The notes beneath the pieces were generated by a model. It made no database searches. It worked only from the letters and a program-made list of their open reading frames with translations, and was not told the DNA's origin. A program made the position numbers and the translations under genes. A DNA stretch of 57,924 nucleotides from an uncultured Bacteroidales bacterium (GTDB lineage: Bacteria; Bacteroidota; Bacteroidia; Bacteroidales; WCHB1-69). Shown piece by piece: positions 1-57,924 of this stretch. How positions within the stretch are numbered: position 1 is the stretch's first letter; every line of letters starts with the position of its first letter. The DNA lies in NCBI GenBank assembly GCA_900319925.1, contig ONQE01000026.1:1-57924 (forward strand). The letters run 5' to 3'.

Positions 1-129
1 GTAGAGGTAGTCCCCCTGCTCACAAACAGGATCCTTCCCGCAAGAGATCATGGCTAATCCGATGACCGCAAAGAAAGCCACCACGATAACGTCTAACAAT
101 CTATTACGTTCAATGATAGTCATCATCAT
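1..129 (-). CDS. Lipoprotein, N-terminal part only (runs off the window)
   Basis: The minus strand opens with three consecutive ATG codons at 129-121 and stays open for 43 codons to the window edge. The peptide has a hydrophobic signal segment followed by a lipobox-like GLAMISC, so Cys30 is the likely lipidated residue and the product would sit in the inner or outer membrane. It lies 26 bp downstream of the FGE-like/barrel gene on the same strand, so the two may be co-transcribed. The mature part is too short to name a family. Confidence 0.6.
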   Translation of the reverse strand, partial: MMMTIIERNRLLDVIVVAFFAVIGLAMISCGKDPVCEQGDYLY

Positions 130-130
130 A

Positions 131-178
131 CAAATCACAAATCACAATTCACAATTCACAAATCACAAATCACAAATC
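131..178. repeat. Heptamer tandem repeat (CAAATCA/CAATTCA)
   Basis: About seven 7-bp units of CAAATCA or CAATTCA in a row fill the gap between two minus-strand genes and reach into the last codons of the upstream gene. The same 7-bp periodicity with other sequences recurs at 14181, 17524, 40931, 41051, 43094 and 46589. Confidence 0.75.
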
Positions 179-1355
179 CCACCCCCATCCGTACGCCCCA
201 AGCGCATCTTACATCGTTAATCGGGTTCAGGTTGTACAACATTCCGGTGGCTTCGGCGGAAAGCGCGAGATGGCGGATGTGGAACATCACGCCGAGCGAA
301 GCGGTGGGACCGTAATAGTTCCGCTTCGGGTAATAATGCCAGCCCTGGTCGCTCTCGAAATTGAGAGTGCGGTAGCTGTATCCGGCACCGATATGGAGGG
401 AGAACAGTTCAAGGGGGCGGACGACCAGCCCCAACTGGCCTTCGAGGTAGGTGGTCTTGGAAACGCCGGTGAGGACGTAATGCCCGTCCTCCTCGAAGGG
501 TGAGAAAGCCCCTCTGTAGTTGAAGTTGGTCATCGCGCTGAGGTACCAGCCGAAGCGTTTCACCGTGCCAATCTTGAACCCGAAGGACCATTGTGGCATG
601 GAGGTGTAGGCGGCATTAAGGGTGAAGAACGTGGTCAGTGGGTAGGTGTTGAGGAATGCCTTCCGTTTGGCCGCTCTTTCCTGTCGTTCGGCAGCCTTCT
701 CGGCGGCGAGGAGGGCCCGAATAGAGACCTTAGTGGTGTCGTTGGCGGTTGTTTGGGAGGGTGGGGGAGTGCTCCCCGCCATCCTGACGCTATCCTCCTT
801 GCTCCACACAGCTTCCTCATCATCATTGCCTAAGTCTAAGTAATCGTTATCAACCCCGCCATCGTAATCCATCGCCAGTCGGAATCCCGTGGAAGCATCG
901 TCGCCACCGAGGTAGAAGGAGGGGGTCACGTCCGGGAGGAAGCCCGTCTGGACGGCGCACGTCCATTCCGATTCCGTGGGGAGGCGGTAGTGCAGTTTCG
1001 TCTTCTGGTTGAGCCAGAAGATGAAAAGCTGCACCTCGTCGCGGGAGACATTGGTCACGGGCAGGTAGTCGTCGGCTTCTCCGTCCGGGTGGGTACCCAT
1101 GACCTCGTTCCAGAGCCGCCGCGTGACCTTGTGCTTGGCGATGTAGAATCCCTTGACGTGGGCAGAACTTGTTTGTGCGGTCGAAGCGTCGGTTGTGGGC
1201 GTGCAGGACGGCACAAAGCGCATCTCGACGAGAGGGTTGCTGTTGGGGGTGATGTCGTTTTGGGAATAGAGAAGAGGTCTAAAGACAATAGACAAAAGGC
1301 ACACTATCAACGTGATACAAAATGCCTGCCGTGATGCTGATAGGTTCTTTGCCAT
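156..1355 (-). CDS. FGE-sulfatase-like domain fused to C-terminal outer-membrane barrel
   Basis: The 399-aa protein starts at the ATG before AKNLSASRQ; an open frame continues upstream but overlaps the next gene and reads as shadow sequence. Residues 1-31 look like a signal peptide. Residues about 43-140 resemble the N-terminal half of formylglycine-generating/SUMF1-type domains: GFYIAKHKVTRRLWNEVMG, then LPVTNVS and RLPTESEW (124-131). The rest of that domain, including its catalytic cysteine region, is not visible; instead a low-complexity charged linker leads into about 150 residues of alternating aromatic/hydrophobic strands typical of a Bacteroidota outer-membrane beta-barrel. An enzymatic role is therefore unlikely; a surface-anchored binding or scaffold role is inferred. 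The gene is probably followed by the lipoprotein at the window edge. Confidence 0.7.
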   Translation of the reverse strand: MAKNLSASRQAFCITLIVCLLSIVFRPLLYSQNDITPNSNPLVEMRFVPSCTPTTDASTAQTSSAHVKGFYIAKHKVTRRLWNEVMGTHPDGEADDYLPVTNVSRDEVQLFIFWLNQKTKLHYRLPTESEWTCAVQTGFLPDVTPSFYLGGDDASTGFRLAMDYDGGVDNDYLDLGNDDEEAVWSKEDSVRMAGSTPPPSQTTANDTTKVSIRALLAAEKAAERQERAAKRKAFLNTYPLTTFFTLNAAYTSMPQWSFGFKIGTVKRFGWYLSAMTNFNYRGAFSPFEEDGHYVLTGVSKTTYLEGQLGLVVRPLELFSLHIGAGYSYRTLNFESDQGWHYYPKRNYYGPTASLGVMFHIRHLALSAEATGMLYNLNPINDVRCAWGVRMGVGFVICDL

Positions 1356-1381
1356 AAAGTCCGAAATGTTTTCCAAACCCG

Positions 1382-2968
1382 CTATTCTTCCACCAACCAC
1401 GTCCCCACCGTCATCGTCTCCTGCTCGAAGGCCACGCCGACTTTGACGACCTTGCGGCCTTCGGTTTCGTAGGGCAGGGCGTAGTTCTTGCTGTTGATCT
1501 GGTCGAGGGCTTCCTGTGCCGTGCCGTTCGCCTTCAGTTCGAAGACGTAGGTGGTGTCGGGCATCTCCACCACGACGTCGGTGCGGCCGCCCGCGCACTT
1601 GACCTGGGTGCGCACATAGACGTTGAGCATCGAGAAGATCAGGTACAGCGACCATTCGTAAAACCCTTCGTAGTTCTTCACCTCCGCCAACTTCTTTTGG
1701 AAGCCTTCCACGTAAGGCAGTCCGGCGAAGTAGGCCTTCATCTCCTTCAGGGCAAGGTCTATGTCGTCCTTTTTCAGGGCTTGCCACAGTTTCAGGGCGA
1801 AGCCTTTCTGCACAATGGGCCCATCAATGCCTATGTAAGTGGGCAGCAACCCTCGTGTGAAGCCTAAGCGGACCTCGTTGTTGGGGATGCCGAGGGTGTA
1901 GATGTCCGACTCGCGATCGTAACCCTTGATGGTGATATAACCGCTTTGGTAGAGTAGCGGCAGGGCGGTTTCCATGGCTTCGGTGGGACAGTCGAAGGCG
2001 TCAGACGGCTCTTCCATGCGGTCCAGTGTGGTGATGTCGGTGCGGTAGTGCTGCATCTGTCGGATGAGGAAGGTCGGGGTGGCACTCTCGAACCAGTAGT
2101 TGGCGATATCCCTCTGGTTGAAACATTTCAGCAGACTGAACGGATTGTAAATGTCGGGAGACTTTTTGGCAAAGCGGTAACCGTCGTACTGCTTTTTCAG
2201 GTTGTCGTGCATCTCCTCGGGCGTGCATTCGTACTCTTCCGCGAGCATCGCGATGTCGGGGGCCATGTCGGTGACCAGTTCCTCTTCCGTGATGCCGCAG
2301 ATGGCCGCATATTTAGAATCCATAGAGATGTTGGTGAGGTTGTTGATGGTGGAGAAGATGCTCAGCTGCGAGAATTTGGTGATGCCGGTGATGAAGCAGA
2401 AGCGGATCATCGCCTCGTTCGCCTTCAGCTGGATGAAGAACTCCTGCATCACGTCGCGGAATCCGTCCAACAATTCCGGAAGGTGGAGCTTGTCCAACAG
2501 CGGTGCGTCGTATTCGTCGATGATGACGGCCACCTGCTTGCCGGTTTGATTGTAGGCGCGATGGATGAGCCCGCTGAACATTTTTCCAGGAGAAGTCTCC
2601 ATTTCGTCCTTCCCATATATTTCGCACAGAGGCCTCAAGATCCACATCAGGGTTTCTCGCAATGCCTCGATCGAACTTTCCGCTTTTGCTATGCTCAGGT
2701 CCACATGGATGACGGGGTGTTCTTCCCACTCCGTCTCCAGATCCATAATCTTGAGTCCTTCGAAAAGCTCTTTTTGTCCTTTGAAGTAGGAGTCCAGCGT
2801 GGTGGTTAGCAGGCTCTTGCCGAACCGGCGCGGCCGGCTGAGGAAGACGAAAGGACTCTCCTTGGTGATCTTCCAGACCAAGTCTGTCTTGTCGATATAG
2901 AGGTAGTTCTCTTTTCTCAGCCTTTCAAAGGTCTGGATTCCCACGGGGTATTTGCGGACGGTGTTCAT
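1382..2968 (-). CDS. AAA-ATPase-like protein with C-terminal PD-(D/E)XK nuclease domain
   Basis: The 528-aa protein begins at MNTVRKYPVGIQTFERL; this start sits just after a -7 element at 2989-2996, and the open frame upstream lacks coding character. The N-terminus matches the AAA-ATPase_like family, with a Walker A-type SRPRRFGKS (about 44-52) and a Walker B-type IIDEYDAPLLD. The C-terminus has TYVFELKANG and the following ALDQI helix of the PDDEXK_9 nuclease family. Members are abundant and often multicopy in gut Bacteroidota; their function is not established, with links to mobile or defence functions proposed. Length and both domains look intact. Confidence 0.85.
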   Translation of the reverse strand: MNTVRKYPVGIQTFERLRKENYLYIDKTDLVWKITKESPFVFLSRPRRFGKSLLTTTLDSYFKGQKELFEGLKIMDLETEWEEHPVIHVDLSIAKAESSIEALRETLMWILRPLCEIYGKDEMETSPGKMFSGLIHRAYNQTGKQVAVIIDEYDAPLLDKLHLPELLDGFRDVMQEFFIQLKANEAMIRFCFITGITKFSQLSIFSTINNLTNISMDSKYAAICGITEEELVTDMAPDIAMLAEEYECTPEEMHDNLKKQYDGYRFAKKSPDIYNPFSLLKCFNQRDIANYWFESATPTFLIRQMQHYRTDITTLDRMEEPSDAFDCPTEAMETALPLLYQSGYITIKGYDRESDIYTLGIPNNEVRLGFTRGLLPTYIGIDGPIVQKGFALKLWQALKKDDIDLALKEMKAYFAGLPYVEGFQKKLAEVKNYEGFYEWSLYLIFSMLNVYVRTQVKCAGGRTDVVVEMPDTTYVFELKANGTAQEALDQINSKNYALPYETEGRKVVKVGVAFEQETMTVGTWLVEE

Positions 2969-2988
2969 GACGGACGGTTTTATCGCGG

Positions 2989-2996
2989 CAAAGGTA
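2989..2996 (-). promoter_or_regulatory. -7 promoter element TACCTTTG for the AAA-ATPase gene
   Basis: On the minus strand TACCTTTG fits the Bacteroidota -7 consensus TAnnTTTG and lies 20 bp upstream of the chosen ATG at 2968. Confidence 0.6.
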
Positions 2997-3132
2997 CAAA
3001 TTTTTCGTTTACGGCTTCGCGTGGCGAAAATGTCGGGCGGTATCAACCTCCCACATTGCAAGTCTTTCGCAAGCCCTTCGCAAGTAGTAGCATCGCTCTT
3101 GCGCCCTGTCAGCGTCGTACCAGGCACGTCAG

Positions 3133-3250
3133 TTCTTCGATAGTTGTTCGATACTTCTTCGATACTTCTTCGATAGTTGTTCGATAGTTCTTCGTAATTT
3201 TACGGAGAACTATCGAACAACTCACGGAGAACTCACGGAGAACTCGCGAG
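3133..3250. repeat. 11-bp phased tandem repeat with a large central palindrome
   Basis: The stretch can be written as consecutive 11-mers: five units of the form TTsTTCGATAs, then TTCTTCGTAAT, then units complementary to the first set (TTTACGGAGAA, CTATCGAACAA) and two CTCACGGAGAA units. Positions 3176-3221 form a 22-bp-arm palindrome around a TT centre with a single T-G mismatch. It lies between the AAA-ATPase gene start and the YqiA-like gene. The 11-bp step is close to one helical turn. Confidence 0.8.
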
Positions 3251-3279
3251 CCTGCGTGCTCTCTGATACGGCTCATATA

Positions 3280-3522
3280 CGGTGCAAGGGCTTGGGAACG
3301 CCTGTATTGCCATCCACAAGAGCCATGTTGAGAATCAGTTTGGCCTTTGCGATTTCGATCTGTTCCTGTTTCTCGAAGTCGATGATCTCGTTCAGGAAAA
3401 GGGCTTTTGCCGCTTTGTTGAATGTTGATGTGTTTTTGATCAAAACAGTTCGACAACAGCCGTCACTGCGGCGGGAATGCAGAAGAACTGGTATGCCTTT
3501 TTTCTTATCAACAGCGTAACGG
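3280..3522 (-). pseudogene. Possible remnant of a small coding region
   Basis: One minus-strand frame overlapping the 3' end of the YqiA-like gene reads about 80 codons without a stop and has the composition of a real protein, including FNKAAKALFLNEIIDFEKQ and EIAKAKLILNMALVDGNTG, ending at a TGA near 3280. No ATG or other plausible start is in frame before the preceding stop, and the open stretch overlaps the upstream gene's last codons. It may be a decayed gene, or a product reached by frameshifting from the gene upstream. No family is recognised. Confidence 0.3.
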
Positions 3523-4053
3523 ATGGTTCACACTGTGCACAATATGCGGCAACATCTCGGTCAATGCCCGCTTGTCAGGATGATGGCCACATTTGAACGT
3601 GTAGGTCGGGAACAACATCGAAAGTTCGTCCTTGTATGAGAACAATTCATCGTTGGTGCCAAACAGGCATGTCACATCTTCAAACAGGTAGGAGGGCATT
3701 TGATCGTGGTATTCTCTTTGGAGATAATCCTCAAGGGGTTTGTATTTTGAACCGTCATAGCCGAGTTTGGGAAGTTCTACAGATGGCCTAAAACACACGT
3801 TTATCAGAATTCTCGGAACTGGGGGGTATAGGACAAGTGCGAAAAATGCGCCCAACGAGGAGGCGACGATTCCGTCAGGTGTTTCATCATTAATGAATTT
3901 CTCCAATTGTGCTAACCCGACTTTCGGTTCCTCCTGGCTATATTCAGTGGTGACAATCTCCATATCCGAAGAGCGCAACAGCTCGCCGAGTGTTCTGGCG
4001 GTGGTGGATTTTGGACTTGACCCGAAACCGTAAATGTAAAGAATCTTATTCAT
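3508..4053 (-). CDS. YqiA/UPF0227-like alpha/beta-hydrolase
   Basis: The 181-aa protein starts MNKILYIYGFGSSPKSTTAR, the N-terminal strand and oxyanion-type loop of small YqiA/YcfP-like esterases. ASSLGAF (64-70) provides a nucleophile elbow with Ser66, and GHHPDK (His157) near the C-terminus is the likely catalytic histidine; an aspartate in the GTNDELF stretch could complete the triad. The length fits the family. It is cytoplasmic (no signal peptide) and acts on an unknown ester substrate. It follows the 218-aa gene by 39 bp on the same strand and is probably the last gene of that unit. Confidence 0.7.
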   Translation of the reverse strand: MNKILYIYGFGSSPKSTTARTLGELLRSSDMEIVTTEYSQEEPKVGLAQLEKFINDETPDGIVASSLGAFFALVLYPPVPRILINVCFRPSVELPKLGYDGSKYKPLEDYLQREYHDQMPSYLFEDVTCLFGTNDELFSYKDELSMLFPTYTFKCGHHPDKRALTEMLPHIVHSVNHPLRC

Positions 4054-4092
4054 TTTCTTGTGTGAATAAAAATATAGAATTTGGTTCCTGTC

Positions 4093-4749
4093 TTAGTCGT
4101 TGAGATACTTTTTGAAATAGGAATAGTCGAAATTGTCATCCTCCCTTAACATAGAGGGGAAGAAAATGTTCATATAGTGGGCATACATTCTGTCATACCG
4201 TTCTTGATCTGCGTAGTTGCCGTCATCGTCTATTTCTCCCCACGGAGACCCATCCATATTGTCATTAATTTCATCAAACAAATATTCTTCGATGAAAAAC
4301 AGGTCAACCTCATCATGATGAAGAATGTCATTGTAGTACACTCCATCATCCTCATACGCTTTCGCCTTGCTTAGCGTTGGCATCCCGTCAATGCATGTGG
4401 CTTGATACCAGATGCTGACATTGCTACCAGACTCGGTGGCGGTTAGTAGCAATTGCATTAGGACATTCACGTTTTTGTCTTTCGCGAGTTTGATGCAGGT
4501 GCGCCGCACATCATCGATGGATCTCCGTGTGGGTATACCGGCAGGAAGTTTTTCAGAAATCTCAAAACTGACATCATTTTTGAGTTCTAATGTGAAATTT
4601 TCCGAATAGCGGATATCGTTGTATTGTAACTTCTTAATCCGATTTTCCAGTTCTGTTTTTATCAGAATCAATTCCTTCTGAGGAAGGGTTTTCATTCTGT
4701 CATCCAGAAAAATGATCTTCCAAAAGTCAACTATGTCATGTAAAACCAT
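4093..4749 (-). CDS. Unrecognised protein, stand-alone paralogue of the glycosylase-fusion N-terminal domain
   Basis: This 218-aa acidic cytoplasmic protein is not one I recognise. It is clearly related to residues 1-225 of the protein encoded at 5349-6536: both share LHDI..WKI.FLDD.M at the start, IKTELE.RIKKLQY.D.RY about 30 residues in, a TATE.G....IW.QA segment near the middle and a D.SPW motif followed by acidic residues. It lacks the C-terminal DNA-glycosylase domain. The two genes also share a 22-bp leader just upstream of their starts. It precedes the YqiA-like gene by 39 bp and follows a 122-aa gene by 48 bp. Confidence 0.7.
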   Translation of the reverse strand: MVLHDIVDFWKIIFLDDRMKTLPQKELILIKTELENRIKKLQYNDIRYSENFTLELKNDVSFEISEKLPAGIPTRRSIDDVRRTCIKLAKDKNVNVLMQLLLTATESGSNVSIWYQATCIDGMPTLSKAKAYEDDGVYYNDILHHDEVDLFFIEEYLFDEINDNMDGSPWGEIDDDGNYADQERYDRMYAHYMNIFFPSMLREDDNFDYSYFKKYLND

Positions 4750-4761
4750 AATTGTTAGTGA

Positions 4762-4783
4762 GATTACCTGTACCTCTCAAGGT
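4762..4783 (-). promoter_or_regulatory. Conserved 22-bp leader, copy 1
   Basis: This 22-bp element lies 12 bp upstream of the ATG at 4749 and matches, with four differences, the element at 6546-6567 upstream of the glycosylase-fusion gene. On the minus strand both read ACCTTG...GTA.AGGTAATC. The position suggests a 5' UTR or promoter-proximal element. Confidence 0.45.
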
Positions 4784-4797
4784 GTTGATGCGACCAA

Positions 4798-5166
4798 CTA
4801 TGAAATGACAATATCAGTGAAATACTCATAATGTAAATCCATACAATCGTTGTAGTAAACGAGTTGTCGGGGAACATGTGTCTTGAACGGACCATGTTTC
4901 ATACAATACGCTGCTCTTGTGATACGCTCTCGCAAAGCGATGCCATTTGGATCCTTTTCCAAATAATCAACAAAAGAGTCTGCGTCAGTATAATTGAGAG
5001 ACCTTAAGATTTTGATCTCTTCTTTCTTCATCTGCTTCTCAATATTGCTGATAAAAGTGTTTTTTGTACCGTTGTCGCTAATATCCGCATCGTAGAAAAC
5101 CTCGTCTTCGGTTTCCACGATGAATGCATCTTTAAGTTTATCTATCAATTTATACTTTCCAACCAT
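4798..5166 (-). CDS. Small unrecognised protein
   Basis: The protein has 122 aa from the ATG at 5166 (MVGKYKLIDKLKDAF); a TTG three codons upstream would be the only alternative. It has no signal peptide or membrane segment. The N-terminus reads as a small beta-rich start (KLIDKLKDAFIVETEDEVF) followed by a lysine/glutamate-rich helix (EKQMKKEEIKILRSLNY). No family is recognised. It sits 48 bp upstream of the 218-aa gene on the same strand and is separated from the fusion gene by a strong hairpin at 5287-5329. Confidence 0.6.
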   Translation of the reverse strand: MVGKYKLIDKLKDAFIVETEDEVFYDADISDNGTKNTFISNIEKQMKKEEIKILRSLNYTDADSFVDYLEKDPNGIALRERITRAAYCMKHGPFKTHVPRQLVYYNDCMDLHYEYFTDIVIS

Positions 5167-5286
5167 AATATTCAAAGGACTTCTATGTTAAACAATTCAA
5201 TCGTTTCATTATGCCTTTGCGAAGTCCGTTAGACAAAAACACGATGATGACGATACACTGACAGTACTTTTTTTCTATGTCGGCTG

Positions 5287-5329
5287 ATTTTGAAAAAGTG
5301 GGGCTTTCGAGACCCCACTTTTTCAAAAT
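5287..5329. terminator. Perfect 17-bp hairpin terminator
   Basis: ATTTTGAAAAAGTGGGG and its exact complement enclose a 9-base loop; A- and T-rich arms make it work in either direction. It lies 20 bp past the stop of the glycosylase-fusion gene. Confidence 0.85.
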
Positions 5330-5348
5330 GACAAACGGTTTAGTTGTC

Positions 5349-6536
5349 CTATTTTTTGAAGCCAAGCGCTTCCTTCCATCCTTCCAATTTTTTCTCGAAG
5401 GACATCGGATAGGCGTTGCTTGTGGAGGGAGCGGTCGCACACTTCTTTTCAATCTTGAAATGCTCTTCAAAATCCTTGAATGTTTTCTTGCCGTTGAACA
5501 CGAGAAGATCAATGGTTTGATGCTCATTCAGGAACCCTTCGAGGTTATTGTAAACCACATTCTTCATATTCTTGTCCGCAGATCCCTCGCGCTCGCACTG
5601 ATGCGCAAGATCCCACACGGCCACCTTGTTGGCTTTCAGGCATTCCTCCTTCTCATTGTAGTTTTGGAACTTTTTGCCCTTATTGTAGATTTGTTCCATG
5701 AATTTCCAGAAGCTGTTGGTGTGGGAAGCATAATATTCGCCGGTTTCGAGGGATTTGTTTCCGGGCATAGTGCCGAGAATGAGAATCTTAGGCTCATCGC
5801 CAACCAATGGATTCAGGCCTGTTATTTCATTACCGATGATTATTTCCGTCTTTTCCTCCGTCACTTCTTCCGTATATTTCTTGGGAATATATTGCTGGAA
5901 AGAAGCAGACAGTTCGTCTAACCACAAATCATAGAAGAATGCCTTTGCTGTGTAAGCAAAACACTTGTTATACAGCTTCTCTGCATCTTCGGTCAACTCA
6001 TTGTCTTCATCCTTCTCCCATGGGGATTCGTCAAAATTGTCCATTAACGTGTCCCACAAGTATTCTTGGATTTCCTCCTCATTAGTCTCATTTTCAAAAT
6101 CTATATCTGTAAAGAATTCACCGTCAATATTTTCGTACACTTTGGCATCCGCTTCTGATGTTTGTCCGAAAAGGACGGCTGCTTGCATCCAAATAATCAA
6201 TTCTTTACCATACTCGGTAGCCGTATTGAAGATTTGCACCATAACATTCAAATGATTTTCGAGTGCATAATTTTGGCACAACTCCAAAATATCCTTTTGC
6301 GCTTTTGGGAAAGGAGAACCTTCGGGGATGGAATATTGCTCACCCCAAAGGTGCTCATCTGTGTCATAATAACTTAATTTAAAATCATCCGCATAACGAA
6401 GATCACCATATTGGAGCTTTTTGATTCGCTCTTCCAATTCTGTTTTTATCCTGAAACGCCTCTCTTTGGGGATTATATTCATTTTGTCGTCCAAAAAAAG
6501 GATTTTCCATTCATCACAAATATCATGTAAAGCCAT
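5349..6536 (-). CDS. Unknown domain fused to a UDG-superfamily (hypoxanthine/uracil) DNA glycosylase
   Basis: The 395-aa protein has two parts. Residues about 1-225 are an unrecognised acidic domain, shared with the stand-alone protein at 4093-4749. Residues about 232-395 fit the family-6 DNA-deoxyinosine/hypoxanthine glycosylases: LILGTMPGNKS (about 252-262), ASHTNSFWKFM (about 268-278) with an Asn in the usual catalytic place, and APSTSNAYPMSFEKKLEGW (about 373-391) matching the C-terminal substrate-loop motif. Such enzymes excise deaminated purines or uracil to start base-excision repair. The single-domain enzyme is usually about 160-170 aa, so the N-terminal extension is unusual. The start is the ATG that keeps the MALHDI motif aligned with its paralogue. 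Confidence 0.75.
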   Translation of the reverse strand: MALHDICDEWKILFLDDKMNIIPKERRFRIKTELEERIKKLQYGDLRYADDFKLSYYDTDEHLWGEQYSIPEGSPFPKAQKDILELCQNYALENHLNVMVQIFNTATEYGKELIIWMQAAVLFGQTSEADAKVYENIDGEFFTDIDFENETNEEEIQEYLWDTLMDNFDESPWEKDEDNELTEDAEKLYNKCFAYTAKAFFYDLWLDELSASFQQYIPKKYTEEVTEEKTEIIIGNEITGLNPLVGDEPKILILGTMPGNKSLETGEYYASHTNSFWKFMEQIYNKGKKFQNYNEKEECLKANKVAVWDLAHQCEREGSADKNMKNVVYNNLEGFLNEHQTIDLLVFNGKKTFKDFEEHFKIEKKCATAPSTSNAYPMSFEKKLEGWKEALGFKK

Positions 6537-6545
6537 ATCTTACGC

Positions 6546-6567
6546 GATTACCTATACATCGCAAGGT
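6546..6567 (-). promoter_or_regulatory. Conserved 22-bp leader, copy 2
   Basis: This copy lies 9 bp upstream of the ATG at 6536 and matches the element at 4762-4783 except at four positions. Co-duplication with the coding domain or a shared regulatory role are both possible. Confidence 0.45.
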
Positions 6568-6643
6568 TCTAAATAATAGGATCCATATATGAACTATAGT
6601 GATCACCAGCAGGAACCCTTTAACCGGTGCCACAGTTTTTGCT

Positions 6644-6871
6644 CTATTCTTCTGTCAATTCAATGTTTGTTGAAGAGCGGATGAGGATAGACTGCTCTGC
6701 AGGAATGATGCAGACAGGAAGCAGGTGTCCGTTTGTGCGCTCACAGATTCGATATAGGTTATGCTTCAGCACCACAACCATCTCTGTTTTTGAATCCGTT
6801 GTTCCGAAGAAGCGTGTGTATTGCCTGTCCGTCACCTTCACTCCGTCTGCAAATGTTTCTATGATGACCAT
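6644..6871 (-). CDS. Small unrecognised protein
   Basis: A 75-aa frame from an ATG reads like a compact beta-rich protein (MVIIETFADGVKVTDRQYTR, then TEMVVVLKHNLYRICERTNG), with no signal peptide or membrane segment. It sits between two other small genes on the minus strand, 107 bp ahead of the fusion gene. I recognise no family; the opposite-strand frame over the same bases looks less protein-like. Confidence 0.45.
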   Translation of the reverse strand: MVIIETFADGVKVTDRQYTRFFGTTDSKTEMVVVLKHNLYRICERTNGHLLPVCIIPAEQSILIRSSTNIELTEE

Positions 6872-6971
6872 CCGAATAAATACTGTTTATTGGTATTAGA
6901 CTGTTATTACATATTATGGCATAAATATACGCCACAACAGAGTGTTTTTAACAAACCCAAAAAACAGGAGA

Positions 6972-7172
6972 CTATTTGTCTTTGTTGATAAAATCGATGA
7001 GCTTGTTTCCGAACTGACGGACAGTCCACTCCTTGTCGTATTCGAAGCCGACCTTTGCCGCTATTTCACGAAGAGCCGCCGTAGAGTTGTCATAAATGCG
7101 ATAGACCACGATGCTTCCGCTTTCTTCCTTTTGGATGATGTATTCACCCGAAATTGCTGATTTTGCTGCCAT
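6972..7172 (-). CDS. Small conserved-looking cytoplasmic protein (66 aa)
   Basis: I chose the ATG at 7172 (MAAKSAISGEYIIQKEE) because the open frame upstream of it runs through a promoter-containing repeat. The protein has a short beta-hairpin start (EYIIQKEESGSIVVYRIYD) followed by helices (STAALREIAAKVGF, RQFGNKLIDFINKDK). It resembles a class of short Bacteroidota proteins of unknown function, but I cannot name the family. Its promoter region (7194-7283) is a near-identical copy of the one upstream of the FISUMP gene at 7523-11602. Confidence 0.65.
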   Translation of the reverse strand: MAAKSAISGEYIIQKEESGSIVVYRIYDNSTAALREIAAKVGFEYDKEWTVRQFGNKLIDFINKDK

Positions 7173-7232
7173 AACTGTATGTTTTAAATTATTAAGAACG
7201 CCGTGAAATCCCTCTTCGGTGATTTCACAGCG

Positions 7233-7240
7233 CAAAAATA
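7233..7240 (-). promoter_or_regulatory. -7 promoter element TATTTTTG (cassette copy 1)
   Basis: Exact TAnnTTTG match on the minus strand, 60 bp upstream of the 66-aa gene; 23 bp separate it from the direct repeat at 7264-7281. Confidence 0.6.
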
Positions 7241-7263
7241 ATATGTTAACCGATTGGCGGCTT

Positions 7264-7281
7264 GGTCCGAATTGGTCCGAA
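7264..7281 (-). promoter_or_regulatory. Direct-repeat operator TTCGGACC-AA-TTCGGACC, copy 1
   Basis: Two TTCGGACC octamers are separated by AA (plus strand GGTCCGAATTGGTCCGAA). The same element lies at 11821-11838 and 14044-14061, each 22-23 bp upstream of a -7 box, which fits an activator or alternative-sigma site. Confidence 0.6.
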
Positions 7282-7286
7282 TTTAC

Positions 7287-7379
7287 TCACTCCCGCTCCT
7301 GCCGCACCTCTGTCAACCCGCCTTTGTTGCCGACCACGAAGAGCGTCGGGACGTTGTTGCCGTGCACGAAGTTGTCGAG
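7287..7379 (-). pseudogene. C-terminal fragment of an HTH-like gene (relative of 13422-13994)
   Basis: These 93 bases, including the TGA stop, match the 3' end of the intact gene at 13422-13994 with only scattered differences and would encode the same C-terminus (VHGNN.PTLFVVGNKGG). Upstream of the fragment (above 7380) the similarity stops and no open frame continues, so this is a remnant of a second gene copy. It abuts the direct-repeat operator copy 1. Confidence 0.75.
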
Positions 7380-7522
7380 ATTATCCCTTAGTAACCTGAA
7401 CTTTTGTAGAGAATACATAAAACTGTCCTATAACACGTTCCTCATGTTTTATATATTTTTCTTCATCATCTATAGGGAAAAGCGTAAATGCCACCACACC
7501 ATTCTTTTTGTGTAAGGTAGGT

Positions 7523-10500
7523 TTAATCCTTGAGGCAGCGAACGGAATAGCCCTGGTTCTTGCTGTTGGTAATGCTGGTTACGTAGGCGCTATTGTAGAA
7601 GAGGTGGCGGCGGTACGCGTCAAAGCCACTGGACTCGGTAGAACTCCAAAAGACGGCGGTGTAGCCGAAATTGCAAGAACCATTACCATTGATGTAGAAG
7701 CCCGCAGGCAACGCCCCGAAACATGTGGCGTTGTTGCTGGACGGCATGTTGCCCACATCACATTGGTTTTCACTGTAAGTCCATCCTGTGGTTGAGGCTA
7801 ACGCCTTGGCGACAAAGTTGTTGTTGTTGCCGCACAGATAGTTGCTCTGGCTACTGACATGGTTTTCCAGTTCACTCCACTCCGCGTCGCTTGGAACGTG
7901 CCACCCGTTGGGACATATACCCAGCACGCCGGAGGGAGAGGCATTGCTGGAAGAAGCCCCATGCATTACCGCAGCCCAGTTGTAAAGATAACCGTGTGTG
8001 GAAATAGTGCTGCTGCTGTTTGCTGGATAATAATAGAAATAATAGGGGTAGGCTGTTGAGGAGGAACTACCTGAAGATAGGGAAGTGCCATCCGCGTAAT
8101 GCGTAGTGCGGAGATTCTCCTGCATCCAGCACTGGTTTCCGATTTGCACCGTATTATAAACGTTTCCGTCATAGTCAGTGACAGTAGGTGTGTTAGGGCA
8201 AGAAACTTGTTGATTTGTCATGAAACTCACCTGGTTGCCATACGCCGTGCCCGCGTTGTTTGTGGCGTAGGCCCGCACATAGTAGGTGGTGTTTTGAGAC
8301 AAATCGGTAACACTGCTGGTAAAGGTGCCGGTACCGTTGCCGTCGGTGGTATGGTTGTTGCTTACCGTAGGGTTGGGCGAAGTACTCCAACACACCCCGC
8401 GGGCGGTCACAGATACACCGCCGTCAGCGGTCACGTTGCCGCCACAAGTGGCGGAGTTGGTTGTGATGTTGCTGGGCGCAGCGGTGAATACGGTGGGAAA
8501 GGAGACAAAAGTGGTGTCTCCACCACCTCCCGTCTCGTCTTTTATGCAACGGACGGAATAGCATTGTCGTATGCTGCCGAAACTCAATTGCCAGTAGATA
8601 TTGTTGGAGTAAAGGCTGAAGTCATAGAGGTATACTCCATACGAATCATCAGAATGTACGGTAGCACTCCAAAAGTGGGTGTCGCCACCGACAGCGTTGT
8701 AGCCGTTGTAGCTATAGTAGCCAGCGGGAAGGGCTGAAAAGCCCGTGCCGTTGTTGGCAGAAAGATCGTTGCCTATCACGCAGTAGCCATTCTCGGTGAT
8801 CCATCCCACCGTGTCCGCCAATGCCTTGACGATACTGTTTTCGTAACCGCATAAATGAATGCTTTGGCTACTCACAGAATCGGCCATTTGCTCCCACTCC
8901 ATTTTACTAGGCAAATGCCACCCAACGGGGCAGATGCCCCTGCGGTGGCCAGTGAACGTCACCGACATCTGGTTAGCGGGATCTGTATTCACACTTGTCT
9001 CCCCAAACATTGTATTGAACGTGTCCACCGCCGCATACCAGTTGTAGAGCAATCCGTATTTCATCGGGGCATACGTGGCGGATTCGTTGTTGTACCAGCG
9101 TGCCTGCTTACCCGTGTACGTACATACCGAATTGACATCCGGAATAAGGTAAGTTCCAGTACTCGGCGAAGTTGTGGTACGCAAATTTTCCCTCATCCAG
9201 CACTGGTTTCCGATCAGCACGGTGTTATAGACGTTGCCCTCATGGTCAGTCACGGTTGGAACACCAGGACAAGGAAGACCACCCTGTCCAGTGGTGCCAG
9301 AAGTGGTGGTAAAAGGCCATTGTTCCCCGTATGACGTACCCAGACTGTTGGTGGCATACGCCCGCACGTAATAGGTTGTGTTAGCGGCAAGCCCCGTGAT
9401 ATTGCTTGTAAAACCGCCCGTGCCACTGCCATCCGTGGTATGACTATCATTAAGGGTAGGATTATGCGATGTACTCCAGCACACTCCACGGGAAAAGACG
9501 GTATCGTTACCATCAGCTGTTACAGTTCCGCCGCAGATGGCAGAAACAGAAGAAATGCCAGTAGCAGGATTAGTGATGACTTGTGGCAAAGTCTGGTTGC
9601 TGCCAACACCGAGAACACAACGGACTGAAAGCCCTGAATTCTTATAACTCGAGTTACCACTTATGTATGTGTTGTCGGCAGACAAGTACTGGGAGGATGC
9701 ATAATCAACAGAAGTACCATTGGAAGTCCAAAAATAAGCGTATTGGCCTGCCCCATAGAGGCCTGCCCCTTGGAATCCCAAACTGTACCACTCACCTGCC
9801 GGAACGGCCGAAAAACCGGTAGCATTGTTTGTGGACGGGCTGTTGCCTATAGCGCAACTGGTGGAACTATTTTGCCATCCCGTTGTAGAAGCCAAAGCCT
9901 TAGCGATAGAATTATCACATTGGTACTGGCTTTGACTGCCCACATAAGAACTCAATTGCCACCATTCATCAAGGCTGGGAACATGCCACCCAGTAGGGCA
10001 GATACCTTGAATACCACTTGGATTTGCATTAGAGGAACAAGCATTATGCATCACAGCAGGCCAATTGTACAGATAACCATAACCTAGCTGTGCCTGATAC
10101 GAAAGGATGTAATAGTACGGCAGAATATAGCTGCCTTCACCACTCATGTTGCCTACTGGTATGGACACACCATCGGCATAATGCGTGGTTCGCAGGTTCT
10201 CTTTCATCCAACATTGGTCACCAATCTGCACGGTATTGTAAGTGTTTCCGTCAATGTCGGTGAGGGTTGCGGCATTTGGGCAAGGCTGCCCATCCATAGA
10301 CAAGGTCGTAAAACTCACCACATTTCCATACGCTGTCCCTACACTATTGGTGGCATACGCCCGCACATAATAGACTGTGTTTGCAGCCAACCCTGAGATG
10401 CTGCTGCCAAAACTGCCGGTACCGCTGCCGTTTGAAGTGTGGCTGTCATTGAGAGTTGGGTTCTGTGAAGTACTCCAACATACACCTCGTGCCGTGACAG

Positions 10501-11602
10501 GAGCAGCCACAACACTGTTCACATAGTTGTTCCCGCAATAGGCTGAGTTTCCTGTAACGTTGCTCACCGTACCCGTTGTTACCTCTGGTAAAGTGGCTGA
10601 TGTTGTGAAACTCACCTCGTTGCCATACGATGTGCCCACACTGTTTCGGGCGTATGCCCGCACATAATAGGTTCTGCCGGCATAAAGTCCAGTCAAACTG
10701 CTGGTGAAAGCACCCGTTCCGCTGCCATTCGTAGTATGGTCACCGCTAATAGTTGGGTTATGCGACAAACTCCAGCAAACACCCCTTTCCGTAACGGCCG
10801 CACCGCCGTCACTGGTTACGTTGCCGCCGCAAGTGGCTGCGTTAGACGTGATGCCACTTACTGTATTGGTGGAGACTGTTGGCATGTAGTATATTTGCGT
10901 TTCCGCAAACTGCAATGTGAATAATTGCGACGATCCCTGCGCTTGTGTGATGCGCTGGCTCTCCGCTTCCGTGTTGTTAATGAAGGCATAACCCACATAT
11001 TCCATTTGGTCGCCGAAATTGAAAGGATTGTTAGTGCTGGATTTCAACACGACGGTAATGGTCTGTACCATGCCAAGATAGTCTAATGTGTTGCTACCAC
11101 CTCCGCCGTTGCAAATCATCTTGATGGAGGATGTCTTCCCATTCTGGCGGGCGGTCATCACGTAAGTACCCGCGGTGGACAAGGAAATGCGGAATTGATG
11201 ATTTCCCGGTTGTAGAGATACAAGATTTTGTGTCTCTATGATGCGTCCATTCATATCCTTGATGTCCAAATCAACCTTGCCTTCATCCACTGTTGTCAGG
11301 CTCACCTCAGTAGTGCCACTGAAGGGGTTTGGATTGTTCTGCGACAGAACGAATCCGCCGTCCAAAGTGTGGTCGTCAATGTCCGTGCCGTTCTGCATAG
11401 TCAGCACCGTGTCGGGCCAGTAAATGGTCTCCTGCCAGCTCTTGGTCAGATTGGTTATGATAACCCTGTTAAGCTGCACATAATGGTTTGCAGCGTCCTT
11501 TGCGGTGAAAGTGAGGGTGACGGTCTGGGCGGCCAATCCGAAGGATGCAGCCGCTAAAATAAGAAATAAAAGCCCTTTTGGGCAGATATTCTTTTCTGTC
11601 AT
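7523..11602 (-). CDS. Large secreted FISUMP / fibronectin-like repeat protein
   Basis: The 1359-aa protein has a signal peptide (cleavage after SFGLAAQ, about residue 26). Residues about 85-165 resemble a T9SS type-A sorting domain (LSQNNPNPFSGTTEVSL, KDMNGRIIE, STAGTYVMTARQNGK) although they lie near the N-terminus. Four related repeats of about 90 aa follow (ATCGGNVT, RGVCWS, GSGTG, YYVRAYATNS, VSFTT). They alternate with three FISUMP domains at about 437-665, 774-1020 and 1132-1359, each with a DGN.YNTV.IG.QCWM.ENLRTT opening and an SVRC ending. FISUMP domains occur in large secreted surface proteins of Fibrobacter and Bacteroidota; a binding or structural role on the cell surface is inferred. 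Transcription probably starts in the cassette at 11751-11840. Confidence 0.85.
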   Translation of the reverse strand: MTEKNICPKGLLFLILAAASFGLAAQTVTLTFTAKDAANHYVQLNRVIITNLTKSWQETIYWPDTVLTMQNGTDIDDHTLDGGFVLSQNNPNPFSGTTEVSLTTVDEGKVDLDIKDMNGRIIETQNLVSLQPGNHQFRISLSTAGTYVMTARQNGKTSSIKMICNGGGGSNTLDYLGMVQTITVVLKSSTNNPFNFGDQMEYVGYAFINNTEAESQRITQAQGSSQLFTLQFAETQIYYMPTVSTNTVSGITSNAATCGGNVTSDGGAAVTERGVCWSLSHNPTISGDHTTNGSGTGAFTSSLTGLYAGRTYYVRAYARNSVGTSYGNEVSFTTSATLPEVTTGTVSNVTGNSAYCGNNYVNSVVAAPVTARGVCWSTSQNPTLNDSHTSNGSGTGSFGSSISGLAANTVYYVRAYATNSVGTAYGNVVSFTTLSMDGQPCPNAATLTDIDGNTYNTVQIGDQCWMKENLRTTHYADGVSIPVGNMSGEGSYILPYYYILSYQAQLGYGYLYNWPAVMHNACSSNANPSGIQGICPTGWHVPSLDEWWQLSSYVGSQSQYQCDNSIAKALASTTGWQNSSTSCAIGNSPSTNNATGFSAVPAGEWYSLGFQGAGLYGAGQYAYFWTSNGTSVDYASSQYLSADNTYISGNSSYKNSGLSVRCVLGVGSNQTLPQVITNPATGISSVSAICGGTVTADGNDTVFSRGVCWSTSHNPTLNDSHTTDGSGTGGFTSNITGLAANTTYYVRAYATNSLGTSYGEQWPFTTTSGTTGQGGLPCPGVPTVTDHEGNVYNTVLIGNQCWMRENLRTTTSPSTGTYLIPDVNSVCTYTGKQARWYNNESATYAPMKYGLLYNWYAAVDTFNTMFGETSVNTDPANQMSVTFTGHRRGICPVGWHLPSKMEWEQMADSVSSQSIHLCGYENSIVKALADTVGWITENGYCVIGNDLSANNGTGFSALPAGYYSYNGYNAVGGDTHFWSATVHSDDSYGVYLYDFSLYSNNIYWQLSFGSIRQCYSVRCIKDETGGGGDTTFVSFPTVFTAAPSNITTNSATCGGNVTADGGVSVTARGVCWSTSPNPTVSNNHTTDGNGTGTFTSSVTDLSQNTTYYVRAYATNNAGTAYGNQVSFMTNQQVSCPNTPTVTDYDGNVYNTVQIGNQCWMQENLRTTHYADGTSLSSGSSSSTAYPYYFYYYPANSSSTISTHGYLYNWAAVMHGASSSNASPSGVLGICPNGWHVPSDAEWSELENHVSSQSNYLCGNNNNFVAKALASTTGWTYSENQCDVGNMPSSNNATCFGALPAGFYINGNGSCNFGYTAVFWSSTESSGFDAYRRHLFYNSAYVTSITNSKNQGYSVRCLKD

Positions 11603-11789
11603 ATTGGTTTATTTTGTTGATGAATTATTCTTTTGTTATTAATTGAAATTGTTGTTTTCAGCTGCTTAGGTGTGCAACCGCTTTCCTCAAAGAAGGCGCG
11701 GCCTGTCTTTGTCGTCAAAGAGGTTCTAGCAAAACCCAAGCAGAAAAAAAAAGAACGCCGTGAAATCCCTCTTCGGTGATTTCACAGCG

Positions 11790-11797
11790 CAAAAATA
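11790..11797 (-). promoter_or_regulatory. -7 promoter element TATTTTTG (cassette copy 2)
   Basis: Exact TAnnTTTG match on the minus strand, 23 bp downstream of the direct repeat; likely promoter of the FISUMP gene with a leader of roughly 180 bases. Confidence 0.6.
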
Positions 11798-11820
11798 ATA
11801 TCTAAACCGATTGGTGGTTT

Positions 11821-11838
11821 GGTCCGAATTGGTCCGAA
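11821..11838 (-). promoter_or_regulatory. Direct-repeat operator TTCGGACC-AA-TTCGGACC, copy 2
   Basis: Same 18-bp element as at 7264 and 14044, at the same distance from its -7 box; it begins 12 bp past the ATPase stop codon. Confidence 0.6.
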
Positions 11839-11850
11839 TTAAGGGTGCTA

Positions 11851-13293
11851 TCAGTCGAAAAGGTCGTCTAAGGTGACGCTGCATTGGATGACGGAGCTGT
11901 TCTTGCCCGGGACAATTCCGAACGTGGAGATCAGGGTGGTGAGGATGGTGGCGCGCGTTTTCACAGATTCCCTGAAGACGGCCACCTTTTGGCGCAACTT
12001 GTCCGCGTAGTCCTTGGTGATAAGAAACGGCTCGTTGGCGCAGAATTTGATCTCGCACAGGTTGATGGCCCTGTCGCCGCGTTCCAACACCAGGTCTATT
12101 TGAGCCCCGGCGTCTTGTGCATCCCGGTCCCACCAGGAGAACGCATTGCAAAGGACTCCGGAAATTCCCAAGCCGCGCTTGATTTGCTCCACATGGGTCA
12201 AACATATCAGCTCAAAAGTGAGACCGTTCCAGACCTGTGTCGCAGGGGTGTTGATGGTGTGAGACCAAAACCTCGGGTCCAGTCCTTCCTTCCCTTTGAT
12301 GAACTTCAAGTAAAACAAGGTGTAAAAATCGCACAGCCTGTATTTTATGTCTCTTTTCTTGTCCATGGAATAGTATGAGGAGATGAAGAAGCAGTTCTTC
12401 AGATCCCTGAGATAACGGCTGATGTCACCGCCGCATTTCTTGCCTAACAATGCGCATATTTCGGTCCGCGAATACCCTGCCTTTTTGCCGGCAAGAATTT
12501 CGATGATGTGCCTGTAGGTTTCCGGCTTTTTGAATAAGGAACTAAACAGCCGGTCGTATTCACCGGACAAGGGGGCACCCTGGCTGAAGAACAGCTCGTC
12601 AATGTTTTGCGCGAGACTTTTCCCTCGTTTCAGTTGTCGCAGATAGTAAGGGATGCCCCCCATCACCATATAGCAACGCAATATCTCGATTCTGTCGTAA
12701 GCGAAGCCCCGGCTGCTGAGATACGACTCCGTTTCAGACAGGGTGAAAGGGGATATCAACATCGGATGAGTGATGCGGTTGTACAAGCCCCCCGTGTTGT
12801 TGATGACGTTGTCGATGATGTATGAGGTGGCGGAACCGCAAACGATGAACATCAGATTGGATCTGTGAGCTGCCCAGTCGTTCCAGAAATGCTCCAATGC
12901 GGTGATGAATCCGGAAGAGGGAGTGTCCATCCATGGCAGCTCGTCAATGAAAACCACCTGCCGCTCTTGGTTGTCCGCATTGGTCAACAGGTCTTGGAGG
13001 TTGTTGAAGGCCTCAAACCAATCCGAAGGTTTCTCGTATTCCCGAATCCCATATTGATTCAGAGCCGTTTGGAAGTTTTCCAACTGCCGTTCCTTCAGGT
13101 TGATGTTGTCGGATTCGATTGGGGAGAGTCCTGTCACGCAAAAATCGAACCGATTTTGGAAAAAATGGTGGACCAAAAAGGTTTTCCCCACGCGTCGCCT
13201 GCCGTAAATTACGATGAATTCTGCCTCGCGAGAATCGTAATATTCTTGTAAATCAGTAAGTTCCTTCTTTCTTCCGATGATTTCTGCTGTCAT
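11851..13293 (-). CDS. Archaeal-type ATPase with C-terminal PD-(D/E)XK (DUF234-like) domain
   Basis: The 480-aa protein has Walker A GRRRVGKT (31-38), Walker B VVFIDELPW (about 113-121) and a sensor-like FIVCGSATSYI, as in the ATPase_2 family. A winged-helix-like middle (YSRTEICALLGKKCGGDISR) precedes a C-terminal nuclease-like core: GAQIDLVLERG followed by NLCEIKF, matching the D...E-x-K pattern of DUF234. Such proteins are common, often multicopy and of unresolved function in Bacteroidota. All key residues appear intact. The gene has an operator-like array of CTCCGCGAA sites over its promoter (13312-13375). Confidence 0.85.
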   Translation of the reverse strand: MTAEIIGRKKELTDLQEYYDSREAEFIVIYGRRRVGKTFLVHHFFQNRFDFCVTGLSPIESDNINLKERQLENFQTALNQYGIREYEKPSDWFEAFNNLQDLLTNADNQERQVVFIDELPWMDTPSSGFITALEHFWNDWAAHRSNLMFIVCGSATSYIIDNVINNTGGLYNRITHPMLISPFTLSETESYLSSRGFAYDRIEILRCYMVMGGIPYYLRQLKRGKSLAQNIDELFFSQGAPLSGEYDRLFSSLFKKPETYRHIIEILAGKKAGYSRTEICALLGKKCGGDISRYLRDLKNCFFISSYYSMDKKRDIKYRLCDFYTLFYLKFIKGKEGLDPRFWSHTINTPATQVWNGLTFELICLTHVEQIKRGLGISGVLCNAFSWWDRDAQDAGAQIDLVLERGDRAINLCEIKFCANEPFLITKDYADKLRQKVAVFRESVKTRATILTTLISTFGIVPGKNSSVIQCSVTLDDLFD

Positions 13294-13311
13294 AATGCCC
13301 CTGTTTTATTT

Positions 13312-13375
13312 CTCCGCGAAGATACAAAATTTTTGTTCGCGGAGGAGTTTTAGGGGGTCGTTTTCCTCCGCGAAC
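13312..13375. promoter_or_regulatory. CTCCGCGAA inverted-repeat array around the ATPase promoter
   Basis: CTCCGCGAA at 13312-13320 faces TTCGCGGAGGA at 13336-13346, which in turn forms a perfect 12-bp inverted repeat with TCCTCCGCGAAC ending at 13375. A near -7 box (TATCTTCG on minus) overlaps the first site. The downstream pair could also act as terminator for the HTH-like gene, whose stop is at 13422. Confidence 0.5.
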
Positions 13376-13421
13376 TGATTTTTTTTCGGTTCGTGGAGAT
13401 TTTGGCGGGGAGTGCTCGCCG

Positions 13422-13994
13422 TCACTCCCGCTCCCGCCGCACCTCCGTCAGCCCGCCTTTGTTGCCGACCACGAAGAGGGTGGGGGCGTTGTTGCCGTGC
13501 ACGAAGTTGTCGAGGTAGAGCGGCTCCCCGAGGATGAAGCAGGAACACGAAAAGGAATCGCCGGGCTTGAGCTTGGAGTTCTCGCTCTCCACCACCATGA
13601 AGCTCCCTTCGCCGAGATGGCGCAGCAGCACACGGCGGTCGGGCGACCAGGCGATGCGCACAAAACCCTCCTGCGGGATCTCGTCGGGATGCAGGACGCG
13701 GCCCAACACCGGGTTCGAGGATTCGCCCGCGCGGTCGTGGTTGGCCAGGAAATCGTCCCAGTCGTGAAAACCCACGCAACGGGCGAGGACCGAGAGGGTG
13801 GAGTAGCGGGTGGTGTCGTAACCCTCCACATAGCCCCAGATGCGCTTGAGGGTGGTCACCCCCAAGGTCTCCTTGCAGCGCTCCTGGATCACGCCGGTGA
13901 GGAACTGGAAGTCGGCGGGAGTCTTCATCTTGCGCGACACGGACTCCTCCACCATTTCGCGGAGTTGCAGGATTTCGGTTTCGTTGGGCTTCAT
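13422..13994 (-). CDS. HTH-like protein of a multicopy Bacteroidota family
   Basis: The 190-aa cytoplasmic protein has an N-terminal helical part with TPADFQFLTGVIQERC and LGVTTLKRIWGYVEGY, which reads like a degenerate helix-turn-helix, followed by LSVLARCVGFHDWDDFL. The C-terminal half (about 95-190) is beta-rich (GFVRIAWSPDRRVLLRHLG, FMVVESENSKLKPGDSF, NNAPTLFVVGNKGG). I have a general recollection of such proteins recurring in many copies in this phylum, without assigned function; a fragment of a second copy lies at 7287-7379. A regulatory role is inferred only. Its promoter carries the third TTCGGACC direct repeat. Confidence 0.7.
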   Translation of the reverse strand: MKPNETEILQLREMVEESVSRKMKTPADFQFLTGVIQERCKETLGVTTLKRIWGYVEGYDTTRYSTLSVLARCVGFHDWDDFLANHDRAGESSNPVLGRVLHPDEIPQEGFVRIAWSPDRRVLLRHLGEGSFMVVESENSKLKPGDSFSCSCFILGEPLYLDNFVHGNNAPTLFVVGNKGGLTEVRRERE

Positions 13995-14013
13995 ACAGGA
14001 TTTTTTAGACGCG

Positions 14014-14021
14014 CAAAATTA
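14014..14021 (-). promoter_or_regulatory. -7 promoter element TAATTTTG of the HTH-like gene
   Basis: TAnnTTTG match on the minus strand, 19 bp upstream of the ATG at 13994 and 22 bp downstream of the direct repeat at 14044-14061. Confidence 0.6.
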
Positions 14022-14043
14022 TAAAATTCAAACAACGGGAGAC

Positions 14044-14061
14044 GGTCCGAATTGGTCCGAA
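14044..14061 (-). promoter_or_regulatory. Direct-repeat operator TTCGGACC-AA-TTCGGACC, copy 3
   Basis: Identical 18-bp core to copies at 7264 and 11821, at matching distance from its -7 box, but without the rest of the 90-bp cassette. Shared core with different flanks points to selection on the site rather than simple duplication. Confidence 0.6.
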
Positions 14062-14180
14062 CAATGACGCCGCTTCCCTTCACCTTCCTTGGAACCGTTC
14101 CGCGCGGCAAAAATACTATTTTTAAAGGTGAGATTTTTTTTTTCGAAAAAAATGTAACCTTTTTGATTTTTTGCATCTGT

Positions 14181-14339
14181 ATAGTGAATGGTGAATTGTG
14201 ATTAGTGTGATTAGTGAATTGTGATTGGTGAATTGTGATTGGTGAATAGTGATTGGTGAATTGTGATTGGTGAATTGTGATTGGTGAATTGTGATTGGTG
14301 AATTGTGATTGGTGAATTGTGAGTGAATTGTGATTAGTG
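14181..14339. repeat. Heptamer/14-bp tandem repeat array (TTGGTGA-ATTGTGA)
   Basis: About 22 units of 7 bp, mostly alternating TTGGTGA and ATTGTGA, occupy most of the 406-bp gap between the HTH-like gene start and the barrel gene. No open frame or stem-loop is evident in the array. The rest of the gap holds promoters at both ends. Confidence 0.85.
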
Positions 14340-14342
14340 CAA

Positions 14343-14350
14343 TATTTTTG
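14343..14350 (+). promoter_or_regulatory. -7 promoter element TATTTTTG for the barrel/lipoprotein pair
   Basis: Exact TAnnTTTG match directly after the heptamer array and 50 bp before the chosen ATG at 14401, so the array occupies the region upstream of the -7 box. Confidence 0.55.
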
Positions 14351-14400
14351 ATGTGTTTTCGTTTAGTAGAATAGATATGAAGCGTTTTATAATTCGTAAG

Positions 14401-15030
14401 ATGATGAAAAAGAGTTTATTCCTGTTATTGTTGTGTGTGCCGTTCGGGATGGGGCTGTTTGCGCAAGGGGACGGCTCCGACTGGCGCCAGACGTTCAACC
14501 GGCACGAGTTCTCGCTCGCGGTCGGCGACCCGACGATGGCGAACAGAACCCGTATGGAGAAATTTTCCGGCAACACCATGACCTCCTGGTTGGACATTCC
14601 TACCTACACCGATGTCTATACTTCGGCGCCCATCACGTTGGGTTACCGTTTCCGGCTTCTGAAGTGGCTGTGGCTCGGCGGCGACATCACCTATTGCGGC
14701 TTCTTCGGCACCTCCCGCAACATCTATACGGAGGAACCGGTCTATAAGTATCGCGAAAATTCGGTGAGCATCATGCCCTCCATCCGCTTTTCCTACCTCA
14801 ACCGCGAGCACGTCACCCTCTACAGCGGTTTCACGTCGGGCTTGCGGATCGGTGTGGCGGAAGCCTACAACGAGAAGGACGTTTTTGTCCGGCTACCCTT
14901 CCAGGTGACCCTCTTCGGCGTTTCCGCCGGCAGTCAGAGCTGGTTCGGCTTTGCGGAACTCGGGGTCGGCTTCCAAGGATTCGCCAAGGCCGGCTTCGGT
15001 TACCGTTTTAACGGAAAGAAAAGACAATAA
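14401..15030 (+). CDS. Small outer-membrane beta-barrel protein
   Basis: I placed the start at MMKKSLFLLLLCVPFGMGLF, giving a clean signal peptide ending at FAQ and 209 aa; in-frame ATGs at 14353 and 14377 would add a charged leader. The mature part alternates aromatic and polar residues (ITLGYRFRLLKWLWLGGDI, VSIMPSIRFSYLNREHV, FAELGVGFQGFAKAGFGYRF) and ends near a terminal strand, as expected of an 8-10-stranded barrel. The ligand is unknown. The lipoprotein gene follows 18 bp later and is probably co-transcribed. Confidence 0.7.
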   Translation: MMKKSLFLLLLCVPFGMGLFAQGDGSDWRQTFNRHEFSLAVGDPTMANRTRMEKFSGNTMTSWLDIPTYTDVYTSAPITLGYRFRLLKWLWLGGDITYCGFFGTSRNIYTEEPVYKYRENSVSIMPSIRFSYLNREHVTLYSGFTSGLRIGVAEAYNEKDVFVRLPFQVTLFGVSAGSQSWFGFAELGVGFQGFAKAGFGYRFNGKKRQ

Positions 15031-15048
15031 CCTTAAAATCATGACAGT

Positions 15049-15993
15049 ATGAAAAAGATATCTTTGATATTAAGCATAGCTATCTTGTTGACGGCCCTCC
15101 TGAACAGCTGCAAGGTGGAGGATAATTCCGTCAAGCAGTTGAACGAGAACGGTATGGTACTCACGAGCTACTGGCAGGCGGCCACCTATCAGGCGCTGAT
15201 GTCCACTCCGAATACAGCGCTCCATCTCAACGCCTGGCTTTCGGCACCGGAGGAGGAACGTCCTGCAATCGAAGACAAATACTTTACCTACAGTAAACTG
15301 CGCCCCATTTCCGACCAAGAATGGGAGATTGTCTTCAATGGACGCACCCTTTGTCGCATCCAGACGGGCGGAACGTTGCTCTCGGCCCCTAACGCCGAAT
15401 GGACGGTGGTGGATTATGACCAATCCGGACTGGTTCGGGATATGCTTCCGTTCGGAAAGGACTCCGTGAGGATAACGTTACGACACATCGGGAACAAGTG
15501 GAGCGTGGAGACCGGTGTTCAGGAGGGGATGGCTTCCAGTGCCGACTATATCCCCTACTATCATCTCACCATCGAGCCCGAGTCTGGGGTGATTCCCGCC
15601 GATTTGAACGATTGCCGCTGTCTTGTCGAGGGATCCGGACGTTATGCTTTCCGCACGTACCGGTATGTGGACAATGCCCAAAATCCCGCGGAGATTCACA
15701 ATTACATCAACTTTGACTTGAGCGGGGCTGCCACGGACAATCTGTACCATTGGGCGGACGGTCTTCTGGTTATGCGGGTTTATGCGGACGTGAATGCATA
15801 CGAAGCAGGTGCTACCAACCGAGAGCAGTACGATGATTTGATCATTCGTGACCGGCTTTCCCTTCGTAGCGGTAGCCAGTACGCCGAGATTACCATGCAC
15901 GACGTGACGGAGACCTGGCCGGTGGGGCGCTTGGAAGAATTTGACCATTGGCAGTGCGGGAATTTCTTTGCTGCCTTGTTTGAACTGTTCTAA
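15049..15993 (+). CDS. Putative lipoprotein of unknown function
   Basis: The 314-aa protein opens MKKISLILSIAILLTALLNSC, a lipoprotein signal with Cys21 as the modified residue. The mature part is rich in beta-strand segments with no motif I recognise (for example EWEIVFNGRTLCRIQTGGT and VRITLRHIGNKWSVETGV). It ends shortly before two tandem 19-bp repeats and a terminator at 16051. The pairing with the barrel gene suggests a cell-envelope role. Confidence 0.65.
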   Translation: MKKISLILSIAILLTALLNSCKVEDNSVKQLNENGMVLTSYWQAATYQALMSTPNTALHLNAWLSAPEEERPAIEDKYFTYSKLRPISDQEWEIVFNGRTLCRIQTGGTLLSAPNAEWTVVDYDQSGLVRDMLPFGKDSVRITLRHIGNKWSVETGVQEGMASSADYIPYYHLTIEPESGVIPADLNDCRCLVEGSGRYAFRTYRYVDNAQNPAEIHNYINFDLSGAATDNLYHWADGLLVMRVYADVNAYEAGATNREQYDDLIIRDRLSLRSGSQYAEITMHDVTETWPVGRLEEFDHWQCGNFFAALFELF

Positions 15994-16011
15994 CCCGACT
16001 GCCGTTTTTTT

Positions 16012-16049
16012 GTAGTTCGGTTATCCCATAGTAATTCGGTTATCCCATA
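16012..16049. repeat. Tandem 19-bp direct repeat
   Basis: GTAGTTCGGTTATCCCATA is followed at once by a copy differing in one base. It lies between the lipoprotein stop and the terminator shared with rnfC. Confidence 0.7.
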
Positions 16050-16050
16050 A

Positions 16051-16084
16051 AAAAAGGAACCATCCGTTTGGGTGGCTCCTTTTC
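16051..16084. terminator. Bidirectional terminator between the lipoprotein and rnfC
   Basis: AAAAGGAACCATCC and GGGTGGCTCCTTTT pair with two wobble positions around a GTTT loop; A-run and T-run flanks let it serve both convergent genes. Confidence 0.75.
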
Positions 16085-16103
16085 TATGATCGATGTTCTG
16101 GGT

Positions 16104-17522
16104 TTATTTCGCGTTTCGTGCCCGGATGATGCCGCCGGTTTTGGCCTTGCCGACGCGGATCATGTCGAGGATCGGGCGGTTGGAGGGGCAGATGAAGGCG
16201 CAGGAGCCGCACTCGATGCAGTTCATGATGCCGTACTTCTCGGTGTCGTCCCAGCGTTTCAGCTCGGTGAAAGTCTGGAGCATGTAGGGCTCGAGTCCCA
16301 TGGGGCAGACGCTGACGCACTTACCGCAGTGCAGGCAGGGGTGCACCTCGCCGCGCGCACTCTCCTCTTCGTTCATGAACAAGAGGCTGGACATGCCCTT
16401 GGCGGTGTAGGCGCCCAGGTTGGCGATGGCCTTGCCCATCATCGGGCCGCCGGAGATAATCTTGCCGGTGTCCTCGGGGATGCCCACCGACTGCAGCACG
16501 CTCAGGATCGGGGTGCCGATGCGCAGGCGGTAGTTCTTGCATTGGTCGGGGCGCAGCGAGCGGCCGGAGACCGTGGTGTAGGTCTGCACGATCGGTTTGT
16601 TCTTCTGCACGGCCAAGTAGATGGTGTACATCGTGGTGATGTTGTTGACGATGCATCCCACGGAGATGGGCAGGGCGCCGTTGGGCACGCTCCGGCCGGT
16701 GATGGCTTTGATGAGCTGTTTCTCAGCACCTTGCGGGTATTTGATGTTCAGCGGCTGCACCTCGATATTGGGGTAGCGTTTGACGGTCTCCATCAGCTTG
16801 GCGATGGCGCGGGGCTTGTTCTCCTCAATGCCGATGATGGCTTTCGGGGCGCCGGACGCGATGAGGGCAATCTCGATGCCGATCATGCACTGCTCGCAAC
16901 GCTCCAGGATGACGCGGTTGTCGGTGGAGATGTAGGGCTCGCACTCTGCGGCGTTGACAATCAGGTATTCGCACTTCTGCTCCGGCTTCAACATATATTT
17001 GATATGGGTCGGGAAGCAGGCGCCGCCAAGACCCACGATGCCGCGGTCTTTCATGCGCTCGATGATCTCCTCTTTGGTCTTCAGCTTGATGTCGTGGATG
17101 ATGTCCAATGAGGTGTCGATGCTCTCGTCCCATTCGTCGCCTTCGCGTTTGATGACCACGGCCGGTTTCTTATAGCCGGTGATGTCGGCCACCTGGTCGA
17201 TTTTGACGACGGTGCCGGAGATGGGGGCGTGGATGTTGGCGCAGACGAAGGACTCGGCCTTGCCGATGAGCTGTCCCACCTTCACCTTGTCGCCCTTTTG
17301 GACGATGGGGGTGGCGGGGGAGCCGAGGTGCTGGGTCATATAGACGACGGCCTCGTCGGGCAGCGGGAAGGTCTCCACGGGTGCCGAGTGGGCGAACTTG
17401 TTGGCGTCGGGGTGCACACCGCCCATGTGGAACGTCTTGCGGCTCAGCTTCTTGATTTCCCTTGCGCTCTCTTTGATGTTGTCCTCTATTCTTTGTTCGA
17501 TGGATGCGACTGTATTTTCCAT
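16104..17522 (-). CDS. rnfC: Ion-translocating ferredoxin:NAD+ oxidoreductase subunit C
   Basis: The 472-aa protein carries the RnfC hallmarks: an N-terminal barrel-sandwich region (FHMGGVHPDANKFA, VQKGDKVKVGQLIGKAE), a flavin/NADH-binding GIVGLGGACFPTHIKY and NAAECEPYISTD as in complex-I 51-kDa-type subunits, and two 4Fe-4S motifs, CLHCGKCVSVCP (about 395-406) and CIECGSCAFICP (about 430-441). RnfC binds NADH at the membrane complex that couples ferredoxin oxidation to ion pumping. It follows rnfB on the same strand, but rnfD, rnfG, rnfE and rnfA do not follow here; a terminator and a convergent gene do. Confidence 0.93.
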   Translation of the reverse strand: MENTVASIEQRIEDNIKESAREIKKLSRKTFHMGGVHPDANKFAHSAPVETFPLPDEAVVYMTQHLGSPATPIVQKGDKVKVGQLIGKAESFVCANIHAPISGTVVKIDQVADITGYKKPAVVIKREGDEWDESIDTSLDIIHDIKLKTKEEIIERMKDRGIVGLGGACFPTHIKYMLKPEQKCEYLIVNAAECEPYISTDNRVILERCEQCMIGIEIALIASGAPKAIIGIEENKPRAIAKLMETVKRYPNIEVQPLNIKYPQGAEKQLIKAITGRSVPNGALPISVGCIVNNITTMYTIYLAVQKNKPIVQTYTTVSGRSLRPDQCKNYRLRIGTPILSVLQSVGIPEDTGKIISGGPMMGKAIANLGAYTAKGMSSLLFMNEEESARGEVHPCLHCGKCVSVCPMGLEPYMLQTFTELKRWDDTEKYGIMNCIECGSCAFICPSNRPILDMIRVGKAKTGGIIRARNAK

Positions 17523-17523
17523 T

Positions 17524-17548
17524 TACTTTGACTTTTGACTTTGACTGT
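17524..17548. repeat. Short heptamer repeat (TTGACTT)
   Basis: Three to four imperfect 7-bp units of TTGACTT occupy the start of the 106-bp rnfB-rnfC gap, which also holds a small GC-rich stem (GCCCC/GGGGC) near 17595. Confidence 0.5.
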
Positions 17549-17628
17549 TTCCCCGGCCCTGCGGCTGTGCCTTGTGCCGGGCTACCGAGCTTTTGCCCCT
17601 GCCGGGGCTGCTCAATGAATATTTTTAT

Positions 17629-18504
17629 TTACGCTTGGGCGGGCTCAGCCACGGCTTCGGGTTGCGGTTCGGTTTTCGGGGCCTCTTTCTTGGGCGGGAA
17701 GCCGACGGTGAGGATGGCGCCGGAGGGGCACTCGTCGACGCACTTGCGGCAGGCCTTGCACTTGTGGTAGTCGATGTAGGCGAGGTTGTTCTCGACGGTG
17801 ATGGCCTCGAAGGGGCACACTTTGGCGCACTTGCCGCAGCCGATGCAGGCTGACGAGCAGTTCTTCTTGGCCACAGCGCCTTTCTCCTTGTTGTTGCAGG
17901 CCACATAGACGCGGCGGTGGTTCTTGCCTTTGTCGCGGATTTCGAGCACTTTGCGCGGGCAGGCGTTGGCGCAGGCTTTGCAACCGACGCAGAGCTCCTC
18001 GATGACCTCGGGCAGGTGTGTCTCAGGGTTGAGGTGTATGGCGTCGAACTGGCAGGCCGCCACGCAGTCGCCGCAGCCGAGGCAGCCGTAGGGGCAGGCC
18101 TTCTCGCCGGCGAACAGGGTGTTGGCGAAGGCGCAGGTGAGCGCGGAGTCGTAGAACGACTTCATAGGCGCATGCTCGCAGGTGCCGTTGCAGCGCACCG
18201 TGGAGACCTGCGGCTCATGCAGCACCGCGTTCAAGTGCATGATTTCAGCGATTTTGTTCGTGTCGCTACCGGGGCAGTAGGCCACGTTCAGGTCATTGTT
18301 CTTGACGATGGCCTCCGCCATGGCGCGGCATCCAGCGAAACCGCAGCCGCCACAGTTGGCGTTGGGCAGGCACGCCTGCACCAGGTCGATGCGCGGGTCT
18401 TCCTCCACGTGGAAGAACTTCGACACGAAATAGAGAATCACAGCGGCGATAAGACCTGTAAGTCCCACTGTTAGAGCCGCATACAAAATTGTTGTTGTTG
18501 CCAT
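17629..18504 (-). CDS. rnfB: Rnf electron-transport complex subunit B
   Basis: The 291-aa protein is started at MATTTILYAALTVG, just after the -7 box at 18527. An N-terminal membrane helix (about 5-28) precedes the RnfB-specific cysteine motif CLPNANCGGCGFAGC for a 4Fe-4S cluster. Four ferredoxin-type motifs follow: CPYGCLGCGDCVAACQ, CVGCKACANACP, CIGCGKCAKVCP and CKACRKCVDECP. A proline/alanine/glutamate tail closes the protein. RnfB accepts electrons from reduced ferredoxin at the membrane. It is the first gene of a two-gene rnfBC unit. Confidence 0.93.
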   Translation of the reverse strand: MATTTILYAALTVGLTGLIAAVILYFVSKFFHVEEDPRIDLVQACLPNANCGGCGFAGCRAMAEAIVKNNDLNVAYCPGSDTNKIAEIMHLNAVLHEPQVSTVRCNGTCEHAPMKSFYDSALTCAFANTLFAGEKACPYGCLGCGDCVAACQFDAIHLNPETHLPEVIEELCVGCKACANACPRKVLEIRDKGKNHRRVYVACNNKEKGAVAKKNCSSACIGCGKCAKVCPFEAITVENNLAYIDYHKCKACRKCVDECPSGAILTVGFPPKKEAPKTEPQPEAVAEPAQA

Positions 18505-18526
18505 AATCTCGTCAGATTTAAGGGCG

Positions 18527-18534
18527 CAAATATA
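18527..18534 (-). promoter_or_regulatory. -7 promoter element TATATTTG for rnfBC
   Basis: Exact TAnnTTTG match on the minus strand, 22 bp upstream of the rnfB ATG; it supports the later of the two possible starts. Confidence 0.6.
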
Positions 18535-18550
18535 CAAATTTTATAAACTA

Positions 18551-19411
18551 CTACACTAACTCGCGCACCCATCTTTCCGCGTCTCCGGGAAGGAGGCTGA
18601 CGGGCGGGATTTCGATCATCGTGTAGGCCCCGAAGCGCTGCTGGTCGCGCAGGCGTACTGCCGCGCGGGCACAGGCGGCCAGGACCTGTCCGGTGAGTGC
18701 GGGGTTGTTGATGCTCATGTTGAACTCGAAGCGCTGGTTGTGGGTGCTGCCGCTCACGCCGTGCCGTTCCAGATGCACACCGTGGGCCACGTTGTTGAGG
18801 GCGTCCACGGAGGGAACCGCCACCACGTGCGTCTCGTCATGGGCGAAGTAGTCGTCGGCGAGCAGAAGCCGTTCCACCTCGTGGAAGTCCGCTCCCTCCT
18901 CCAACTCGATATAGACCATCCGGCGGTGTATGCCGGTGCCCAAGGGTATGGTCATGGAGAGGGCGTTTTTCACGCCGGGGATGGCCTTGGCGGCAACGGT
19001 GTGCCCCATGCTTCTGCCGGGGCCGAAGTTGGTGTAGGTGAGTCCTTTGGGGGCGATGGCGGTGAGCAGGGCGCGCACCACGGAGTCGGAGCCCGGATCC
19101 CAGCCGGCGGCGATGATGCTCACCGCCCCGTGGGCCGTCGCCACAGGTGTCAGCCGGGCGCGCAGGTCGCCGATCTGCCCGTGGATGTCGAAACTGTCAA
19201 CGGTGCAGATGCCGCGTTGGAGCAGTCTCTCCGCGTAGGCGGGTACCTCGCGGGTGGGCGTGCACAACGCCGCCACGTCCGCGTCGATGTTGTCCAGATT
19301 GTCGTTGTGATGGAAGATTCCGGCCAACTGCAGGTCCTCGGCGGCCAACACCGCCTGTTCCACGGCCTGACCGATGTTGCCGTAGCCGATAATTGCGATT
19401 CTCGTTTGCAT
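18551..19411 (-). CDS. ddh: meso-Diaminopimelate D-dehydrogenase
   Basis: The 286-aa enzyme has the NADP-binding start IAIIGYGNIGQAVEQAV and the family stretches AAGWDPGSDSVVRALL, NFGPGRSMGHTVAAKAI, GTGIHRRMVYIELEEGADF and FNMSINNPALTGQVL. It catalyses reductive amination of tetrahydrodipicolinate to meso-diaminopimelate with NADPH, a one-step branch of the lysine/peptidoglycan pathway. The length is slightly below the usual 300-330 aa but covers the whole fold. It is transcribed alone from the -7 box at 19433, and is cytoplasmic. An aspartate kinase for the same pathway is at 34031-35302. Confidence 0.92.
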   Translation of the reverse strand: MQTRIAIIGYGNIGQAVEQAVLAAEDLQLAGIFHHNDNLDNIDADVAALCTPTREVPAYAERLLQRGICTVDSFDIHGQIGDLRARLTPVATAHGAVSIIAAGWDPGSDSVVRALLTAIAPKGLTYTNFGPGRSMGHTVAAKAIPGVKNALSMTIPLGTGIHRRMVYIELEEGADFHEVERLLLADDYFAHDETHVVAVPSVDALNNVAHGVHLERHGVSGSTHNQRFEFNMSINNPALTGQVLAACARAAVRLRDQQRFGAYTMIEIPPVSLLPGDAERWVRELV

Positions 19412-19432
19412 AGTGATTCTTTTTTAAAGGCG

Positions 19433-19440
19433 CAAAAATA
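19433..19440 (-). promoter_or_regulatory. -7 promoter element TATTTTTG for ddh
   Basis: Exact consensus on the minus strand, 21 bp upstream of the ddh start. Confidence 0.6.
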
Positions 19441-19485
19441 GAAAAAATCGGTTTTCGTCGGCAAGTGTCGGCACCGAAAAAATCG

Positions 19486-19493
19486 TATCTTTG
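19486..19493 (+). promoter_or_regulatory. -7 promoter element TATCTTTG for the lipoprotein-OstA-uvrC unit
   Basis: Consensus match 21 bp before the ATG at 19515; it is divergent from the ddh promoter 46 bp away. Confidence 0.65.
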
Positions 19494-19514
19494 CCGCCCC
19501 AAATAAATAAAGGT

Positions 19515-20183
19515 ATGAAAATCCTGTCGAACATCATCCTCGTTACTGCCGCCGCGATGCTTCTCGCGGCCTGCACCCACACGGAAACCACCCAATACCC
19601 CAGCGGCCGTGTCCAGTCCGTCATCCAATACAAAGGGAAAAAGGAGCACGGCAAGACTATCTATTACTATGACAACCCCAATATCGTGGAAATGGAGGTG
19701 GAGATGCGCAACGGCAAGCGTAACGGCGAGTTCCACCGCTACTACAGGAACGGTGCCTTGGACACCTACTGCGTCTATGTGAACGATTCCATCGAGGGGC
19801 TGGAGGTGATGTACACGGCCAACGGTTGTAAAAGTCAGGAATACACCTATTTGCATGGAAAGAAAACCGGTCCGCACAAAGCCTACCACCTCGACGGTAG
19901 CCTCAAGATTGAGGGAGGTTTCAAGGACGATCTCTTCGACGGCGATTGGAACTACTACGACGAGCGTGGCGTGCCTGTGGGGAACGGTGAGTTCCATAAT
20001 GGCGACGGCGAAGTGACGTTCTACGACAAAAACGGCCGCCCCGAGCGTACCACCCACTACAAACACAACCAGAAGGACGGTGCGGAGCTCTATTACACCC
20101 CCTCCGGCGCGGTGTGGCGCGAAATCACCTTCAAGGAAGACCGCATCATTGCCGACAAAACCGACTCCACCCTGCTGAAGTAA
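19515..20183 (+). CDS. MORN-repeat/YwqK-like lipoprotein
   Basis: The 222-aa protein starts MKILSNIILVTAAAMLLAAC, a lipoprotein signal with Cys20; AAAGG precedes the ATG. The mature part consists of about seven repeats of the toxin-antitoxin YwqK/MORN-variant type, with G.....YY..G elements such as GKRNGEFHRYYRNGALDT, EGGFKDDLFDGDWNYYDERG and NQKDGAELYYTPSGAVWRE. Such repeats form open beta-sheets of unknown ligand. It is anchored in the envelope and precedes the OstA-like gene by 3 bp, indicating one operon. Confidence 0.8.
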   Translation: MKILSNIILVTAAAMLLAACTHTETTQYPSGRVQSVIQYKGKKEHGKTIYYYDNPNIVEMEVEMRNGKRNGEFHRYYRNGALDTYCVYVNDSIEGLEVMYTANGCKSQEYTYLHGKKTGPHKAYHLDGSLKIEGGFKDDLFDGDWNYYDERGVPVGNGEFHNGDGEVTFYDKNGRPERTTHYKHNQKDGAELYYTPSGAVWREITFKEDRIIADKTDSTLLK

Positions 20184-20186
20184 TCC

Positions 20187-21682
20187 ATGCGGAGAACATT
20201 CGCCATAGTGGTCTTGGTCATGCTGTGTCTTGGCCAAATGCGCGGGCAGGGGGAACGGCGCATCCTTTACCGTGCCGATATGGGCTACTACGACGAGGAT
20301 GCCTACCCCGGCGCACAACGCCTCATCGGCAATGTCAAGTTCAAGCAGGACAATGTGATAGGCTACTGCGACAGTGCCTACCTCTATGAGGCGGACAACT
20401 ACATCGTCGCATACGGCAACCCCGTCCGATTCGTCATCAGCGATTCCATCCACCTGCACGGTCACCGCGCCACCTATAATGGCGACCTCCGGCAGGCTGT
20501 GCTCGCCGGAAAGGTGCGGCTCGAGAACGGGAAGTCCTACCTTCTGACCGACAGCCTCTTCTACGACCTCAACATCGACTGCGGCTACTACCTGACACGC
20601 TCACCAGCCTCATCGGCCGATACTACACCAACAGCGACGATGCCTACCTCCACGATTCCGTCCTTTTGCGCAGCAGCACCTATCGGATGGACTGTGACTC
20701 ACTGCGTTACAACGCCAGCAGCAAGATAGCCTACTTCATCTCACCCACGCACCTCGTCAATGAGGAGAACACGATTTTCACCGACCGCGGCCTGTACAAT
20801 ACCGAGACCGATATCTCCATCCTCTATGGCAATGTCCAGCTTTTAGGGGAGAAACAGCAGCTTTTCGCCGACAGCATCTATTACGACCAGCAGTTGCGGT
20901 TCGGTCGGGCTTGGAACCACGCCCGCTTCATCGACACGGCCAACAACCTCATAGTCGCCGGCAACTATCTCGAGCATCACGAGAAGGGCGGTACCTCCAT
21001 TGCCACGGACAGCAACCTCCTGATCTATATCGATGACAACTACGACACGCTCTTCCTGCACTGCGACACGTTGTTTGTGGATTTCGACACTGCCTCCAAT
21101 CCTACGCTCCTGCGTGCCTTCTTCCATACCAAATTCCAGCATAAGGATCTTCAAGGCGCTTGCGATTCCATGGTTTACAATGTTGAAGATTCGCTGTTGG
21201 TGATGTATTACAATCCGGTGTTTTGGTCTGATAACTACCAGCTTTCCGGCGACACGGTGCGGTTTACCATACTCGACTCCGTCCATTCCACCATCGAACT
21301 CTGCAAGTCGGGGTTCATTGTGGGCGGTCTCTTCGAAGACACGGAGTTCAACCAAATCAAGGGCTTGAACATTATTGGCCATTTGGAGCATAAGAACCTG
21401 CAACGTGTTGACATTGTGGGGAATGCGGAATGTGTCTATTATATCCAAGAGGAGGACAGCTCGTTAGTGGGCGTCAACACGTCCATTACGAGCGAGATGC
21501 GCATCTTCCTCGACAGCAACCATATACGGCAGATACGCTACTACGATGCGCCGAACGGGTATGTCCATCCTGACGAGAAGATGGAGGAAAAAGACCGCAA
21601 GTTGCAAGGTTTCCGCTGGTTGGACATCTATCGTCCGCGAAAACCCGAGGATCTCTTTGTGATGCCGGTGCCGAGAATGTAG
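20187..21682 (+). pseudogene. OstA/LptD-N-terminal-like protein interrupted by a frameshift
   Basis: Two frames make one protein. The first (from MRRTFAIVVLVMLC, signal peptide) carries OstA-like strands such as RLIGNVKFKQDNVIGYCDSA up to about 20590; there the coding switches by one missing base into the second frame, which reads on as TLTSLIGRYYTNSDDAYLHD and continues to 21682 (LYGNVQLLGEKQQLFADSI, FVDFDTASNPTL). Joined, it is about 498 aa, the usual size of Bacteroidota OstA-like proteins, which are thought to take part in lipopolysaccharide transport in the periplasm. The lesion may be a sequencing or assembly error. Confidence 0.75.
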
Positions 21683-21705
21683 AATCCAGAATAGCAGCCT
21701 TCCCC

Positions 21706-23484
21706 ATGAATGAGCATATCCAACTGATTCTGCGCTCCCTGCCTGAGAAACCGGGTGTCTATCGTTTCTACGATGACAAGGGGGTGGTCATCTATGTCGG
21801 CAAGGCCAAGCGACTGAAACGGCGGGTGTCGTCCTATTTCAACAAGGACCACGATTCGGCGAAGGTGCGGATGCTGGTGACCAAAATCCGGGACATCGAG
21901 ACGGTGGTGGTCGATAGTGAGTGGGATGCTCTGCTCTTGGAGAACAGCATGATCAAGCAGTTCAAGCCGAAGTACAACATCCTGTTGAAAGATGACAAGA
22001 CCTACCCGTGGATTGCGGTCACGAGGGAGACGTACCCGCGGATTTTCCCGACGCGCCGCCCCGATTCGGCCACGATGCAGCTTTTCGGACCCTACTCGTC
22101 GGTGAAGCAGATGAACGTGCTGTTGGACCTGATCCACGACATGTTCCCGTTACGCAACTGCAAGATACTTCGGAACAACGACCGTCCCTGTATGCAGTAC
22201 CAGATCAAGAAGTGTGCCGCCCCGTGCTGCGGGCTCATCACGGCGGAGGAGTATCAAGCGAATATTGCGAAAGCGGTGCAGATTATCAAAGGAAACCGCA
22301 AGGAGGTGATCCGGGAGCTGCGCGACGAGATGATGCGCTACGCCGACGAGTGGAAGTTCGAGCAGGCTGGCGAGGTGAAGCGGAAGATCGAGGCCTTGGA
22401 GAACTTCATCGGGAAGTCGGTGGTTGTGAACCCATCGCTCACCGATATGGATGTGTTCGGGATGGAGGAGGATGCGGATAACAACTGCTTCTACGTCAGC
22501 TTCTTGCGGGTTGTTGACGGTGCGGTGGTGCAGGCGCACACCTTAGAGGTCGGCAACCGGATGGAGACGACTCGCGAGGACGCGCTGTGGGCCGGCATCC
22601 TCGAAATCCGCGACCGTGTGGGAGGTCTCTCCTCCACACTGTTGGTGCCCTTCACCCCCGAGCTCGTCCCCGAGGAGTGGAATCTGCAGGTCCCCCAGCG
22701 CGGCGACAAGCGCAAGCTGCTGGAGCTGGCTCTCCATAACGCCCATTTCTATATGCTCGAGAAACGGAAGCGGCAGGACCTCGCCGATCCCGACCGTCGC
22801 CATATACGCGTGCTGCAGTCGTTGCAGGAGGCTTTGGGGATGAAGACGTTGCCGCGCCGCATCGAGTGTTTCGACAACTCCAACACCCAGGGCGAGGAGC
22901 CTGTGGCTGCCATGAGTTGCTTCATCGACGGCAAGCCTGCGAAGAGCGAATACCGACACTTTCTCATCAAGACGGTGGTCGGTGCCAACGACTTCGCCTC
23001 CATGGAGGAGATTATCTACCGTCGCTACCACCGGCTGTTGGAGGAGAACAAGCCGTTGCCCGACTTGGTGGTCATCGACGGCGGCAAGGGGCAGCTGACC
23101 TCTGCCTGGAACGCCTTGAAGGCGCTGCACATCGAGGACCGTTTCATGATGGTGGGCATCGCCGAGCGGTTGGAGGACATCTACAAGGTCGGCGACCAGT
23201 ATCCGATCTATATGGACAAGCGTTCGGAGGCGCAGAAGCTGTTGCAGCACGTCCGTGACGAGGTGCACCGTTTCGGCATCACCCACCACCGCAAGCGTCG
23301 CGCCAAAACGAGCATCGCCTCTGTGTTGGATGACGCTCCGGGTATCGGAAAGGTGTTGAAGACCAAGCTGTTGCGGGAGTTCAAGAGTGTCGCGAAAATC
23401 AAAGCCGCCACCGAGCCCGAATTGGCTGCCGTCATCGGTCCGAAGAAGGCTGCGGATTTAAAGGCATATCTCAACCAAAAATAG
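21706..23484 (+). CDS. uvrC: Excinuclease ABC subunit C
   Basis: The 592-aa protein has an N-terminal GIY-YIG nuclease (GVYRFYDDKGVVIYVGKAKR, about 16-36, with downstream Arg/Glu residues), a cysteine pair region (CKILRNNDRPCMQYQIKKC), a UVR motif (DEWKFEQAGEVKRKIEAL), the RNase H-like second nuclease (ECFDNSNTQGEEPVAAMSC and VVIDGGKGQL) and C-terminal helix-hairpin-helix repeats (DDAPGIGKVLKTKLL, AAVIGPKKAADLKAYL). UvrC makes both incisions in nucleotide-excision repair with UvrA and UvrB. It follows the OstA-like gene by 23 bp and is probably in its operon. Confidence 0.97.
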   Translation: MNEHIQLILRSLPEKPGVYRFYDDKGVVIYVGKAKRLKRRVSSYFNKDHDSAKVRMLVTKIRDIETVVVDSEWDALLLENSMIKQFKPKYNILLKDDKTYPWIAVTRETYPRIFPTRRPDSATMQLFGPYSSVKQMNVLLDLIHDMFPLRNCKILRNNDRPCMQYQIKKCAAPCCGLITAEEYQANIAKAVQIIKGNRKEVIRELRDEMMRYADEWKFEQAGEVKRKIEALENFIGKSVVVNPSLTDMDVFGMEEDADNNCFYVSFLRVVDGAVVQAHTLEVGNRMETTREDALWAGILEIRDRVGGLSSTLLVPFTPELVPEEWNLQVPQRGDKRKLLELALHNAHFYMLEKRKRQDLADPDRRHIRVLQSLQEALGMKTLPRRIECFDNSNTQGEEPVAAMSCFIDGKPAKSEYRHFLIKTVVGANDFASMEEIIYRRYHRLLEENKPLPDLVVIDGGKGQLTSAWNALKALHIEDRFMMVGIAERLEDIYKVGDQYPIYMDKRSEAQKLLQHVRDEVHRFGITHHRKRRAKTSIASVLDDAPGIGKVLKTKLLREFKSVAKIKAATEPELAAVIGPKKAADLKAYLNQK

Positions 23485-23555
23485 CCGAAGTTTAGGTTTT
23501 GGTAAAAAAAAACTATGTTTTCTGCAGAATTTTTTTTCTCATGTAAAAAAAAATG

Positions 23556-23563
23556 TATTTTTG
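23556..23563 (+). promoter_or_regulatory. -7 promoter element TATTTTTG for the giant surface-protein gene
   Basis: Exact consensus within an A/T-rich stretch after uvrC; it implies a leader of about 125 bases before the ATG at 23694. Confidence 0.6.
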
Positions 23564-23693
23564 CAGATTGATTAGGTATGTTGAGTAAATTTGTATTATG
23601 CTGATAATTAGCGTTTAACGAGATTGAAGGGTTGGAAAGGAATGTCAAAAATAGAACGTATATAAATATTTATAACAATAAAAAACAGTTAGT

Positions 23694-26600
23694 ATGAAAA
23701 AAGTAACTACGCTTTTGAGAGGATTTTTCCTCCTCGTTTGCTGCCTCGCGATAGCGAGTTTGGCAACGGCCCAGACCAACTGGGGCGGATGGTGCTATCG
23801 CGATTACAGCAGCGATGGCACGTTCACGGTGCCGGCCAACTGCACCCAACTCTACATTGAGGCTATCGGTGCCGGCGGCGGCGGCGGTAATGCTGTTGCA
23901 CCGTCGATATTGACACCGAATCACACCAGTACCGGTACTGGCGGTGGCGGCGGCGCGTATGCCCGTAAGCACGTCACAAACCCGTCTGGCAATTACACCA
24001 TCACGATTGGTGTCGGTGGTGGTCCTGCTGCGGCAGGTGGTGCGACCACGGTGACCGGTACAGGCTGTAGCATCACAGCCGGCGGCGGCCAGCCGGGTCA
24101 AAGCGATATACACGGAACTGGATCAACTGGAACTGGTGGAAGCGGCGGCTCGGCCTCTGGTGGTGATGCAAACCACTCAGGTGGACGAGGTGGTAAAGTT
24201 TGCGACAACAGAGATTCTGAGGCAGGAAGTCTTCATGACAGAGTCGGTTCTGGTGCCGGTGGCGGTGGAAGTGTCCACGGGTTATCCAACAACTACTCCT
24301 CTGTCTCCACGTGGTACAAAGGTGGTAATGGAGGAGCAGGCCAGAATGGTGGCTCCGGTTGGGGAAATGGCGATACTGGCGGTTATCCCGGCGGTGGTGG
24401 AAGCGGTGCTCGTACGAAAGGATATCAAGGCGATAAGTCTGGTGGTCGCGGAGCCAACGGCTTCGTCCGCGTATGGTTCTACACCGAGAAAAGCGAGCCG
24501 CTTACGGTCAGCATTGAGAACCAATCCACGACCTGCCCTTATACACTGAAAGCGACAACTTCCAACTACCTCTTCACCAACACGCTCCAATGGAACACGG
24601 GAGCAACGGGCTCAACCCTCGCCAATCTGAGCCCGTCCAGCAATACCACTTACTCAGCGACGGTGACGGACAAGCACAACTACGCTTCACACACCTGCCA
24701 AATCACCAGCACTGCAAGCATTGAGGTGAACAAGTGTCAGGATTGCGGCGTCACCATCGCTTCGGCTACGGCTTCAGCCAGCGAGGTTTGCGTAGGCGGA
24801 CCCTCTTTTCTGTCCGCCACGCTGGAGTCCGTTGACGACAACGCCAGTTATGCATGGTCTGTTAACAATTACAATGCCGGCACAAATACTTCTTTAAATT
24901 ATATGGTTACACCTACCAGTACTACCACATACACCATTAAGGTGACAATTACCAAGGGTACCTGCACAGCCTCCGACACGCGCAACATCACCGTGGCGGT
25001 GAACGATAGGGTCGATCCGACTTTCGCCTCCTTGTTCAATGACGGATATTGTGCAAGCACTCTCCCGGCAGTAGACGACCTCCCGACTACTTCCGACAAT
25101 AGCATCACGGGAACTTGGGCGTACAGTACTTCCGATTCCACGTACACGTTCACGCCCGCCGCGGGCCAGTGTGCTAACAAATTCACCAAAAAGGTCACGA
25201 TCTCCGACGACCCGACCCCGGGTACCATTGAGCCCGACATCGTGGTTTGTGACAATCAAACGATCTACACCTTCAACAATGCGACATCCGCCGCGGGCGG
25301 CATCAACGGCTCCTACGCCTGGCAGGTGAGCCTCGATCAGAACACCTGGGCGCCTATTCCCAATGCCAACAGCGCTCAATACGCTCCCATGACGGATCTG
25401 ACCGCCATGGCCACTCTGTTGGATGCCAATGCCACGGGTACATTCTATTTCCGCAGAGCTTGGACAAACGGTTGCGGGGACGTCTATTCCAACGTCCTCT
25501 CGTTAGACAACCCGGGCACGCTTACCCCGGGCTCCCTCACTGCGGATGGCGATCAGACTGGCGCATACTGCGCGGATGTGGCCGTCACAGCTACTCTGAC
25601 TGCCCACCCGAATGCCGCCGGACTCCCGAATGCGACATTCAGCGTCAAGTGGCAGAAGAAAGATTCGAATGGCGATTGGGTGGACATCCCCAGTGCCGAA
25701 GGCTACACCTATATGGTCTCCCTCGATCCGGTGCAGGAAGGCAGCTATCGCTACTTGGCCAAATACTCCAGCTGCGATTGGATGACCTCCAACAACACGT
25801 ATGACATCACGGTCAAGGAGCTTCCGGACGTGAAAATCAATAACGAGCTCCAAGCTGCCGTTTCGCTGTGCGCAGGCGGCTCGGTTGAAGTGACCGCTTC
25901 TGGCGCTGATACTTACTTGTGGAGCAATGGCGGCACTACGGCTACCGTCACCCTCACCGCTCCCGAAACTTACACCGTCGTGGGCACACTCAATGGCTGC
26001 GAAAACGAGGCTACCGTGACCGTCACGGAGAAAGCGCTTCCGACTGTGAAAATCAACGGTGAGAGCGCTTACACCCTTGAGAAGTGTGCAGGTGCCACCG
26101 TTGAGCTGACCGCCACTGGCGCCGTCGACTACACCTGGTCCCCGGCTGATGGCCTGACCATTACCGATGCGGAGCACGGCTCCACGGCCACCCTCACGGG
26201 CACCGGCAACTACACGGTCACTGGCGTCGATGCGAACGGTTGCTCGAACACGGCCACCGCGGCCATCACGGAAAGTGCGCTTCCCGTGGTCAATAGCATC
26301 ACAGCTCCCACGGACCTTTGTCCGGGCAAGACCTCATACGAACTGCAAGCGGACATCACCTCCAGCGCAGCCATCGACACCTACACGTGGGGCGGAAACG
26401 CCACGGGCAGCACTGCCACGGGTACCGTCACCGCCACGCTGCCCAACTGCGGACAGACTTACAGCTACTCCCTCAAGGTGACGGATGAAAAGGGCTGTGA
26501 AAGCGCCGTTAAGACCGGCAGCTTCACCACCACCACGCCCACGATGACAATTGGTACGATCAGCAGCATGGAGGCTGTCAAGAGCGCTGAGAATTGCAAG

Positions 26601-29600
26601 TACTACGTCCCCTCCCAAGATGATTTGGCTGCTGCTGTGAACAGCGCCATTACCACCACCTGCGGCAATACGGTGACCCTCATCAACATCAATCCTGCCG
26701 CCGGCTCGCTGATTGATGCCACCACGACCGTTACGGCTACTGCGACGGATATGTGCGGCAATACGGAAACCGTCAACATCGAGGTTACCGTTCCGACCGT
26801 CACCTTCTCCATTGATCCTACTACGGAGACCTTCACGCTTCCTTACGGTGCTGCCACCATGGACGTCACGCTTACGAGCACTCCCAGCTTCGAGCCGAGC
26901 GATCTCCCCTACACTTTTGAGAACAACCTCCAAAACCCGCTGGGTGTAGGTACGCATAACATTACGTGGACACTGAAGGACGAGTGCGGCAATCCTATCA
27001 CCACCGCTGTCGAAGAGGTCAATGTTGTCCTCCCCGAATGTGAGGATGCGGTCACCCTCGACGGTTACGACTATCCGGTGGTGCGCGTCGGCTACGACTG
27101 CTGGTTCAAGGAGAACGTGAAGGCCACTACCGATATTGCGGATGTCGTTGCCTACAAGAATGATCCTGATACCTACAAAGACAAATTCGGCATGCTCTAC
27201 ACTTGGTATGCTGCCGTGGCGGCAGAACCCGAAACGGGCAGCGAAGAAGGCGGTTCCGGCTCCGGCCCCGCTTTGATGATGCCGATGCCGATCCCGCCGG
27301 TGAATCCTTCCGAACGCACCCAGGGTATCTGTCCTGAGGGCTGGGCCATCCCGACCGTGGAGGATTTCCAGCGTCTATTCGTCGCTGCTGGAAGCAATGT
27401 CGCCTACCTAAAAGATCTGGATGCGACCACCTGGACAACCGGCAAATGCGGCATAGAGCCCTCTACCGGCTTCAATCTCCGCGGCGCCGGCTACTACCTC
27501 AGCAGCATCGCCGCTTTCCAGGATTTGCTCAGCAACACCCGTTTCTGGACCGACAAGGCCGGCTCAACGGCCAACAAGGCCATCTGCTGTGAGTTCAACT
27601 ACTACTGCGACGAACCCATGTTCAAGGAGATTTCTTCATTCGACAAGGTGAGCGTGCGTTGTATCAAGATCAACAGCGAGGAACTTCCTACGCCTCCTCC
27701 TGCCGAATGCCCGACCATCGGCACCCCCACCATCGAATTCATTGACGAGAACACCACGAGTTACCATTACGATATTAGTAAACTCACGTTGAAAATCTCC
27801 ACACCCATCATTGATTACGATGATGATATGGTTGGCAACGCTACCTATTACGCCTATTATACCACCCCTGGGCATAACTATCCTGTCAATCATGCCATTA
27901 ACAATCCTGAATATGTTTATGCATATTTCACGGAGGATGGCGTTTTTGTGGCTGAAATTCAAGGTCGTGATGACAACTTCCTTGGACAGTTGGGCCAAAT
28001 TGGTGAAATTACAATCTCTTTGAAGGTCGCTATTAACTGTGCAATGGATGGTGTCGAATGGAGTGAAAGTGTGCCGTTCACGCCTGCGACGGATTGCCCG
28101 GCCTATGAAATTTCTCCTGTAGCGGAGAAACTTCTCGACTATATCGGGGTCACTGCTTACATTAATGACTTCACTTCCGGTTCCGTGAATGAGAACTCCG
28201 TTAGCTGGAATGTTACTTCCGACGCTGGCGTTTCCAAGACCTACACGCCTGCCAACAACAGTGGAAATGATATTAGTGTATCCGTGACTCTTGGCCAGGT
28301 GTCCTGGCAGGAGATTACGCTTTCTTGGAATCAAGTGGCTGCAGATTTCGGTGAACCCGCCACGCTCACGTTCGTCCCCTCCATGGGCACCACGTGCGAA
28401 GGAAACCCTGTCACGGTCACTGGTTTCCCCGCTACCTTCCCGATTGCGCCCGTTTCAACGGATGATTGCCCGACGTTTGAAGATGATGAGTTTGAGGTCA
28501 CCTTGGAGAACGGCCAGTACATCGCTGAAATTCCGTTCGAATTCGAAGGAACTGGTAATGTGAGTGTGAATGGAGAATATTATACTGCGCCTTATACGAT
28601 CGCTCCCCTCAAATACGACTTGAATGGTGATATGTATCATGTTACTGATAATACGATTTTCGTTCACATTCCGGTTAATGCATCGGGCCTTTCCGGCGAA
28701 TTGAGCGAGGGTCAGTCTCTTAACATTAACATCAGTATCGATTATCCTGACTGTTCCGGCGCATTGATCTCAGGCGCCTACGAGGCTCCCGCCGCCCCTG
28801 TTGAATGCCCGACGATGGGAGAAATCAATGCGGAACCCGGTACCACCAATAACACCTATATTTTCACTGCACAGGTGGGCAATTATGACCCGAACGAATT
28901 TTATGCTTTTACCATTATTACCACGAAACATATTACCACAGGAAATATTCATATGCAGTATCCTGAAATAATTAGCTATAATTCTGATCAAGCTGATTAT
29001 TCCAACTATGTGAGTAATGAGGGAGTCATTACGTATGTTGCAGATATCGTAGATGTTACAGGTGACATATATGATTCTATTCTTGTGACCTTTAGAATCA
29101 ACATGCCAGGGACGGATTGCGAGATGGCGTACAGCATTCGCAAGGTGGAGTTTGAGCAACCCGACGTTGAATGCCCGATGATTACCGACAATGTGTTCGG
29201 GTTGGAGAAGGTCAATAGTTATTATGCTGTTATAGATTACGAAGGCGGTTCCGGCAACGAGACGGTCAGTGGATACTACTATACCACGAGTAATACCGAA
29301 GAAATTGACTTCCAATTGAATGAAACTTTGTGGCTTGATAAGACTGAACATACCATTACTGTTACTATCCCGTTTGCGAATGTCGAACTTGAAGAGGGTG
29401 AGTACCTTTATGTCTCGCTTACCCTTTCCGATCAAGGGTGTGAAGATATCGACATGTCCGGCGAGTACTTTGAGGAACCCGAAGAGGAACCCGTTCCTGA
29501 ATGCCCGAATACTGAATATACTGAGCTTGATTTGGAAAAGGGCAATAGCTATTATGTTCAAATTCCCTACACAGGCGGTTCCGGCAACGAGACGGTCAGT

Positions 29601-30224
29601 GGTGTCTACTTTATAGGTGAAGTTATGGGCGAAACTAATAATCCTCTTAATAATCAATCCTTAGTGCTTGATAAAACGAACAAAACCATTACGGTTTCTA
29701 TTCCGTTTACGGAAGTCACCCTTAATCCGGGACAGACACTTGGAGTTGTGCTTACCCTTTCCGATGATAATTGTGATGGTGTAACCATATACTCTCAGTA
29801 CACGGAGCCCACTGTTTCTGTTGAATGCCCGAGCATGGGTGCTTCGAATCTGCCAGAAACCATCACCCTTAGCGATCTCACCATCACCACTCCCGTTACT
29901 GACTTGGCGGATCTGAGCGTTGTCACCAGCTACGGTTACCATATTGTAGCAGATGTTAATATGCCCAATGCTGATCCTATTACCTATGAAATTACGGTGG
30001 ACCAAGCCACTACGCAAGTGAATGTGCAATTGACCACCTCTCAACTCAGTATTTCCGCTAACTTGCTTGGCTTAGTTCCTGCTGAATACCAGAACTTTTT
30101 GCCGATGTTGCTTCAGAGTGGGTATGCATTTGTCAACATTACGCCGTTCATCACGGTGTCCGACACTTCCTGTGGTGTTAACGGTGAAATCACTGGCGAA
30201 ACGATAGTCTATCCGGAACCCTAA
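23694..30224 (+). CDS. Giant secreted glycine-rich / Ig-like / FISUMP protein
   Basis: The 2176-aa protein has a signal peptide ending near ASLATAQ (residue 27). Residues about 30-265 are a glycine-rich domain with aligned GGGGG runs (AGGGGGNAV, GTGGGGGAYARKHV, GRGANGFVRVWFY). Residues about 270-1115 hold Ig-like or SprB-like units (LCAGGSVEVTASGADTYLWS, TVTEKALPTVKINGE). One FISUMP domain covers about 1118-1322 (VRVGYDCWFKENVKAT ... SVRCIKI). Seven repeats of about 110-125 aa follow, each opening with (E/D)CP, at about 1337, 1467, 1590, 1703, 1825, 1936 and 2043. No T9SS C-terminal domain is visible at the end (TGETIVYPEP). A surface adhesin or sheath role is inferred. It stands alone between two intergenic regions. 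Confidence 0.85.
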   Translation: MKKVTTLLRGFFLLVCCLAIASLATAQTNWGGWCYRDYSSDGTFTVPANCTQLYIEAIGAGGGGGNAVAPSILTPNHTSTGTGGGGGAYARKHVTNPSGNYTITIGVGGGPAAAGGATTVTGTGCSITAGGGQPGQSDIHGTGSTGTGGSGGSASGGDANHSGGRGGKVCDNRDSEAGSLHDRVGSGAGGGGSVHGLSNNYSSVSTWYKGGNGGAGQNGGSGWGNGDTGGYPGGGGSGARTKGYQGDKSGGRGANGFVRVWFYTEKSEPLTVSIENQSTTCPYTLKATTSNYLFTNTLQWNTGATGSTLANLSPSSNTTYSATVTDKHNYASHTCQITSTASIEVNKCQDCGVTIASATASASEVCVGGPSFLSATLESVDDNASYAWSVNNYNAGTNTSLNYMVTPTSTTTYTIKVTITKGTCTASDTRNITVAVNDRVDPTFASLFNDGYCASTLPAVDDLPTTSDNSITGTWAYSTSDSTYTFTPAAGQCANKFTKKVTISDDPTPGTIEPDIVVCDNQTIYTFNNATSAAGGINGSYAWQVSLDQNTWAPIPNANSAQYAPMTDLTAMATLLDANATGTFYFRRAWTNGCGDVYSNVLSLDNPGTLTPGSLTADGDQTGAYCADVAVTATLTAHPNAAGLPNATFSVKWQKKDSNGDWVDIPSAEGYTYMVSLDPVQEGSYRYLAKYSSCDWMTSNNTYDITVKELPDVKINNELQAAVSLCAGGSVEVTASGADTYLWSNGGTTATVTLTAPETYTVVGTLNGCENEATVTVTEKALPTVKINGESAYTLEKCAGATVELTATGAVDYTWSPADGLTITDAEHGSTATLTGTGNYTVTGVDANGCSNTATAAITESALPVVNSITAPTDLCPGKTSYELQADITSSAAIDTYTWGGNATGSTATGTVTATLPNCGQTYSYSLKVTDEKGCESAVKTGSFTTTTPTMTIGTISSMEAVKSAENCKYYVPSQDDLAAAVNSAITTTCGNTVTLININPAAGSLIDATTTVTATATDMCGNTETVNIEVTVPTVTFSIDPTTETFTLPYGAATMDVTLTSTPSFEPSDLPYTFENNLQNPLGVGTHNITWTLKDECGNPITTAVEEVNVVLPECEDAVTLDGYDYPVVRVGYDCWFKENVKATTDIADVVAYKNDPDTYKDKFGMLYTWYAAVAAEPETGSEEGGSGSGPALMMPMPIPPVNPSERTQGICPEGWAIPTVEDFQRLFVAAGSNVAYLKDLDATTWTTGKCGIEPSTGFNLRGAGYYLSSIAAFQDLLSNTRFWTDKAGSTANKAICCEFNYYCDEPMFKEISSFDKVSVRCIKINSEELPTPPPAECPTIGTPTIEFIDENTTSYHYDISKLTLKISTPIIDYDDDMVGNATYYAYYTTPGHNYPVNHAINNPEYVYAYFTEDGVFVAEIQGRDDNFLGQLGQIGEITISLKVAINCAMDGVEWSESVPFTPATDCPAYEISPVAEKLLDYIGVTAYINDFTSGSVNENSVSWNVTSDAGVSKTYTPANNSGNDISVSVTLGQVSWQEITLSWNQVAADFGEPATLTFVPSMGTTCEGNPVTVTGFPATFPIAPVSTDDCPTFEDDEFEVTLENGQYIAEIPFEFEGTGNVSVNGEYYTAPYTIAPLKYDLNGDMYHVTDNTIFVHIPVNASGLSGELSEGQSLNINISIDYPDCSGALISGAYEAPAAPVECPTMGEINAEPGTTNNTYIFTAQVGNYDPNEFYAFTIITTKHITTGNIHMQYPEIISYNSDQADYSNYVSNEGVITYVADIVDVTGDIYDSILVTFRINMPGTDCEMAYSIRKVEFEQPDVECPMITDNVFGLEKVNSYYAVIDYEGGSGNETVSGYYYTTSNTEEIDFQLNETLWLDKTEHTITVTIPFANVELEEGEYLYVSLTLSDQGCEDIDMSGEYFEEPEEEPVPECPNTEYTELDLEKGNSYYVQIPYTGGSGNETVSGVYFIGEVMGETNNPLNNQSLVLDKTNKTITVSIPFTEVTLNPGQTLGVVLTLSDDNCDGVTIYSQYTEPTVSVECPSMGASNLPETITLSDLTITTPVTDLADLSVVTSYGYHIVADVNMPNADPITYEITVDQATTQVNVQLTTSQLSISANLLGLVPAEYQNFLPMLLQSGYAFVNITPFITVSDTSCGVNGEITGETIVYPEP
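29244..29602 (+). repeat. Identical 29-bp segments in adjacent C-terminal repeats
   Basis: Positions 29244-29272 and 29574-29602, exactly 330 bp (110 codons) apart, are identical and encode GGSGNETVSG, while the surrounding repeats differ. This points to recent duplication or gene conversion within the giant gene. Confidence 0.7.
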
Positions 30225-30332
30225 TGATGATTGCCTAAATGAAACCGTGAAGATTTTGGGCAGAAGGGTGTTGATGAATAGAGAGTCCCTCCCTCCGCCC
30301 TTAAGACAGAAAGTGCATTAAGAATATAAAGT

Positions 30333-30361
30333 AAGGGCGTGGCCGCGAGCCGCGCCCTTTT
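30333..30361 (+). terminator. Terminator of the giant surface-protein gene
   Basis: AAGGGCGTGGC and GCCGCGCCCTT pair with one mismatch around CGCGA, followed by T residues, about 110 bp past the stop. The rest of the 213-bp gap holds the next promoter. Confidence 0.75.
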
Positions 30362-30374
30362 GGTTCAATTTTCT

Positions 30375-30382
30375 TAATTTTG
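30375..30382 (+). promoter_or_regulatory. -7 promoter element TAATTTTG for the M14 peptidase gene
   Basis: Consensus match 55 bp before the ATG at 30438, just downstream of the preceding terminator. Confidence 0.5.
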
Positions 30383-30437
30383 CCATCCGCCCTTGTGGAT
30401 GATTTGATTATATTAATTAATTGCAGATGAAATTGTT

Positions 30438-32126
30438 ATGAAATGTATTAAACTTATCCTTTCCATTGTTTTGTTCGCCGTGACCCTCACGCTTTCCGCC
30501 CAGGACACCGCGCTCACCTATCCAGCCACGTATGTGGAGACCGTCTTGGACGCTGCCACGCTACAGGCGCTGTCGCACACTTTTTCCGTGGACAAGGTGC
30601 GACGCCATGCCGACAACACCTTCGATACGCGCATCAGCTTGTCTTATAAGGAGTTCGACGCTTTCCGGGCGTTGGGCATCCCCTACACGGTGGCACCGCG
30701 TTCCCGTGCATACGTGCAGATGGCGCAGAATTACGACGAGATGACCTCCACCTGGAGACGTTACCCCACGTACAGCACCTATCTTGCTATGATGGATACG
30801 TTCAGGACACGCTATCCGTCGCTCTGCGAGATCGACACGATATTGTACGAAACGCCTGCGCACCACCGCATTCTCTGCGCCCACATCAGCAACAACCTCA
30901 GCGACCACGAGGGCAAGCCGTCGGTGTTCTACACCTCGACCATCCACGGTGATGAGGTGGTGGGTTACTATATGATGCTGCGACTGATCGACTATCTGCT
31001 TGCCAATTACAATACGGACAGCCGCGTCACGGAGCTGGTTGATCAGGTGGATCTCTGGATTTGCCCCCTGCACAATCCGGATGGCACCTACTACACCTCC
31101 AACAACCAGATCAACGAATCGCCCGTCTCCATCCGCTACAACCGCCATTATGAGGATCTTAACCGCTCGTTCCCGCATGCCGGACAGCCTGCGAAAAGCG
31201 ATTACGAACCCGAGGTGGAGGCGATGATGACCTTTATGGCCGCGCACAATTTCACGCTTGCGGCCAACTTCCACGGCGGTGCGGAGGTGTTCAACTATCC
31301 GTGGGACACGTGGACCACGTGGCAGCACAGCCACGCCGATGCCGCGTGGTGGGAGTATGTGGGCCACCGTTTCGCCGACACGTGCCAGCACTACAACAGC
31401 AGTTACATGAACGAGGAGGACGACGGGGTCACGCCGGGAGGCGACTGGTACGTCATTGAGGGTTCTATGCAGGACTACCACAACTGGTATCTCGGCACCC
31501 GCCATGTCACGATCGAGGTGTCTGACGACAAGGTTTTGTCAACCAACTATTTGCCGAGCTATTGGGGCTATATCCGCTCCTCGCTGCTGAACTTCATCGA
31601 CGATTCGCGTCACGGCATCCACGGGACGGTCACCGATTCGATTACGGGCGAGCCGTTGGAGGCGCTCGTCTACATTGCTAACCACGATCTGGACCACTCC
31701 TACGTGGAGTCGGTGCTGCCTCACGGCGACTATCACCGTCCGATCAAGGCCGGACAATACTCGGTCACCTATTCGGCGGACGGCTATCTTCCGAAAACGA
31801 TTGTCACCCAAGTCGCGGACGGGCAGACCGTTCTCCAGAATGTGCAGCTGACCAAGACGGTCGGTATCGAGGATTACGAGAGTTGCATTGCCCTTTATCC
31901 CAACCCTGCAAAGGATTTCGTGACGGTAGAAATCAGCGGTGATTTGGAAATCGCCAACATCGCTCTATACGATGTCAACGGCCGTATGGTCAGGACGAAT
32001 CCTTATTCGCCCCTGCAGAGCGGGAGCGTTAAATTGGATGTTCACGATTTGTACTCCGGTACCTACATCCTCCATCTTAAAACCGCGGATGGTCGCGAAA
32101 TCATCCGCAAGATTGCAAAACAATAG
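30438..32126 (+). CDS. Secreted M14 zinc carboxypeptidase with T9SS sorting domain
   Basis: The 562-aa protein has a signal peptide ending LTLSAQ. The M14 catalytic domain shows the zinc motif STIHGDEVVG (about 167-176), NPDGTYY, the substrate-binding DLNRSFP, the third zinc ligand in ANFHGGAEVF and the catalytic Glu in TIEVSDDK. A carboxypeptidase-regulatory-like domain (HGIHGTVTDSITGEPLEAL) follows, and the C-terminus is a type-A T9SS domain (LYPNPAKDFVTVE, IALYDVNGRMV, YSGTYILHLKT). It should be exported to the cell surface to trim peptides. It is monocistronic, with a terminator 27 bp later. Confidence 0.92.
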   Translation: MKCIKLILSIVLFAVTLTLSAQDTALTYPATYVETVLDAATLQALSHTFSVDKVRRHADNTFDTRISLSYKEFDAFRALGIPYTVAPRSRAYVQMAQNYDEMTSTWRRYPTYSTYLAMMDTFRTRYPSLCEIDTILYETPAHHRILCAHISNNLSDHEGKPSVFYTSTIHGDEVVGYYMMLRLIDYLLANYNTDSRVTELVDQVDLWICPLHNPDGTYYTSNNQINESPVSIRYNRHYEDLNRSFPHAGQPAKSDYEPEVEAMMTFMAAHNFTLAANFHGGAEVFNYPWDTWTTWQHSHADAAWWEYVGHRFADTCQHYNSSYMNEEDDGVTPGGDWYVIEGSMQDYHNWYLGTRHVTIEVSDDKVLSTNYLPSYWGYIRSSLLNFIDDSRHGIHGTVTDSITGEPLEALVYIANHDLDHSYVESVLPHGDYHRPIKAGQYSVTYSADGYLPKTIVTQVADGQTVLQNVQLTKTVGIEDYESCIALYPNPAKDFVTVEISGDLEIANIALYDVNGRMVRTNPYSPLQSGSVKLDVHDLYSGTYILHLKTADGREIIRKIAKQ

Positions 32127-32152
32127 CACTACGGCCCACGGCTCGCCAAAAG

Positions 32153-32187
32153 AAAACGGGACCAACAATTGCTGTCGGTCCCGTTTT
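32153..32187. terminator. Bidirectional terminator between M14 peptidase and Omp28-like genes
   Basis: AAAACGGGACC and GGTCCCGTTTT form a perfect 11-bp stem (with an additional inner ACA/TGT); it lies between two convergent genes. Confidence 0.85.
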
Positions 32188-32212
32188 GTTATCGGAAAGG
32201 GTTATGTAACCT

Positions 32213-33925
32213 TTACTTCTTGATGATTTTGTGCATGGAGGTGCCGTTTTCGGTCGTCAGCTTCAGGGTGTAGAGACCGTTGGCGAGATCCTTCACGGAG
32301 ATGGTGTGCACATCGCCGGCCTCGGCCTTCACAAGCTGGCCTTGGATGTTGAAGATCTCCACGCGTTGCACTTGGCTGCCGCTGTTGATGGTGAGCACAT
32401 CGGTGGCCGGGTTCGGATAGACGGTGGTGTTCTCCATCGTGACCTCCTCGATACTGGCAGGGACGCTCACATCAATCAAATAGGTGGCCTGGGAACCGAA
32501 ATTGCCGTTGTCACGGAAAATGCGGCTGCCGTCCCCGTTGAGCAACTCGAAATATCCGCTGCCGTAGCCGGAGTTGATACCGTCACCGTATTGGTCATAC
32601 ACTTCCAGTCTGTAGCAACCGACCACGGGCGGGTTGAACGCGAAAGTATGCACGGTGGAGGTGTTCGAGAAAGGACCGCCGGAAAGGACAACCGCGCCGT
32701 CAGGTCCGAAAATCTTGAAGGTTGTTTCAGAACCGTAATTGTCGGTCTTCAGGTTGAAGACCATATTTCCACCACCCGTATAGACACTCTTCTTGAAGGT
32801 CAGTGATTTCGGGGACGTTGTGACAGCTGTGCCGTCGATATTGGTGACTTCCACTTGAACCGTGTTGTTTTGGTTCAGGTTGACGGTGATGGTGGGCATG
32901 GCGATTATTGCCGATGCCATGGGGGCGATGTTGCCTGTCCAAGAGCCGGTGAACGCTGTTCCGTTAACCGTGTAAGAGTAGTTCAATCCCGTGATTGCGG
33001 ACGAACCGAGGTTTCTGAAGTCAAAACTGGTGGAAGCGGTGTTGGCACAAGAGAGGTCGCCGTTGTCAATCACTCTCAAGATGCGGCCGCCGATGGCTGG
33101 CACGTTGTTTAATTGGATGGGGACTTCAATGCCGGTGAGCACTTCCTGGTGACCTTCGCAGACAAAGGCAACCACGGTAAGATCCTCAAGCAGAGCGTCG
33201 ATGGCATTGGGTGAACCCAATTGCTCCGGAATCACATATTCGTAATTCTTCTCCACCAAGTTTCCCACAGCGAGGTTGTCGATAGTTTCGCCCCATTGGC
33301 CAGTAATGAGGTGGCGTAGCATGTGCATGTGCATGTATAGGTCGCCCACCACTTGGTCGGGGTTTTTCTCCTTGCCCACTTGCGGACCCAGCACGTTGTC
33401 CTGCATGATGGCAACGTTCAGCGCATTGGAAGTCACCGTCTGGGCAGCGGTGTAATAGAGCTGGACACGGATATTCAGTGTGCGGGTGCTCCAGTCGATA
33501 GTGGCTTCAGCTCCGATGTTCACCGGAGATGACTGGTTCAGGATGGTGTTGGCGGCACTGGCCCAGTCACCTCTGCCTAAGGCGGTCACACTGCCGGAGA
33601 AGACATGGCGGTTGACCGTTCCGGAAGGATATCCGTCCAAACCGGTTTGGTTTGCCAATGCGTTGCCGAACTGTGTGGTGTAGGTGTTCGCCGCGAAGCT
33701 GCCTTGGTGGATGTTGATGAGGCAGACTCTGCCGGGGTGCGAGGCCTTGAGCTGGTTTGCGCGCTTGTGGCCGTCAGGGCACCAAGTGCAGTTGACGCCG
33801 GTGTATTCCTCCAGCACGACGTTCTTGTTGGAGGGAGTGGTGGACACAATGGTGTCGGAGACTTGCGCGGAGGCGAACATCGTGGTCAGCATCGCCGCGA
33901 CTAAAAGAAGTAACGTTTTCTTCAT
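32213..33925 (-). CDS. Omp28-like thioredoxin-fold protein with T9SS sorting domain
   Basis: The 570-aa protein has a signal peptide (to FASAQ, 21). Residues 34-240 match Omp28-related outer-membrane proteins: VVLEEYTGVNCTWCPDGH with a CxxC pair (Cys46/Cys49), then LINIHQGSFA and GLDGYPSGTVNRHVF as in the thioredoxin fold. Middle domains are Ig-like, with a YDQYGDGINSGYGSGYFEL unit typical of secreted peptidase-associated repeats. The C-terminus is a type-A sorting domain (VYPNPATDVLTINSG, VEIFNIQGQLV, LANGLYTLKLTTENG). It is exported to the surface; the redox role is inferred. Confidence 0.88.
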   Translation of the reverse strand: MKKTLLLLVAAMLTTMFASAQVSDTIVSTTPSNKNVVLEEYTGVNCTWCPDGHKRANQLKASHPGRVCLINIHQGSFAANTYTTQFGNALANQTGLDGYPSGTVNRHVFSGSVTALGRGDWASAANTILNQSSPVNIGAEATIDWSTRTLNIRVQLYYTAAQTVTSNALNVAIMQDNVLGPQVGKEKNPDQVVGDLYMHMHMLRHLITGQWGETIDNLAVGNLVEKNYEYVIPEQLGSPNAIDALLEDLTVVAFVCEGHQEVLTGIEVPIQLNNVPAIGGRILRVIDNGDLSCANTASTSFDFRNLGSSAITGLNYSYTVNGTAFTGSWTGNIAPMASAIIAMPTITVNLNQNNTVQVEVTNIDGTAVTTSPKSLTFKKSVYTGGGNMVFNLKTDNYGSETTFKIFGPDGAVVLSGGPFSNTSTVHTFAFNPPVVGCYRLEVYDQYGDGINSGYGSGYFELLNGDGSRIFRDNGNFGSQATYLIDVSVPASIEEVTMENTTVYPNPATDVLTINSGSQVQRVEIFNIQGQLVKAEAGDVHTISVKDLANGLYTLKLTTENGTSMHKIIKK

Positions 33926-33971
33926 ACTTTTGATTTTTTATGTGATTAATTGTTTCGAATTTTTAACCGCG

Positions 33972-33979
33972 CAAAAATA
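33972..33979 (-). promoter_or_regulatory. -7 promoter element TATTTTTG for the Omp28-like gene
   Basis: Exact consensus on the minus strand, 46 bp upstream of the ATG. Confidence 0.6.
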
Positions 33980-34030
33980 CACTTTTGTTTTAAAAAAGTC
34001 AATGGTCAACTATATTTTTTTTGCGAGTCG

Positions 34031-35302
34031 TTATTTCAGCACCAATTGGATGGTGTGACGGTTGCTCTGGCGTATCAGCACCTCTTCATCGCGGAACATA
34101 TCCAGCACAACACGTTCGGAATCGGCATCAAAGTGGCGGATGGTCACCAATCGGATGCCGTCGTTGAATTTCACCACGAACTCTTTGCTCAAGGCATCGA
34201 TGCAGGGCTGGAGCCGCATGGGAACGTTGTCGGTGCAGACTGAGAAGGTGAGCGCGGAGTTCTGTATCAGGTTGATTTTCACGCGGTAGTCGGATAGGAT
34301 GTCCAAGATTTTGGAGAGGTTTTCCACGCCGATGATGGAGAAGTCGCGCGGGGAGACCGAAATCAGCAGCTGGTTGTCTTTCACAATGTAGGACGGAATG
34401 TCTACGGATTCAGCCTCTTGCGAGATTTTGCTGCCCTCGTTCTCGGGATGGAAGAAGGATTTCACGAACAAGGGTATCTGCTTGTTGTGCAGCGGCCTGA
34501 GGGTCTTCGGGTGGATGACGCTGGCACCGTAATAGGCCAGCTCCACGGTTTCGTGGTAGGTCAGGGTGTCGATTTTGACGGCGTCGGGGAACCGTTTCGG
34601 GTCGGCGTTGAGGATGCCGGGCACGTCCTTCCATACGGTGACGCATTCGGCATCCAGCGTGTAGGCCATGATGGCGGCGGAGTAGTCGGAACCCTCGCGT
34701 CCCAACGTGGTGGTCTGGTTTTCGGCCGTACCCGCGATGAAGCCCTGCGTCAGCGCGATGCCGTGCGGTCGGTTCTGGAAGTAGGGTAGGATGGTGTTGC
34801 GGACCAGCTTTTCGGTCACGGCCCAATCGACGTGTCCCTCGCGGTAGATGTTGTCGGTGCGGACGAGCTGTCGCGCATCAAGCCATTGCGTTTCAATGCC
34901 TTGAGTGTTCAGGTAGGTGGCTATTAACGTGGTGGAGAGCAGTTCGCCGAAGCTCACGATGCGATCGTAGTCGTAGTCGAAATTGTCGGAGGTCGGGCGT
35001 TGCAGCTGCTCGGTCAGCAGGGTGAAGAGTCGTTCGGAGTGCGGCAGGAAGGGGTTGTCGGCGCCCATGAGCTGTTCCGAAACCGTTTCGTGCTGTGCGC
35101 GGAGCTCCGCCACCAAAGCGGGCACCCTTTCCGGGGTGTGGCAGTAGGCGTCGAGCACCTTCTCCAAAAAGTTGGTGGTCTTGCCCATGGCGGAAATCAC
35201 CACCACTAACTGCTCGTTGTCGTAACGTTGCAGGATGTTTTTCAGATTTTCAATGGCTGGGGCATCCTTCACCGAGGCGCCGCCGAATTTGAAGACTTTC
35301 AT
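34031..35302 (-). CDS. lysC: Aspartate kinase
   Basis: The 423-aa protein begins MKVFKFGGASVKDA, the nucleotide-binding KFGG(A/T)SV motif, and continues with VVVISAMGKTTN, DRIVSFGELLST, the aspartate-binding LGREGSDYSAAIMA and ASVIHPKTLRPL. Two ACT-like segments fill the C-terminus (LLISVSPRDFSIIGVENLSK, NLIQNSALTFSVCTDN). It phosphorylates aspartate in lysine, methionine and threonine synthesis. It appears monofunctional (no homoserine dehydrogenase part). It lies 6 bp downstream of the M28 lipoprotein gene on the same strand, suggesting co-transcription. I see no riboswitch in this short junction. Confidence 0.93.
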   Translation of the reverse strand: MKVFKFGGASVKDAPAIENLKNILQRYDNEQLVVVISAMGKTTNFLEKVLDAYCHTPERVPALVAELRAQHETVSEQLMGADNPFLPHSERLFTLLTEQLQRPTSDNFDYDYDRIVSFGELLSTTLIATYLNTQGIETQWLDARQLVRTDNIYREGHVDWAVTEKLVRNTILPYFQNRPHGIALTQGFIAGTAENQTTTLGREGSDYSAAIMAYTLDAECVTVWKDVPGILNADPKRFPDAVKIDTLTYHETVELAYYGASVIHPKTLRPLHNKQIPLFVKSFFHPENEGSKISQEAESVDIPSYIVKDNQLLISVSPRDFSIIGVENLSKILDILSDYRVKINLIQNSALTFSVCTDNVPMRLQPCIDALSKEFVVKFNDGIRLVTIRHFDADSERVVLDMFRDEEVLIRQSNRHTIQLVLK

Positions 35303-35308
35303 TGTAGG

Positions 35309-36292
35309 TTATTCGTTTTTGATGACTTGCAATAATGTCGTGCCCACCACGCCGAGTGTGTTCCGGTCGATGTGCTGGATGTTGTCGTTCACGGTGTGCC
35401 ATACGGGGTCGAAGCCGGTGCCCGAGGCCGCGTCGTAGTGGATGATGTCGATCATCTTGAACGGGGCGTACTTGTTGACGTAGTAGTGATCGTCGGTAAT
35501 CACGCCGCCGGGTTTGTTCTGGAAGTACTGCCCGTGGCCGAGGTCGTAGGCAGTGGACCAGACCTTGCGCACCACCTCCTGGGCGTCGCGCATGGAGAAC
35601 TGTTCCTGCATGAACTGCGCGTTGGGGCTGCCGACCATATCGAGGAGGATGCCGTATTCCGCTGTGTATCCTTCAATATGGGGGTTTTTCGCCCAATGTT
35701 GCGCGCCGAGTCCCCACCAGTCGCCGGGGACGTGCTCGCTTTCCCGCGGACCGTAGTCCTCCGCATCGAAAAAGACGATATCGACCCCCACATTCGGCTG
35801 GTTCTCATGCAGTTGGTGGGCAACCTCAAGGAGTACGCCCACACCGCTGGCGCCGTCGTTGGCCCCGTCGATGGGGGTCTCACGGTTGGCGGGGAGCGGG
35901 TCGTGGTCGGCGAAGGGGCGGGAGTCCCAGTGTGCCGCCAGCACGATGCGTTTCGACTTCTCCGGTGCGATGCTGCCGATGAAGTTCGTGCCCGGGTACT
36001 GCTTCCCGTCGTAGGTCTTGGCGGTGAAATGCTGGCTGTAAACGGTGTCGCAGAATGCGCGCAGCGTCGTCGCGAGCCAGTCGCCGCAGCGCTCATGCGC
36101 CTCTGTGCCCAACACGCGCGGCCCGAAGTCGGTTTGCGCTTTCACGTAGGCGTAGGCGGAATCGTGGTCGAAAGCGGGCAGAACGACGGTGGCCTTCGGG
36201 GTCTCCGTGGTGGATTTCTTGGTACGGTCGCAGGCCGCGAACAGAACGGCCGCGCCCAACAAAACCATTAGTACTTTCTTCATTTTCAGCAT
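35309..36292 (-). CDS. M28-family zinc aminopeptidase / glutaminyl cyclase-like lipoprotein
   Basis: The 327-aa protein opens with MLKMKKVLMVLLGAAVLFAAC, a lipoprotein signal (Cys21; starting at the second ATG at 36283 would make it Cys18). Zinc-site motifs of the M28 fold are visible: AAHWDSRPFAD, DGANDGASGVGVLLE, FFDAEDYGP, an Asp in LLDMVGSPNAQF and the final His in VWHTVNDNIQHID. The arrangement resembles periplasmic or surface glutaminyl-peptide cyclotransferase-like peptidases of Bacteroidota. Which of the two reactions it performs cannot be decided from sequence. It is followed closely by aspartate kinase. Confidence 0.87.
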   Translation of the reverse strand: MLKMKKVLMVLLGAAVLFAACDRTKKSTTETPKATVVLPAFDHDSAYAYVKAQTDFGPRVLGTEAHERCGDWLATTLRAFCDTVYSQHFTAKTYDGKQYPGTNFIGSIAPEKSKRIVLAAHWDSRPFADHDPLPANRETPIDGANDGASGVGVLLEVAHQLHENQPNVGVDIVFFDAEDYGPRESEHVPGDWWGLGAQHWAKNPHIEGYTAEYGILLDMVGSPNAQFMQEQFSMRDAQEVVRKVWSTAYDLGHGQYFQNKPGGVITDDHYYVNKYAPFKMIDIIHYDAASGTGFDPVWHTVNDNIQHIDRNTLGVVGTTLLQVIKNE

Positions 36293-36349
36293 ATTGCAAT
36301 AGACTATGGATGATATTCAATGTTTAAAAAAGAGGTGGCGAAGATACAA

Positions 36350-36383
36350 AAAAAAGATGGCTGTTGTAACAGTCATCTTTTTT
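36350..36383. terminator. Terminator between tRNA-Met and the M28 gene
   Basis: AAAAAAGATG/CATCTTTTTT and inner CTGTT/AACAG arms, with one mismatch and a GT loop, form a strong stem directly 3' of the tRNA on the minus strand. Confidence 0.85.
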
Positions 36384-36385
36384 GT

Positions 36386-36458
36386 GGCGGGATCGAGAGT
36401 TGAACTCGAGACCTCCGGGTTATGAATCCGACGCTCTAACCAACTGAGCTACCCCGCC
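36386..36458 (-). tRNA. tRNA-Met (CAT)
   Basis: On the minus strand the 73 bases fold as a standard cloverleaf: acceptor GGCGGGG pairs with the 3' end, D-arm AGCTCAGTTGGTTAGAGC, anticodon loop TTCATAA with anticodon CAT at 36424-36422, and T-arm GAGTTCAACTC. No CCA is encoded. The start GGCGGGG fits the elongator type; an isoleucine tRNA with modified CAT is less likely. Confidence 0.93.
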
Positions 36459-36472
36459 TTTTTTTGAGGTTG

Positions 36473-36480
36473 CAAAAGTA
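36473..36480 (-). promoter_or_regulatory. -7 promoter element TACTTTTG for tRNA-Met
   Basis: TAnnTTTG match on the minus strand, 14 bp upstream of the tRNA 5' end. Confidence 0.6.
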
Positions 36481-36624
36481 CACTTTTTTTTGATTCTACG
36501 ACATGGCTTTGATTTTTTTTATAACATCCTTGGATAGTGATGTTTACATTCTTTGGAAGGGAAGATGGGACGACCTTGCCCATCCGATTTATCGTGGATT
36601 TGTCCTCGAGAATCGCAAAAATCG

Positions 36625-36632
36625 TATCTTTG
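36625..36632 (+). promoter_or_regulatory. -7 promoter element TATCTTTG for recQ, deciding its start
   Basis: The consensus box with an upstream TTTG at 36599-36602 (22-bp spacer) lies inside the longest open frame but only 11 bp before the ATG at 36644, so translation from 36503 is unlikely. Confidence 0.65.
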
Positions 36633-36643
36633 CCGTCCATTTA

Positions 36644-38545
36644 ATGACGATGGCAACGGAGATTGATTACAGTGCGCGTGCGCACGAGGTGCTGAAGCAA
36701 TTCTGGGGTTACGACCGCTTCCGGCCGCTGCAGGAGGACATTATCCTGTCGGTGTTGGAGGGTCGAGACACCCTCGCGCTACTGCCTACGGGTGGCGGCA
36801 AGTCTATCTGTTTTCAGGTGCCGGCGATCGTGAAGGGCGGCCTCTGCGTGGTGGTTTCCCCGCTCATCGCCCTGATGAAGGATCAGGTGGAACATCTTCG
36901 GGATCGCCGCATCAAAGCCGGAGCCATCTTCTCTGGCATGCGGCAGAGCGAGATCCAGGCTACCATCGACAACTGCCTCTTCGACCCCGAGTACCGCTTC
37001 CTCTACGTCTCCCCGGAGCGTCTCCAGACCGAGAGTTTCAAGGTCAACTTCGCCCGTATGCCCGTCGCGATGATTGCCGTGGACGAGGCGCACTGCATCT
37101 CGCAGTGGGGCTACGACTTCCGGCCCCCGTACCTCGAGATTGCGCAGATCCGTAAAGTCTTTCCCAAGGCGCCGGTTCTCGCGCTCACCGCCACGGCCAC
37201 CCCGGAGGTGGTCAAGGATATCCAGGCACGGTTGGACTTCAAGACCGAGAATGTGTTCCAGAAGAGTTTCAAGCGGGGGAACTTGACCTACTTTGTGGTC
37301 AACGAGGAGGACAAGCTCAGCCGGATGTTGCGGATTATGGACCGCTACCCTGGCTCGGGCATCGTGTATGTGCGCAACCGCAGACGCACGGCGGAGACGG
37401 CCGAGTTCCTGCGCAACCACGGCATTGCCGCCGACCACTACCACGCCGGCCTCGACCCCCGCGAGCGCGACCGCAAACAGCAGCGCTGGATGAAGGGCGA
37501 AACCCGTGTGATGGTGGCGACCAATGCTTTCGGCATGGGCATCGACAAACCCGACGTGCGGTTCGTGGTTCACATCGACCTGCCCGACACCCTGGAGGCC
37601 TACTTCCAGGAGGCAGGGCGCGGCGGACGGGACGAGCAGCCCGCCGTCGCCATTCTGCTCTACGACCACAACGACATCGCCCAGCTCAAACGGAACTTTA
37701 CGTTCACCTTCCCCGAGCTCGACCGTGTGCGCGAGGTCTATCGCGAGCTGTGCCAGGGGTATCACATCGAGATTGGCAACGGACAGGGCAAAGTCTTCCC
37801 CTTCTCTATGGAAGAGCACGCCCGCACCGTGAAGATGAATGCCACCCAGTACTTCAGCGCTCTCAAGCTGCTGCAGAACATCGGTGTCATCCTCGTTTCC
37901 GAGCACCTGCGCGACAAATCGCAGTTGCAGTTCCGTCTCGACGGCGACCAGCTGCTGAGGTATCAGAAAGAAAAGCCGGAGTTTGAACCGCTTATCACCG
38001 CCATCTTGCGCTCCTACACCGGCGTTTTCACCCAATATACCGACATTGACGAGCAGATCCTCGCCAACCGGTTGGAAACCACGGAAGAAAGTGTCGTAGA
38101 GCAGCTTAAGACGTTGCGAGGCGAAAAGATTCTCTCGTATCAACCCTTGAGTAATATTCCGCTGTTGGTCTTCCTGAAGGACCGAATTGACGAAAGGTAT
38201 CTCTATTTCGACAAGAAGATCTACGATTTCAGGAAGGAGAAGGCGGAGGAACGGCTTGCGGCGGTGGAAAACTACGTGAAGACGGACAATGTGTGCCGGA
38301 GCCAGTTGCTGCTGCAGTATTTCGGGGAGTGGGACAGCACGCCTTGTGGCGGGTGCGATGTGTGCCGCCGCAATCGGATTCATCAGGTTCGCAACCGGGA
38401 TTTCGAGCGGATCTCCGAAGAGGTCAAAGCACTCGAGCGCCTTCAAAAGTCTCCGAAGGAGATTCTCGCCGAGTTGTCGAAGAGGTATGAGGAGCCGCAA
38501 ATCGTGTCGGTGATGCGTTGGCTGGCGGATGAAAATTTTCGATAA
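36644..38545 (+). CDS. recQ: ATP-dependent DNA helicase RecQ
   Basis: From the ATG at 36644 the protein has 633 aa. Helicase motifs are intact: the RecQ motif 0 (YDRFRPLQEDII), Walker A LLPTGGGKSICFQ, DEAH in AVDEAHCISQWGYDFRP, TATATPEV, GIVYVRNRRRTAE, and FGMGIDKPDVRFVVH with EAGRGGRDEQP. The RQC region has zinc cysteines in NVCRSQLLLQYF and PCGGCDVC (about 550-572). No HRDC domain follows. The enzyme unwinds DNA 3'-5' in recombination and replication-fork repair. An in-frame extension upstream to 36503 overlaps the promoter and is not counted. Confidence 0.95.
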   Translation: MTMATEIDYSARAHEVLKQFWGYDRFRPLQEDIILSVLEGRDTLALLPTGGGKSICFQVPAIVKGGLCVVVSPLIALMKDQVEHLRDRRIKAGAIFSGMRQSEIQATIDNCLFDPEYRFLYVSPERLQTESFKVNFARMPVAMIAVDEAHCISQWGYDFRPPYLEIAQIRKVFPKAPVLALTATATPEVVKDIQARLDFKTENVFQKSFKRGNLTYFVVNEEDKLSRMLRIMDRYPGSGIVYVRNRRRTAETAEFLRNHGIAADHYHAGLDPRERDRKQQRWMKGETRVMVATNAFGMGIDKPDVRFVVHIDLPDTLEAYFQEAGRGGRDEQPAVAILLYDHNDIAQLKRNFTFTFPELDRVREVYRELCQGYHIEIGNGQGKVFPFSMEEHARTVKMNATQYFSALKLLQNIGVILVSEHLRDKSQLQFRLDGDQLLRYQKEKPEFEPLITAILRSYTGVFTQYTDIDEQILANRLETTEESVVEQLKTLRGEKILSYQPLSNIPLLVFLKDRIDERYLYFDKKIYDFRKEKAEERLAAVENYVKTDNVCRSQLLLQYFGEWDSTPCGGCDVCRRNRIHQVRNRDFERISEEVKALERLQKSPKEILAELSKRYEEPQIVSVMRWLADENFR

Positions 38546-38606
38546 AAAGTTTGCAACAATTGGGAGGGAATTTCGTTAGGGTAAAAAAAGAATAATACCA
38601 TATAAT

Positions 38607-40931
38607 ATGAAGAAAATATACACTTTTCTGGTTATCAATTTGTTAGCGATAATCTGTTTCGGCCAAGGTTATCAATATCAGGCGTGGAGGCCTGACATGA
38701 ACATGGGACCGCTGAACTTCAACACGTTGGGAGACGCGCAGCACCCCTACGCGCAGATGAAATACAGCAGTTCGTACCAAAATCCGAGTACGATCTGCAC
38801 AACCCCCCAGGGATCCGGCAACAACACCTCCCATGCTATCATCACCAGTAACACGCCCGATCCATGCCGTTGTTACACGATTAATAACGGTGCCAGCTAC
38901 ATCCATGAGAACTATATGCCGCCGTTGTGGAGCATGGACGGCAGTACCGATCACCAGGACACGGTCATCCGCATCGGCTGCGGATCCGAGACAAGCGTCT
39001 GTTACCACGCTGCACAGATAGAGTACTGGTTCTATCCTACGGACACCCTCAGCACGTTGTTGGTTATGTTCTCCTTCGCCATCCAGAATAAGACAGACGG
39101 TCATGGCGACGGAACCGGCTGCGGCTCCATCCGAAATCCGAAATTCTATATCGAAGTCTATGACGGCGAGACAGGCCAGCTGCTGAACCTCGGCTACTAT
39201 CCTACGAAAAACTCACAAAACACAGCCAACCCCGTGCCCAACACCAACTGGCCCTATTCCCGATTCTTGGCATGGCCAAGCGGATGCCAGGGCGGCAATG
39301 ACACGTGGAACCCGGCTAACGACTACGGCATCACCACCTACTATTGGAACGGGCAAAACAGCAACGGATACGCCACGCCCACCACATTCCCTTACCGCGA
39401 GTGCCCCTCCACACAGACCAGCGGTACCAGCGGCACATGGCCAGTCAAATGGTTCGAGTACAAACCCATAGCCTTCAACCTGAACGAACAGGCTTCTCAG
39501 AATGTGGACGCAGACGGGAACTTCGTTGCCAACAAGTCCGTGAAACTGCGCATATACACGAACGGTTGCAGTGCCACCGCGCACTGGGCCTACGGACTTT
39601 TCACCGCCAAGATGATTCCCGGCGTGATGCAGGTGGACGCCTGTGGTGACGAAGACATCCACCTCTCCGTGCCTGCCGGCTTTATCCCGGACACCTACGT
39701 GTGGCATTATGGCTACGATTCCGCAGATGCTGCGACTCACTTTTGGGATTTCACAGCGGATCCGGTGCCCGGAGTCACGCCTGAGGGACTGACAGGTGTA
39801 TACCTCAACCGTAATCTGACCCAAATCTACCCCTACTACCGTTGCGAAATGATATCCTTCACGGGTGCCCCCTTTATCTATGAGGCGCACGTCAAATCCT
39901 ATTATGTCATACCAGAGTTCCGTTACGAGCAGAGTTTCGATAATTGCGACCTTACCGTCAATTTCTATGACTCCAGTACCATATATGTCATGACTCCGCC
40001 CACGATTCCCCCATCCCAGGGCGGCACATACGACACCGTCATCCAACCCACCCAACATATCCAATGGTGGGTGAAACGTTACGGCAATTTCATCCCGTTC
40101 GGGAACCTCAACCAACTTGACCCCGTACACACGTTCATAGACGGGGAGTATGACGAGAACGGCATCGCCACCATTAAAATCGCCATCTCCGATTCTGCCA
40201 GGAAGTGCTTCGACACGTTGGTTAAGACGATTCAGCTTGACTTGTCGGCTATTGAAAACTCGTTCGGGAGCGACACCATCTACACTTGTGAAGAAAAGCT
40301 GCCGTACGTCTTTGACCCCGAGTATTTCGGGGATACCCAGACATGGTCAACCGAAGGCACAAGGCGCGTCACGTATGAGGGAAGGGCGTGGAACGGCTGC
40401 GACAGTCTTGCTGACATCACCCTGATTATCCGTAAGCCCAAAGTCTCCATCGTGTTCGACCTTGACTACTGCGATGAGTTCACCACTACGCTGTCGGCGA
40501 TGACGGATAGTGAGGTGGCCGAGTACAAGTGGAACACGGGAGAGACCACTCCGAACATTACCATCACCACACCGGGCAACTACTCGGTGGTGGTCGTCGA
40601 TGACGAAGGTTGCGTCTCCGACCCGCCCGGCACCATCAATATCCCGGCCTGCAAGCCGTTCCTCAACTTGGCCAACACCATCACGCCCAGCAATTTGGAC
40701 GGCATCAACGACTACTTCAGCATCCCGCAGAAGAACCTCATCCAGGAATTGGAGTTCACCGTCTATAACCGTAACGGTGAGATTGTCTATCATACGACCA
40801 ACAAGGACTTCCAGTGGAATGGCTCGGTGAACGGTAAAATCCTCAGCGGCGCCACCTACACCTATACGCTCTATATCGTTGATTACGAAGGCGTCTCCTC
40901 CAATCACAGGGGGTCGATTACGGTGCTTTAA
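38607..40931 (+). CDS. Secreted protein with gliding-motility (type-B) T9SS C-terminal domain
   Basis: The 774-aa protein has a signal peptide (MKKIYTFLVINLLAIICFGQ). The N-terminal 350 residues are rich in Asn, Tyr, Trp and Cys with no family I recognise (CRCYTINNGASYIHENYMPP, FLAWPSGCQGG). Middle segments resemble Ig-like modules (EVAEYKWNTGETTPNITIT). The C-terminus is a CHU-C/gliding-motility domain: NTITPSNLDGINDYFSIPQ, LEFTVYNRNGEIVYHT, GATYTYTLYIVDYEG. This is the type-B sorting signal, so the protein should be released or anchored at the surface. It follows recQ by 61 bp; a heptamer array begins at its stop codon. Confidence 0.82.
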   Translation: MKKIYTFLVINLLAIICFGQGYQYQAWRPDMNMGPLNFNTLGDAQHPYAQMKYSSSYQNPSTICTTPQGSGNNTSHAIITSNTPDPCRCYTINNGASYIHENYMPPLWSMDGSTDHQDTVIRIGCGSETSVCYHAAQIEYWFYPTDTLSTLLVMFSFAIQNKTDGHGDGTGCGSIRNPKFYIEVYDGETGQLLNLGYYPTKNSQNTANPVPNTNWPYSRFLAWPSGCQGGNDTWNPANDYGITTYYWNGQNSNGYATPTTFPYRECPSTQTSGTSGTWPVKWFEYKPIAFNLNEQASQNVDADGNFVANKSVKLRIYTNGCSATAHWAYGLFTAKMIPGVMQVDACGDEDIHLSVPAGFIPDTYVWHYGYDSADAATHFWDFTADPVPGVTPEGLTGVYLNRNLTQIYPYYRCEMISFTGAPFIYEAHVKSYYVIPEFRYEQSFDNCDLTVNFYDSSTIYVMTPPTIPPSQGGTYDTVIQPTQHIQWWVKRYGNFIPFGNLNQLDPVHTFIDGEYDENGIATIKIAISDSARKCFDTLVKTIQLDLSAIENSFGSDTIYTCEEKLPYVFDPEYFGDTQTWSTEGTRRVTYEGRAWNGCDSLADITLIIRKPKVSIVFDLDYCDEFTTTLSAMTDSEVAEYKWNTGETTPNITITTPGNYSVVVVDDEGCVSDPPGTINIPACKPFLNLANTITPSNLDGINDYFSIPQKNLIQELEFTVYNRNGEIVYHTTNKDFQWNGSVNGKILSGATYTYTLYIVDYEGVSSNHRGSITVL

Positions 40932-41050
40932 GGTTTAAGGTTTAAGGGTTAAGGTTTAAGGGTTAAGGTTTAAGGGTTAAGGTTTAAGGGTTAAGGTTTA
41001 AGGGTTAAGGTTTAAGGGTTAAGGTTTAAGGGTTAAGGTTTAAGGGTTAA
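40931..41050. repeat. Heptamer tandem repeat array (AGGTTTA/AGGGTTA)
   Basis: About 17 units of 7 bp, alternating AGGTTTA and AGGGTTA, begin at the last base of the stop codon and run without interruption. The motif resembles telomeric heptads only by chance. Confidence 0.9.
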
Positions 41051-41113
41051 AGTCATAAGTCATACGTCACAAGTCATAAGTCATACGTCATAAATCAAAA
41101 ATCAATATTCAAT
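41051..41113. repeat. Heptamer tandem repeat array (AGTCATA-like)
   Basis: Nine further 7-bp units (AGTCATA, CGTCATA, AATCAAA, ATTCAAT) follow the previous array in register and run into the ATG of the next gene, so they form its translation-initiation region. Confidence 0.8.
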
Positions 41114-42095
41114 GAGAAAATTTTTAGCATTTAGTATTATTATGATGGGTCTGCTGGGTATGCAGGCGCAGAATTCTATTCTTAACAGCGATTTCGAGCT
41201 GTGGTCATACGGGAAACCCGTGAATTGGACGGTGGACATCCATGGTTCGCTCACTGGTGTCATGAACATTCCGTTGGAGGTTCATTTCGGCGAGCAGACC
41301 TCGGATGCACACACTGGCAACTCCGCCATCAAGGTGGCGTCCGCCGATGCTACCAGTAGCGTCATCTCTTACACGATGAATCTGCCCGGTTTCCTTCAGG
41401 CCGGTGAGTCGGAAGGTTTCAGCGTTCCGTTTGAGGATGCCTTGGTCGTCTTCAATATGCTCCAGGACTCCGCTGGTATCGGCAATATTGTTGAGCAGCT
41501 TGACTCGCTTGACCTTTCCGCGCTGGCGACGTTCTTCAAAGTGTTTTCCAAAGGTGTCCCCTGCGAATCCACGCCGCATTCAGTTACGGCATGGGTGAAA
41601 TACCAACCCCAGGAGGGAGACCAGATGGCCTTGTTCATTATGACCAAGAAGAACGGAGAACTGGTGGATTATGCCTTCGATTTCTTTGCTCCGGAAAATC
41701 CGAACCAATACTACCAAATCGGTGTCAACTTCAACACTCCGGGAGCCGAATGCGACAGCATTATGGTCATCTTTACTTCCGCCACCCAGATGAACAGCAG
41801 CTCCGTGCTCTATGTCGATGATGTGGCACTCAATTACAACCCTGACGGTCTGGACAGCTACAACGAATTTCCTGGCAAGGTCTATCCCAATCCCGCCACC
41901 GACCGGATCTGCGTCCATCCCTACAATGCTCTCCCTTACGAGTGGACGCTGACCGATATGACGGGCAAGACAATCCAGGCCGGCAAGGCTGATGGCGACA
42001 TCACCATCGACACTCGTTATTGTGCCACAGGCCTTTACCTGTTGCGTCTTAACGGCGACGGAATCTCGGACACTCGCAAAGTCATGATTCGCTAA
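41112..42095 (+). CDS. Secreted T9SS type-A cargo protein
   Basis: The 327-aa protein has a signal peptide ending GLLGMQAQ (20). The mature part begins NSILNSDFELWSYGKPVNWT, as in carbohydrate-binding or PCMD-like jelly-roll proteins where a domain starts with N..FE.W, and continues to SSSVLYVDDVALNYNPDG, the closing strand of such folds. The C-terminus is a type-A sorting domain (KVYPNPATDRICVHP, LTDMTGKTIQAG, YCATGLYLLRLNGDG). Ligand unknown. Its stop overlaps the start of the dus gene (TAATG), indicating translational coupling. Confidence 0.8.
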   Translation: MRKFLAFSIIMMGLLGMQAQNSILNSDFELWSYGKPVNWTVDIHGSLTGVMNIPLEVHFGEQTSDAHTGNSAIKVASADATSSVISYTMNLPGFLQAGESEGFSVPFEDALVVFNMLQDSAGIGNIVEQLDSLDLSALATFFKVFSKGVPCESTPHSVTAWVKYQPQEGDQMALFIMTKKNGELVDYAFDFFAPENPNQYYQIGVNFNTPGAECDSIMVIFTSATQMNSSSVLYVDDVALNYNPDGLDSYNEFPGKVYPNPATDRICVHPYNALPYEWTLTDMTGKTIQAGKADGDITIDTRYCATGLYLLRLNGDGISDTRKVMIR

Positions 42096-43021
42096 TGCCG
42101 ATGGAGATCTGGCTTGCGCCCCTGCACGGGATTACCTCCCGTACGTTTCGAAACACCCTATCCCGTCATTTCGGCGGGATTGGTTTTTTTATGGCCCCCT
42201 TTCTGCCCGCACAAGACCTCGGCAAACTCAACAAACGGGTCTGGCAGGACATCTTTCCCGAGCTGAACATTGCTAAACCGCTTGTACCTCAGTTGATGGG
42301 CAATCGTCCGGAGCAGTTTGTGGACACGATGCGGATGCTCCACGATCAGTACGGTTACGAACGTTTCAACATCAACATCGGATGTCCGTCGTCTCCGGTG
42401 GTGCGCCATACGCGCGGTTGCGGGCTTATGCCGCATCCCGATAGAATAGAGGCCATCGTCAGGGAAATCACCACGAAAACGGACTTGCAGCTGTCATTGA
42501 AAATGCGCCTCGGACTGCACTCGGCCGATGAGGGTCGCGAGCTCCTCCGGCGGCTCAATGGCTACCCCCTCGACTTCCTCGTCATCCACCCGCGCCTCGG
42601 CGACGACCTCTATGAGGGTACACCGCACTGGGACCTGTTTGAGGAATGCTGTCGGCTTACCCAACATAAGATTGTCTATAGCGGGGATGTGTTCACTGTG
42701 GAGGACTACCGGCGGCTGTCGAAGCGTTTTCCGGATATGGCCGGATGGATGCTCGGTCGCGGCCTCTTGCGGAACCCGTTCTTGGCAGAGGAGATCCAGG
42801 GACTGCCTATAGGAGACAAACACACTCGCTTTCGTGCCTTCCACAAAGATTTGGTGACCGAACTGCTGCCCGTGCGTGGCGAATCCGGCACTTTAGCCAA
42901 CCTCAAGGAACTGTGGCACTATTTTGCGGAGTTCACGGGCATGACGGCAGAGGAATTACACCGATTGCTACGGATTCAAGACTTGCAGGCATTTTGCGGC
43001 GAAATAGACCGATATTGCTGA
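42095..43021 (+). CDS. tRNA-dihydrouridine synthase
   Basis: The 308-aa flavoenzyme starts with LAPLHGITSRTFRN, the Dus N-terminal strand, and has NINIGCPSSPVVR with the catalytic Cys97, SLKMRLGLH for FMN/substrate contacts, DFLVIHPRLGDDLYEG, KIVYSGDVFT and GWMLGRGLLRNPFLAEEI. Dus enzymes reduce uridines in the D-loop of tRNA with NADPH. The motif after the active cysteine (HTRGCGLM) is diverged from the usual GxGAAL. It is translationally coupled to the preceding surface-protein gene, an odd pairing of functions. I do not assign the paralogue (A, B or C). Confidence 0.9.
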   Translation: MPMEIWLAPLHGITSRTFRNTLSRHFGGIGFFMAPFLPAQDLGKLNKRVWQDIFPELNIAKPLVPQLMGNRPEQFVDTMRMLHDQYGYERFNINIGCPSSPVVRHTRGCGLMPHPDRIEAIVREITTKTDLQLSLKMRLGLHSADEGRELLRRLNGYPLDFLVIHPRLGDDLYEGTPHWDLFEECCRLTQHKIVYSGDVFTVEDYRRLSKRFPDMAGWMLGRGLLRNPFLAEEIQGLPIGDKHTRFRAFHKDLVTELLPVRGESGTLANLKELWHYFAEFTGMTAEELHRLLRIQDLQAFCGEIDRYC

Positions 43022-43051
43022 TTCGTCGTCGTTAGAAGCCTGTTTAAAAGC

Positions 43052-43097
43052 AATTGGGGTTGCCCGTTATCCAGAGTAGTAACGAGCAACCCCAATT
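43052..43097. terminator. Convergent terminator-like palindrome
   Basis: AATTGGGGTTGC and GCAACCCCAATT form a perfect 12-bp stem with an inner CGTTA/TAACG pair, between the convergent dus gene and the 968-aa gene. A T-run is missing, so efficiency is uncertain. Confidence 0.6.
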
Positions 43098-43120
43098 ATC
43101 CATTATCCATTATCTATTAC
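43094..43120. repeat. Short heptamer repeat (ATTATCC)
   Basis: Three to four 7-bp units of ATTATCC/ATTATCT run into the stop codon of the minus-strand gene at 43117. Confidence 0.6.
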
Positions 43121-46023
43121 TTCACCAGCGTCACCGATCCGGTGTACTCCTTATCGTCACCGTTGAGGTTGACCAAGCGGATGATGAAGATGTAGACACC
43201 CTCGGGGCACATCTGGCCGTATTTGTTGCGGCCGTCCCAGTAGTCGTAGGGATTGCGGGTGCTGAAAATGAGTACACCGCTACGGTCGAAGATCTGCATC
43301 GAGTATTGGTCGGGATCGACACCCTCGCCGCTCGGCGCGAAGGTCTCGTTGATGCCGTCACCGTCGGGGGTGAACGCGTTGGGGATGTAGAAGAAGTAGG
43401 GCACCTCGACAGAGACCCTGGCTTTGGTGGAGTCCACGCAGCCGACGGAGTCGGTGGCCGTCAGCGTGATCGTGTAATAACCCGAGTGGGTGTAGTCGTG
43501 GGTCACTTCGCTGACGTTCTCCACTTCGTTGACGTTGGAGAAGATGTCGCCAAAGTTCCATTTCAGATGGTATTCGGCGGGAGAGAGGTCGGTGCAGGTG
43601 ACCGTTCCGATGTTGTTCTCCACGTAGATTTCAGTTGGGTCGGCCATGAACGACGGTGTGGGCAGTGGCAGCACATGGACGGTGAAGGTGTCGATGACCG
43701 TACAGTTACCCTCCATTGTGGCGGAAACTGTGTAAAGGGTGGTGACCTGCGGGGTGACCGTGATGGTGGCGCCGTTCTGTCCGTTGCTCCAGTGGAAGGA
43801 GTTGGAGGTGGGGTGCGAGGCCGTCAGCGTGGCCGGATAGCCTTGGCATACGCTGTCGGTGCCAGAGATTTGCGGCAGTTCCAACTCCGTGATTTTCACT
43901 CGCACGGTGTCCTTGTTGTCGCAGCGGTTACTGAATGTCACCGTCAGTGTGTAGGTGGTGCTTTCCAGCGGGTTCACCGTGACGGTCGCTGTGGTATCGC
44001 CAGTGCTCCAGAGGTAGGATTCCGGAAGAATGTCGGAATAACCCGTGAAAGTGGCCGACAGGGTGGCCGGGTCGCCCGGACAGATGAAGTTGTTGCCGAT
44101 GGAGGAGGCGAGGTGCACCTGGGGAACCTTCACGAGAATGGTGGTGGTGTCCATCAGGGTGAAGTGCTGCCCGGAGGCGTTGGTGAACTGATAGACGGAA
44201 ATGTATTTGGTGACGGGCTCGTTGGGCTTACTGACCGTAATCATCTTTTCGGTACTGTAGGGCGTTCCCATGGTGTCGTTCACGAACCAGCGCAAGGTGC
44301 CCATTTCATCCAACGGTGTGACGGGGGTGAAACGCCAGGCTTCTTCGTCGGCAGTCCAGCTGGTCATGCCGCGTCCCGGTGCAAGCAGAATTTGCGAAGA
44401 GGTGTTGTTTTGCAATCCTACGATACCCTCATGATTGGAGTTGTTGGTGGAGGCACAGCAATCCCTGTGTTTGATATACACATCAATGATATTTGTGCCC
44501 TCATAAATCACCATTTGGTAGGTGTTATAGTTGCTCGGGCTACTATGATGTCCGAAAAGTCCGACATTCAGGTAGTTGAACACGAACGCGCGACAAGGAG
44601 GGCTGCCTAACACGCCGGTACGGACCGCACCCATCGTATTATAACAATACGTGTTGAAGTATCCGCAGTCGATATCCTCATAAACACCGTAAATACAGTT
44701 CTTGTACTTAAAGGGAATAGCGGAATACGGCGGGGAAGTAGGCGGTTGGGGATAAGCGTACTCGCAGAAGCCGGACTGCGGGTTCATGGAAATCAGTCCG
44801 TTGGTGCCAGGATAGACGGTGGTGTAAGGTTTCCCGAAGAAGGTGAAGGTAAAGGGTAGTTGCACGCCGCTCTGCCAGTGGTCGTCGGAGTTGGCACCGA
44901 TATTCGTTCCTTCTGTGAACTCGAAGATATGCGATTCGAAGGGAATCTGTTTCACGGAGTAGTCGCTGGTGTATTGTCCGGTGGCGATAACGCCGGCCTT
45001 GAGCAGGATGATGGGAATGTCGCAGTCCCAAAGAATGGTCTTGTTTTCCGGGTCGAAGATGTCCGCGTAGAGGGAGTCCACATCGTTGGTCACCGAAGGG
45101 CAGGCACTGCCGTCGGGACTTTCGAAGAGTTCGGGCACGCAGGAGATCTCCGCCGCCCAGCCGGGCTTCTGCATATCGCCGTTCGCGCCCTTATAGACAA
45201 AAGAGAGCGCATTGCCGGTGGAGAAAAAGACGGGCGGCTTGTTGCCGGTCGTTGCGTCGAGTGTGGAGGTGCAGAACTGGCCGATGAGCCGTTTGTCGGG
45301 GTCATGGTATTGACCGTCCCAAATCTGCATCACGCCGTTCACGGAGAACTGGGAGAATTCGCATTTGACGTGGGTGCCCGCAGGGGAAATGAAATCGGCG
45401 AAGATGTCCGAGGCATAACCTTGCGTGGTGTAGTTGTTTGCATCGACGGAAGCGATGTTGCCGTTCGGGCCACCGGAGTCGTAAAAATAGCAGCTGCACG
45501 TCAAGGCACTGATGGTATTGTAATATTGCGGCCACTCATAGACCTCCGGGGTGGTGGAGTAGGCATAAACCTTGGCATGCCAGCCAGCCTGCAACCCCGG
45601 AATGTGCGAATTGTTGGAGTGGAACACGAAGGTCATCATGCGGTCGGAGGCGAACACCTCGCCCGGACTTTGCACTAGGTTGTAAACTCCGTAGAGCGGT
45701 GCGTTGACATTTGGACCGTCGAAGATCCAAAGCGTGTCACCGTCGTCCATGGCGAACTCCTCAAACAGAACGTAGAGGATGGTGCCCGTCATGTTGGTAC
45801 GCAGAGTCATCGTGTCGCGAAGGTTTTCGGCGAAAAAACCGTTCGGGTCCTGGTTGGCTCCCGGCTGTTCGGGAGAGCCGCCCGGATCATAGAAGTCGCG
45901 CACTTGGTCGTCGATATCGGACACTAATGGGGTGGAACCCATGATAATATTCTGACCTATAGCGTTTTGTGAGATACAAAACAATACTGTCAACAGTAAG
46001 GCTGCAAATAGTTTTTTCCTCAT
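43117..46023 (-). CDS. Large secreted protein with CUB-like, Ig/PKD and type-B T9SS domains
   Basis: Starting at MRKKLFAALLLTVLFCISQN the protein has 968 aa and a signal peptide. Residues about 35-330 contain CUB-like units (WIFDGPNVNAPLYGVYNL, CSCYFYDSGGPNGN, MQIWDGQYHDPDKRLIGQF). A nidogen-like segment follows (SGVQLPFTFTFFGKPYTTVY, VYIKHRDCCASTNNSNHEG). Ig-like and PKD units come next (SYLWSTGDTTATVTV, FHWSNGQNGATITV, WNFGDIFSNVNEVENV). The C-terminus is a gliding-motility type-B sorting domain (IPNAFTPDGDGINETFAP, MQIFDRSGVLIFSTRN, CPEGVYIFIIRL). A surface binding role is inferred. It is probably monocistronic. Confidence 0.85.
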   Translation of the reverse strand: MRKKLFAALLLTVLFCISQNAIGQNIIMGSTPLVSDIDDQVRDFYDPGGSPEQPGANQDPNGFFAENLRDTMTLRTNMTGTILYVLFEEFAMDDGDTLWIFDGPNVNAPLYGVYNLVQSPGEVFASDRMMTFVFHSNNSHIPGLQAGWHAKVYAYSTTPEVYEWPQYYNTISALTCSCYFYDSGGPNGNIASVDANNYTTQGYASDIFADFISPAGTHVKCEFSQFSVNGVMQIWDGQYHDPDKRLIGQFCTSTLDATTGNKPPVFFSTGNALSFVYKGANGDMQKPGWAAEISCVPELFESPDGSACPSVTNDVDSLYADIFDPENKTILWDCDIPIILLKAGVIATGQYTSDYSVKQIPFESHIFEFTEGTNIGANSDDHWQSGVQLPFTFTFFGKPYTTVYPGTNGLISMNPQSGFCEYAYPQPPTSPPYSAIPFKYKNCIYGVYEDIDCGYFNTYCYNTMGAVRTGVLGSPPCRAFVFNYLNVGLFGHHSSPSNYNTYQMVIYEGTNIIDVYIKHRDCCASTNNSNHEGIVGLQNNTSSQILLAPGRGMTSWTADEEAWRFTPVTPLDEMGTLRWFVNDTMGTPYSTEKMITVSKPNEPVTKYISVYQFTNASGQHFTLMDTTTILVKVPQVHLASSIGNNFICPGDPATLSATFTGYSDILPESYLWSTGDTTATVTVNPLESTTYTLTVTFSNRCDNKDTVRVKITELELPQISGTDSVCQGYPATLTASHPTSNSFHWSNGQNGATITVTPQVTTLYTVSATMEGNCTVIDTFTVHVLPLPTPSFMADPTEIYVENNIGTVTCTDLSPAEYHLKWNFGDIFSNVNEVENVSEVTHDYTHSGYYTITLTATDSVGCVDSTKARVSVEVPYFFYIPNAFTPDGDGINETFAPSGEGVDPDQYSMQIFDRSGVLIFSTRNPYDYWDGRNKYGQMCPEGVYIFIIRLVNLNGDDKEYTGSVTLVK

Positions 46024-46088
46024 TGGCGTAGATTTTAACACGATAACGAAATGGGTGCGAATTTGTTGCAAAAAAAATGCGGGCTTGG

Positions 46089-46303
46089 TCACTTTCGGAC
46101 AACTTTTGTAGTGGCGTTGCCGGATTTCAGAAGATAAGTGCCTGCGGGCAGTCGGGGCCGCCGGAGTCGTAGAACAGGGCGTTGCAGGTTTCGACGGAGA
46201 TCAATGTGTCGCCTGATGGCCAGCAAACTGTCTGTGCAATAGTGGATTGGGTAGAGACCAAGGTGGCCATAAACAGGAAAAAGAGGATGTGATGGATTCG
46301 CAT
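46089..46303 (-). pseudogene. Decayed T9SS cargo gene (signal peptide and tail remain)
   Basis: From the ATG at 46303 a frame reads a signal peptide (MRIHHILFFLFMATLVSTQS) and the beginning of a CUB-like domain (CNALFYDSGGPDC, close to the neighbour's CSCYFYDSGGP) and then stops. In another frame the last 20 codons encode LPAGTYLLKSGNATTKVVRK, a typical end of a T9SS type-A domain. The middle of the gene has been lost and the two ends are out of frame. A -7 box is still present at 46324. Confidence 0.7.
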
Positions 46304-46323
46304 AATCGATATTTTTTAGACTG

Positions 46324-46331
46324 CAAAAATA
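46324..46331 (-). promoter_or_regulatory. -7 promoter element TATTTTTG of the decayed gene
   Basis: Exact consensus on the minus strand, 20 bp upstream of the former start codon. Confidence 0.5.
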
Positions 46332-46368
46332 AAAAAAATCAAGATGTCTTTTTATTTCAAAAAAAGTG

Positions 46369-46376
46369 TATTTTTG
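46369..46376 (+). promoter_or_regulatory. -7 promoter element TATTTTTG for tRNA-Pro
   Basis: Exact consensus 16 bp upstream of the tRNA 5' end. Confidence 0.6.
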
Positions 46377-46392
46377 CACCCGCAAAACGGAA

Positions 46393-46465
46393 CGGGGTGT
46401 GGCGCAGTTGGTAGCGCGCTACGTTCGGGACGTAGAGGCCGGAAGTTCGAGTCTTCTCACCCCGA
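46393..46465 (+). tRNA. tRNA-Pro (CGG)
   Basis: The acceptor strands CGGGGTG and CACCCCG pair fully; the D-arm is GCGCAGTTGGTAGCGC, the anticodon stem-loop CTACG-TTCGGGA-CGTAG gives anticodon CGG, and the T-arm is GGAAG-TTCGAGT-CTTCT. This agrees with bacterial proline tRNA(CGG), including the initial C. CCA is not encoded at the standard position. Confidence 0.92.
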
Positions 46466-46476
46466 CACCAACAAGG

Positions 46477-46511
46477 TAGAGACGCAAATTTATGCGTCTC
46501 TATTTTATTTT
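46477..46511 (+). terminator. Terminator after tRNA-Pro
   Basis: TAGAGACGCA and TGCGTCTCTA form a perfect 10-bp stem around AATTTA, followed by TTTTATTT. The GTAGAGACGC start recurs in the gap at 49258. Confidence 0.85.
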
Positions 46512-46555
46512 GCTTCTCCACTTTCGCTTTAAGTATTATAGTACATATAATAAAA

Positions 46556-46586
46556 CCACGGGGATTGTCAAAGACAGTCCCCGTGG
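46556..46586 (-). terminator. Terminator of the sodium-decarboxylase operon
   Basis: CCACGGGGA and TCCCCGTGG (9 bp) plus inner TGTC/GACA around AAA; on the minus strand it is followed by TTTTATTA. It lies 20 bp past the OadB-type gene stop. Confidence 0.8.
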
Positions 46587-46588
46587 CT

Positions 46589-46611
46589 TAACTACTAACT
46601 GATAACTAATA
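46589..46611. repeat. Short heptamer repeat (TAACTAC/TAACTGA/TAACTAA)
   Basis: Three 7-bp units overlap the stop codon of the OadB-type gene and lie next to its terminator. Confidence 0.45.
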
Positions 46612-47751
46612 CAGGAAGCTCAGCAAGATACCTGCTGCAACTGCGCTGCCGATGACGCCGGCCACGTTCGGACCCATGGCGTGCATGAGCAGGAAGTTGG
46701 TGCGGTCGTACTTCTGACCCTCCACCAGGGAGACGCGCGCCGCATCGGGCACGGCGGAGACGCCGGCGTTGCCGATGAGCGGGTTGATTTTGTTGTCGCC
46801 CTTGAGGAAGAGGTTGAAGAACTTCACGAACAGCACGCCGGAAGCGGTGGCGATCACGAAGGAGAAGGCACCCAGCACGAAGATGAGCACGGAAGCCGGA
46901 CGCAGGAAGTTGGTGGCCTGCGTGGAGGCACCGACGGTGAGACCGATGAGGATGGTCACGATGTCGACCAACGGACCGGAGGCGGTGTTAGCCAAACGTT
47001 TGGTCACGCCGCTCTCTTTCAGCAGGTTGCCGAAGAAGAGCATACCCAACAATGGCAGACCCGTGGGCACGAGGAAGGCGGTGAGCAGGATACACATCAT
47101 CGGGAAGAGCACTTTCTCGCGATGGCTGACGGCGCGGGGCGGTCTCATGCGGATGAGACGCTCCTGCGGGGTGGTCAGCGCGCGCATGATCGGGGGTTGG
47201 ATCACCGGGACCAAAGCCATATAAGAGTAGGCCGACACGGCGATGGCACCCATCATGCTCGGGGCCAACTTCGAGGAGATGAAGATGGCGGTAGGACCGT
47301 CAGCACCGCCGATGATACCGATAGCACCGGCCTCCATCGGGGAGAAACCGAGCAGCAAGGCGGTGATGTAGGCGGCGAAGATACCGAACTGGGCGGCCGC
47401 GCCGATCAGAATCAGCTTCGGGTTGGAAATCAGGGCCGAGAAGTCCGTCATCGCCCCGATGCCGAGGAAGATCAACGGCGGATAGAAGCCTTTGACCACA
47501 CCGAAATAGAGGTAGTTGAGCACGGCGCCGTTCTCATAGACACCCACTTGAAGGCCGTCGGTGAACGGGATGTTGCCGATGATGATGCCGAACCCGATGG
47601 GCACGAGCAGCAGCGGCTCATATTCCTTGATAATTCCCAAAGCTATGAACACCAGGCCGATGCATATCATGATGATATGCCCCCAGGTGCAGTTTCCGAA
47701 GCCGGAATAGCTCAGGAATTGCAATAATCCTTCTTTGAAAAATTCTAACAT
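46606..47751 (-). CDS. Sodium-translocating decarboxylase beta subunit
   Basis: The 381-aa protein is an integral membrane protein with about ten hydrophobic segments (IIMICIGLVFIALGII, ILIGAAAQFGIFAAYITALL, MLFFGNLL). It contains the conserved GIIGGADGPTAIFI (about 148-161), with the Asp that is essential for Na+ transport in OadB/MmdB/GcdB, and the SAVPDAARVS and MGPNVAGVIGSA segments of the family. It decarboxylates carboxybiotin and couples this to Na+ export. It is the last gene of the mmdA-oadG-carrier-beta operon. The substrate (methylmalonyl-CoA rather than oxaloacetate or glutaconyl-CoA) follows from the alpha subunit and is inferred. Confidence 0.92.
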   Translation of the reverse strand: MLEFFKEGLLQFLSYSGFGNCTWGHIIMICIGLVFIALGIIKEYEPLLLVPIGFGIIIGNIPFTDGLQVGVYENGAVLNYLYFGVVKGFYPPLIFLGIGAMTDFSALISNPKLILIGAAAQFGIFAAYITALLLGFSPMEAGAIGIIGGADGPTAIFISSKLAPSMMGAIAVSAYSYMALVPVIQPPIMRALTTPQERLIRMRPPRAVSHREKVLFPMMCILLTAFLVPTGLPLLGMLFFGNLLKESGVTKRLANTASGPLVDIVTILIGLTVGASTQATNFLRPASVLIFVLGAFSFVIATASGVLFVKFFNLFLKGDNKINPLIGNAGVSAVPDAARVSLVEGQKYDRTNFLLMHAMGPNVAGVIGSAVAAGILLSFLY

Positions 47752-47781
47752 AATCTCAATCTTTTATGATGATGAAATTCC

Positions 47782-48222
47782 TTATTCGAAAACCACGAGC
47801 ACCTGGCCTTCCATGACAGCGTCGCTCTTGCCGACCTTCACCTCTTTGATGACACCGTCGCGGTCCGCGTCGATGTTGTTCTCCATCTTCATGGCTTCGA
47901 GGAGGAGGAGGCGTTGGCCGACCTTCACGGCGTCGCCGGGGCGCACGAACACGTCGAGCACGGTGCCGGGCAGCGGGGATGTGAGGGTGCCGCCACCACC
48001 GGCGGGAGCGGCGGGAGCCACCTTCTGTGCCGGTGCTGCACCTTCAGCCTTGGGCGCGGGAGCCACTTTCACGACGGATTTCACCGTCTTGGGCTTCAGC
48101 TCCATGTCTAATTCCACTTTATAAGGCGTGCCGTTCACGGTCACGTCAATCATGTTGTCGTCTAATTCACCGACTTCAACGGCGTATTTATTTCCGTAAA
48201 TCTTAAAATTATAGGTTTTCAT
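47782..48222 (-). CDS. Biotin carboxyl-carrier subunit of the decarboxylase
   Basis: The 146-aa protein has a family-typical N-terminal domain (YNFKIYGNKYAVEVGELDDN), an Ala/Pro/Lys linker (about 54-77) and a biotinyl domain, TLTSPLPGTVLDVFVRPGD through LLLLEAMKMENNIDADRDG, with the biotinylated Lys112 in EAMKM. It shuttles the carboxyl group from the alpha subunit to the beta subunit. The gene lies 30 bp upstream of the beta-subunit gene and 24 bp downstream of the OadG-like gene. Confidence 0.95.
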   Translation of the reverse strand: MKTYNFKIYGNKYAVEVGELDDNMIDVTVNGTPYKVELDMELKPKTVKSVVKVAPAPKAEGAAPAQKVAPAAPAGGGGTLTSPLPGTVLDVFVRPGDAVKVGQRLLLLEAMKMENNIDADRDGVIKEVKVGKSDAVMEGQVLVVFE

Positions 48223-48246
48223 ATTCTTTATTTCTGATTTTGGTGA

Positions 48247-49230
48247 TTATCTTCTGGGATTTCTCTTCATAGTGAGTTCTTTTTGAGCCCATGGCGAATA
48301 GTGCTTGGAAGGCATGTTGATGGTGATGATTTCGCTCTCCTCGTCATGCATGCTGCCGAAATGGAGGTGCAGGGCCGTACCGATGGCGGCACAAGTCGGA
48401 CCGTCAACGATGTCGTCCTTCTCATCGCCAGCCTTTGCGGGCATCGCAGCGGCGGGCGTTGCAGCGGTCTTCGCTTTGGACTTTTGGGTGCTGCGGCGAC
48501 TCACATAGTTGAAAATCTTCAACATGATGTAGATCATGATGAGTGCCGTGAACACCACCGCCATGGAGATGATGGCCATGCCGATGCCGTAGGGGTCGTC
48601 GCGTTTGAGCTTGTCCTGTTTGGAGATTTTCGCGCCCGTCTCGTTGGAGGATGCCGGCGTGAACTCACCTAAATAGTCGAGTTCGCCTTCTTGACGTTTG
48701 CCCTGCTTGAAGGCTTTCGGGTCGCGCACACCGTCCAGCAGGTAGCCGTAGGTGCGGGAGGTGTCACGCAGCTCCACGGGGTATTCCACCAAGTCGAGCA
48801 GCTCTTTGCCGTTGGAGCTGATGAGGGCGATGTAGTGGGTCTTCGACTTCTCGGGTGAGAAACTGGCGTGGTAGGGACCGTACAGCGGGGAGTCGTCCAG
48901 ATAGAAAATCAGGAAGCTGCGCTGGGGCATGTACATTTTCTGGTCCGTGGGGATGCGGTACCAGCGGGCCGGGACTTCGCCGCCCTTCTTGCCGGCGGCG
49001 GCCAGACCCGTCGTGTCATCGGTGAGATAACAGCCGGTGATGTTGACCGTGTTGTAGGCGGTGTTGAAGATCTCCACCCACGGCACGTGACGGCCATACT
49101 CGTCGGCATAGTTATCCACGTTCTTGATCATCATCTCGTTGAGGCGAAGGTCGTGCACCGACTGCCCGAAGGTGGCGGTGACGGCGAACAGCGCGACAAC
49201 GGTGAAGATATATTTGTAAATCGATTTCAT
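48247..49230 (-). CDS. OadG-like subunit fused to an extracytoplasmic lamin-tail-like domain
   Basis: The 327-aa protein has a signal peptide (ATFGQ, 23), then residues about 25-185 that resemble a lamin-tail domain (LRLNEMMIKN, HVPWVEIFNTAYNTVNITG, CYLTDD, RSFLIFYLDDSP). A single membrane helix (about 214-243, GIGMAIISMAVVFTALIMI) and a basic/alanine-rich linker follow, as in the small OadG subunit, which is normally only 80-100 aa. The C-terminus (EESEIITINMPSKHYSPWA) matches nothing I know. Position inside the decarboxylase operon supports a stabilising gamma/delta-type role. Orientation puts the lamin-tail part outside the cytoplasm. Confidence 0.75.
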   Translation of the reverse strand: MKSIYKYIFTVVALFAVTATFGQSVHDLRLNEMMIKNVDNYADEYGRHVPWVEIFNTAYNTVNITGCYLTDDTTGLAAAGKKGGEVPARWYRIPTDQKMYMPQRSFLIFYLDDSPLYGPYHASFSPEKSKTHYIALISSNGKELLDLVEYPVELRDTSRTYGYLLDGVRDPKAFKQGKRQEGELDYLGEFTPASSNETGAKISKQDKLKRDDPYGIGMAIISMAVVFTALIMIYIMLKIFNYVSRRSTQKSKAKTAATPAAAMPAKAGDEKDDIVDGPTCAAIGTALHLHFGSMHDEESEIITINMPSKHYSPWAQKELTMKRNPRR

Positions 49231-49257
49231 AAATCTCTGAATTTTAGTTTTTATATT

Positions 49258-49312
49258 GTAGAGACGCGCCAGGGCACGACTCTACGGTTCGTTGCGACGC
49301 TTGGAAGCGTCG
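49258..49312. repeat. Palindromic elements in the mmdA-oadG gap
   Basis: GTAGAG and CTCTAC flank a degenerate GACGCGCC core, and a second stem CGACGCTT-GG-AAGCGTCG (49295-49312) follows. The first shares GTAGAGACGC with the tRNA-Pro terminator. They may be an intercistronic repeat or an mRNA stability element. Confidence 0.5.
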
Positions 49313-49319
49313 GCTCCTT

Positions 49320-50879
49320 TTACAACGGCAGGTTGTCGTGCTTCTTGGCCGGGTTCTCCAGACGTTTGTTACGCAGTGACTCGAGGGCGCGGATCACGCG
49401 GAAGCGAGTGTTACGCGGCTCGATGACGTCGTCGATGTAGCCGTATTGGGCAGCCACATACGGGTTGGAGAATTTCTGGCGGTATTCTTCGACCTTCTCG
49501 TCGAGGAATTTCTGACGCTCGCCGGCATCCTCGATTTTCTTCATCTGGGAGCCGTAGAGGATCTCCGCTGCGCCGCTGCCGCCCATGACGGCGATCTCGG
49601 CGGTCGGCCATGCGTAGTTCACATCGCCGCGCAGATGCTTGGAGCTCATCACGCAGTAGGCGCCGCCGTAGTCCTTGCGCAGGATGACGGTGACCTTCGG
49701 CACGGTGCACTCGCCGTAAGCGTAGAGCAGCTTCGCGCCGTGCAGGATGATGCCGCCGTACTCTTGGCCGGTGCCGGGCAGGAAGCCGGGAACATCGACC
49801 AACGTCACGATCGGGATGTTGAAGGCGTCGCAGAAACGGACGAAGCGGGCGCCCTTGCGGGAGGCGTTGATGTCGAGCACGCCGGCCATGCACTTGGGCT
49901 GGTTGGCCACGATACCCACACTCATGCCGTTGAAGCGGGCGAAACCGACGACGATGTTCTGGGCGTAGGTGGCGTGCACCTCCAAGAACTTGCCGTCATC
50001 GACGATGCCGCCGATCACGTCCTTCACATCGTAAGGATGGTTCGGGTTGTCGGGGATGATGGAGTTGAGGCTGTCCTCCAGACGGTTGATGGGATCCTCC
50101 GTGGGCTCGTACGGGGGCTCCTCCATATTGTTGGAGGGCAGGTAGCCGATGAGGTCGCGCAGCAGGGCGATACCGGTCTCCTCGTCCGAGACGGAGAACT
50201 GGGCCACGCCGGACTTGGTGGAGTGCACCGTCGCACCGCCGAGGGTCTCGGTGGTCACGTCCTCGCCGGTGACAGTCTTCACGACCTTCGGGCCGGTGAC
50301 GAACATATAGCTAGAGTTTTGGGCCATCATGATGAAGTCGGTGAGGGCCGGGGAATAGACCGCGCCGCCGGCACAGGGACCGAAGATGGCGGAGATTTGC
50401 GGCACCACGCCGGAAGCGAGGATGTTGCGTTGGAAAATCTCGGCATAGCCGGCCAAGCTGTTGACGCCTTCCTGGATACGGGCTCCGCCGGAGTCATTGA
50501 AGCCGATGACGGGCGCGCCGACCTTCATGGCCTGGTCCATCACCTTGCAGATCTTCGCGGCGAAGGTTTCGGAAAGGGAACCGCCGAACACGGTGAAATC
50601 CTGGGAGAAAACATAGACCAGACGGCCGTTCACTGTGCCGTAGCCGGTCACCACACCGTCGGAGAGGAACTTGTCCTTCTCGATGCCGAAGTTCACGCAG
50701 CGGTGGGTTACGAACATGTCGAACTCCTCAAAGCTGCCCTCGTCGAGGAACATCAGGATGCGCTCGCGCGCGGAATATTTACCCTTGGCGTGCTGTTTGT
50801 CAATCTTGTCTTGACCGCCGCCTAAACGAGCCTTCTCTCTTAAGGACAAAAGCTCGTTGATCTTGTCTTGCATTGCCAT
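49320..50879 (-). CDS. mmdA: Methylmalonyl-CoA decarboxylase / acyl-CoA carboxyltransferase alpha subunit
   Basis: The 519-aa protein is a carboxyltransferase of the PccB/MmdA type: [102 protein letters not shown] and [13 protein letters not shown]. It transfers CO2 between methylmalonyl-CoA or propionyl-CoA and biotin. With the membrane beta subunit, OadG-like subunit and carrier in the same operon, a Na+-pumping decarboxylase is most likely, although a propionyl-CoA carboxylase role cannot be excluded. It is the first gene; its promoter (50945) is divergent from that of gltX. Confidence 0.92.
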
Positions 50880-50944
50880 ATTTGACTGATATTTAATTTG
50901 TTATAAATTTATAATTACCCAAATTTCACACTATAATGAATTTG

Positions 50945-50986
50945 CGAAAGTACAATTTTTTTCAATGCAAAAATTGTGTACTTTTG
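50945..50986. promoter_or_regulatory. Divergent mmdA/gltX promoter palindrome
   Basis: TACTTTTG at 50979-50986 is a -7 box for gltX; on the minus strand TACTTTCG at 50952-50945 is a near match for mmdA. The two boxes sit on the arms of an imperfect palindrome (AAAGTACAATTTTT / AAAAATTGTGTACTTT). Confidence 0.55.
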
Positions 50987-51011
50987 CGCCCTTTTAAGAA
51001 AAAAACGTTTT

Positions 51012-52535
51012 ATGGAAAATAGGAAACCCAGAGTCAGATTCGCGCCGAGTCCCACGGGACCGCTGCACATCGGCGGCGTGCGCACCGCATTGTATAACTA
51101 CCTTTTCGCCAAGAAGCACGGCGGCACCTTCATGCTACGCATCGAGGACACCGACCAGACCCGCTTTGTGCCAGGTGCGGAGGAATACATCATCGAGGCG
51201 TTCCAGTGGTTGGGGCTGAAGTTCGACGAGGGCGTCGGCATCGGCGGAGAGTTCGGACCCTACAAACAGTCGGAGCGCAAGCCGATGTACAAACCCTACG
51301 CCGAGCAACTGGTGCGCGACGGTTGGGCTTACTATGCTTTCGATACGCCCGAGGCTTTGGATGCCAAACGCAAGGAGGCCGAGAGCCAGAAGAAGACGTT
51401 CCAGTACGATGCTTCCACCCGTATGTCGATGGTCAACTCATTGACCCTGAGTGCGGAGGAGACGAAAGCACGCTTGGAATCCGGCGAGCCTTTTGTGGTT
51501 CGCTTCAAATACCCCGAAAATACCGATATCCATGTCCACGACCTGATTCGCGGCGAGGTGGTGATCAATTCCAACCTCTTGGATGACAAGGTCCTGTACA
51601 AATCAGACGGAATGCCGACCTACCACTTGGCCAACATCGTGGATGACCACACCATGCAAATCACGCACGTGATCCGTGGTGAGGAGTGGCTGCCGTCGGC
51701 CCCGCTGCACGTGATGCTTTATAAGGCGTTCGGTTGGGAGGCCCCGCAGTTCGCCCACCTGCCGTTGCTGCTCAAACCCGACGGCAACGGCAAACTCAGC
51801 AAGCGCGATGGCGACCGTCTCGGATTCCCCGTTTTCCCGTTGGAGTGGCATGACCCCAAGAGCGGTGATGTCTCCTCGGGCTATCGCGAGAGCGGTTATC
51901 TGCCTGACGCGGTGGTGAATATGCTTGCACTTCTCGGGTGGAACCCCGGCACCGAGCAGGAAATCTTCACCCTCGACGAGATGGTGGATCTCTTCTCGTT
52001 GGAGAAAATCAGCAAGTCCGGCGCGAAGTTCTCCCTCGACAAAGCCAAGTGGTTCAACCACGAGTATATCCAGATGAAATCCGCGCAGGAGTTGCTGCCG
52101 TACTTTTCCAAAATCCTGAATGAGAAGGGTATTACATATACCGAGGATTATCTCCTGAAGGTCATTGACCTAATCAAGGATCGCCTCAACTTCATCCCTG
52201 ATTTTTGGGAGCAGGCTTGTTACTTCTTCGTGGCCCCCACGGAATACAGTGCCCAGGATCTGAAGAAGCGTTGGAAAGAGGGCACGGGCGAGAAGTTGCG
52301 TGTCATCCTCCAGATGCTGCAGCAGGATGAGGTTTTCGACCCGCAGACGGCGCAAGAGCGTGTGATTGACCACATCAAGGTCAACGAGTGGAACATGGGT
52401 GCGGTGCTCAACAGCTTGAGAATCGGACTTGTGGGTGCCGCCCGTGGCCCCGAGCTCTTCACCATGATCGGCCTTCTCGGCGTGGAGGAAACCCTCAAGC
52501 GCACCGAGGCGGTGATTGCCGCGGTGGAAAGCTGA
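51012..52535 (+). CDS. gltX: Glutamyl-tRNA synthetase
   Basis: From the ATG at 51012 the protein has 507 aa, the family length. [14 protein letters not shown] (9-22) holds the HIGH motif and KLSKRDGD (about 261-268) the KMSKS motif; [28 protein letters not shown] and [13 protein letters not shown] are the other class-Ib landmarks. It charges tRNA-Glu with glutamate in the cytoplasm. An ATG 36 bases upstream lies within the promoter and is not used. About 180 bp without a gene follow, holding only a weak CCCC/GGGG stem. Confidence 0.96.
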
Positions 52536-52715
52536 TAAGGATTATTGTCATTTTACCATCCCCAGGACTTTCTCCTTGGGGAGAATGGGATTCCAATCTT
52601 ACTAAGACAGGTCTCGGACGCGATGAATCGCGCCTACCATGATTTGTGGGCTCATTGCCCCTGTGCTCCACAAGAACGTCCCCTCATGAAATGCTTTTTT
52701 GTTTGATGTTTGACA

Positions 52716-55205
52716 TCACCATTCCACCATCAGCTTCACATTGATTAGCCGGCCTGTGAGATAGGTCGGGATCGGGCGCTGGTAGTTATAGATGTCCGTC
52801 ACCCACATATAGGAAGAGACGTTATAGGTGCCTAACAGATTGAAGACTTCAACATAGATGCCTGCGTTTTTGATGCTCCGCAGGAAGGCCGATTTGTGCT
52901 TCATGCGGTCGCGGCTCTGTTCGAGGAGCATGAACGAGAGTCCCAAATCGACGCGGCGGTACCAGGGGGTGCGGAACTTTCGCATTGCGGGTTCGGCTTT
53001 CGGAGGTCCGTAGGGCAGTCCGCTGGCAAAGACGAAGTTTAAGTGCACGCGGAATTGCGGGAAACTCGGGATATGGTCTTGGAAGAAGAGGTTGAAGGCC
53101 ACCCGCTGGTCGGTGGGGCGCGGAATGTAACCCACCTCCACTTGGCTGCCGTCGGCGTCTGTCGTGTAGTCGCCGATCACATCCTCCATGGTGCTCATCA
53201 GTGAGACCGAGAACCACGATTCGAGGCCGCGCACGAACTCGCCGCTCAGGCGCAGATCCAATCCTGCGGCATAGCCCTTGGCGTTGTTCTCACCGTTGTA
53301 TATAATCTGCACATTGTCAACATTATAGGTGATTAGCCGGTCAAGGTATTTGTAATAGGCCTCAGCGGTGAACTTGAAGGGACGTCGCCACATCATGAAG
53401 CGGTATTCGCCGCCGGCAACCACCTGTGCCGACCGTTGCGAGCGGATGTCGGGGTTGAGTGTGCCGTCGGGGTAGCGCATCTCGCGGTAGAATGCGGGCT
53501 GGTAGTAAAGTCCTGTGCGAAGACTGAACCGCCAGTCCTGCCGCCAGCGAGGCTTGTAGAGGAAGGCCAACCTTGGCGACACGGTGAATTCTCTCTTGCT
53601 GTAAGTCCAATAGTGCATACGGAGACCGCCGGTCAGTGTGAAACGGTTCGCACTGTCGCTGTCGATCTTCCACGTGTCCTGCACGAAACCGGTGATTCGC
53701 CAGGTGTTCAGGGTGTTGTTGCTCACCAAGTAGTTGTTCTCTCCGAAATCGAGCAGGCGGGCGGGATCCCCCTGCACGACAATCTCGCCAGGCGTGGTTG
53801 GGATGTAAGGCAGCGTGTAGCCGGAGGAGTCAAGCATCGTCCACTCCTTGATATGGTCGCGGATGTATTCGTTCTGTGTCTTCACACCCCATTCGAGTTT
53901 GTTGCGGAACGGCAGGTTATGGGTGCCTTGGAGATCGGCTGCGCTCACCACGGAAGAGAGGTTGTTGCGGGCGTGTTCCAAGTAACTTCCGTATCCCATC
54001 AAGTCCCCGATTTCCACCTCGCCGTCGCCGCCAAATCGGATGTCATTGAGCCAATACTGCGCCAGAATGTCGTAGGTCTCGCTCTCTTTGGAGTAGTAGG
54101 ACGACAGAATCAATCGCAACTGGTTGTTATCATTGTGCTTGTAGAGGAATGTCAGACCACCGAGATAGTTCTGGTAGCGATCCACCTCCTGCCCTTCGTA
54201 GAAGGCGCGCAGTTTCATTGCCTGGTCAACGGAACCGAAGTTCTTGTTCACACTGTCGGGCTGGAAGAGGTAGTAGTTGCGCGACAGGTTCCCCAAGAGG
54301 CTGATGGAGAGCTTGGGGTGGACATCCCATTTGAGCAGAAACTGCGTGTCGAAGAAACGGGGTTTGTAATTGCCGGACGTTTCCAACGATTTGAGCAGGT
54401 AGGCGTTGGATTTGAAGCGCAATCCGACGAGGAAGGAGAAGTTGCCGACCTTGCCCTCGGCATGAGCGGTGGCGCCGAGCAGGCTGGCGGAGACGGAACC
54501 GCCGAATTGAGTGGGCTCCTTGTAAACGACGTCGAGCACGGATGACATCTTGTCGCCGTATTTCGCATCGAAGCCACCGGCCGAGAAGGTGACATTGCCG
54601 GTGAGGTCGCTGTTAATGAAGCTCATGCCTTCCTGTTGTGCATTGCGCACGAGGAATGGGCGGTAGATTTGGATGCCATTCACGAAGACCAGGTTCTCGT
54701 CGAAATTGCCCCCGCGCACGTTGTATTGGGAACTGAGTTCGTTGTTTGAGGCGGTGCCGGGCAGCATCTTGATGAGCGATTCCATTCCGCCGGTGGGGGA
54801 GGGGAGTTGGAAGGAGAGCTTGGGGTTCACCTGCACGTAGCCCGACGTGGTGGCTCCCACGATTTGCACGGCCTCCAGCCGCTCGCCGTTGGTGTGCAGT
54901 ACGATGTTCAGGGTGCGCGTCTCCTTTGAGTTGAGGCGGAGGTCGATGAGGGTGTCGTGATGGCTCAGGTGTTGGACGAAGAGACGGATGTCGCGGCCGG
55001 AGGGAACGGCGATGTTGTACTGTCCATGCTCGTTGGTGATGGTTTGCCGGTCGAAGTCTATGCCTCGGATAACCGCATTCTCAATGGGGTCGCCGAACTC
55101 GTCGGTGACCACACCTTTCACTGTCGCGTTCTGTGCAAAGCCTGCCAACGCGGTCACGATGAAGGCGAGGATGATCAGTATCCTGTGTTTCAAAATTTCG
55201 AACAT
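52716..55205 (-). CDS. TonB-dependent receptor with carboxypeptidase-regulatory N-terminal domain
   Basis: The 829-aa protein has a signal peptide (to AGFAQ, 25), a CarboxypepD_reg-like beta-sandwich (ATVKGVVTDEFGDPIENAVI, GQYNIAVPSG), a plug domain (GGMESLIKMLPGTASNNELS, SQYNVRGGNFDENLVFVNGI) and a long C-terminal barrel with typical strands, ending in INVKLMVEW with a terminal aromatic. No SusD partner lies beside it, so it is not an obvious polysaccharide-utilisation SusC. The ligand is unknown. It follows rpmB on the same strand but is separated from it by a terminator. Confidence 0.88.
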   Translation of the reverse strand: MFEILKHRILIILAFIVTALAGFAQNATVKGVVTDEFGDPIENAVIRGIDFDRQTITNEHGQYNIAVPSGRDIRLFVQHLSHHDTLIDLRLNSKETRTLNIVLHTNGERLEAVQIVGATTSGYVQVNPKLSFQLPSPTGGMESLIKMLPGTASNNELSSQYNVRGGNFDENLVFVNGIQIYRPFLVRNAQQEGMSFINSDLTGNVTFSAGGFDAKYGDKMSSVLDVVYKEPTQFGGSVSASLLGATAHAEGKVGNFSFLVGLRFKSNAYLLKSLETSGNYKPRFFDTQFLLKWDVHPKLSISLLGNLSRNYYLFQPDSVNKNFGSVDQAMKLRAFYEGQEVDRYQNYLGGLTFLYKHNDNNQLRLILSSYYSKESETYDILAQYWLNDIRFGGDGEVEIGDLMGYGSYLEHARNNLSSVVSAADLQGTHNLPFRNKLEWGVKTQNEYIRDHIKEWTMLDSSGYTLPYIPTTPGEIVVQGDPARLLDFGENNYLVSNNTLNTWRITGFVQDTWKIDSDSANRFTLTGGLRMHYWTYSKREFTVSPRLAFLYKPRWRQDWRFSLRTGLYYQPAFYREMRYPDGTLNPDIRSQRSAQVVAGGEYRFMMWRRPFKFTAEAYYKYLDRLITYNVDNVQIIYNGENNAKGYAAGLDLRLSGEFVRGLESWFSVSLMSTMEDVIGDYTTDADGSQVEVGYIPRPTDQRVAFNLFFQDHIPSFPQFRVHLNFVFASGLPYGPPKAEPAMRKFRTPWYRRVDLGLSFMLLEQSRDRMKHKSAFLRSIKNAGIYVEVFNLLGTYNVSSYMWVTDIYNYQRPIPTYLTGRLINVKLMVEW

Positions 55206-55249
55206 GGAACAAACACTACGAACAGACGTCCGTTTTATTGTACCTTAAC

Positions 55250-55288
55250 AAAAAAAAACTGCTGTGTGGAAACAGCAGTCCTTTTTTT
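55250..55288. terminator. Terminator after rpmB
   Basis: ACTGCTGT and ACAGCAGT form a perfect 8-bp stem around GTGGAA, flanked by A-run and T-run, between rpmB and the TonB-dependent receptor gene. Confidence 0.85.
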
Positions 55289-55314
55289 CACAATCTTATA
55301 TATATACAACATTA

Positions 55315-55548
55315 TTATAAGATGCCTTTTTCGCTGGCCTCAATCAGGCATTGGTAGATGCCTTTTTTGTTGATGTTGCGCATACCGTGTGCGGAGACCT
55401 TGAGGTAAATCCACTCGTCCAGTTCGGGAACATAGAACTTTTTGGTATGCAGATTGGGGTTGAATTTCCTTTTCGTGCGGATATTAGAGTGGGAGACATT
55501 GTTGCCCACAATCGCTTTTTTCCCTGTGATTTCGCAAACTCTTGACAT
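55315..55548 (-). CDS. rpmB: 50S ribosomal protein L28
   Basis: The 77-aa basic protein starts [20 protein letters not shown] and contains [20 protein letters not shown] and [14 protein letters not shown], the L28 signature. It binds 23S rRNA in the large subunit. In many Bacteroidota rpmB is followed by rpmG; here a terminator and a receptor gene follow instead. Its -7 box is at 55597-55604. Confidence 0.96.
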
Positions 55549-55596
55549 TGTTATCTTCTTTTAATTGTTATACTTGCACTTGATTTTTTCGAGCGG

Positions 55597-55604
55597 CAAA
55601 AATA
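55597..55604 (-). promoter_or_regulatory. -7 promoter element TATTTTTG for rpmB
   Basis: Exact consensus on the minus strand, 48 bp upstream of the rpmB start. Confidence 0.6.
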
Positions 55605-55680
55605 CACTTTTTTTTGATATAACCGACTGCGTTTTCTGAAAATATTTTTAACCGATTGTGTTAACAGAACAAGGCGTCGA

Positions 55681-57006
55681 TTAGTACGTCGAATACGAGA
55701 TTTCCAGTCTCAGTCTCGTCGGGGAGGCAGGGTCGGTGCCGTCGAAAATCAGGCGTTGCGGACGCACGGCCGAGCCACGCACGATGAGGTTGATGCTGTT
55801 TTCCCAATCGCCCTGACCGAGTATCAGCTGCTGCACATACTTGGTGATGCGGAAGCGATACTCTCGTGTTTTTTCGTTGTAAATGCCACCGTAATAGTTC
55901 GAGCTGGTGTAGTAGTCGTCGTCGGGAAGGAACCGGATGGCACCATTGGATTTGCCGATGCCCTGTATGGTGAGATTTGTGGGTGGGGTCAGGTAAACCT
56001 CGTGGGGGTCAACATTGGTGATGACCAACTCGGCGCGATGGATGGCCACACGTTGATTGTACTGGTCGAAAGCGTGCTCCAAGTAGGGGAATGTGATGCG
56101 GGTCTTGACGCCGCCGCCTCCCTGCACAAAGAGTTTGTCGGTTCCGACGGAAGTCTGATGCTGCAACACTTCGCTCACGAAATCGTTGTCTTGCGAGGCA
56201 TTGTAGTCGTGATTGAAATGGGAAAAACGCATGCAGCTTTCACTGCACACGAGTGTGTAGCGGAGGTTCTGTGTGCTGTCGTTGTGGTAGTAGATTGTCA
56301 CGCCGGACAGGGCGCTGGTCATGTTGGTCGAAAGCATGTAGCCGCGGTTTCCGGTGTGTGAGATCGCCTCGACATAAAGACCTTTCAGGTAGTCGCGCAA
56401 GTTGCTGTTGATTTCGCTTTGGTGATTGAGCAACTCTTGTCCGAAAGCCTGGGAAAGACGTACGCGCAAGTGGGCGTTGTAAACGCCGGTGTCCACAACG
56501 ACAGGTGTCTTGGGCTTCAAGGTGTAGCTTGTAAGCTGGTAGTTGATCGGTTGGGGGTCGTAACTGGCAGTACTGGTCTGGTAATAGTTGGCCTCGCGGT
56601 CCAGGTTCTCGGTGAGGCGATGCACGCGGATGCCCACTGCGGAGGTGGTGTCGCCGTAGTAACCGGAAATTTGCAAGGTGAGCACGGCGGAGTCGATGAC
56701 GGGATTCCCGCCGAAGTTAACGGCACTGCCGCTGATGGCAAGCTCTGTGTAGATGCCCGCGTCGCTGTTGCCGAACACAGGGTCGGCAAGGTGTCCGAGG
56801 ATCTGCGCCGACGATTTTGTGGTGTTGATAGTGTTCTCGAGAACCGACCACGCCTGCAGGGTTATGGTGTCGGTGAAATCGGTGCCCACCGTGTTGTCCA
56901 GCAGGTCGTAGCCAATGACGCTGTTCTCGTTTTTGCAGGAGGACAAAAAAATGCACGTTAGCAGGACTAATGTGCAATGAAGGATTCTTTTCATTCGGGA
57001 TGACAT
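55681..57006 (-). CDS. DUF4270-family lipoprotein
   Basis: The 441-aa protein begins MSSRMKRILHCTLVLLTCIF with the lipobox LSSC (Cys24). The mature part fits the DUF4270 outer-membrane lipoproteins of Bacteroidota: NSVIGYDLLDNTVGTDF, VLENTINTTKSSAQILGHL, LADPVFGNSDAGIYTELAI and later VIDSAVLTLQISGYYGDTT and RAELVITNV. Its function is unknown. The ATG overlaps the stop of the upstream gene (TAATG), so translation is coupled; a second in-frame ATG at 56994 would give a four-residue shorter leader. Pairing with the glycogen-synthase-like gene is common in the phylum (from memory). Confidence 0.82.
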   Translation of the reverse strand: MSSRMKRILHCTLVLLTCIFLSSCKNENSVIGYDLLDNTVGTDFTDTITLQAWSVLENTINTTKSSAQILGHLADPVFGNSDAGIYTELAISGSAVNFGGNPVIDSAVLTLQISGYYGDTTSAVGIRVHRLTENLDREANYYQTSTASYDPQPINYQLTSYTLKPKTPVVVDTGVYNAHLRVRLSQAFGQELLNHQSEINSNLRDYLKGLYVEAISHTGNRGYMLSTNMTSALSGVTIYYHNDSTQNLRYTLVCSESCMRFSHFNHDYNASQDNDFVSEVLQHQTSVGTDKLFVQGGGGVKTRITFPYLEHAFDQYNQRVAIHRAELVITNVDPHEVYLTPPTNLTIQGIGKSNGAIRFLPDDDYYTSSNYYGGIYNEKTREYRFRITKYVQQLILGQGDWENSINLIVRGSAVRPQRLIFDGTDPASPTRLRLEISYSTY

Positions 57007-57824
57007 TATAAGACGTTCGCTTTTTCGAGAAGTTCATCATAGAACTCATCGTACATATCCACGTAGTTGTCGTCGTCGGGATGTTGGAGAACCGGTTTCC
57101 CGGATTTCTCGACGTAGGTGAGAAGTCTCTTCTTGATGTCCTTGGTGAGGGCGATGCCGTCGGAGTAGTCGATAGCGGCTTGGACGATTTGGTCGTAGCC
57201 CGGCTTGCGGAAATGCTTGAGCCCGGAGGTGGGTATATTGGTCTGTTTCAGCTTCTTGGCGAAGTTGGGGGAGAACTTGTCAGGGAATTCGTCGGGCAGG
57301 ATGGAATAGACCACTTGGGTGCCTTGGAGCAGCGGGTCGTCCTTATAAACAGTCTTGACGAACAGCGGCACGAGGGCGGAAATCCAGCCGTGACAGTGGA
57401 TGACGTTCGGATCCCATCCCAACTTCCTGACGGTCTCGATGACCCCCTTCGCATAGAAGATCGCCCGCGAGTCGTTGTCTGGGTAGAAGTTGCCCTCTGC
57501 GTCATGGTACTGCGTCTTGCGTTTGAAAAAGTCCTCGCTGTCGATGAAGTAGATCTGCATGCGGACGTTCTGCAATGACGCCACCTTGATGATGAGCGGA
57601 TGGTCAGTGTCCTCGATGATGATGTTCTGACCGGATAGCCGGATGACCTCGTGGAGCATGTGCTTGTGATCGTTCACGCAGCCGAATTTCGGCATGAAAG
57701 TGCGGATTTCGTTCTCTCGCTCCTGGATTCCTTGCGGCAGAAACCGACAGATATTGGCGATGTAACCCTCGGGAAAGTAGGGGTAAATCTCGGGTGTGAT
57801 GAATAAAACCTTCTTCTGAGCCAT
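57006..57824 (-). CDS. Stand-alone starch/glycogen-synthase (GT5) N-terminal-domain protein
   Basis: From the ATG at 57824 the protein has 272 aa, corresponding to only the N-terminal Rossmann half of GT5 glycogen synthases: KKVLFITPEIYPYFPEGYIA, IHCHGWISALVPLFVKTVY (the IHxHDW-like motif) and GYDQIVQAAIDYSDGIALT. The usual KxGGL nucleotide-sugar loop after the first strand is replaced by YFPEGY, and the GT1-like C-terminal domain is absent, so catalysis as a glycogen synthase is doubtful. A longer open frame upstream runs through the promoter and is not used. It is the first gene of a unit with the DUF4270 lipoprotein. Confidence 0.8.
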   Translation of the reverse strand: MAQKKVLFITPEIYPYFPEGYIANICRFLPQGIQERENEIRTFMPKFGCVNDHKHMLHEVIRLSGQNIIIEDTDHPLIIKVASLQNVRMQIYFIDSEDFFKRKTQYHDAEGNFYPDNDSRAIFYAKGVIETVRKLGWDPNVIHCHGWISALVPLFVKTVYKDDPLLQGTQVVYSILPDEFPDKFSPNFAKKLKQTNIPTSGLKHFRKPGYDQIVQAAIDYSDGIALTKDIKKRLLTYVEKSGKPVLQHPDDDNYVDMYDEFYDELLEKANVL

Positions 57825-57842
57825 TATAATATAATTAGTCGG

Positions 57843-57850
57843 CAAATATA
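57843..57850 (-). promoter_or_regulatory. -7 promoter element TATATTTG for the GT5-like gene
   Basis: Exact TAnnTTTG on the minus strand, 18 bp upstream of the ATG at 57824. Confidence 0.6.
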
Positions 57851-57910
57851 CGATTTTTTTGGATATAAAAATTTTTTTTTTGAAAGTGAGATACCATATC
57901 AAAAAAAGTG

Positions 57911-57918
57911 TATTTTTG
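57911..57918 (+). promoter_or_regulatory. -7 promoter element TATTTTTG pointing out of the window
   Basis: Exact consensus on the plus strand six bases from the window end; a divergent gene is expected to begin just outside. Confidence 0.5.
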
Positions 57919-57924
57919 CCGCGC

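Follow-up and report, generated by a model that had tools for sequence, protein, structure and literature searches.

An 18-bp element found three times in a stretch of contig from an uncultured Bacteroidales bacterium is, in our judgement, quite likely the operator of a 190-aa regulator encoded beside it, forming a local, autoregulated and probably activating tandem-operator circuit for neighbouring genes. Sequence comparison across relatives established the pairing of operator with regulator, the spacing to the promoter and a mostly local set of targets. The 190-aa protein itself is probably a small DNA-binding regulator from gut and rumen Bacteroidales.

The whole stretch analysed (57,924 nt) is referred to here as the window. 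Scanning it with the 18-nt TTCGGACCAATTCGGACC returned exact matches at 7264-7281, 11821-11838 and 14044-14061, each on the minus strand, with TAnnTTTG boxes lying 23, 23 and 22 nt after copies 1, 2 and 3. A sequence-only reading had reported these three copies, on the minus strand 22-23 nt ahead of TAnnTTTG, and had seen none elsewhere in the window; the scan confirmed the copies, and no fourth match appeared in the window at up to three mismatches. At that tolerance, three or more matches occurred in 3/100 shuffled windows (mean 0.74), and the three real matches are exact. The whole-genome search proposed in that reading recovered only the three window sites, with no further match at up to two mismatches in the source genome (3.12 Mb, 86.8 per cent complete); a reversed control pattern gave one match at the same tolerance. 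All three sites fall inside 6.8 kb. The features of the locus are as follows.

6972-7172, minus strand: 66-aa target gene, behind operator copy 1
7194-7283, minus strand: operator-promoter-leader block, copy 1 (90 nt, 96 per cent identical to 11751-11840)
7200-7231, minus strand: leader hairpin, copy 1 (11-bp stem, 10-nt loop, directly after the -7 box)
7233-7240, minus strand: -7 box TATTTTTG, copy 1, 23 nt downstream of the operator
7264-7281, minus strand: operator copy 1, TTCGGACCAATTCGGACC, preceding the 66-aa gene
7287-7379, minus strand: relic, a duplicated 3' end of the regulator gene adjoining operator copy 1 (93 nt, 94 per cent identical to 13422-13514)
7523-11602, minus strand: 1359-aa Fib_succ_major (FISUMP) surface protein, target of copy 2 (Pfam PF09603, E 7.1e-99, three stretches)
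11751-11840, minus strand: operator-promoter-leader block, copy 2 (96 per cent identical to 7194-7283)
11757-11788, minus strand: leader hairpin, copy 2, like that at copy 1
11790-11797, minus strand: -7 box TATTTTTG, copy 2, 23 nt downstream of the operator
11821-11838, minus strand: operator copy 2, preceding the Fib_succ_major (FISUMP) gene, 12 nt beyond the end of the ATPase reading frame
11851-13293, minus strand: 480-aa ATPase between the regulator and copy 2 (PADLOC candidate PDC-S27)
13422-13994, minus strand: regulator, 190 aa, with a predicted five-helix N-terminal domain (1-88) and a beta-rich C-terminal domain (about 99-190)
14014-14021, minus strand: -7 box TAATTTTG, copy 3, 22 nt downstream of the operator
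14044-14061, minus strand: operator copy 3, preceding the regulator's own gene

Copies 1 and 2 belong to one duplicated 90-nt block and copy 3 shares only 18 nt with them, as had been noted from its flanks, so the sites represent two independent contexts rather than three. The leader hairpin kept all eleven pairs in 11/11 aligned leaders, one pair being changed on both sides. The genes behind the block vary among strains; in one relative (L136), a homologue of the 66-aa protein, recognised by eye, follows an operator downstream of the regulator. The regulator-gene relic beside copy 1 had been missed in the earlier reading. A relative (G009) has an intact regulator gene nearly identical to this relic, adjoining a downstream operator, and in L135 and L136, too, the regulator gene is closely followed by an operator. 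At Rfam gathering scores, only two tRNAs were matched in the window. Fourteen inverted pairs are listed for 3000-16000. Of these, no pair whose arms are less than 1 kb apart spans any of the three promoters, as the repeats of an invertible promoter would; the pairs spanning a promoter were 16-26 nt long, 73-88 per cent complementary and 1.9-11.4 kb apart, as expected by chance.

Many relatives carry paralogue-specific tandem repeats, with GGACC, GAACC or ATGGG units and a period of 10 or 11, ahead of the regulators' own promoters, and the source genome encodes two further regulator paralogues, each with its own operator word. We found 115 regulator genes, 108 of them with enough upstream sequence to be used. 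GRACY-N5/6-GRACY occurred within 150 nt upstream of 49/108 regulators versus 39/1011 other genes of the same loci, and the reversed pattern upstream of none of the 108 and one of the 1011. The remaining 59 regulators lack the GRACY repeat upstream, some having near variants or another word and others nothing. A sequence-blind test at offset 27 found a period-10 repeat in 33/108 and a period-11 repeat in 15/108, while periods 8, 9, 12 and 13 gave 0-2. In the loci of 80 relatives, TTTG followed the GRACY repeat by 26-28 nt at 101/135 sites (84 at exactly 27), the sites having been de-duplicated only where 100 nt were identical, compared with 0/55 for reversed-pattern controls. The bases between operator and TTTG are weakly conserved though their number is kept (in this tally one self site, L159, was counted among the targets). 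With such fixed spacing to the -7 box the site behaves as the operator it had been proposed to be. An order-wide scan with a strict GGACC pattern matched 2/295 genomes (G000 and G235), both with the regulator and too few for a test; its reversed controls matched five genomes once each. Because many of these promoters and regulators share ancestry, the counts and p-values carry less weight.

Within the genus (36 genomes), each repeat type occurs one to three times per genome having any, and almost only together with the matching paralogue. Forty-nine of the 54 sites lie on the contig of the matching regulator, within 13 kb, and the other five on contigs without it. Type A sites were present in 11/17 genomes with paralogue A versus 0/19 without, type C in 10/10 versus 1/26, and type D in 8/8 versus 1/28. 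Six of the seventeen group A genomes have the regulator and no GGACC site of the scanned form. Group A was defined by at least 70 per cent identity, plus fragments in G011, G025 and G031; counting a 28-residue piece in G021 (68 per cent) would give 11/18 versus 0/18. Left out of the groups were a set at 52-57 per cent (G005, G006:C96, G009:C41 and G034:C40), G023, G024, and small pieces in G013, G021 and G025:C42.

Across the aligned sequences, residue 47 of the regulator tracks the operator base at both self and non-self sites. It is the second residue of a predicted helix (46-52), the predicted recognition helix. With S47, GAACY stands in both units at 17/17 self sites; with T47, at least one GGA unit is present at 36/37; and with N47, ATGGG occurs at 2/2. 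Ranked by mutual information over column entropy, residue 47 comes first of 162 variable columns (54/56 rows, the two N47 rows being dropped); by raw mutual information it is outranked by V35 for the first unit and by at least eight columns for the last. At non-self sites both units were GAAC in 21/23 cases with S or A at position 47 versus 5/42 with T. The recount by position covered 35 self and 66 other sites and omitted one site from a locus with both S and T. Exceptions include L172, which has T47 yet five GAAC target sites, and L141 and L197, which break the rule the other way. Residue 47 changed only four times on the tree, so a sign test is unable to reach 0.05.

Searches of Pfam, NCBIfam, PADLOC and PHROGs gave no family for the window's regulator. 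Searched against Pfam at E 0.1, 58 regulators had no S24 peptidase domain (PF00717) and no PF01381, and their matches included no receiver, winged-helix or SARP domain. The 36-row and 58-row alignments had been thinned at 90 per cent identity by a crude ungapped measure (57/77 kept). AlphaFold modelled the N-terminal domain as five helices with no strands (pLDDT 86, pTM 0.76). In Foldseek neither model matched a PDB entry at E 0.001 or better, and the best hit of the XRE kind, 3b7h, which we take to be an XRE-type structure, reached only E 1.2, so the helix-turn-helix fold is a reading of the five predicted helices. A PDB sequence search with the 58-row profile gave nothing up to E 1. A phage origin was rejected, as only 1/62 stretches in viral contigs encodes a relative. 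In the text available to them, literature searches returned no description that we recognised of this regulator family, and the term 'FISUMP' had no match.

The regulator's own promoter and those of the 66-aa protein and the FISUMP surface protein carry the site, which would make for a local autoregulated circuit. Autoregulation by the helix-turn-helix-like 190-aa protein had earlier been put forward as a guess; it now draws support from the paralogue-specific sites, from co-occurrence and from the covariation of residue 47 with the operator base. We infer that the regulator binds there as a head-to-tail dimer and activates. Its protomers would probably sit head to tail on the same face of the DNA, each on one of two 8-bp words separated by a helical turn, placing the bound operator just upstream of the -7 box, at about -34 to -51. 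In the relatives' loci the spacer sequence drifts while operator and TTTG keep their distance to within about 1 bp, and on this ground the bound protein would touch RNA polymerase and activate. Class II activator sites are centred near -41.5 with fixed spacing; if the TAnnTTTG box is assumed to span -11 to -4, the operator centre would fall at about -42, a class-II-like position from which the regulator would contact RNA polymerase. Loss of the -33 element was rejected as proof of activation. A first count (9/55 versus 88/216, p 0.0008) was mostly an artefact because -32 to -28 are occupied by the operator itself; when only the free -33 positions (-27, -26) are counted, TTG was about equally common in operator promoters (9/55, the strict-box filter having kept 55/101) and in controls (45/216).

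The same regulator and operator might instead act in repression, the protein keeping polymerase out by lying over the -33 region and autoregulating negatively. Negative autoregulation is common among small regulators, the operator abuts the -33 region, where a bound repressor could block, and the free positions show no depletion of a -33-like TTG. A repressor would not, however, require a spacing of 26-28 nt, which is nevertheless kept at three-quarters of the sites despite a weakly conserved spacer, and we regard repression as unlikely, if well worth keeping in mind.

We see only a slim chance that another factor, such as an ECF sigma or a global activator, recognises the repeat and that the 190-aa gene is merely one of its targets. 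An operator ahead of a gene does not prove that the gene's product binds it, and the five genus sites without a matching regulator on the contig fit such a factor, but the operator word differs from one paralogue to another and follows residue 47 of the predicted recognition helix, and the downstream box is the housekeeping TAnnTTTG. An extracytoplasmic-sigma site, once suggested, was rejected on that box as well: ECF promoters have -35/-10 elements about 16-17 bp apart and a non-housekeeping -10, whereas the repeat lies 22-23 nt from a housekeeping box. The regulon also proposed, if read as genome-wide, gave way to three clustered sites in the source genome and the small number per type in the genus. 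Very improbable is a reading of the repeats as nothing more than a promoter cassette, mobile or duplicated, or an attachment site, with no dedicated binding protein. The 90-nt block with its hairpin, the duplicated 93-nt piece of regulator gene and the differing cargo would suit a cassette; against it, copy 3 has only 18 nt in common, operator words differ by paralogue and weakly conserved spacers keep a constant length.

For a broader picture we find belief and doubt about evenly balanced. In it, small transcription activators of a Bacteroidales family that Pfam and NCBIfam do not contain would run several local circuits in each genome. These circuits would be insulated from one another, every paralogue reading its own tandem word through a simple residue 47 code in which T stands for GG, S or A for GA, and N goes with ATGGG. 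Conserved operator-promoter-leader blocks would hold a cargo that can be exchanged, namely genes for surface proteins and lipoproteins as well as TerB-like, radical SAM and GIY-YIG genes, and large STAND-like ATPases, about 830 aa long, would begin with the same N-terminal domain. For a regulator family that lacks annotation in rumen and gut Bacteroidales, the analysis offers a likely DNA target, the geometry of its promoters and a candidate residue for specificity, and it ties FISUMP surface proteins to the same local control as several small uncharacterised proteins. Should the one-residue code hold, orthogonal regulator-operator pairs could be used as tools in Bacteroidales.

Several known systems resemble parts of this one. 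The Pho box of OmpR-PhoB response regulators consists of two short direct repeats, 11 bp apart, upstream of a promoter, where head-to-tail binding leads to activation. The present operators are alike in having direct repeats about one helical turn apart near the promoter, and head-to-tail binding and activation would be further likenesses; unlike OmpR/PhoB, the 58 family members have no receiver or winged-helix Pfam match and the N-terminal model has no strand. SARP regulators of Streptomyces use heptamer direct repeats at a fixed promoter distance for local control, as is seen here, but they belong to another phylum and no SARP domain is among the family's Pfam matches. In lambda CI-type/XRE proteins helix 3 is the recognition helix, and helix 3 of the regulator's five predicted helices would take the same place. 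These proteins and the non-canonical LexA of Bacteroidetes (PMC8565304) also resemble the predicted regulator structure in having an all-helical N-terminal and a beta-rich C-terminal domain; they differ in that the 58 members have no PF01381 or S24 match and the operators here are direct repeats. According to PMC4679880, TAACTGA direct repeats of Beggiatoaceae, Cyanobacteria and a few Bacteroidetes are likewise short direct repeats ahead of genes. They are built from one fixed heptamer, of which a single genome has 169 sets with two to six copies each, and a translational role is suggested for them, whereas the operators described here have a 10-11 bp period, occur at one to three sites per genome and keep a constant distance from the -7 box.

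The 18-bp element TTCGGACCAATTCGGACC has three exact matches in the window, all on the minus strand, and each stands before a TAnnTTTG −7 box at the distance that the sequence-only reading had claimed (3/3):

7264-7281, minus strand: operator copy 1, before the gene for a 66-aa protein; 23 nt to the box TATTTTTG
11821-11838, minus strand: operator copy 2, before the FISUMP gene; 23 nt to the box TATTTTTG
14044-14061, minus strand: operator copy 3, before the regulator gene; 22 nt to the box TAATTTTG
13422-13994, minus strand: regulator of 190 aa, earlier called an HTH-like protein
11851-13293, minus strand: ATPase of 480 aa
7200-7231 and 11757-11788: leader hairpin, upstream of different genes and conserved among the target leaders of group A

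Copies 1 and 2 share a 90-nt block, 96 per cent identical, that comprises operator, promoter and leader hairpin. Copy 3 has only the site in common with them, as had been noticed. The whole-genome search proposed as a check recovered the three window copies and no others at up to two mismatches (3.12 Mb in 252 contigs, 86.8 per cent complete). Two tandem arrays also lie in the window: 14-nt units resembling TGTGATTGGTGAAT at 14178-14345, between the regulator's upstream region and a plus-strand gene at 14353, and 11-nt repeats resembling TTCTTCGATAG at 3133-3205, adjoining their own imperfect inverted copy. The ATPase matches the PADLOC candidate defence family PDC-S27 (E 3.6e-191), and the protein at 5349-6536, possibly in the operon behind copy 1, carries a C-terminal uracil-DNA glycosylase superfamily domain.

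Relatives of the regulator occur in 31 of 60 genomes (its own counted). A profile search of the order found them in 52 of 295 genomes, a count that includes proteins with only the N-terminal domain in common. A scan of species genomes gave at least 514 stretches with relatives, of which 80 were kept as loci for family-wide tests. Their labels read Bacteroidales, Bacteroidetes, Bacteroidia or a family inside these, often with a name that refers to rumen or gut, and in one case Fibrobacter. Within 150 nt upstream, the paired unit GRACY-N5/6-GRACY was found for 49 of 108 regulators versus 39 of the 1011 other genes in these loci that encode 100 aa or more. Control counts for regulators and other genes were 0 and 1 with the pattern reversed, 0 and 1 with it scrambled, and 1 and 23 on the opposite strand. 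A sequence-blind test for 7-nt repeats (at least 6/7 matching) ending 27 nt before TTTG found period 10 in 33/108 and period 11 in 15/108, while periods 8, 9, 12 and 13 each gave 0-2/108.

Spacing was measured in the 80 loci (1.28 Mb) for every distinct site on either strand, 135 in total. TTTG starts 26 nt past the site in 14 cases, 27 nt in 84 and 28 nt in 3, and in none of 55 reversed-pattern sites does it fall at 26-28 nt. These 101 spaced sites are spread over 66 of the 80 loci, with 35 before a regulator and 66 elsewhere; their aligned consensus runs from AANAAGGACCAANAAGGACC through a spacer of weak conservation to the −7 box.

In the published consensus, the −7 element reads TAnnTTTG and a TTTG element lies near −33. 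Counted from the −7 box, the operator spans about −34 to −51. Class II activators bind at a comparable position. Because the spacing varies by no more than about one base even as the spacer sequence drifts, the bound regulator would have to touch polymerase, and this argument leads us to favour activation. Repression seems unlikely, and we leave it appreciable weight because a missing −33 element in the operator promoters was not borne out.

Upstream of many homologues, though not all, group-specific direct repeats precede the −7 box. Three groups of regulator paralogues were distinguished:

Group A: GGACC units, period 10
Group C (about 42-47 per cent identical): GAACC units, period 11
Group D (about 36-38 per cent identical): ATGGG units, period 10

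Across 36 genomes of the genus, A sites number 19 (in 11 genomes), C sites 20 (in 11) and D sites 15 (in 9); reversed controls gave 2, 0 and 0 matches. By tally from the scans, 49 of these 54 sites have a matching regulator on the same contig within 13 kb (the other five, as genome:contig, are G006:C60, G032:C41, G010:C35, G028:C20 and G025:C78). As a rule one site stands before the regulator, with one or two more before other genes at a distance of a few kilobases. A sites occur in 11/17 genomes with an A paralogue versus 0/19 without, C sites in 10/10 versus 1/26, and D sites in 8/8 versus 1/28; association with non-matching paralogues is weak or absent (p 0.04-0.41). The window's genome has one regulator of each group, the C regulator with one matching site, before itself, and the D regulator with two. 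Autoregulation, which had been a guess, gains support from the repeats before many homologues' own −7 boxes and from site type tracking its own paralogue, and is probable on these sequence comparisons.

At 56 self sites, those before a regulator's own gene, the second base of the unit varies with residue 47, which is the second residue of predicted helix 46-52. S47 goes with GAACY in both units (17/17), T47 with at least one GGA unit (36/37) and N47 with ATGGG (2/2). Of 162 columns, residue 47 has the highest mutual information over column entropy (first unit, 0.72; the next column has 0.43). Ranked on raw mutual information, it comes narrowly behind V35 at the first unit, and at the last unit at least eight columns exceed it. 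The residue changes four times on the tree. In independent pairs the base changed the same way in 3.8 of 4 on average (first unit) and 2.8 (last unit), never the opposite way, four pairs being too few for significance. At non-self sites of the same loci, which are linked by ancestry and hence not independent, yet distinct from the autoregulatory sites, the rule held for 21/23 with S or A and 37/42 with T. The single locus L172 accounts for the five T exceptions, and L141 and L197 for the two with S or A.

Behind the presumed target sites, 64 proteins were read and clustered; one belongs to a self site. The clusters include 13 lipoprotein-like proteins, 11 of a family starting MGLINN or MGILNN, 7 among which are secreted or surface-like proteins (by eye), and 3 GIY-YIG-like proteins (the one scanned matches PF20815), with pairs and singletons besides, a homologue of the 66-aa protein being among the latter two. 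Two members of the cluster of 7 were run against Pfam: the only hit was a weak Lcl_C match of one member, below its cut-off. At other relatives' loci, a protein kinase gene adjoins group C regulators (L108-L111, L118), and behind the C sites of L108-L111 there is an operon that includes a PqqD-radical SAM-SPASM protein (the L111 copy was scanned). Varied genes follow D sites (L113, L114, L117, L119). In all of these loci but L113 they include a run in which TerB-like starts (by eye) occur together with an SPFH (Band_7_1) protein bearing a GYF domain, identified by a scan in L117.

In genome G009 an intact regulator gene ends and the next gene's operator starts a few bases on, in nearly the sequence found beside copy 1. 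Loci L135 and L136 also have an operator downstream of the regulator, followed in L136 by a homologue of the 66-aa protein. Copy 1 therefore looks like an ancestral downstream operator. A stretch holding the ATPase, copy 2 and the FISUMP gene now separates regulator and copy 1, and on this probable locus history the 93-nt piece of regulator 3′ end beside copy 1 would be a remnant. The arrangement in genome G025 is similar; there, a protein of 2837 aa has a start like that of the FISUMP protein. Each of the 11 group A target leaders keeps all 11 pairs of the leader hairpin, and one pair shows changes on both sides.

AlphaFold predicts five helices in the regulator (5-18, 26-40, 46-52, 64-73 and 79-85), then a beta-rich domain (mean pLDDT 85, pTM 0.51; N-domain alone, 86 and 0.76). 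In L032 and L033 the N-terminal domain heads proteins of ~830 aa with, by eye, a STAND or NACHT ATPase look. Foldseek searches of both models against the PDB returned nothing at E 0.001 or better. Searches of Pfam, NCBIfam, PADLOC and PHROGs found nothing for the regulator at the E-values used; a few of 58 aligned regulators had weak, scattered matches in Pfam (E 0.0015 at best), to no HTH or S24 family. The family libraries searched here gave no entry for the regulator family, and we saw no description of it in the literature searched; tandem-repeat operators and local autoregulation are of known kinds.
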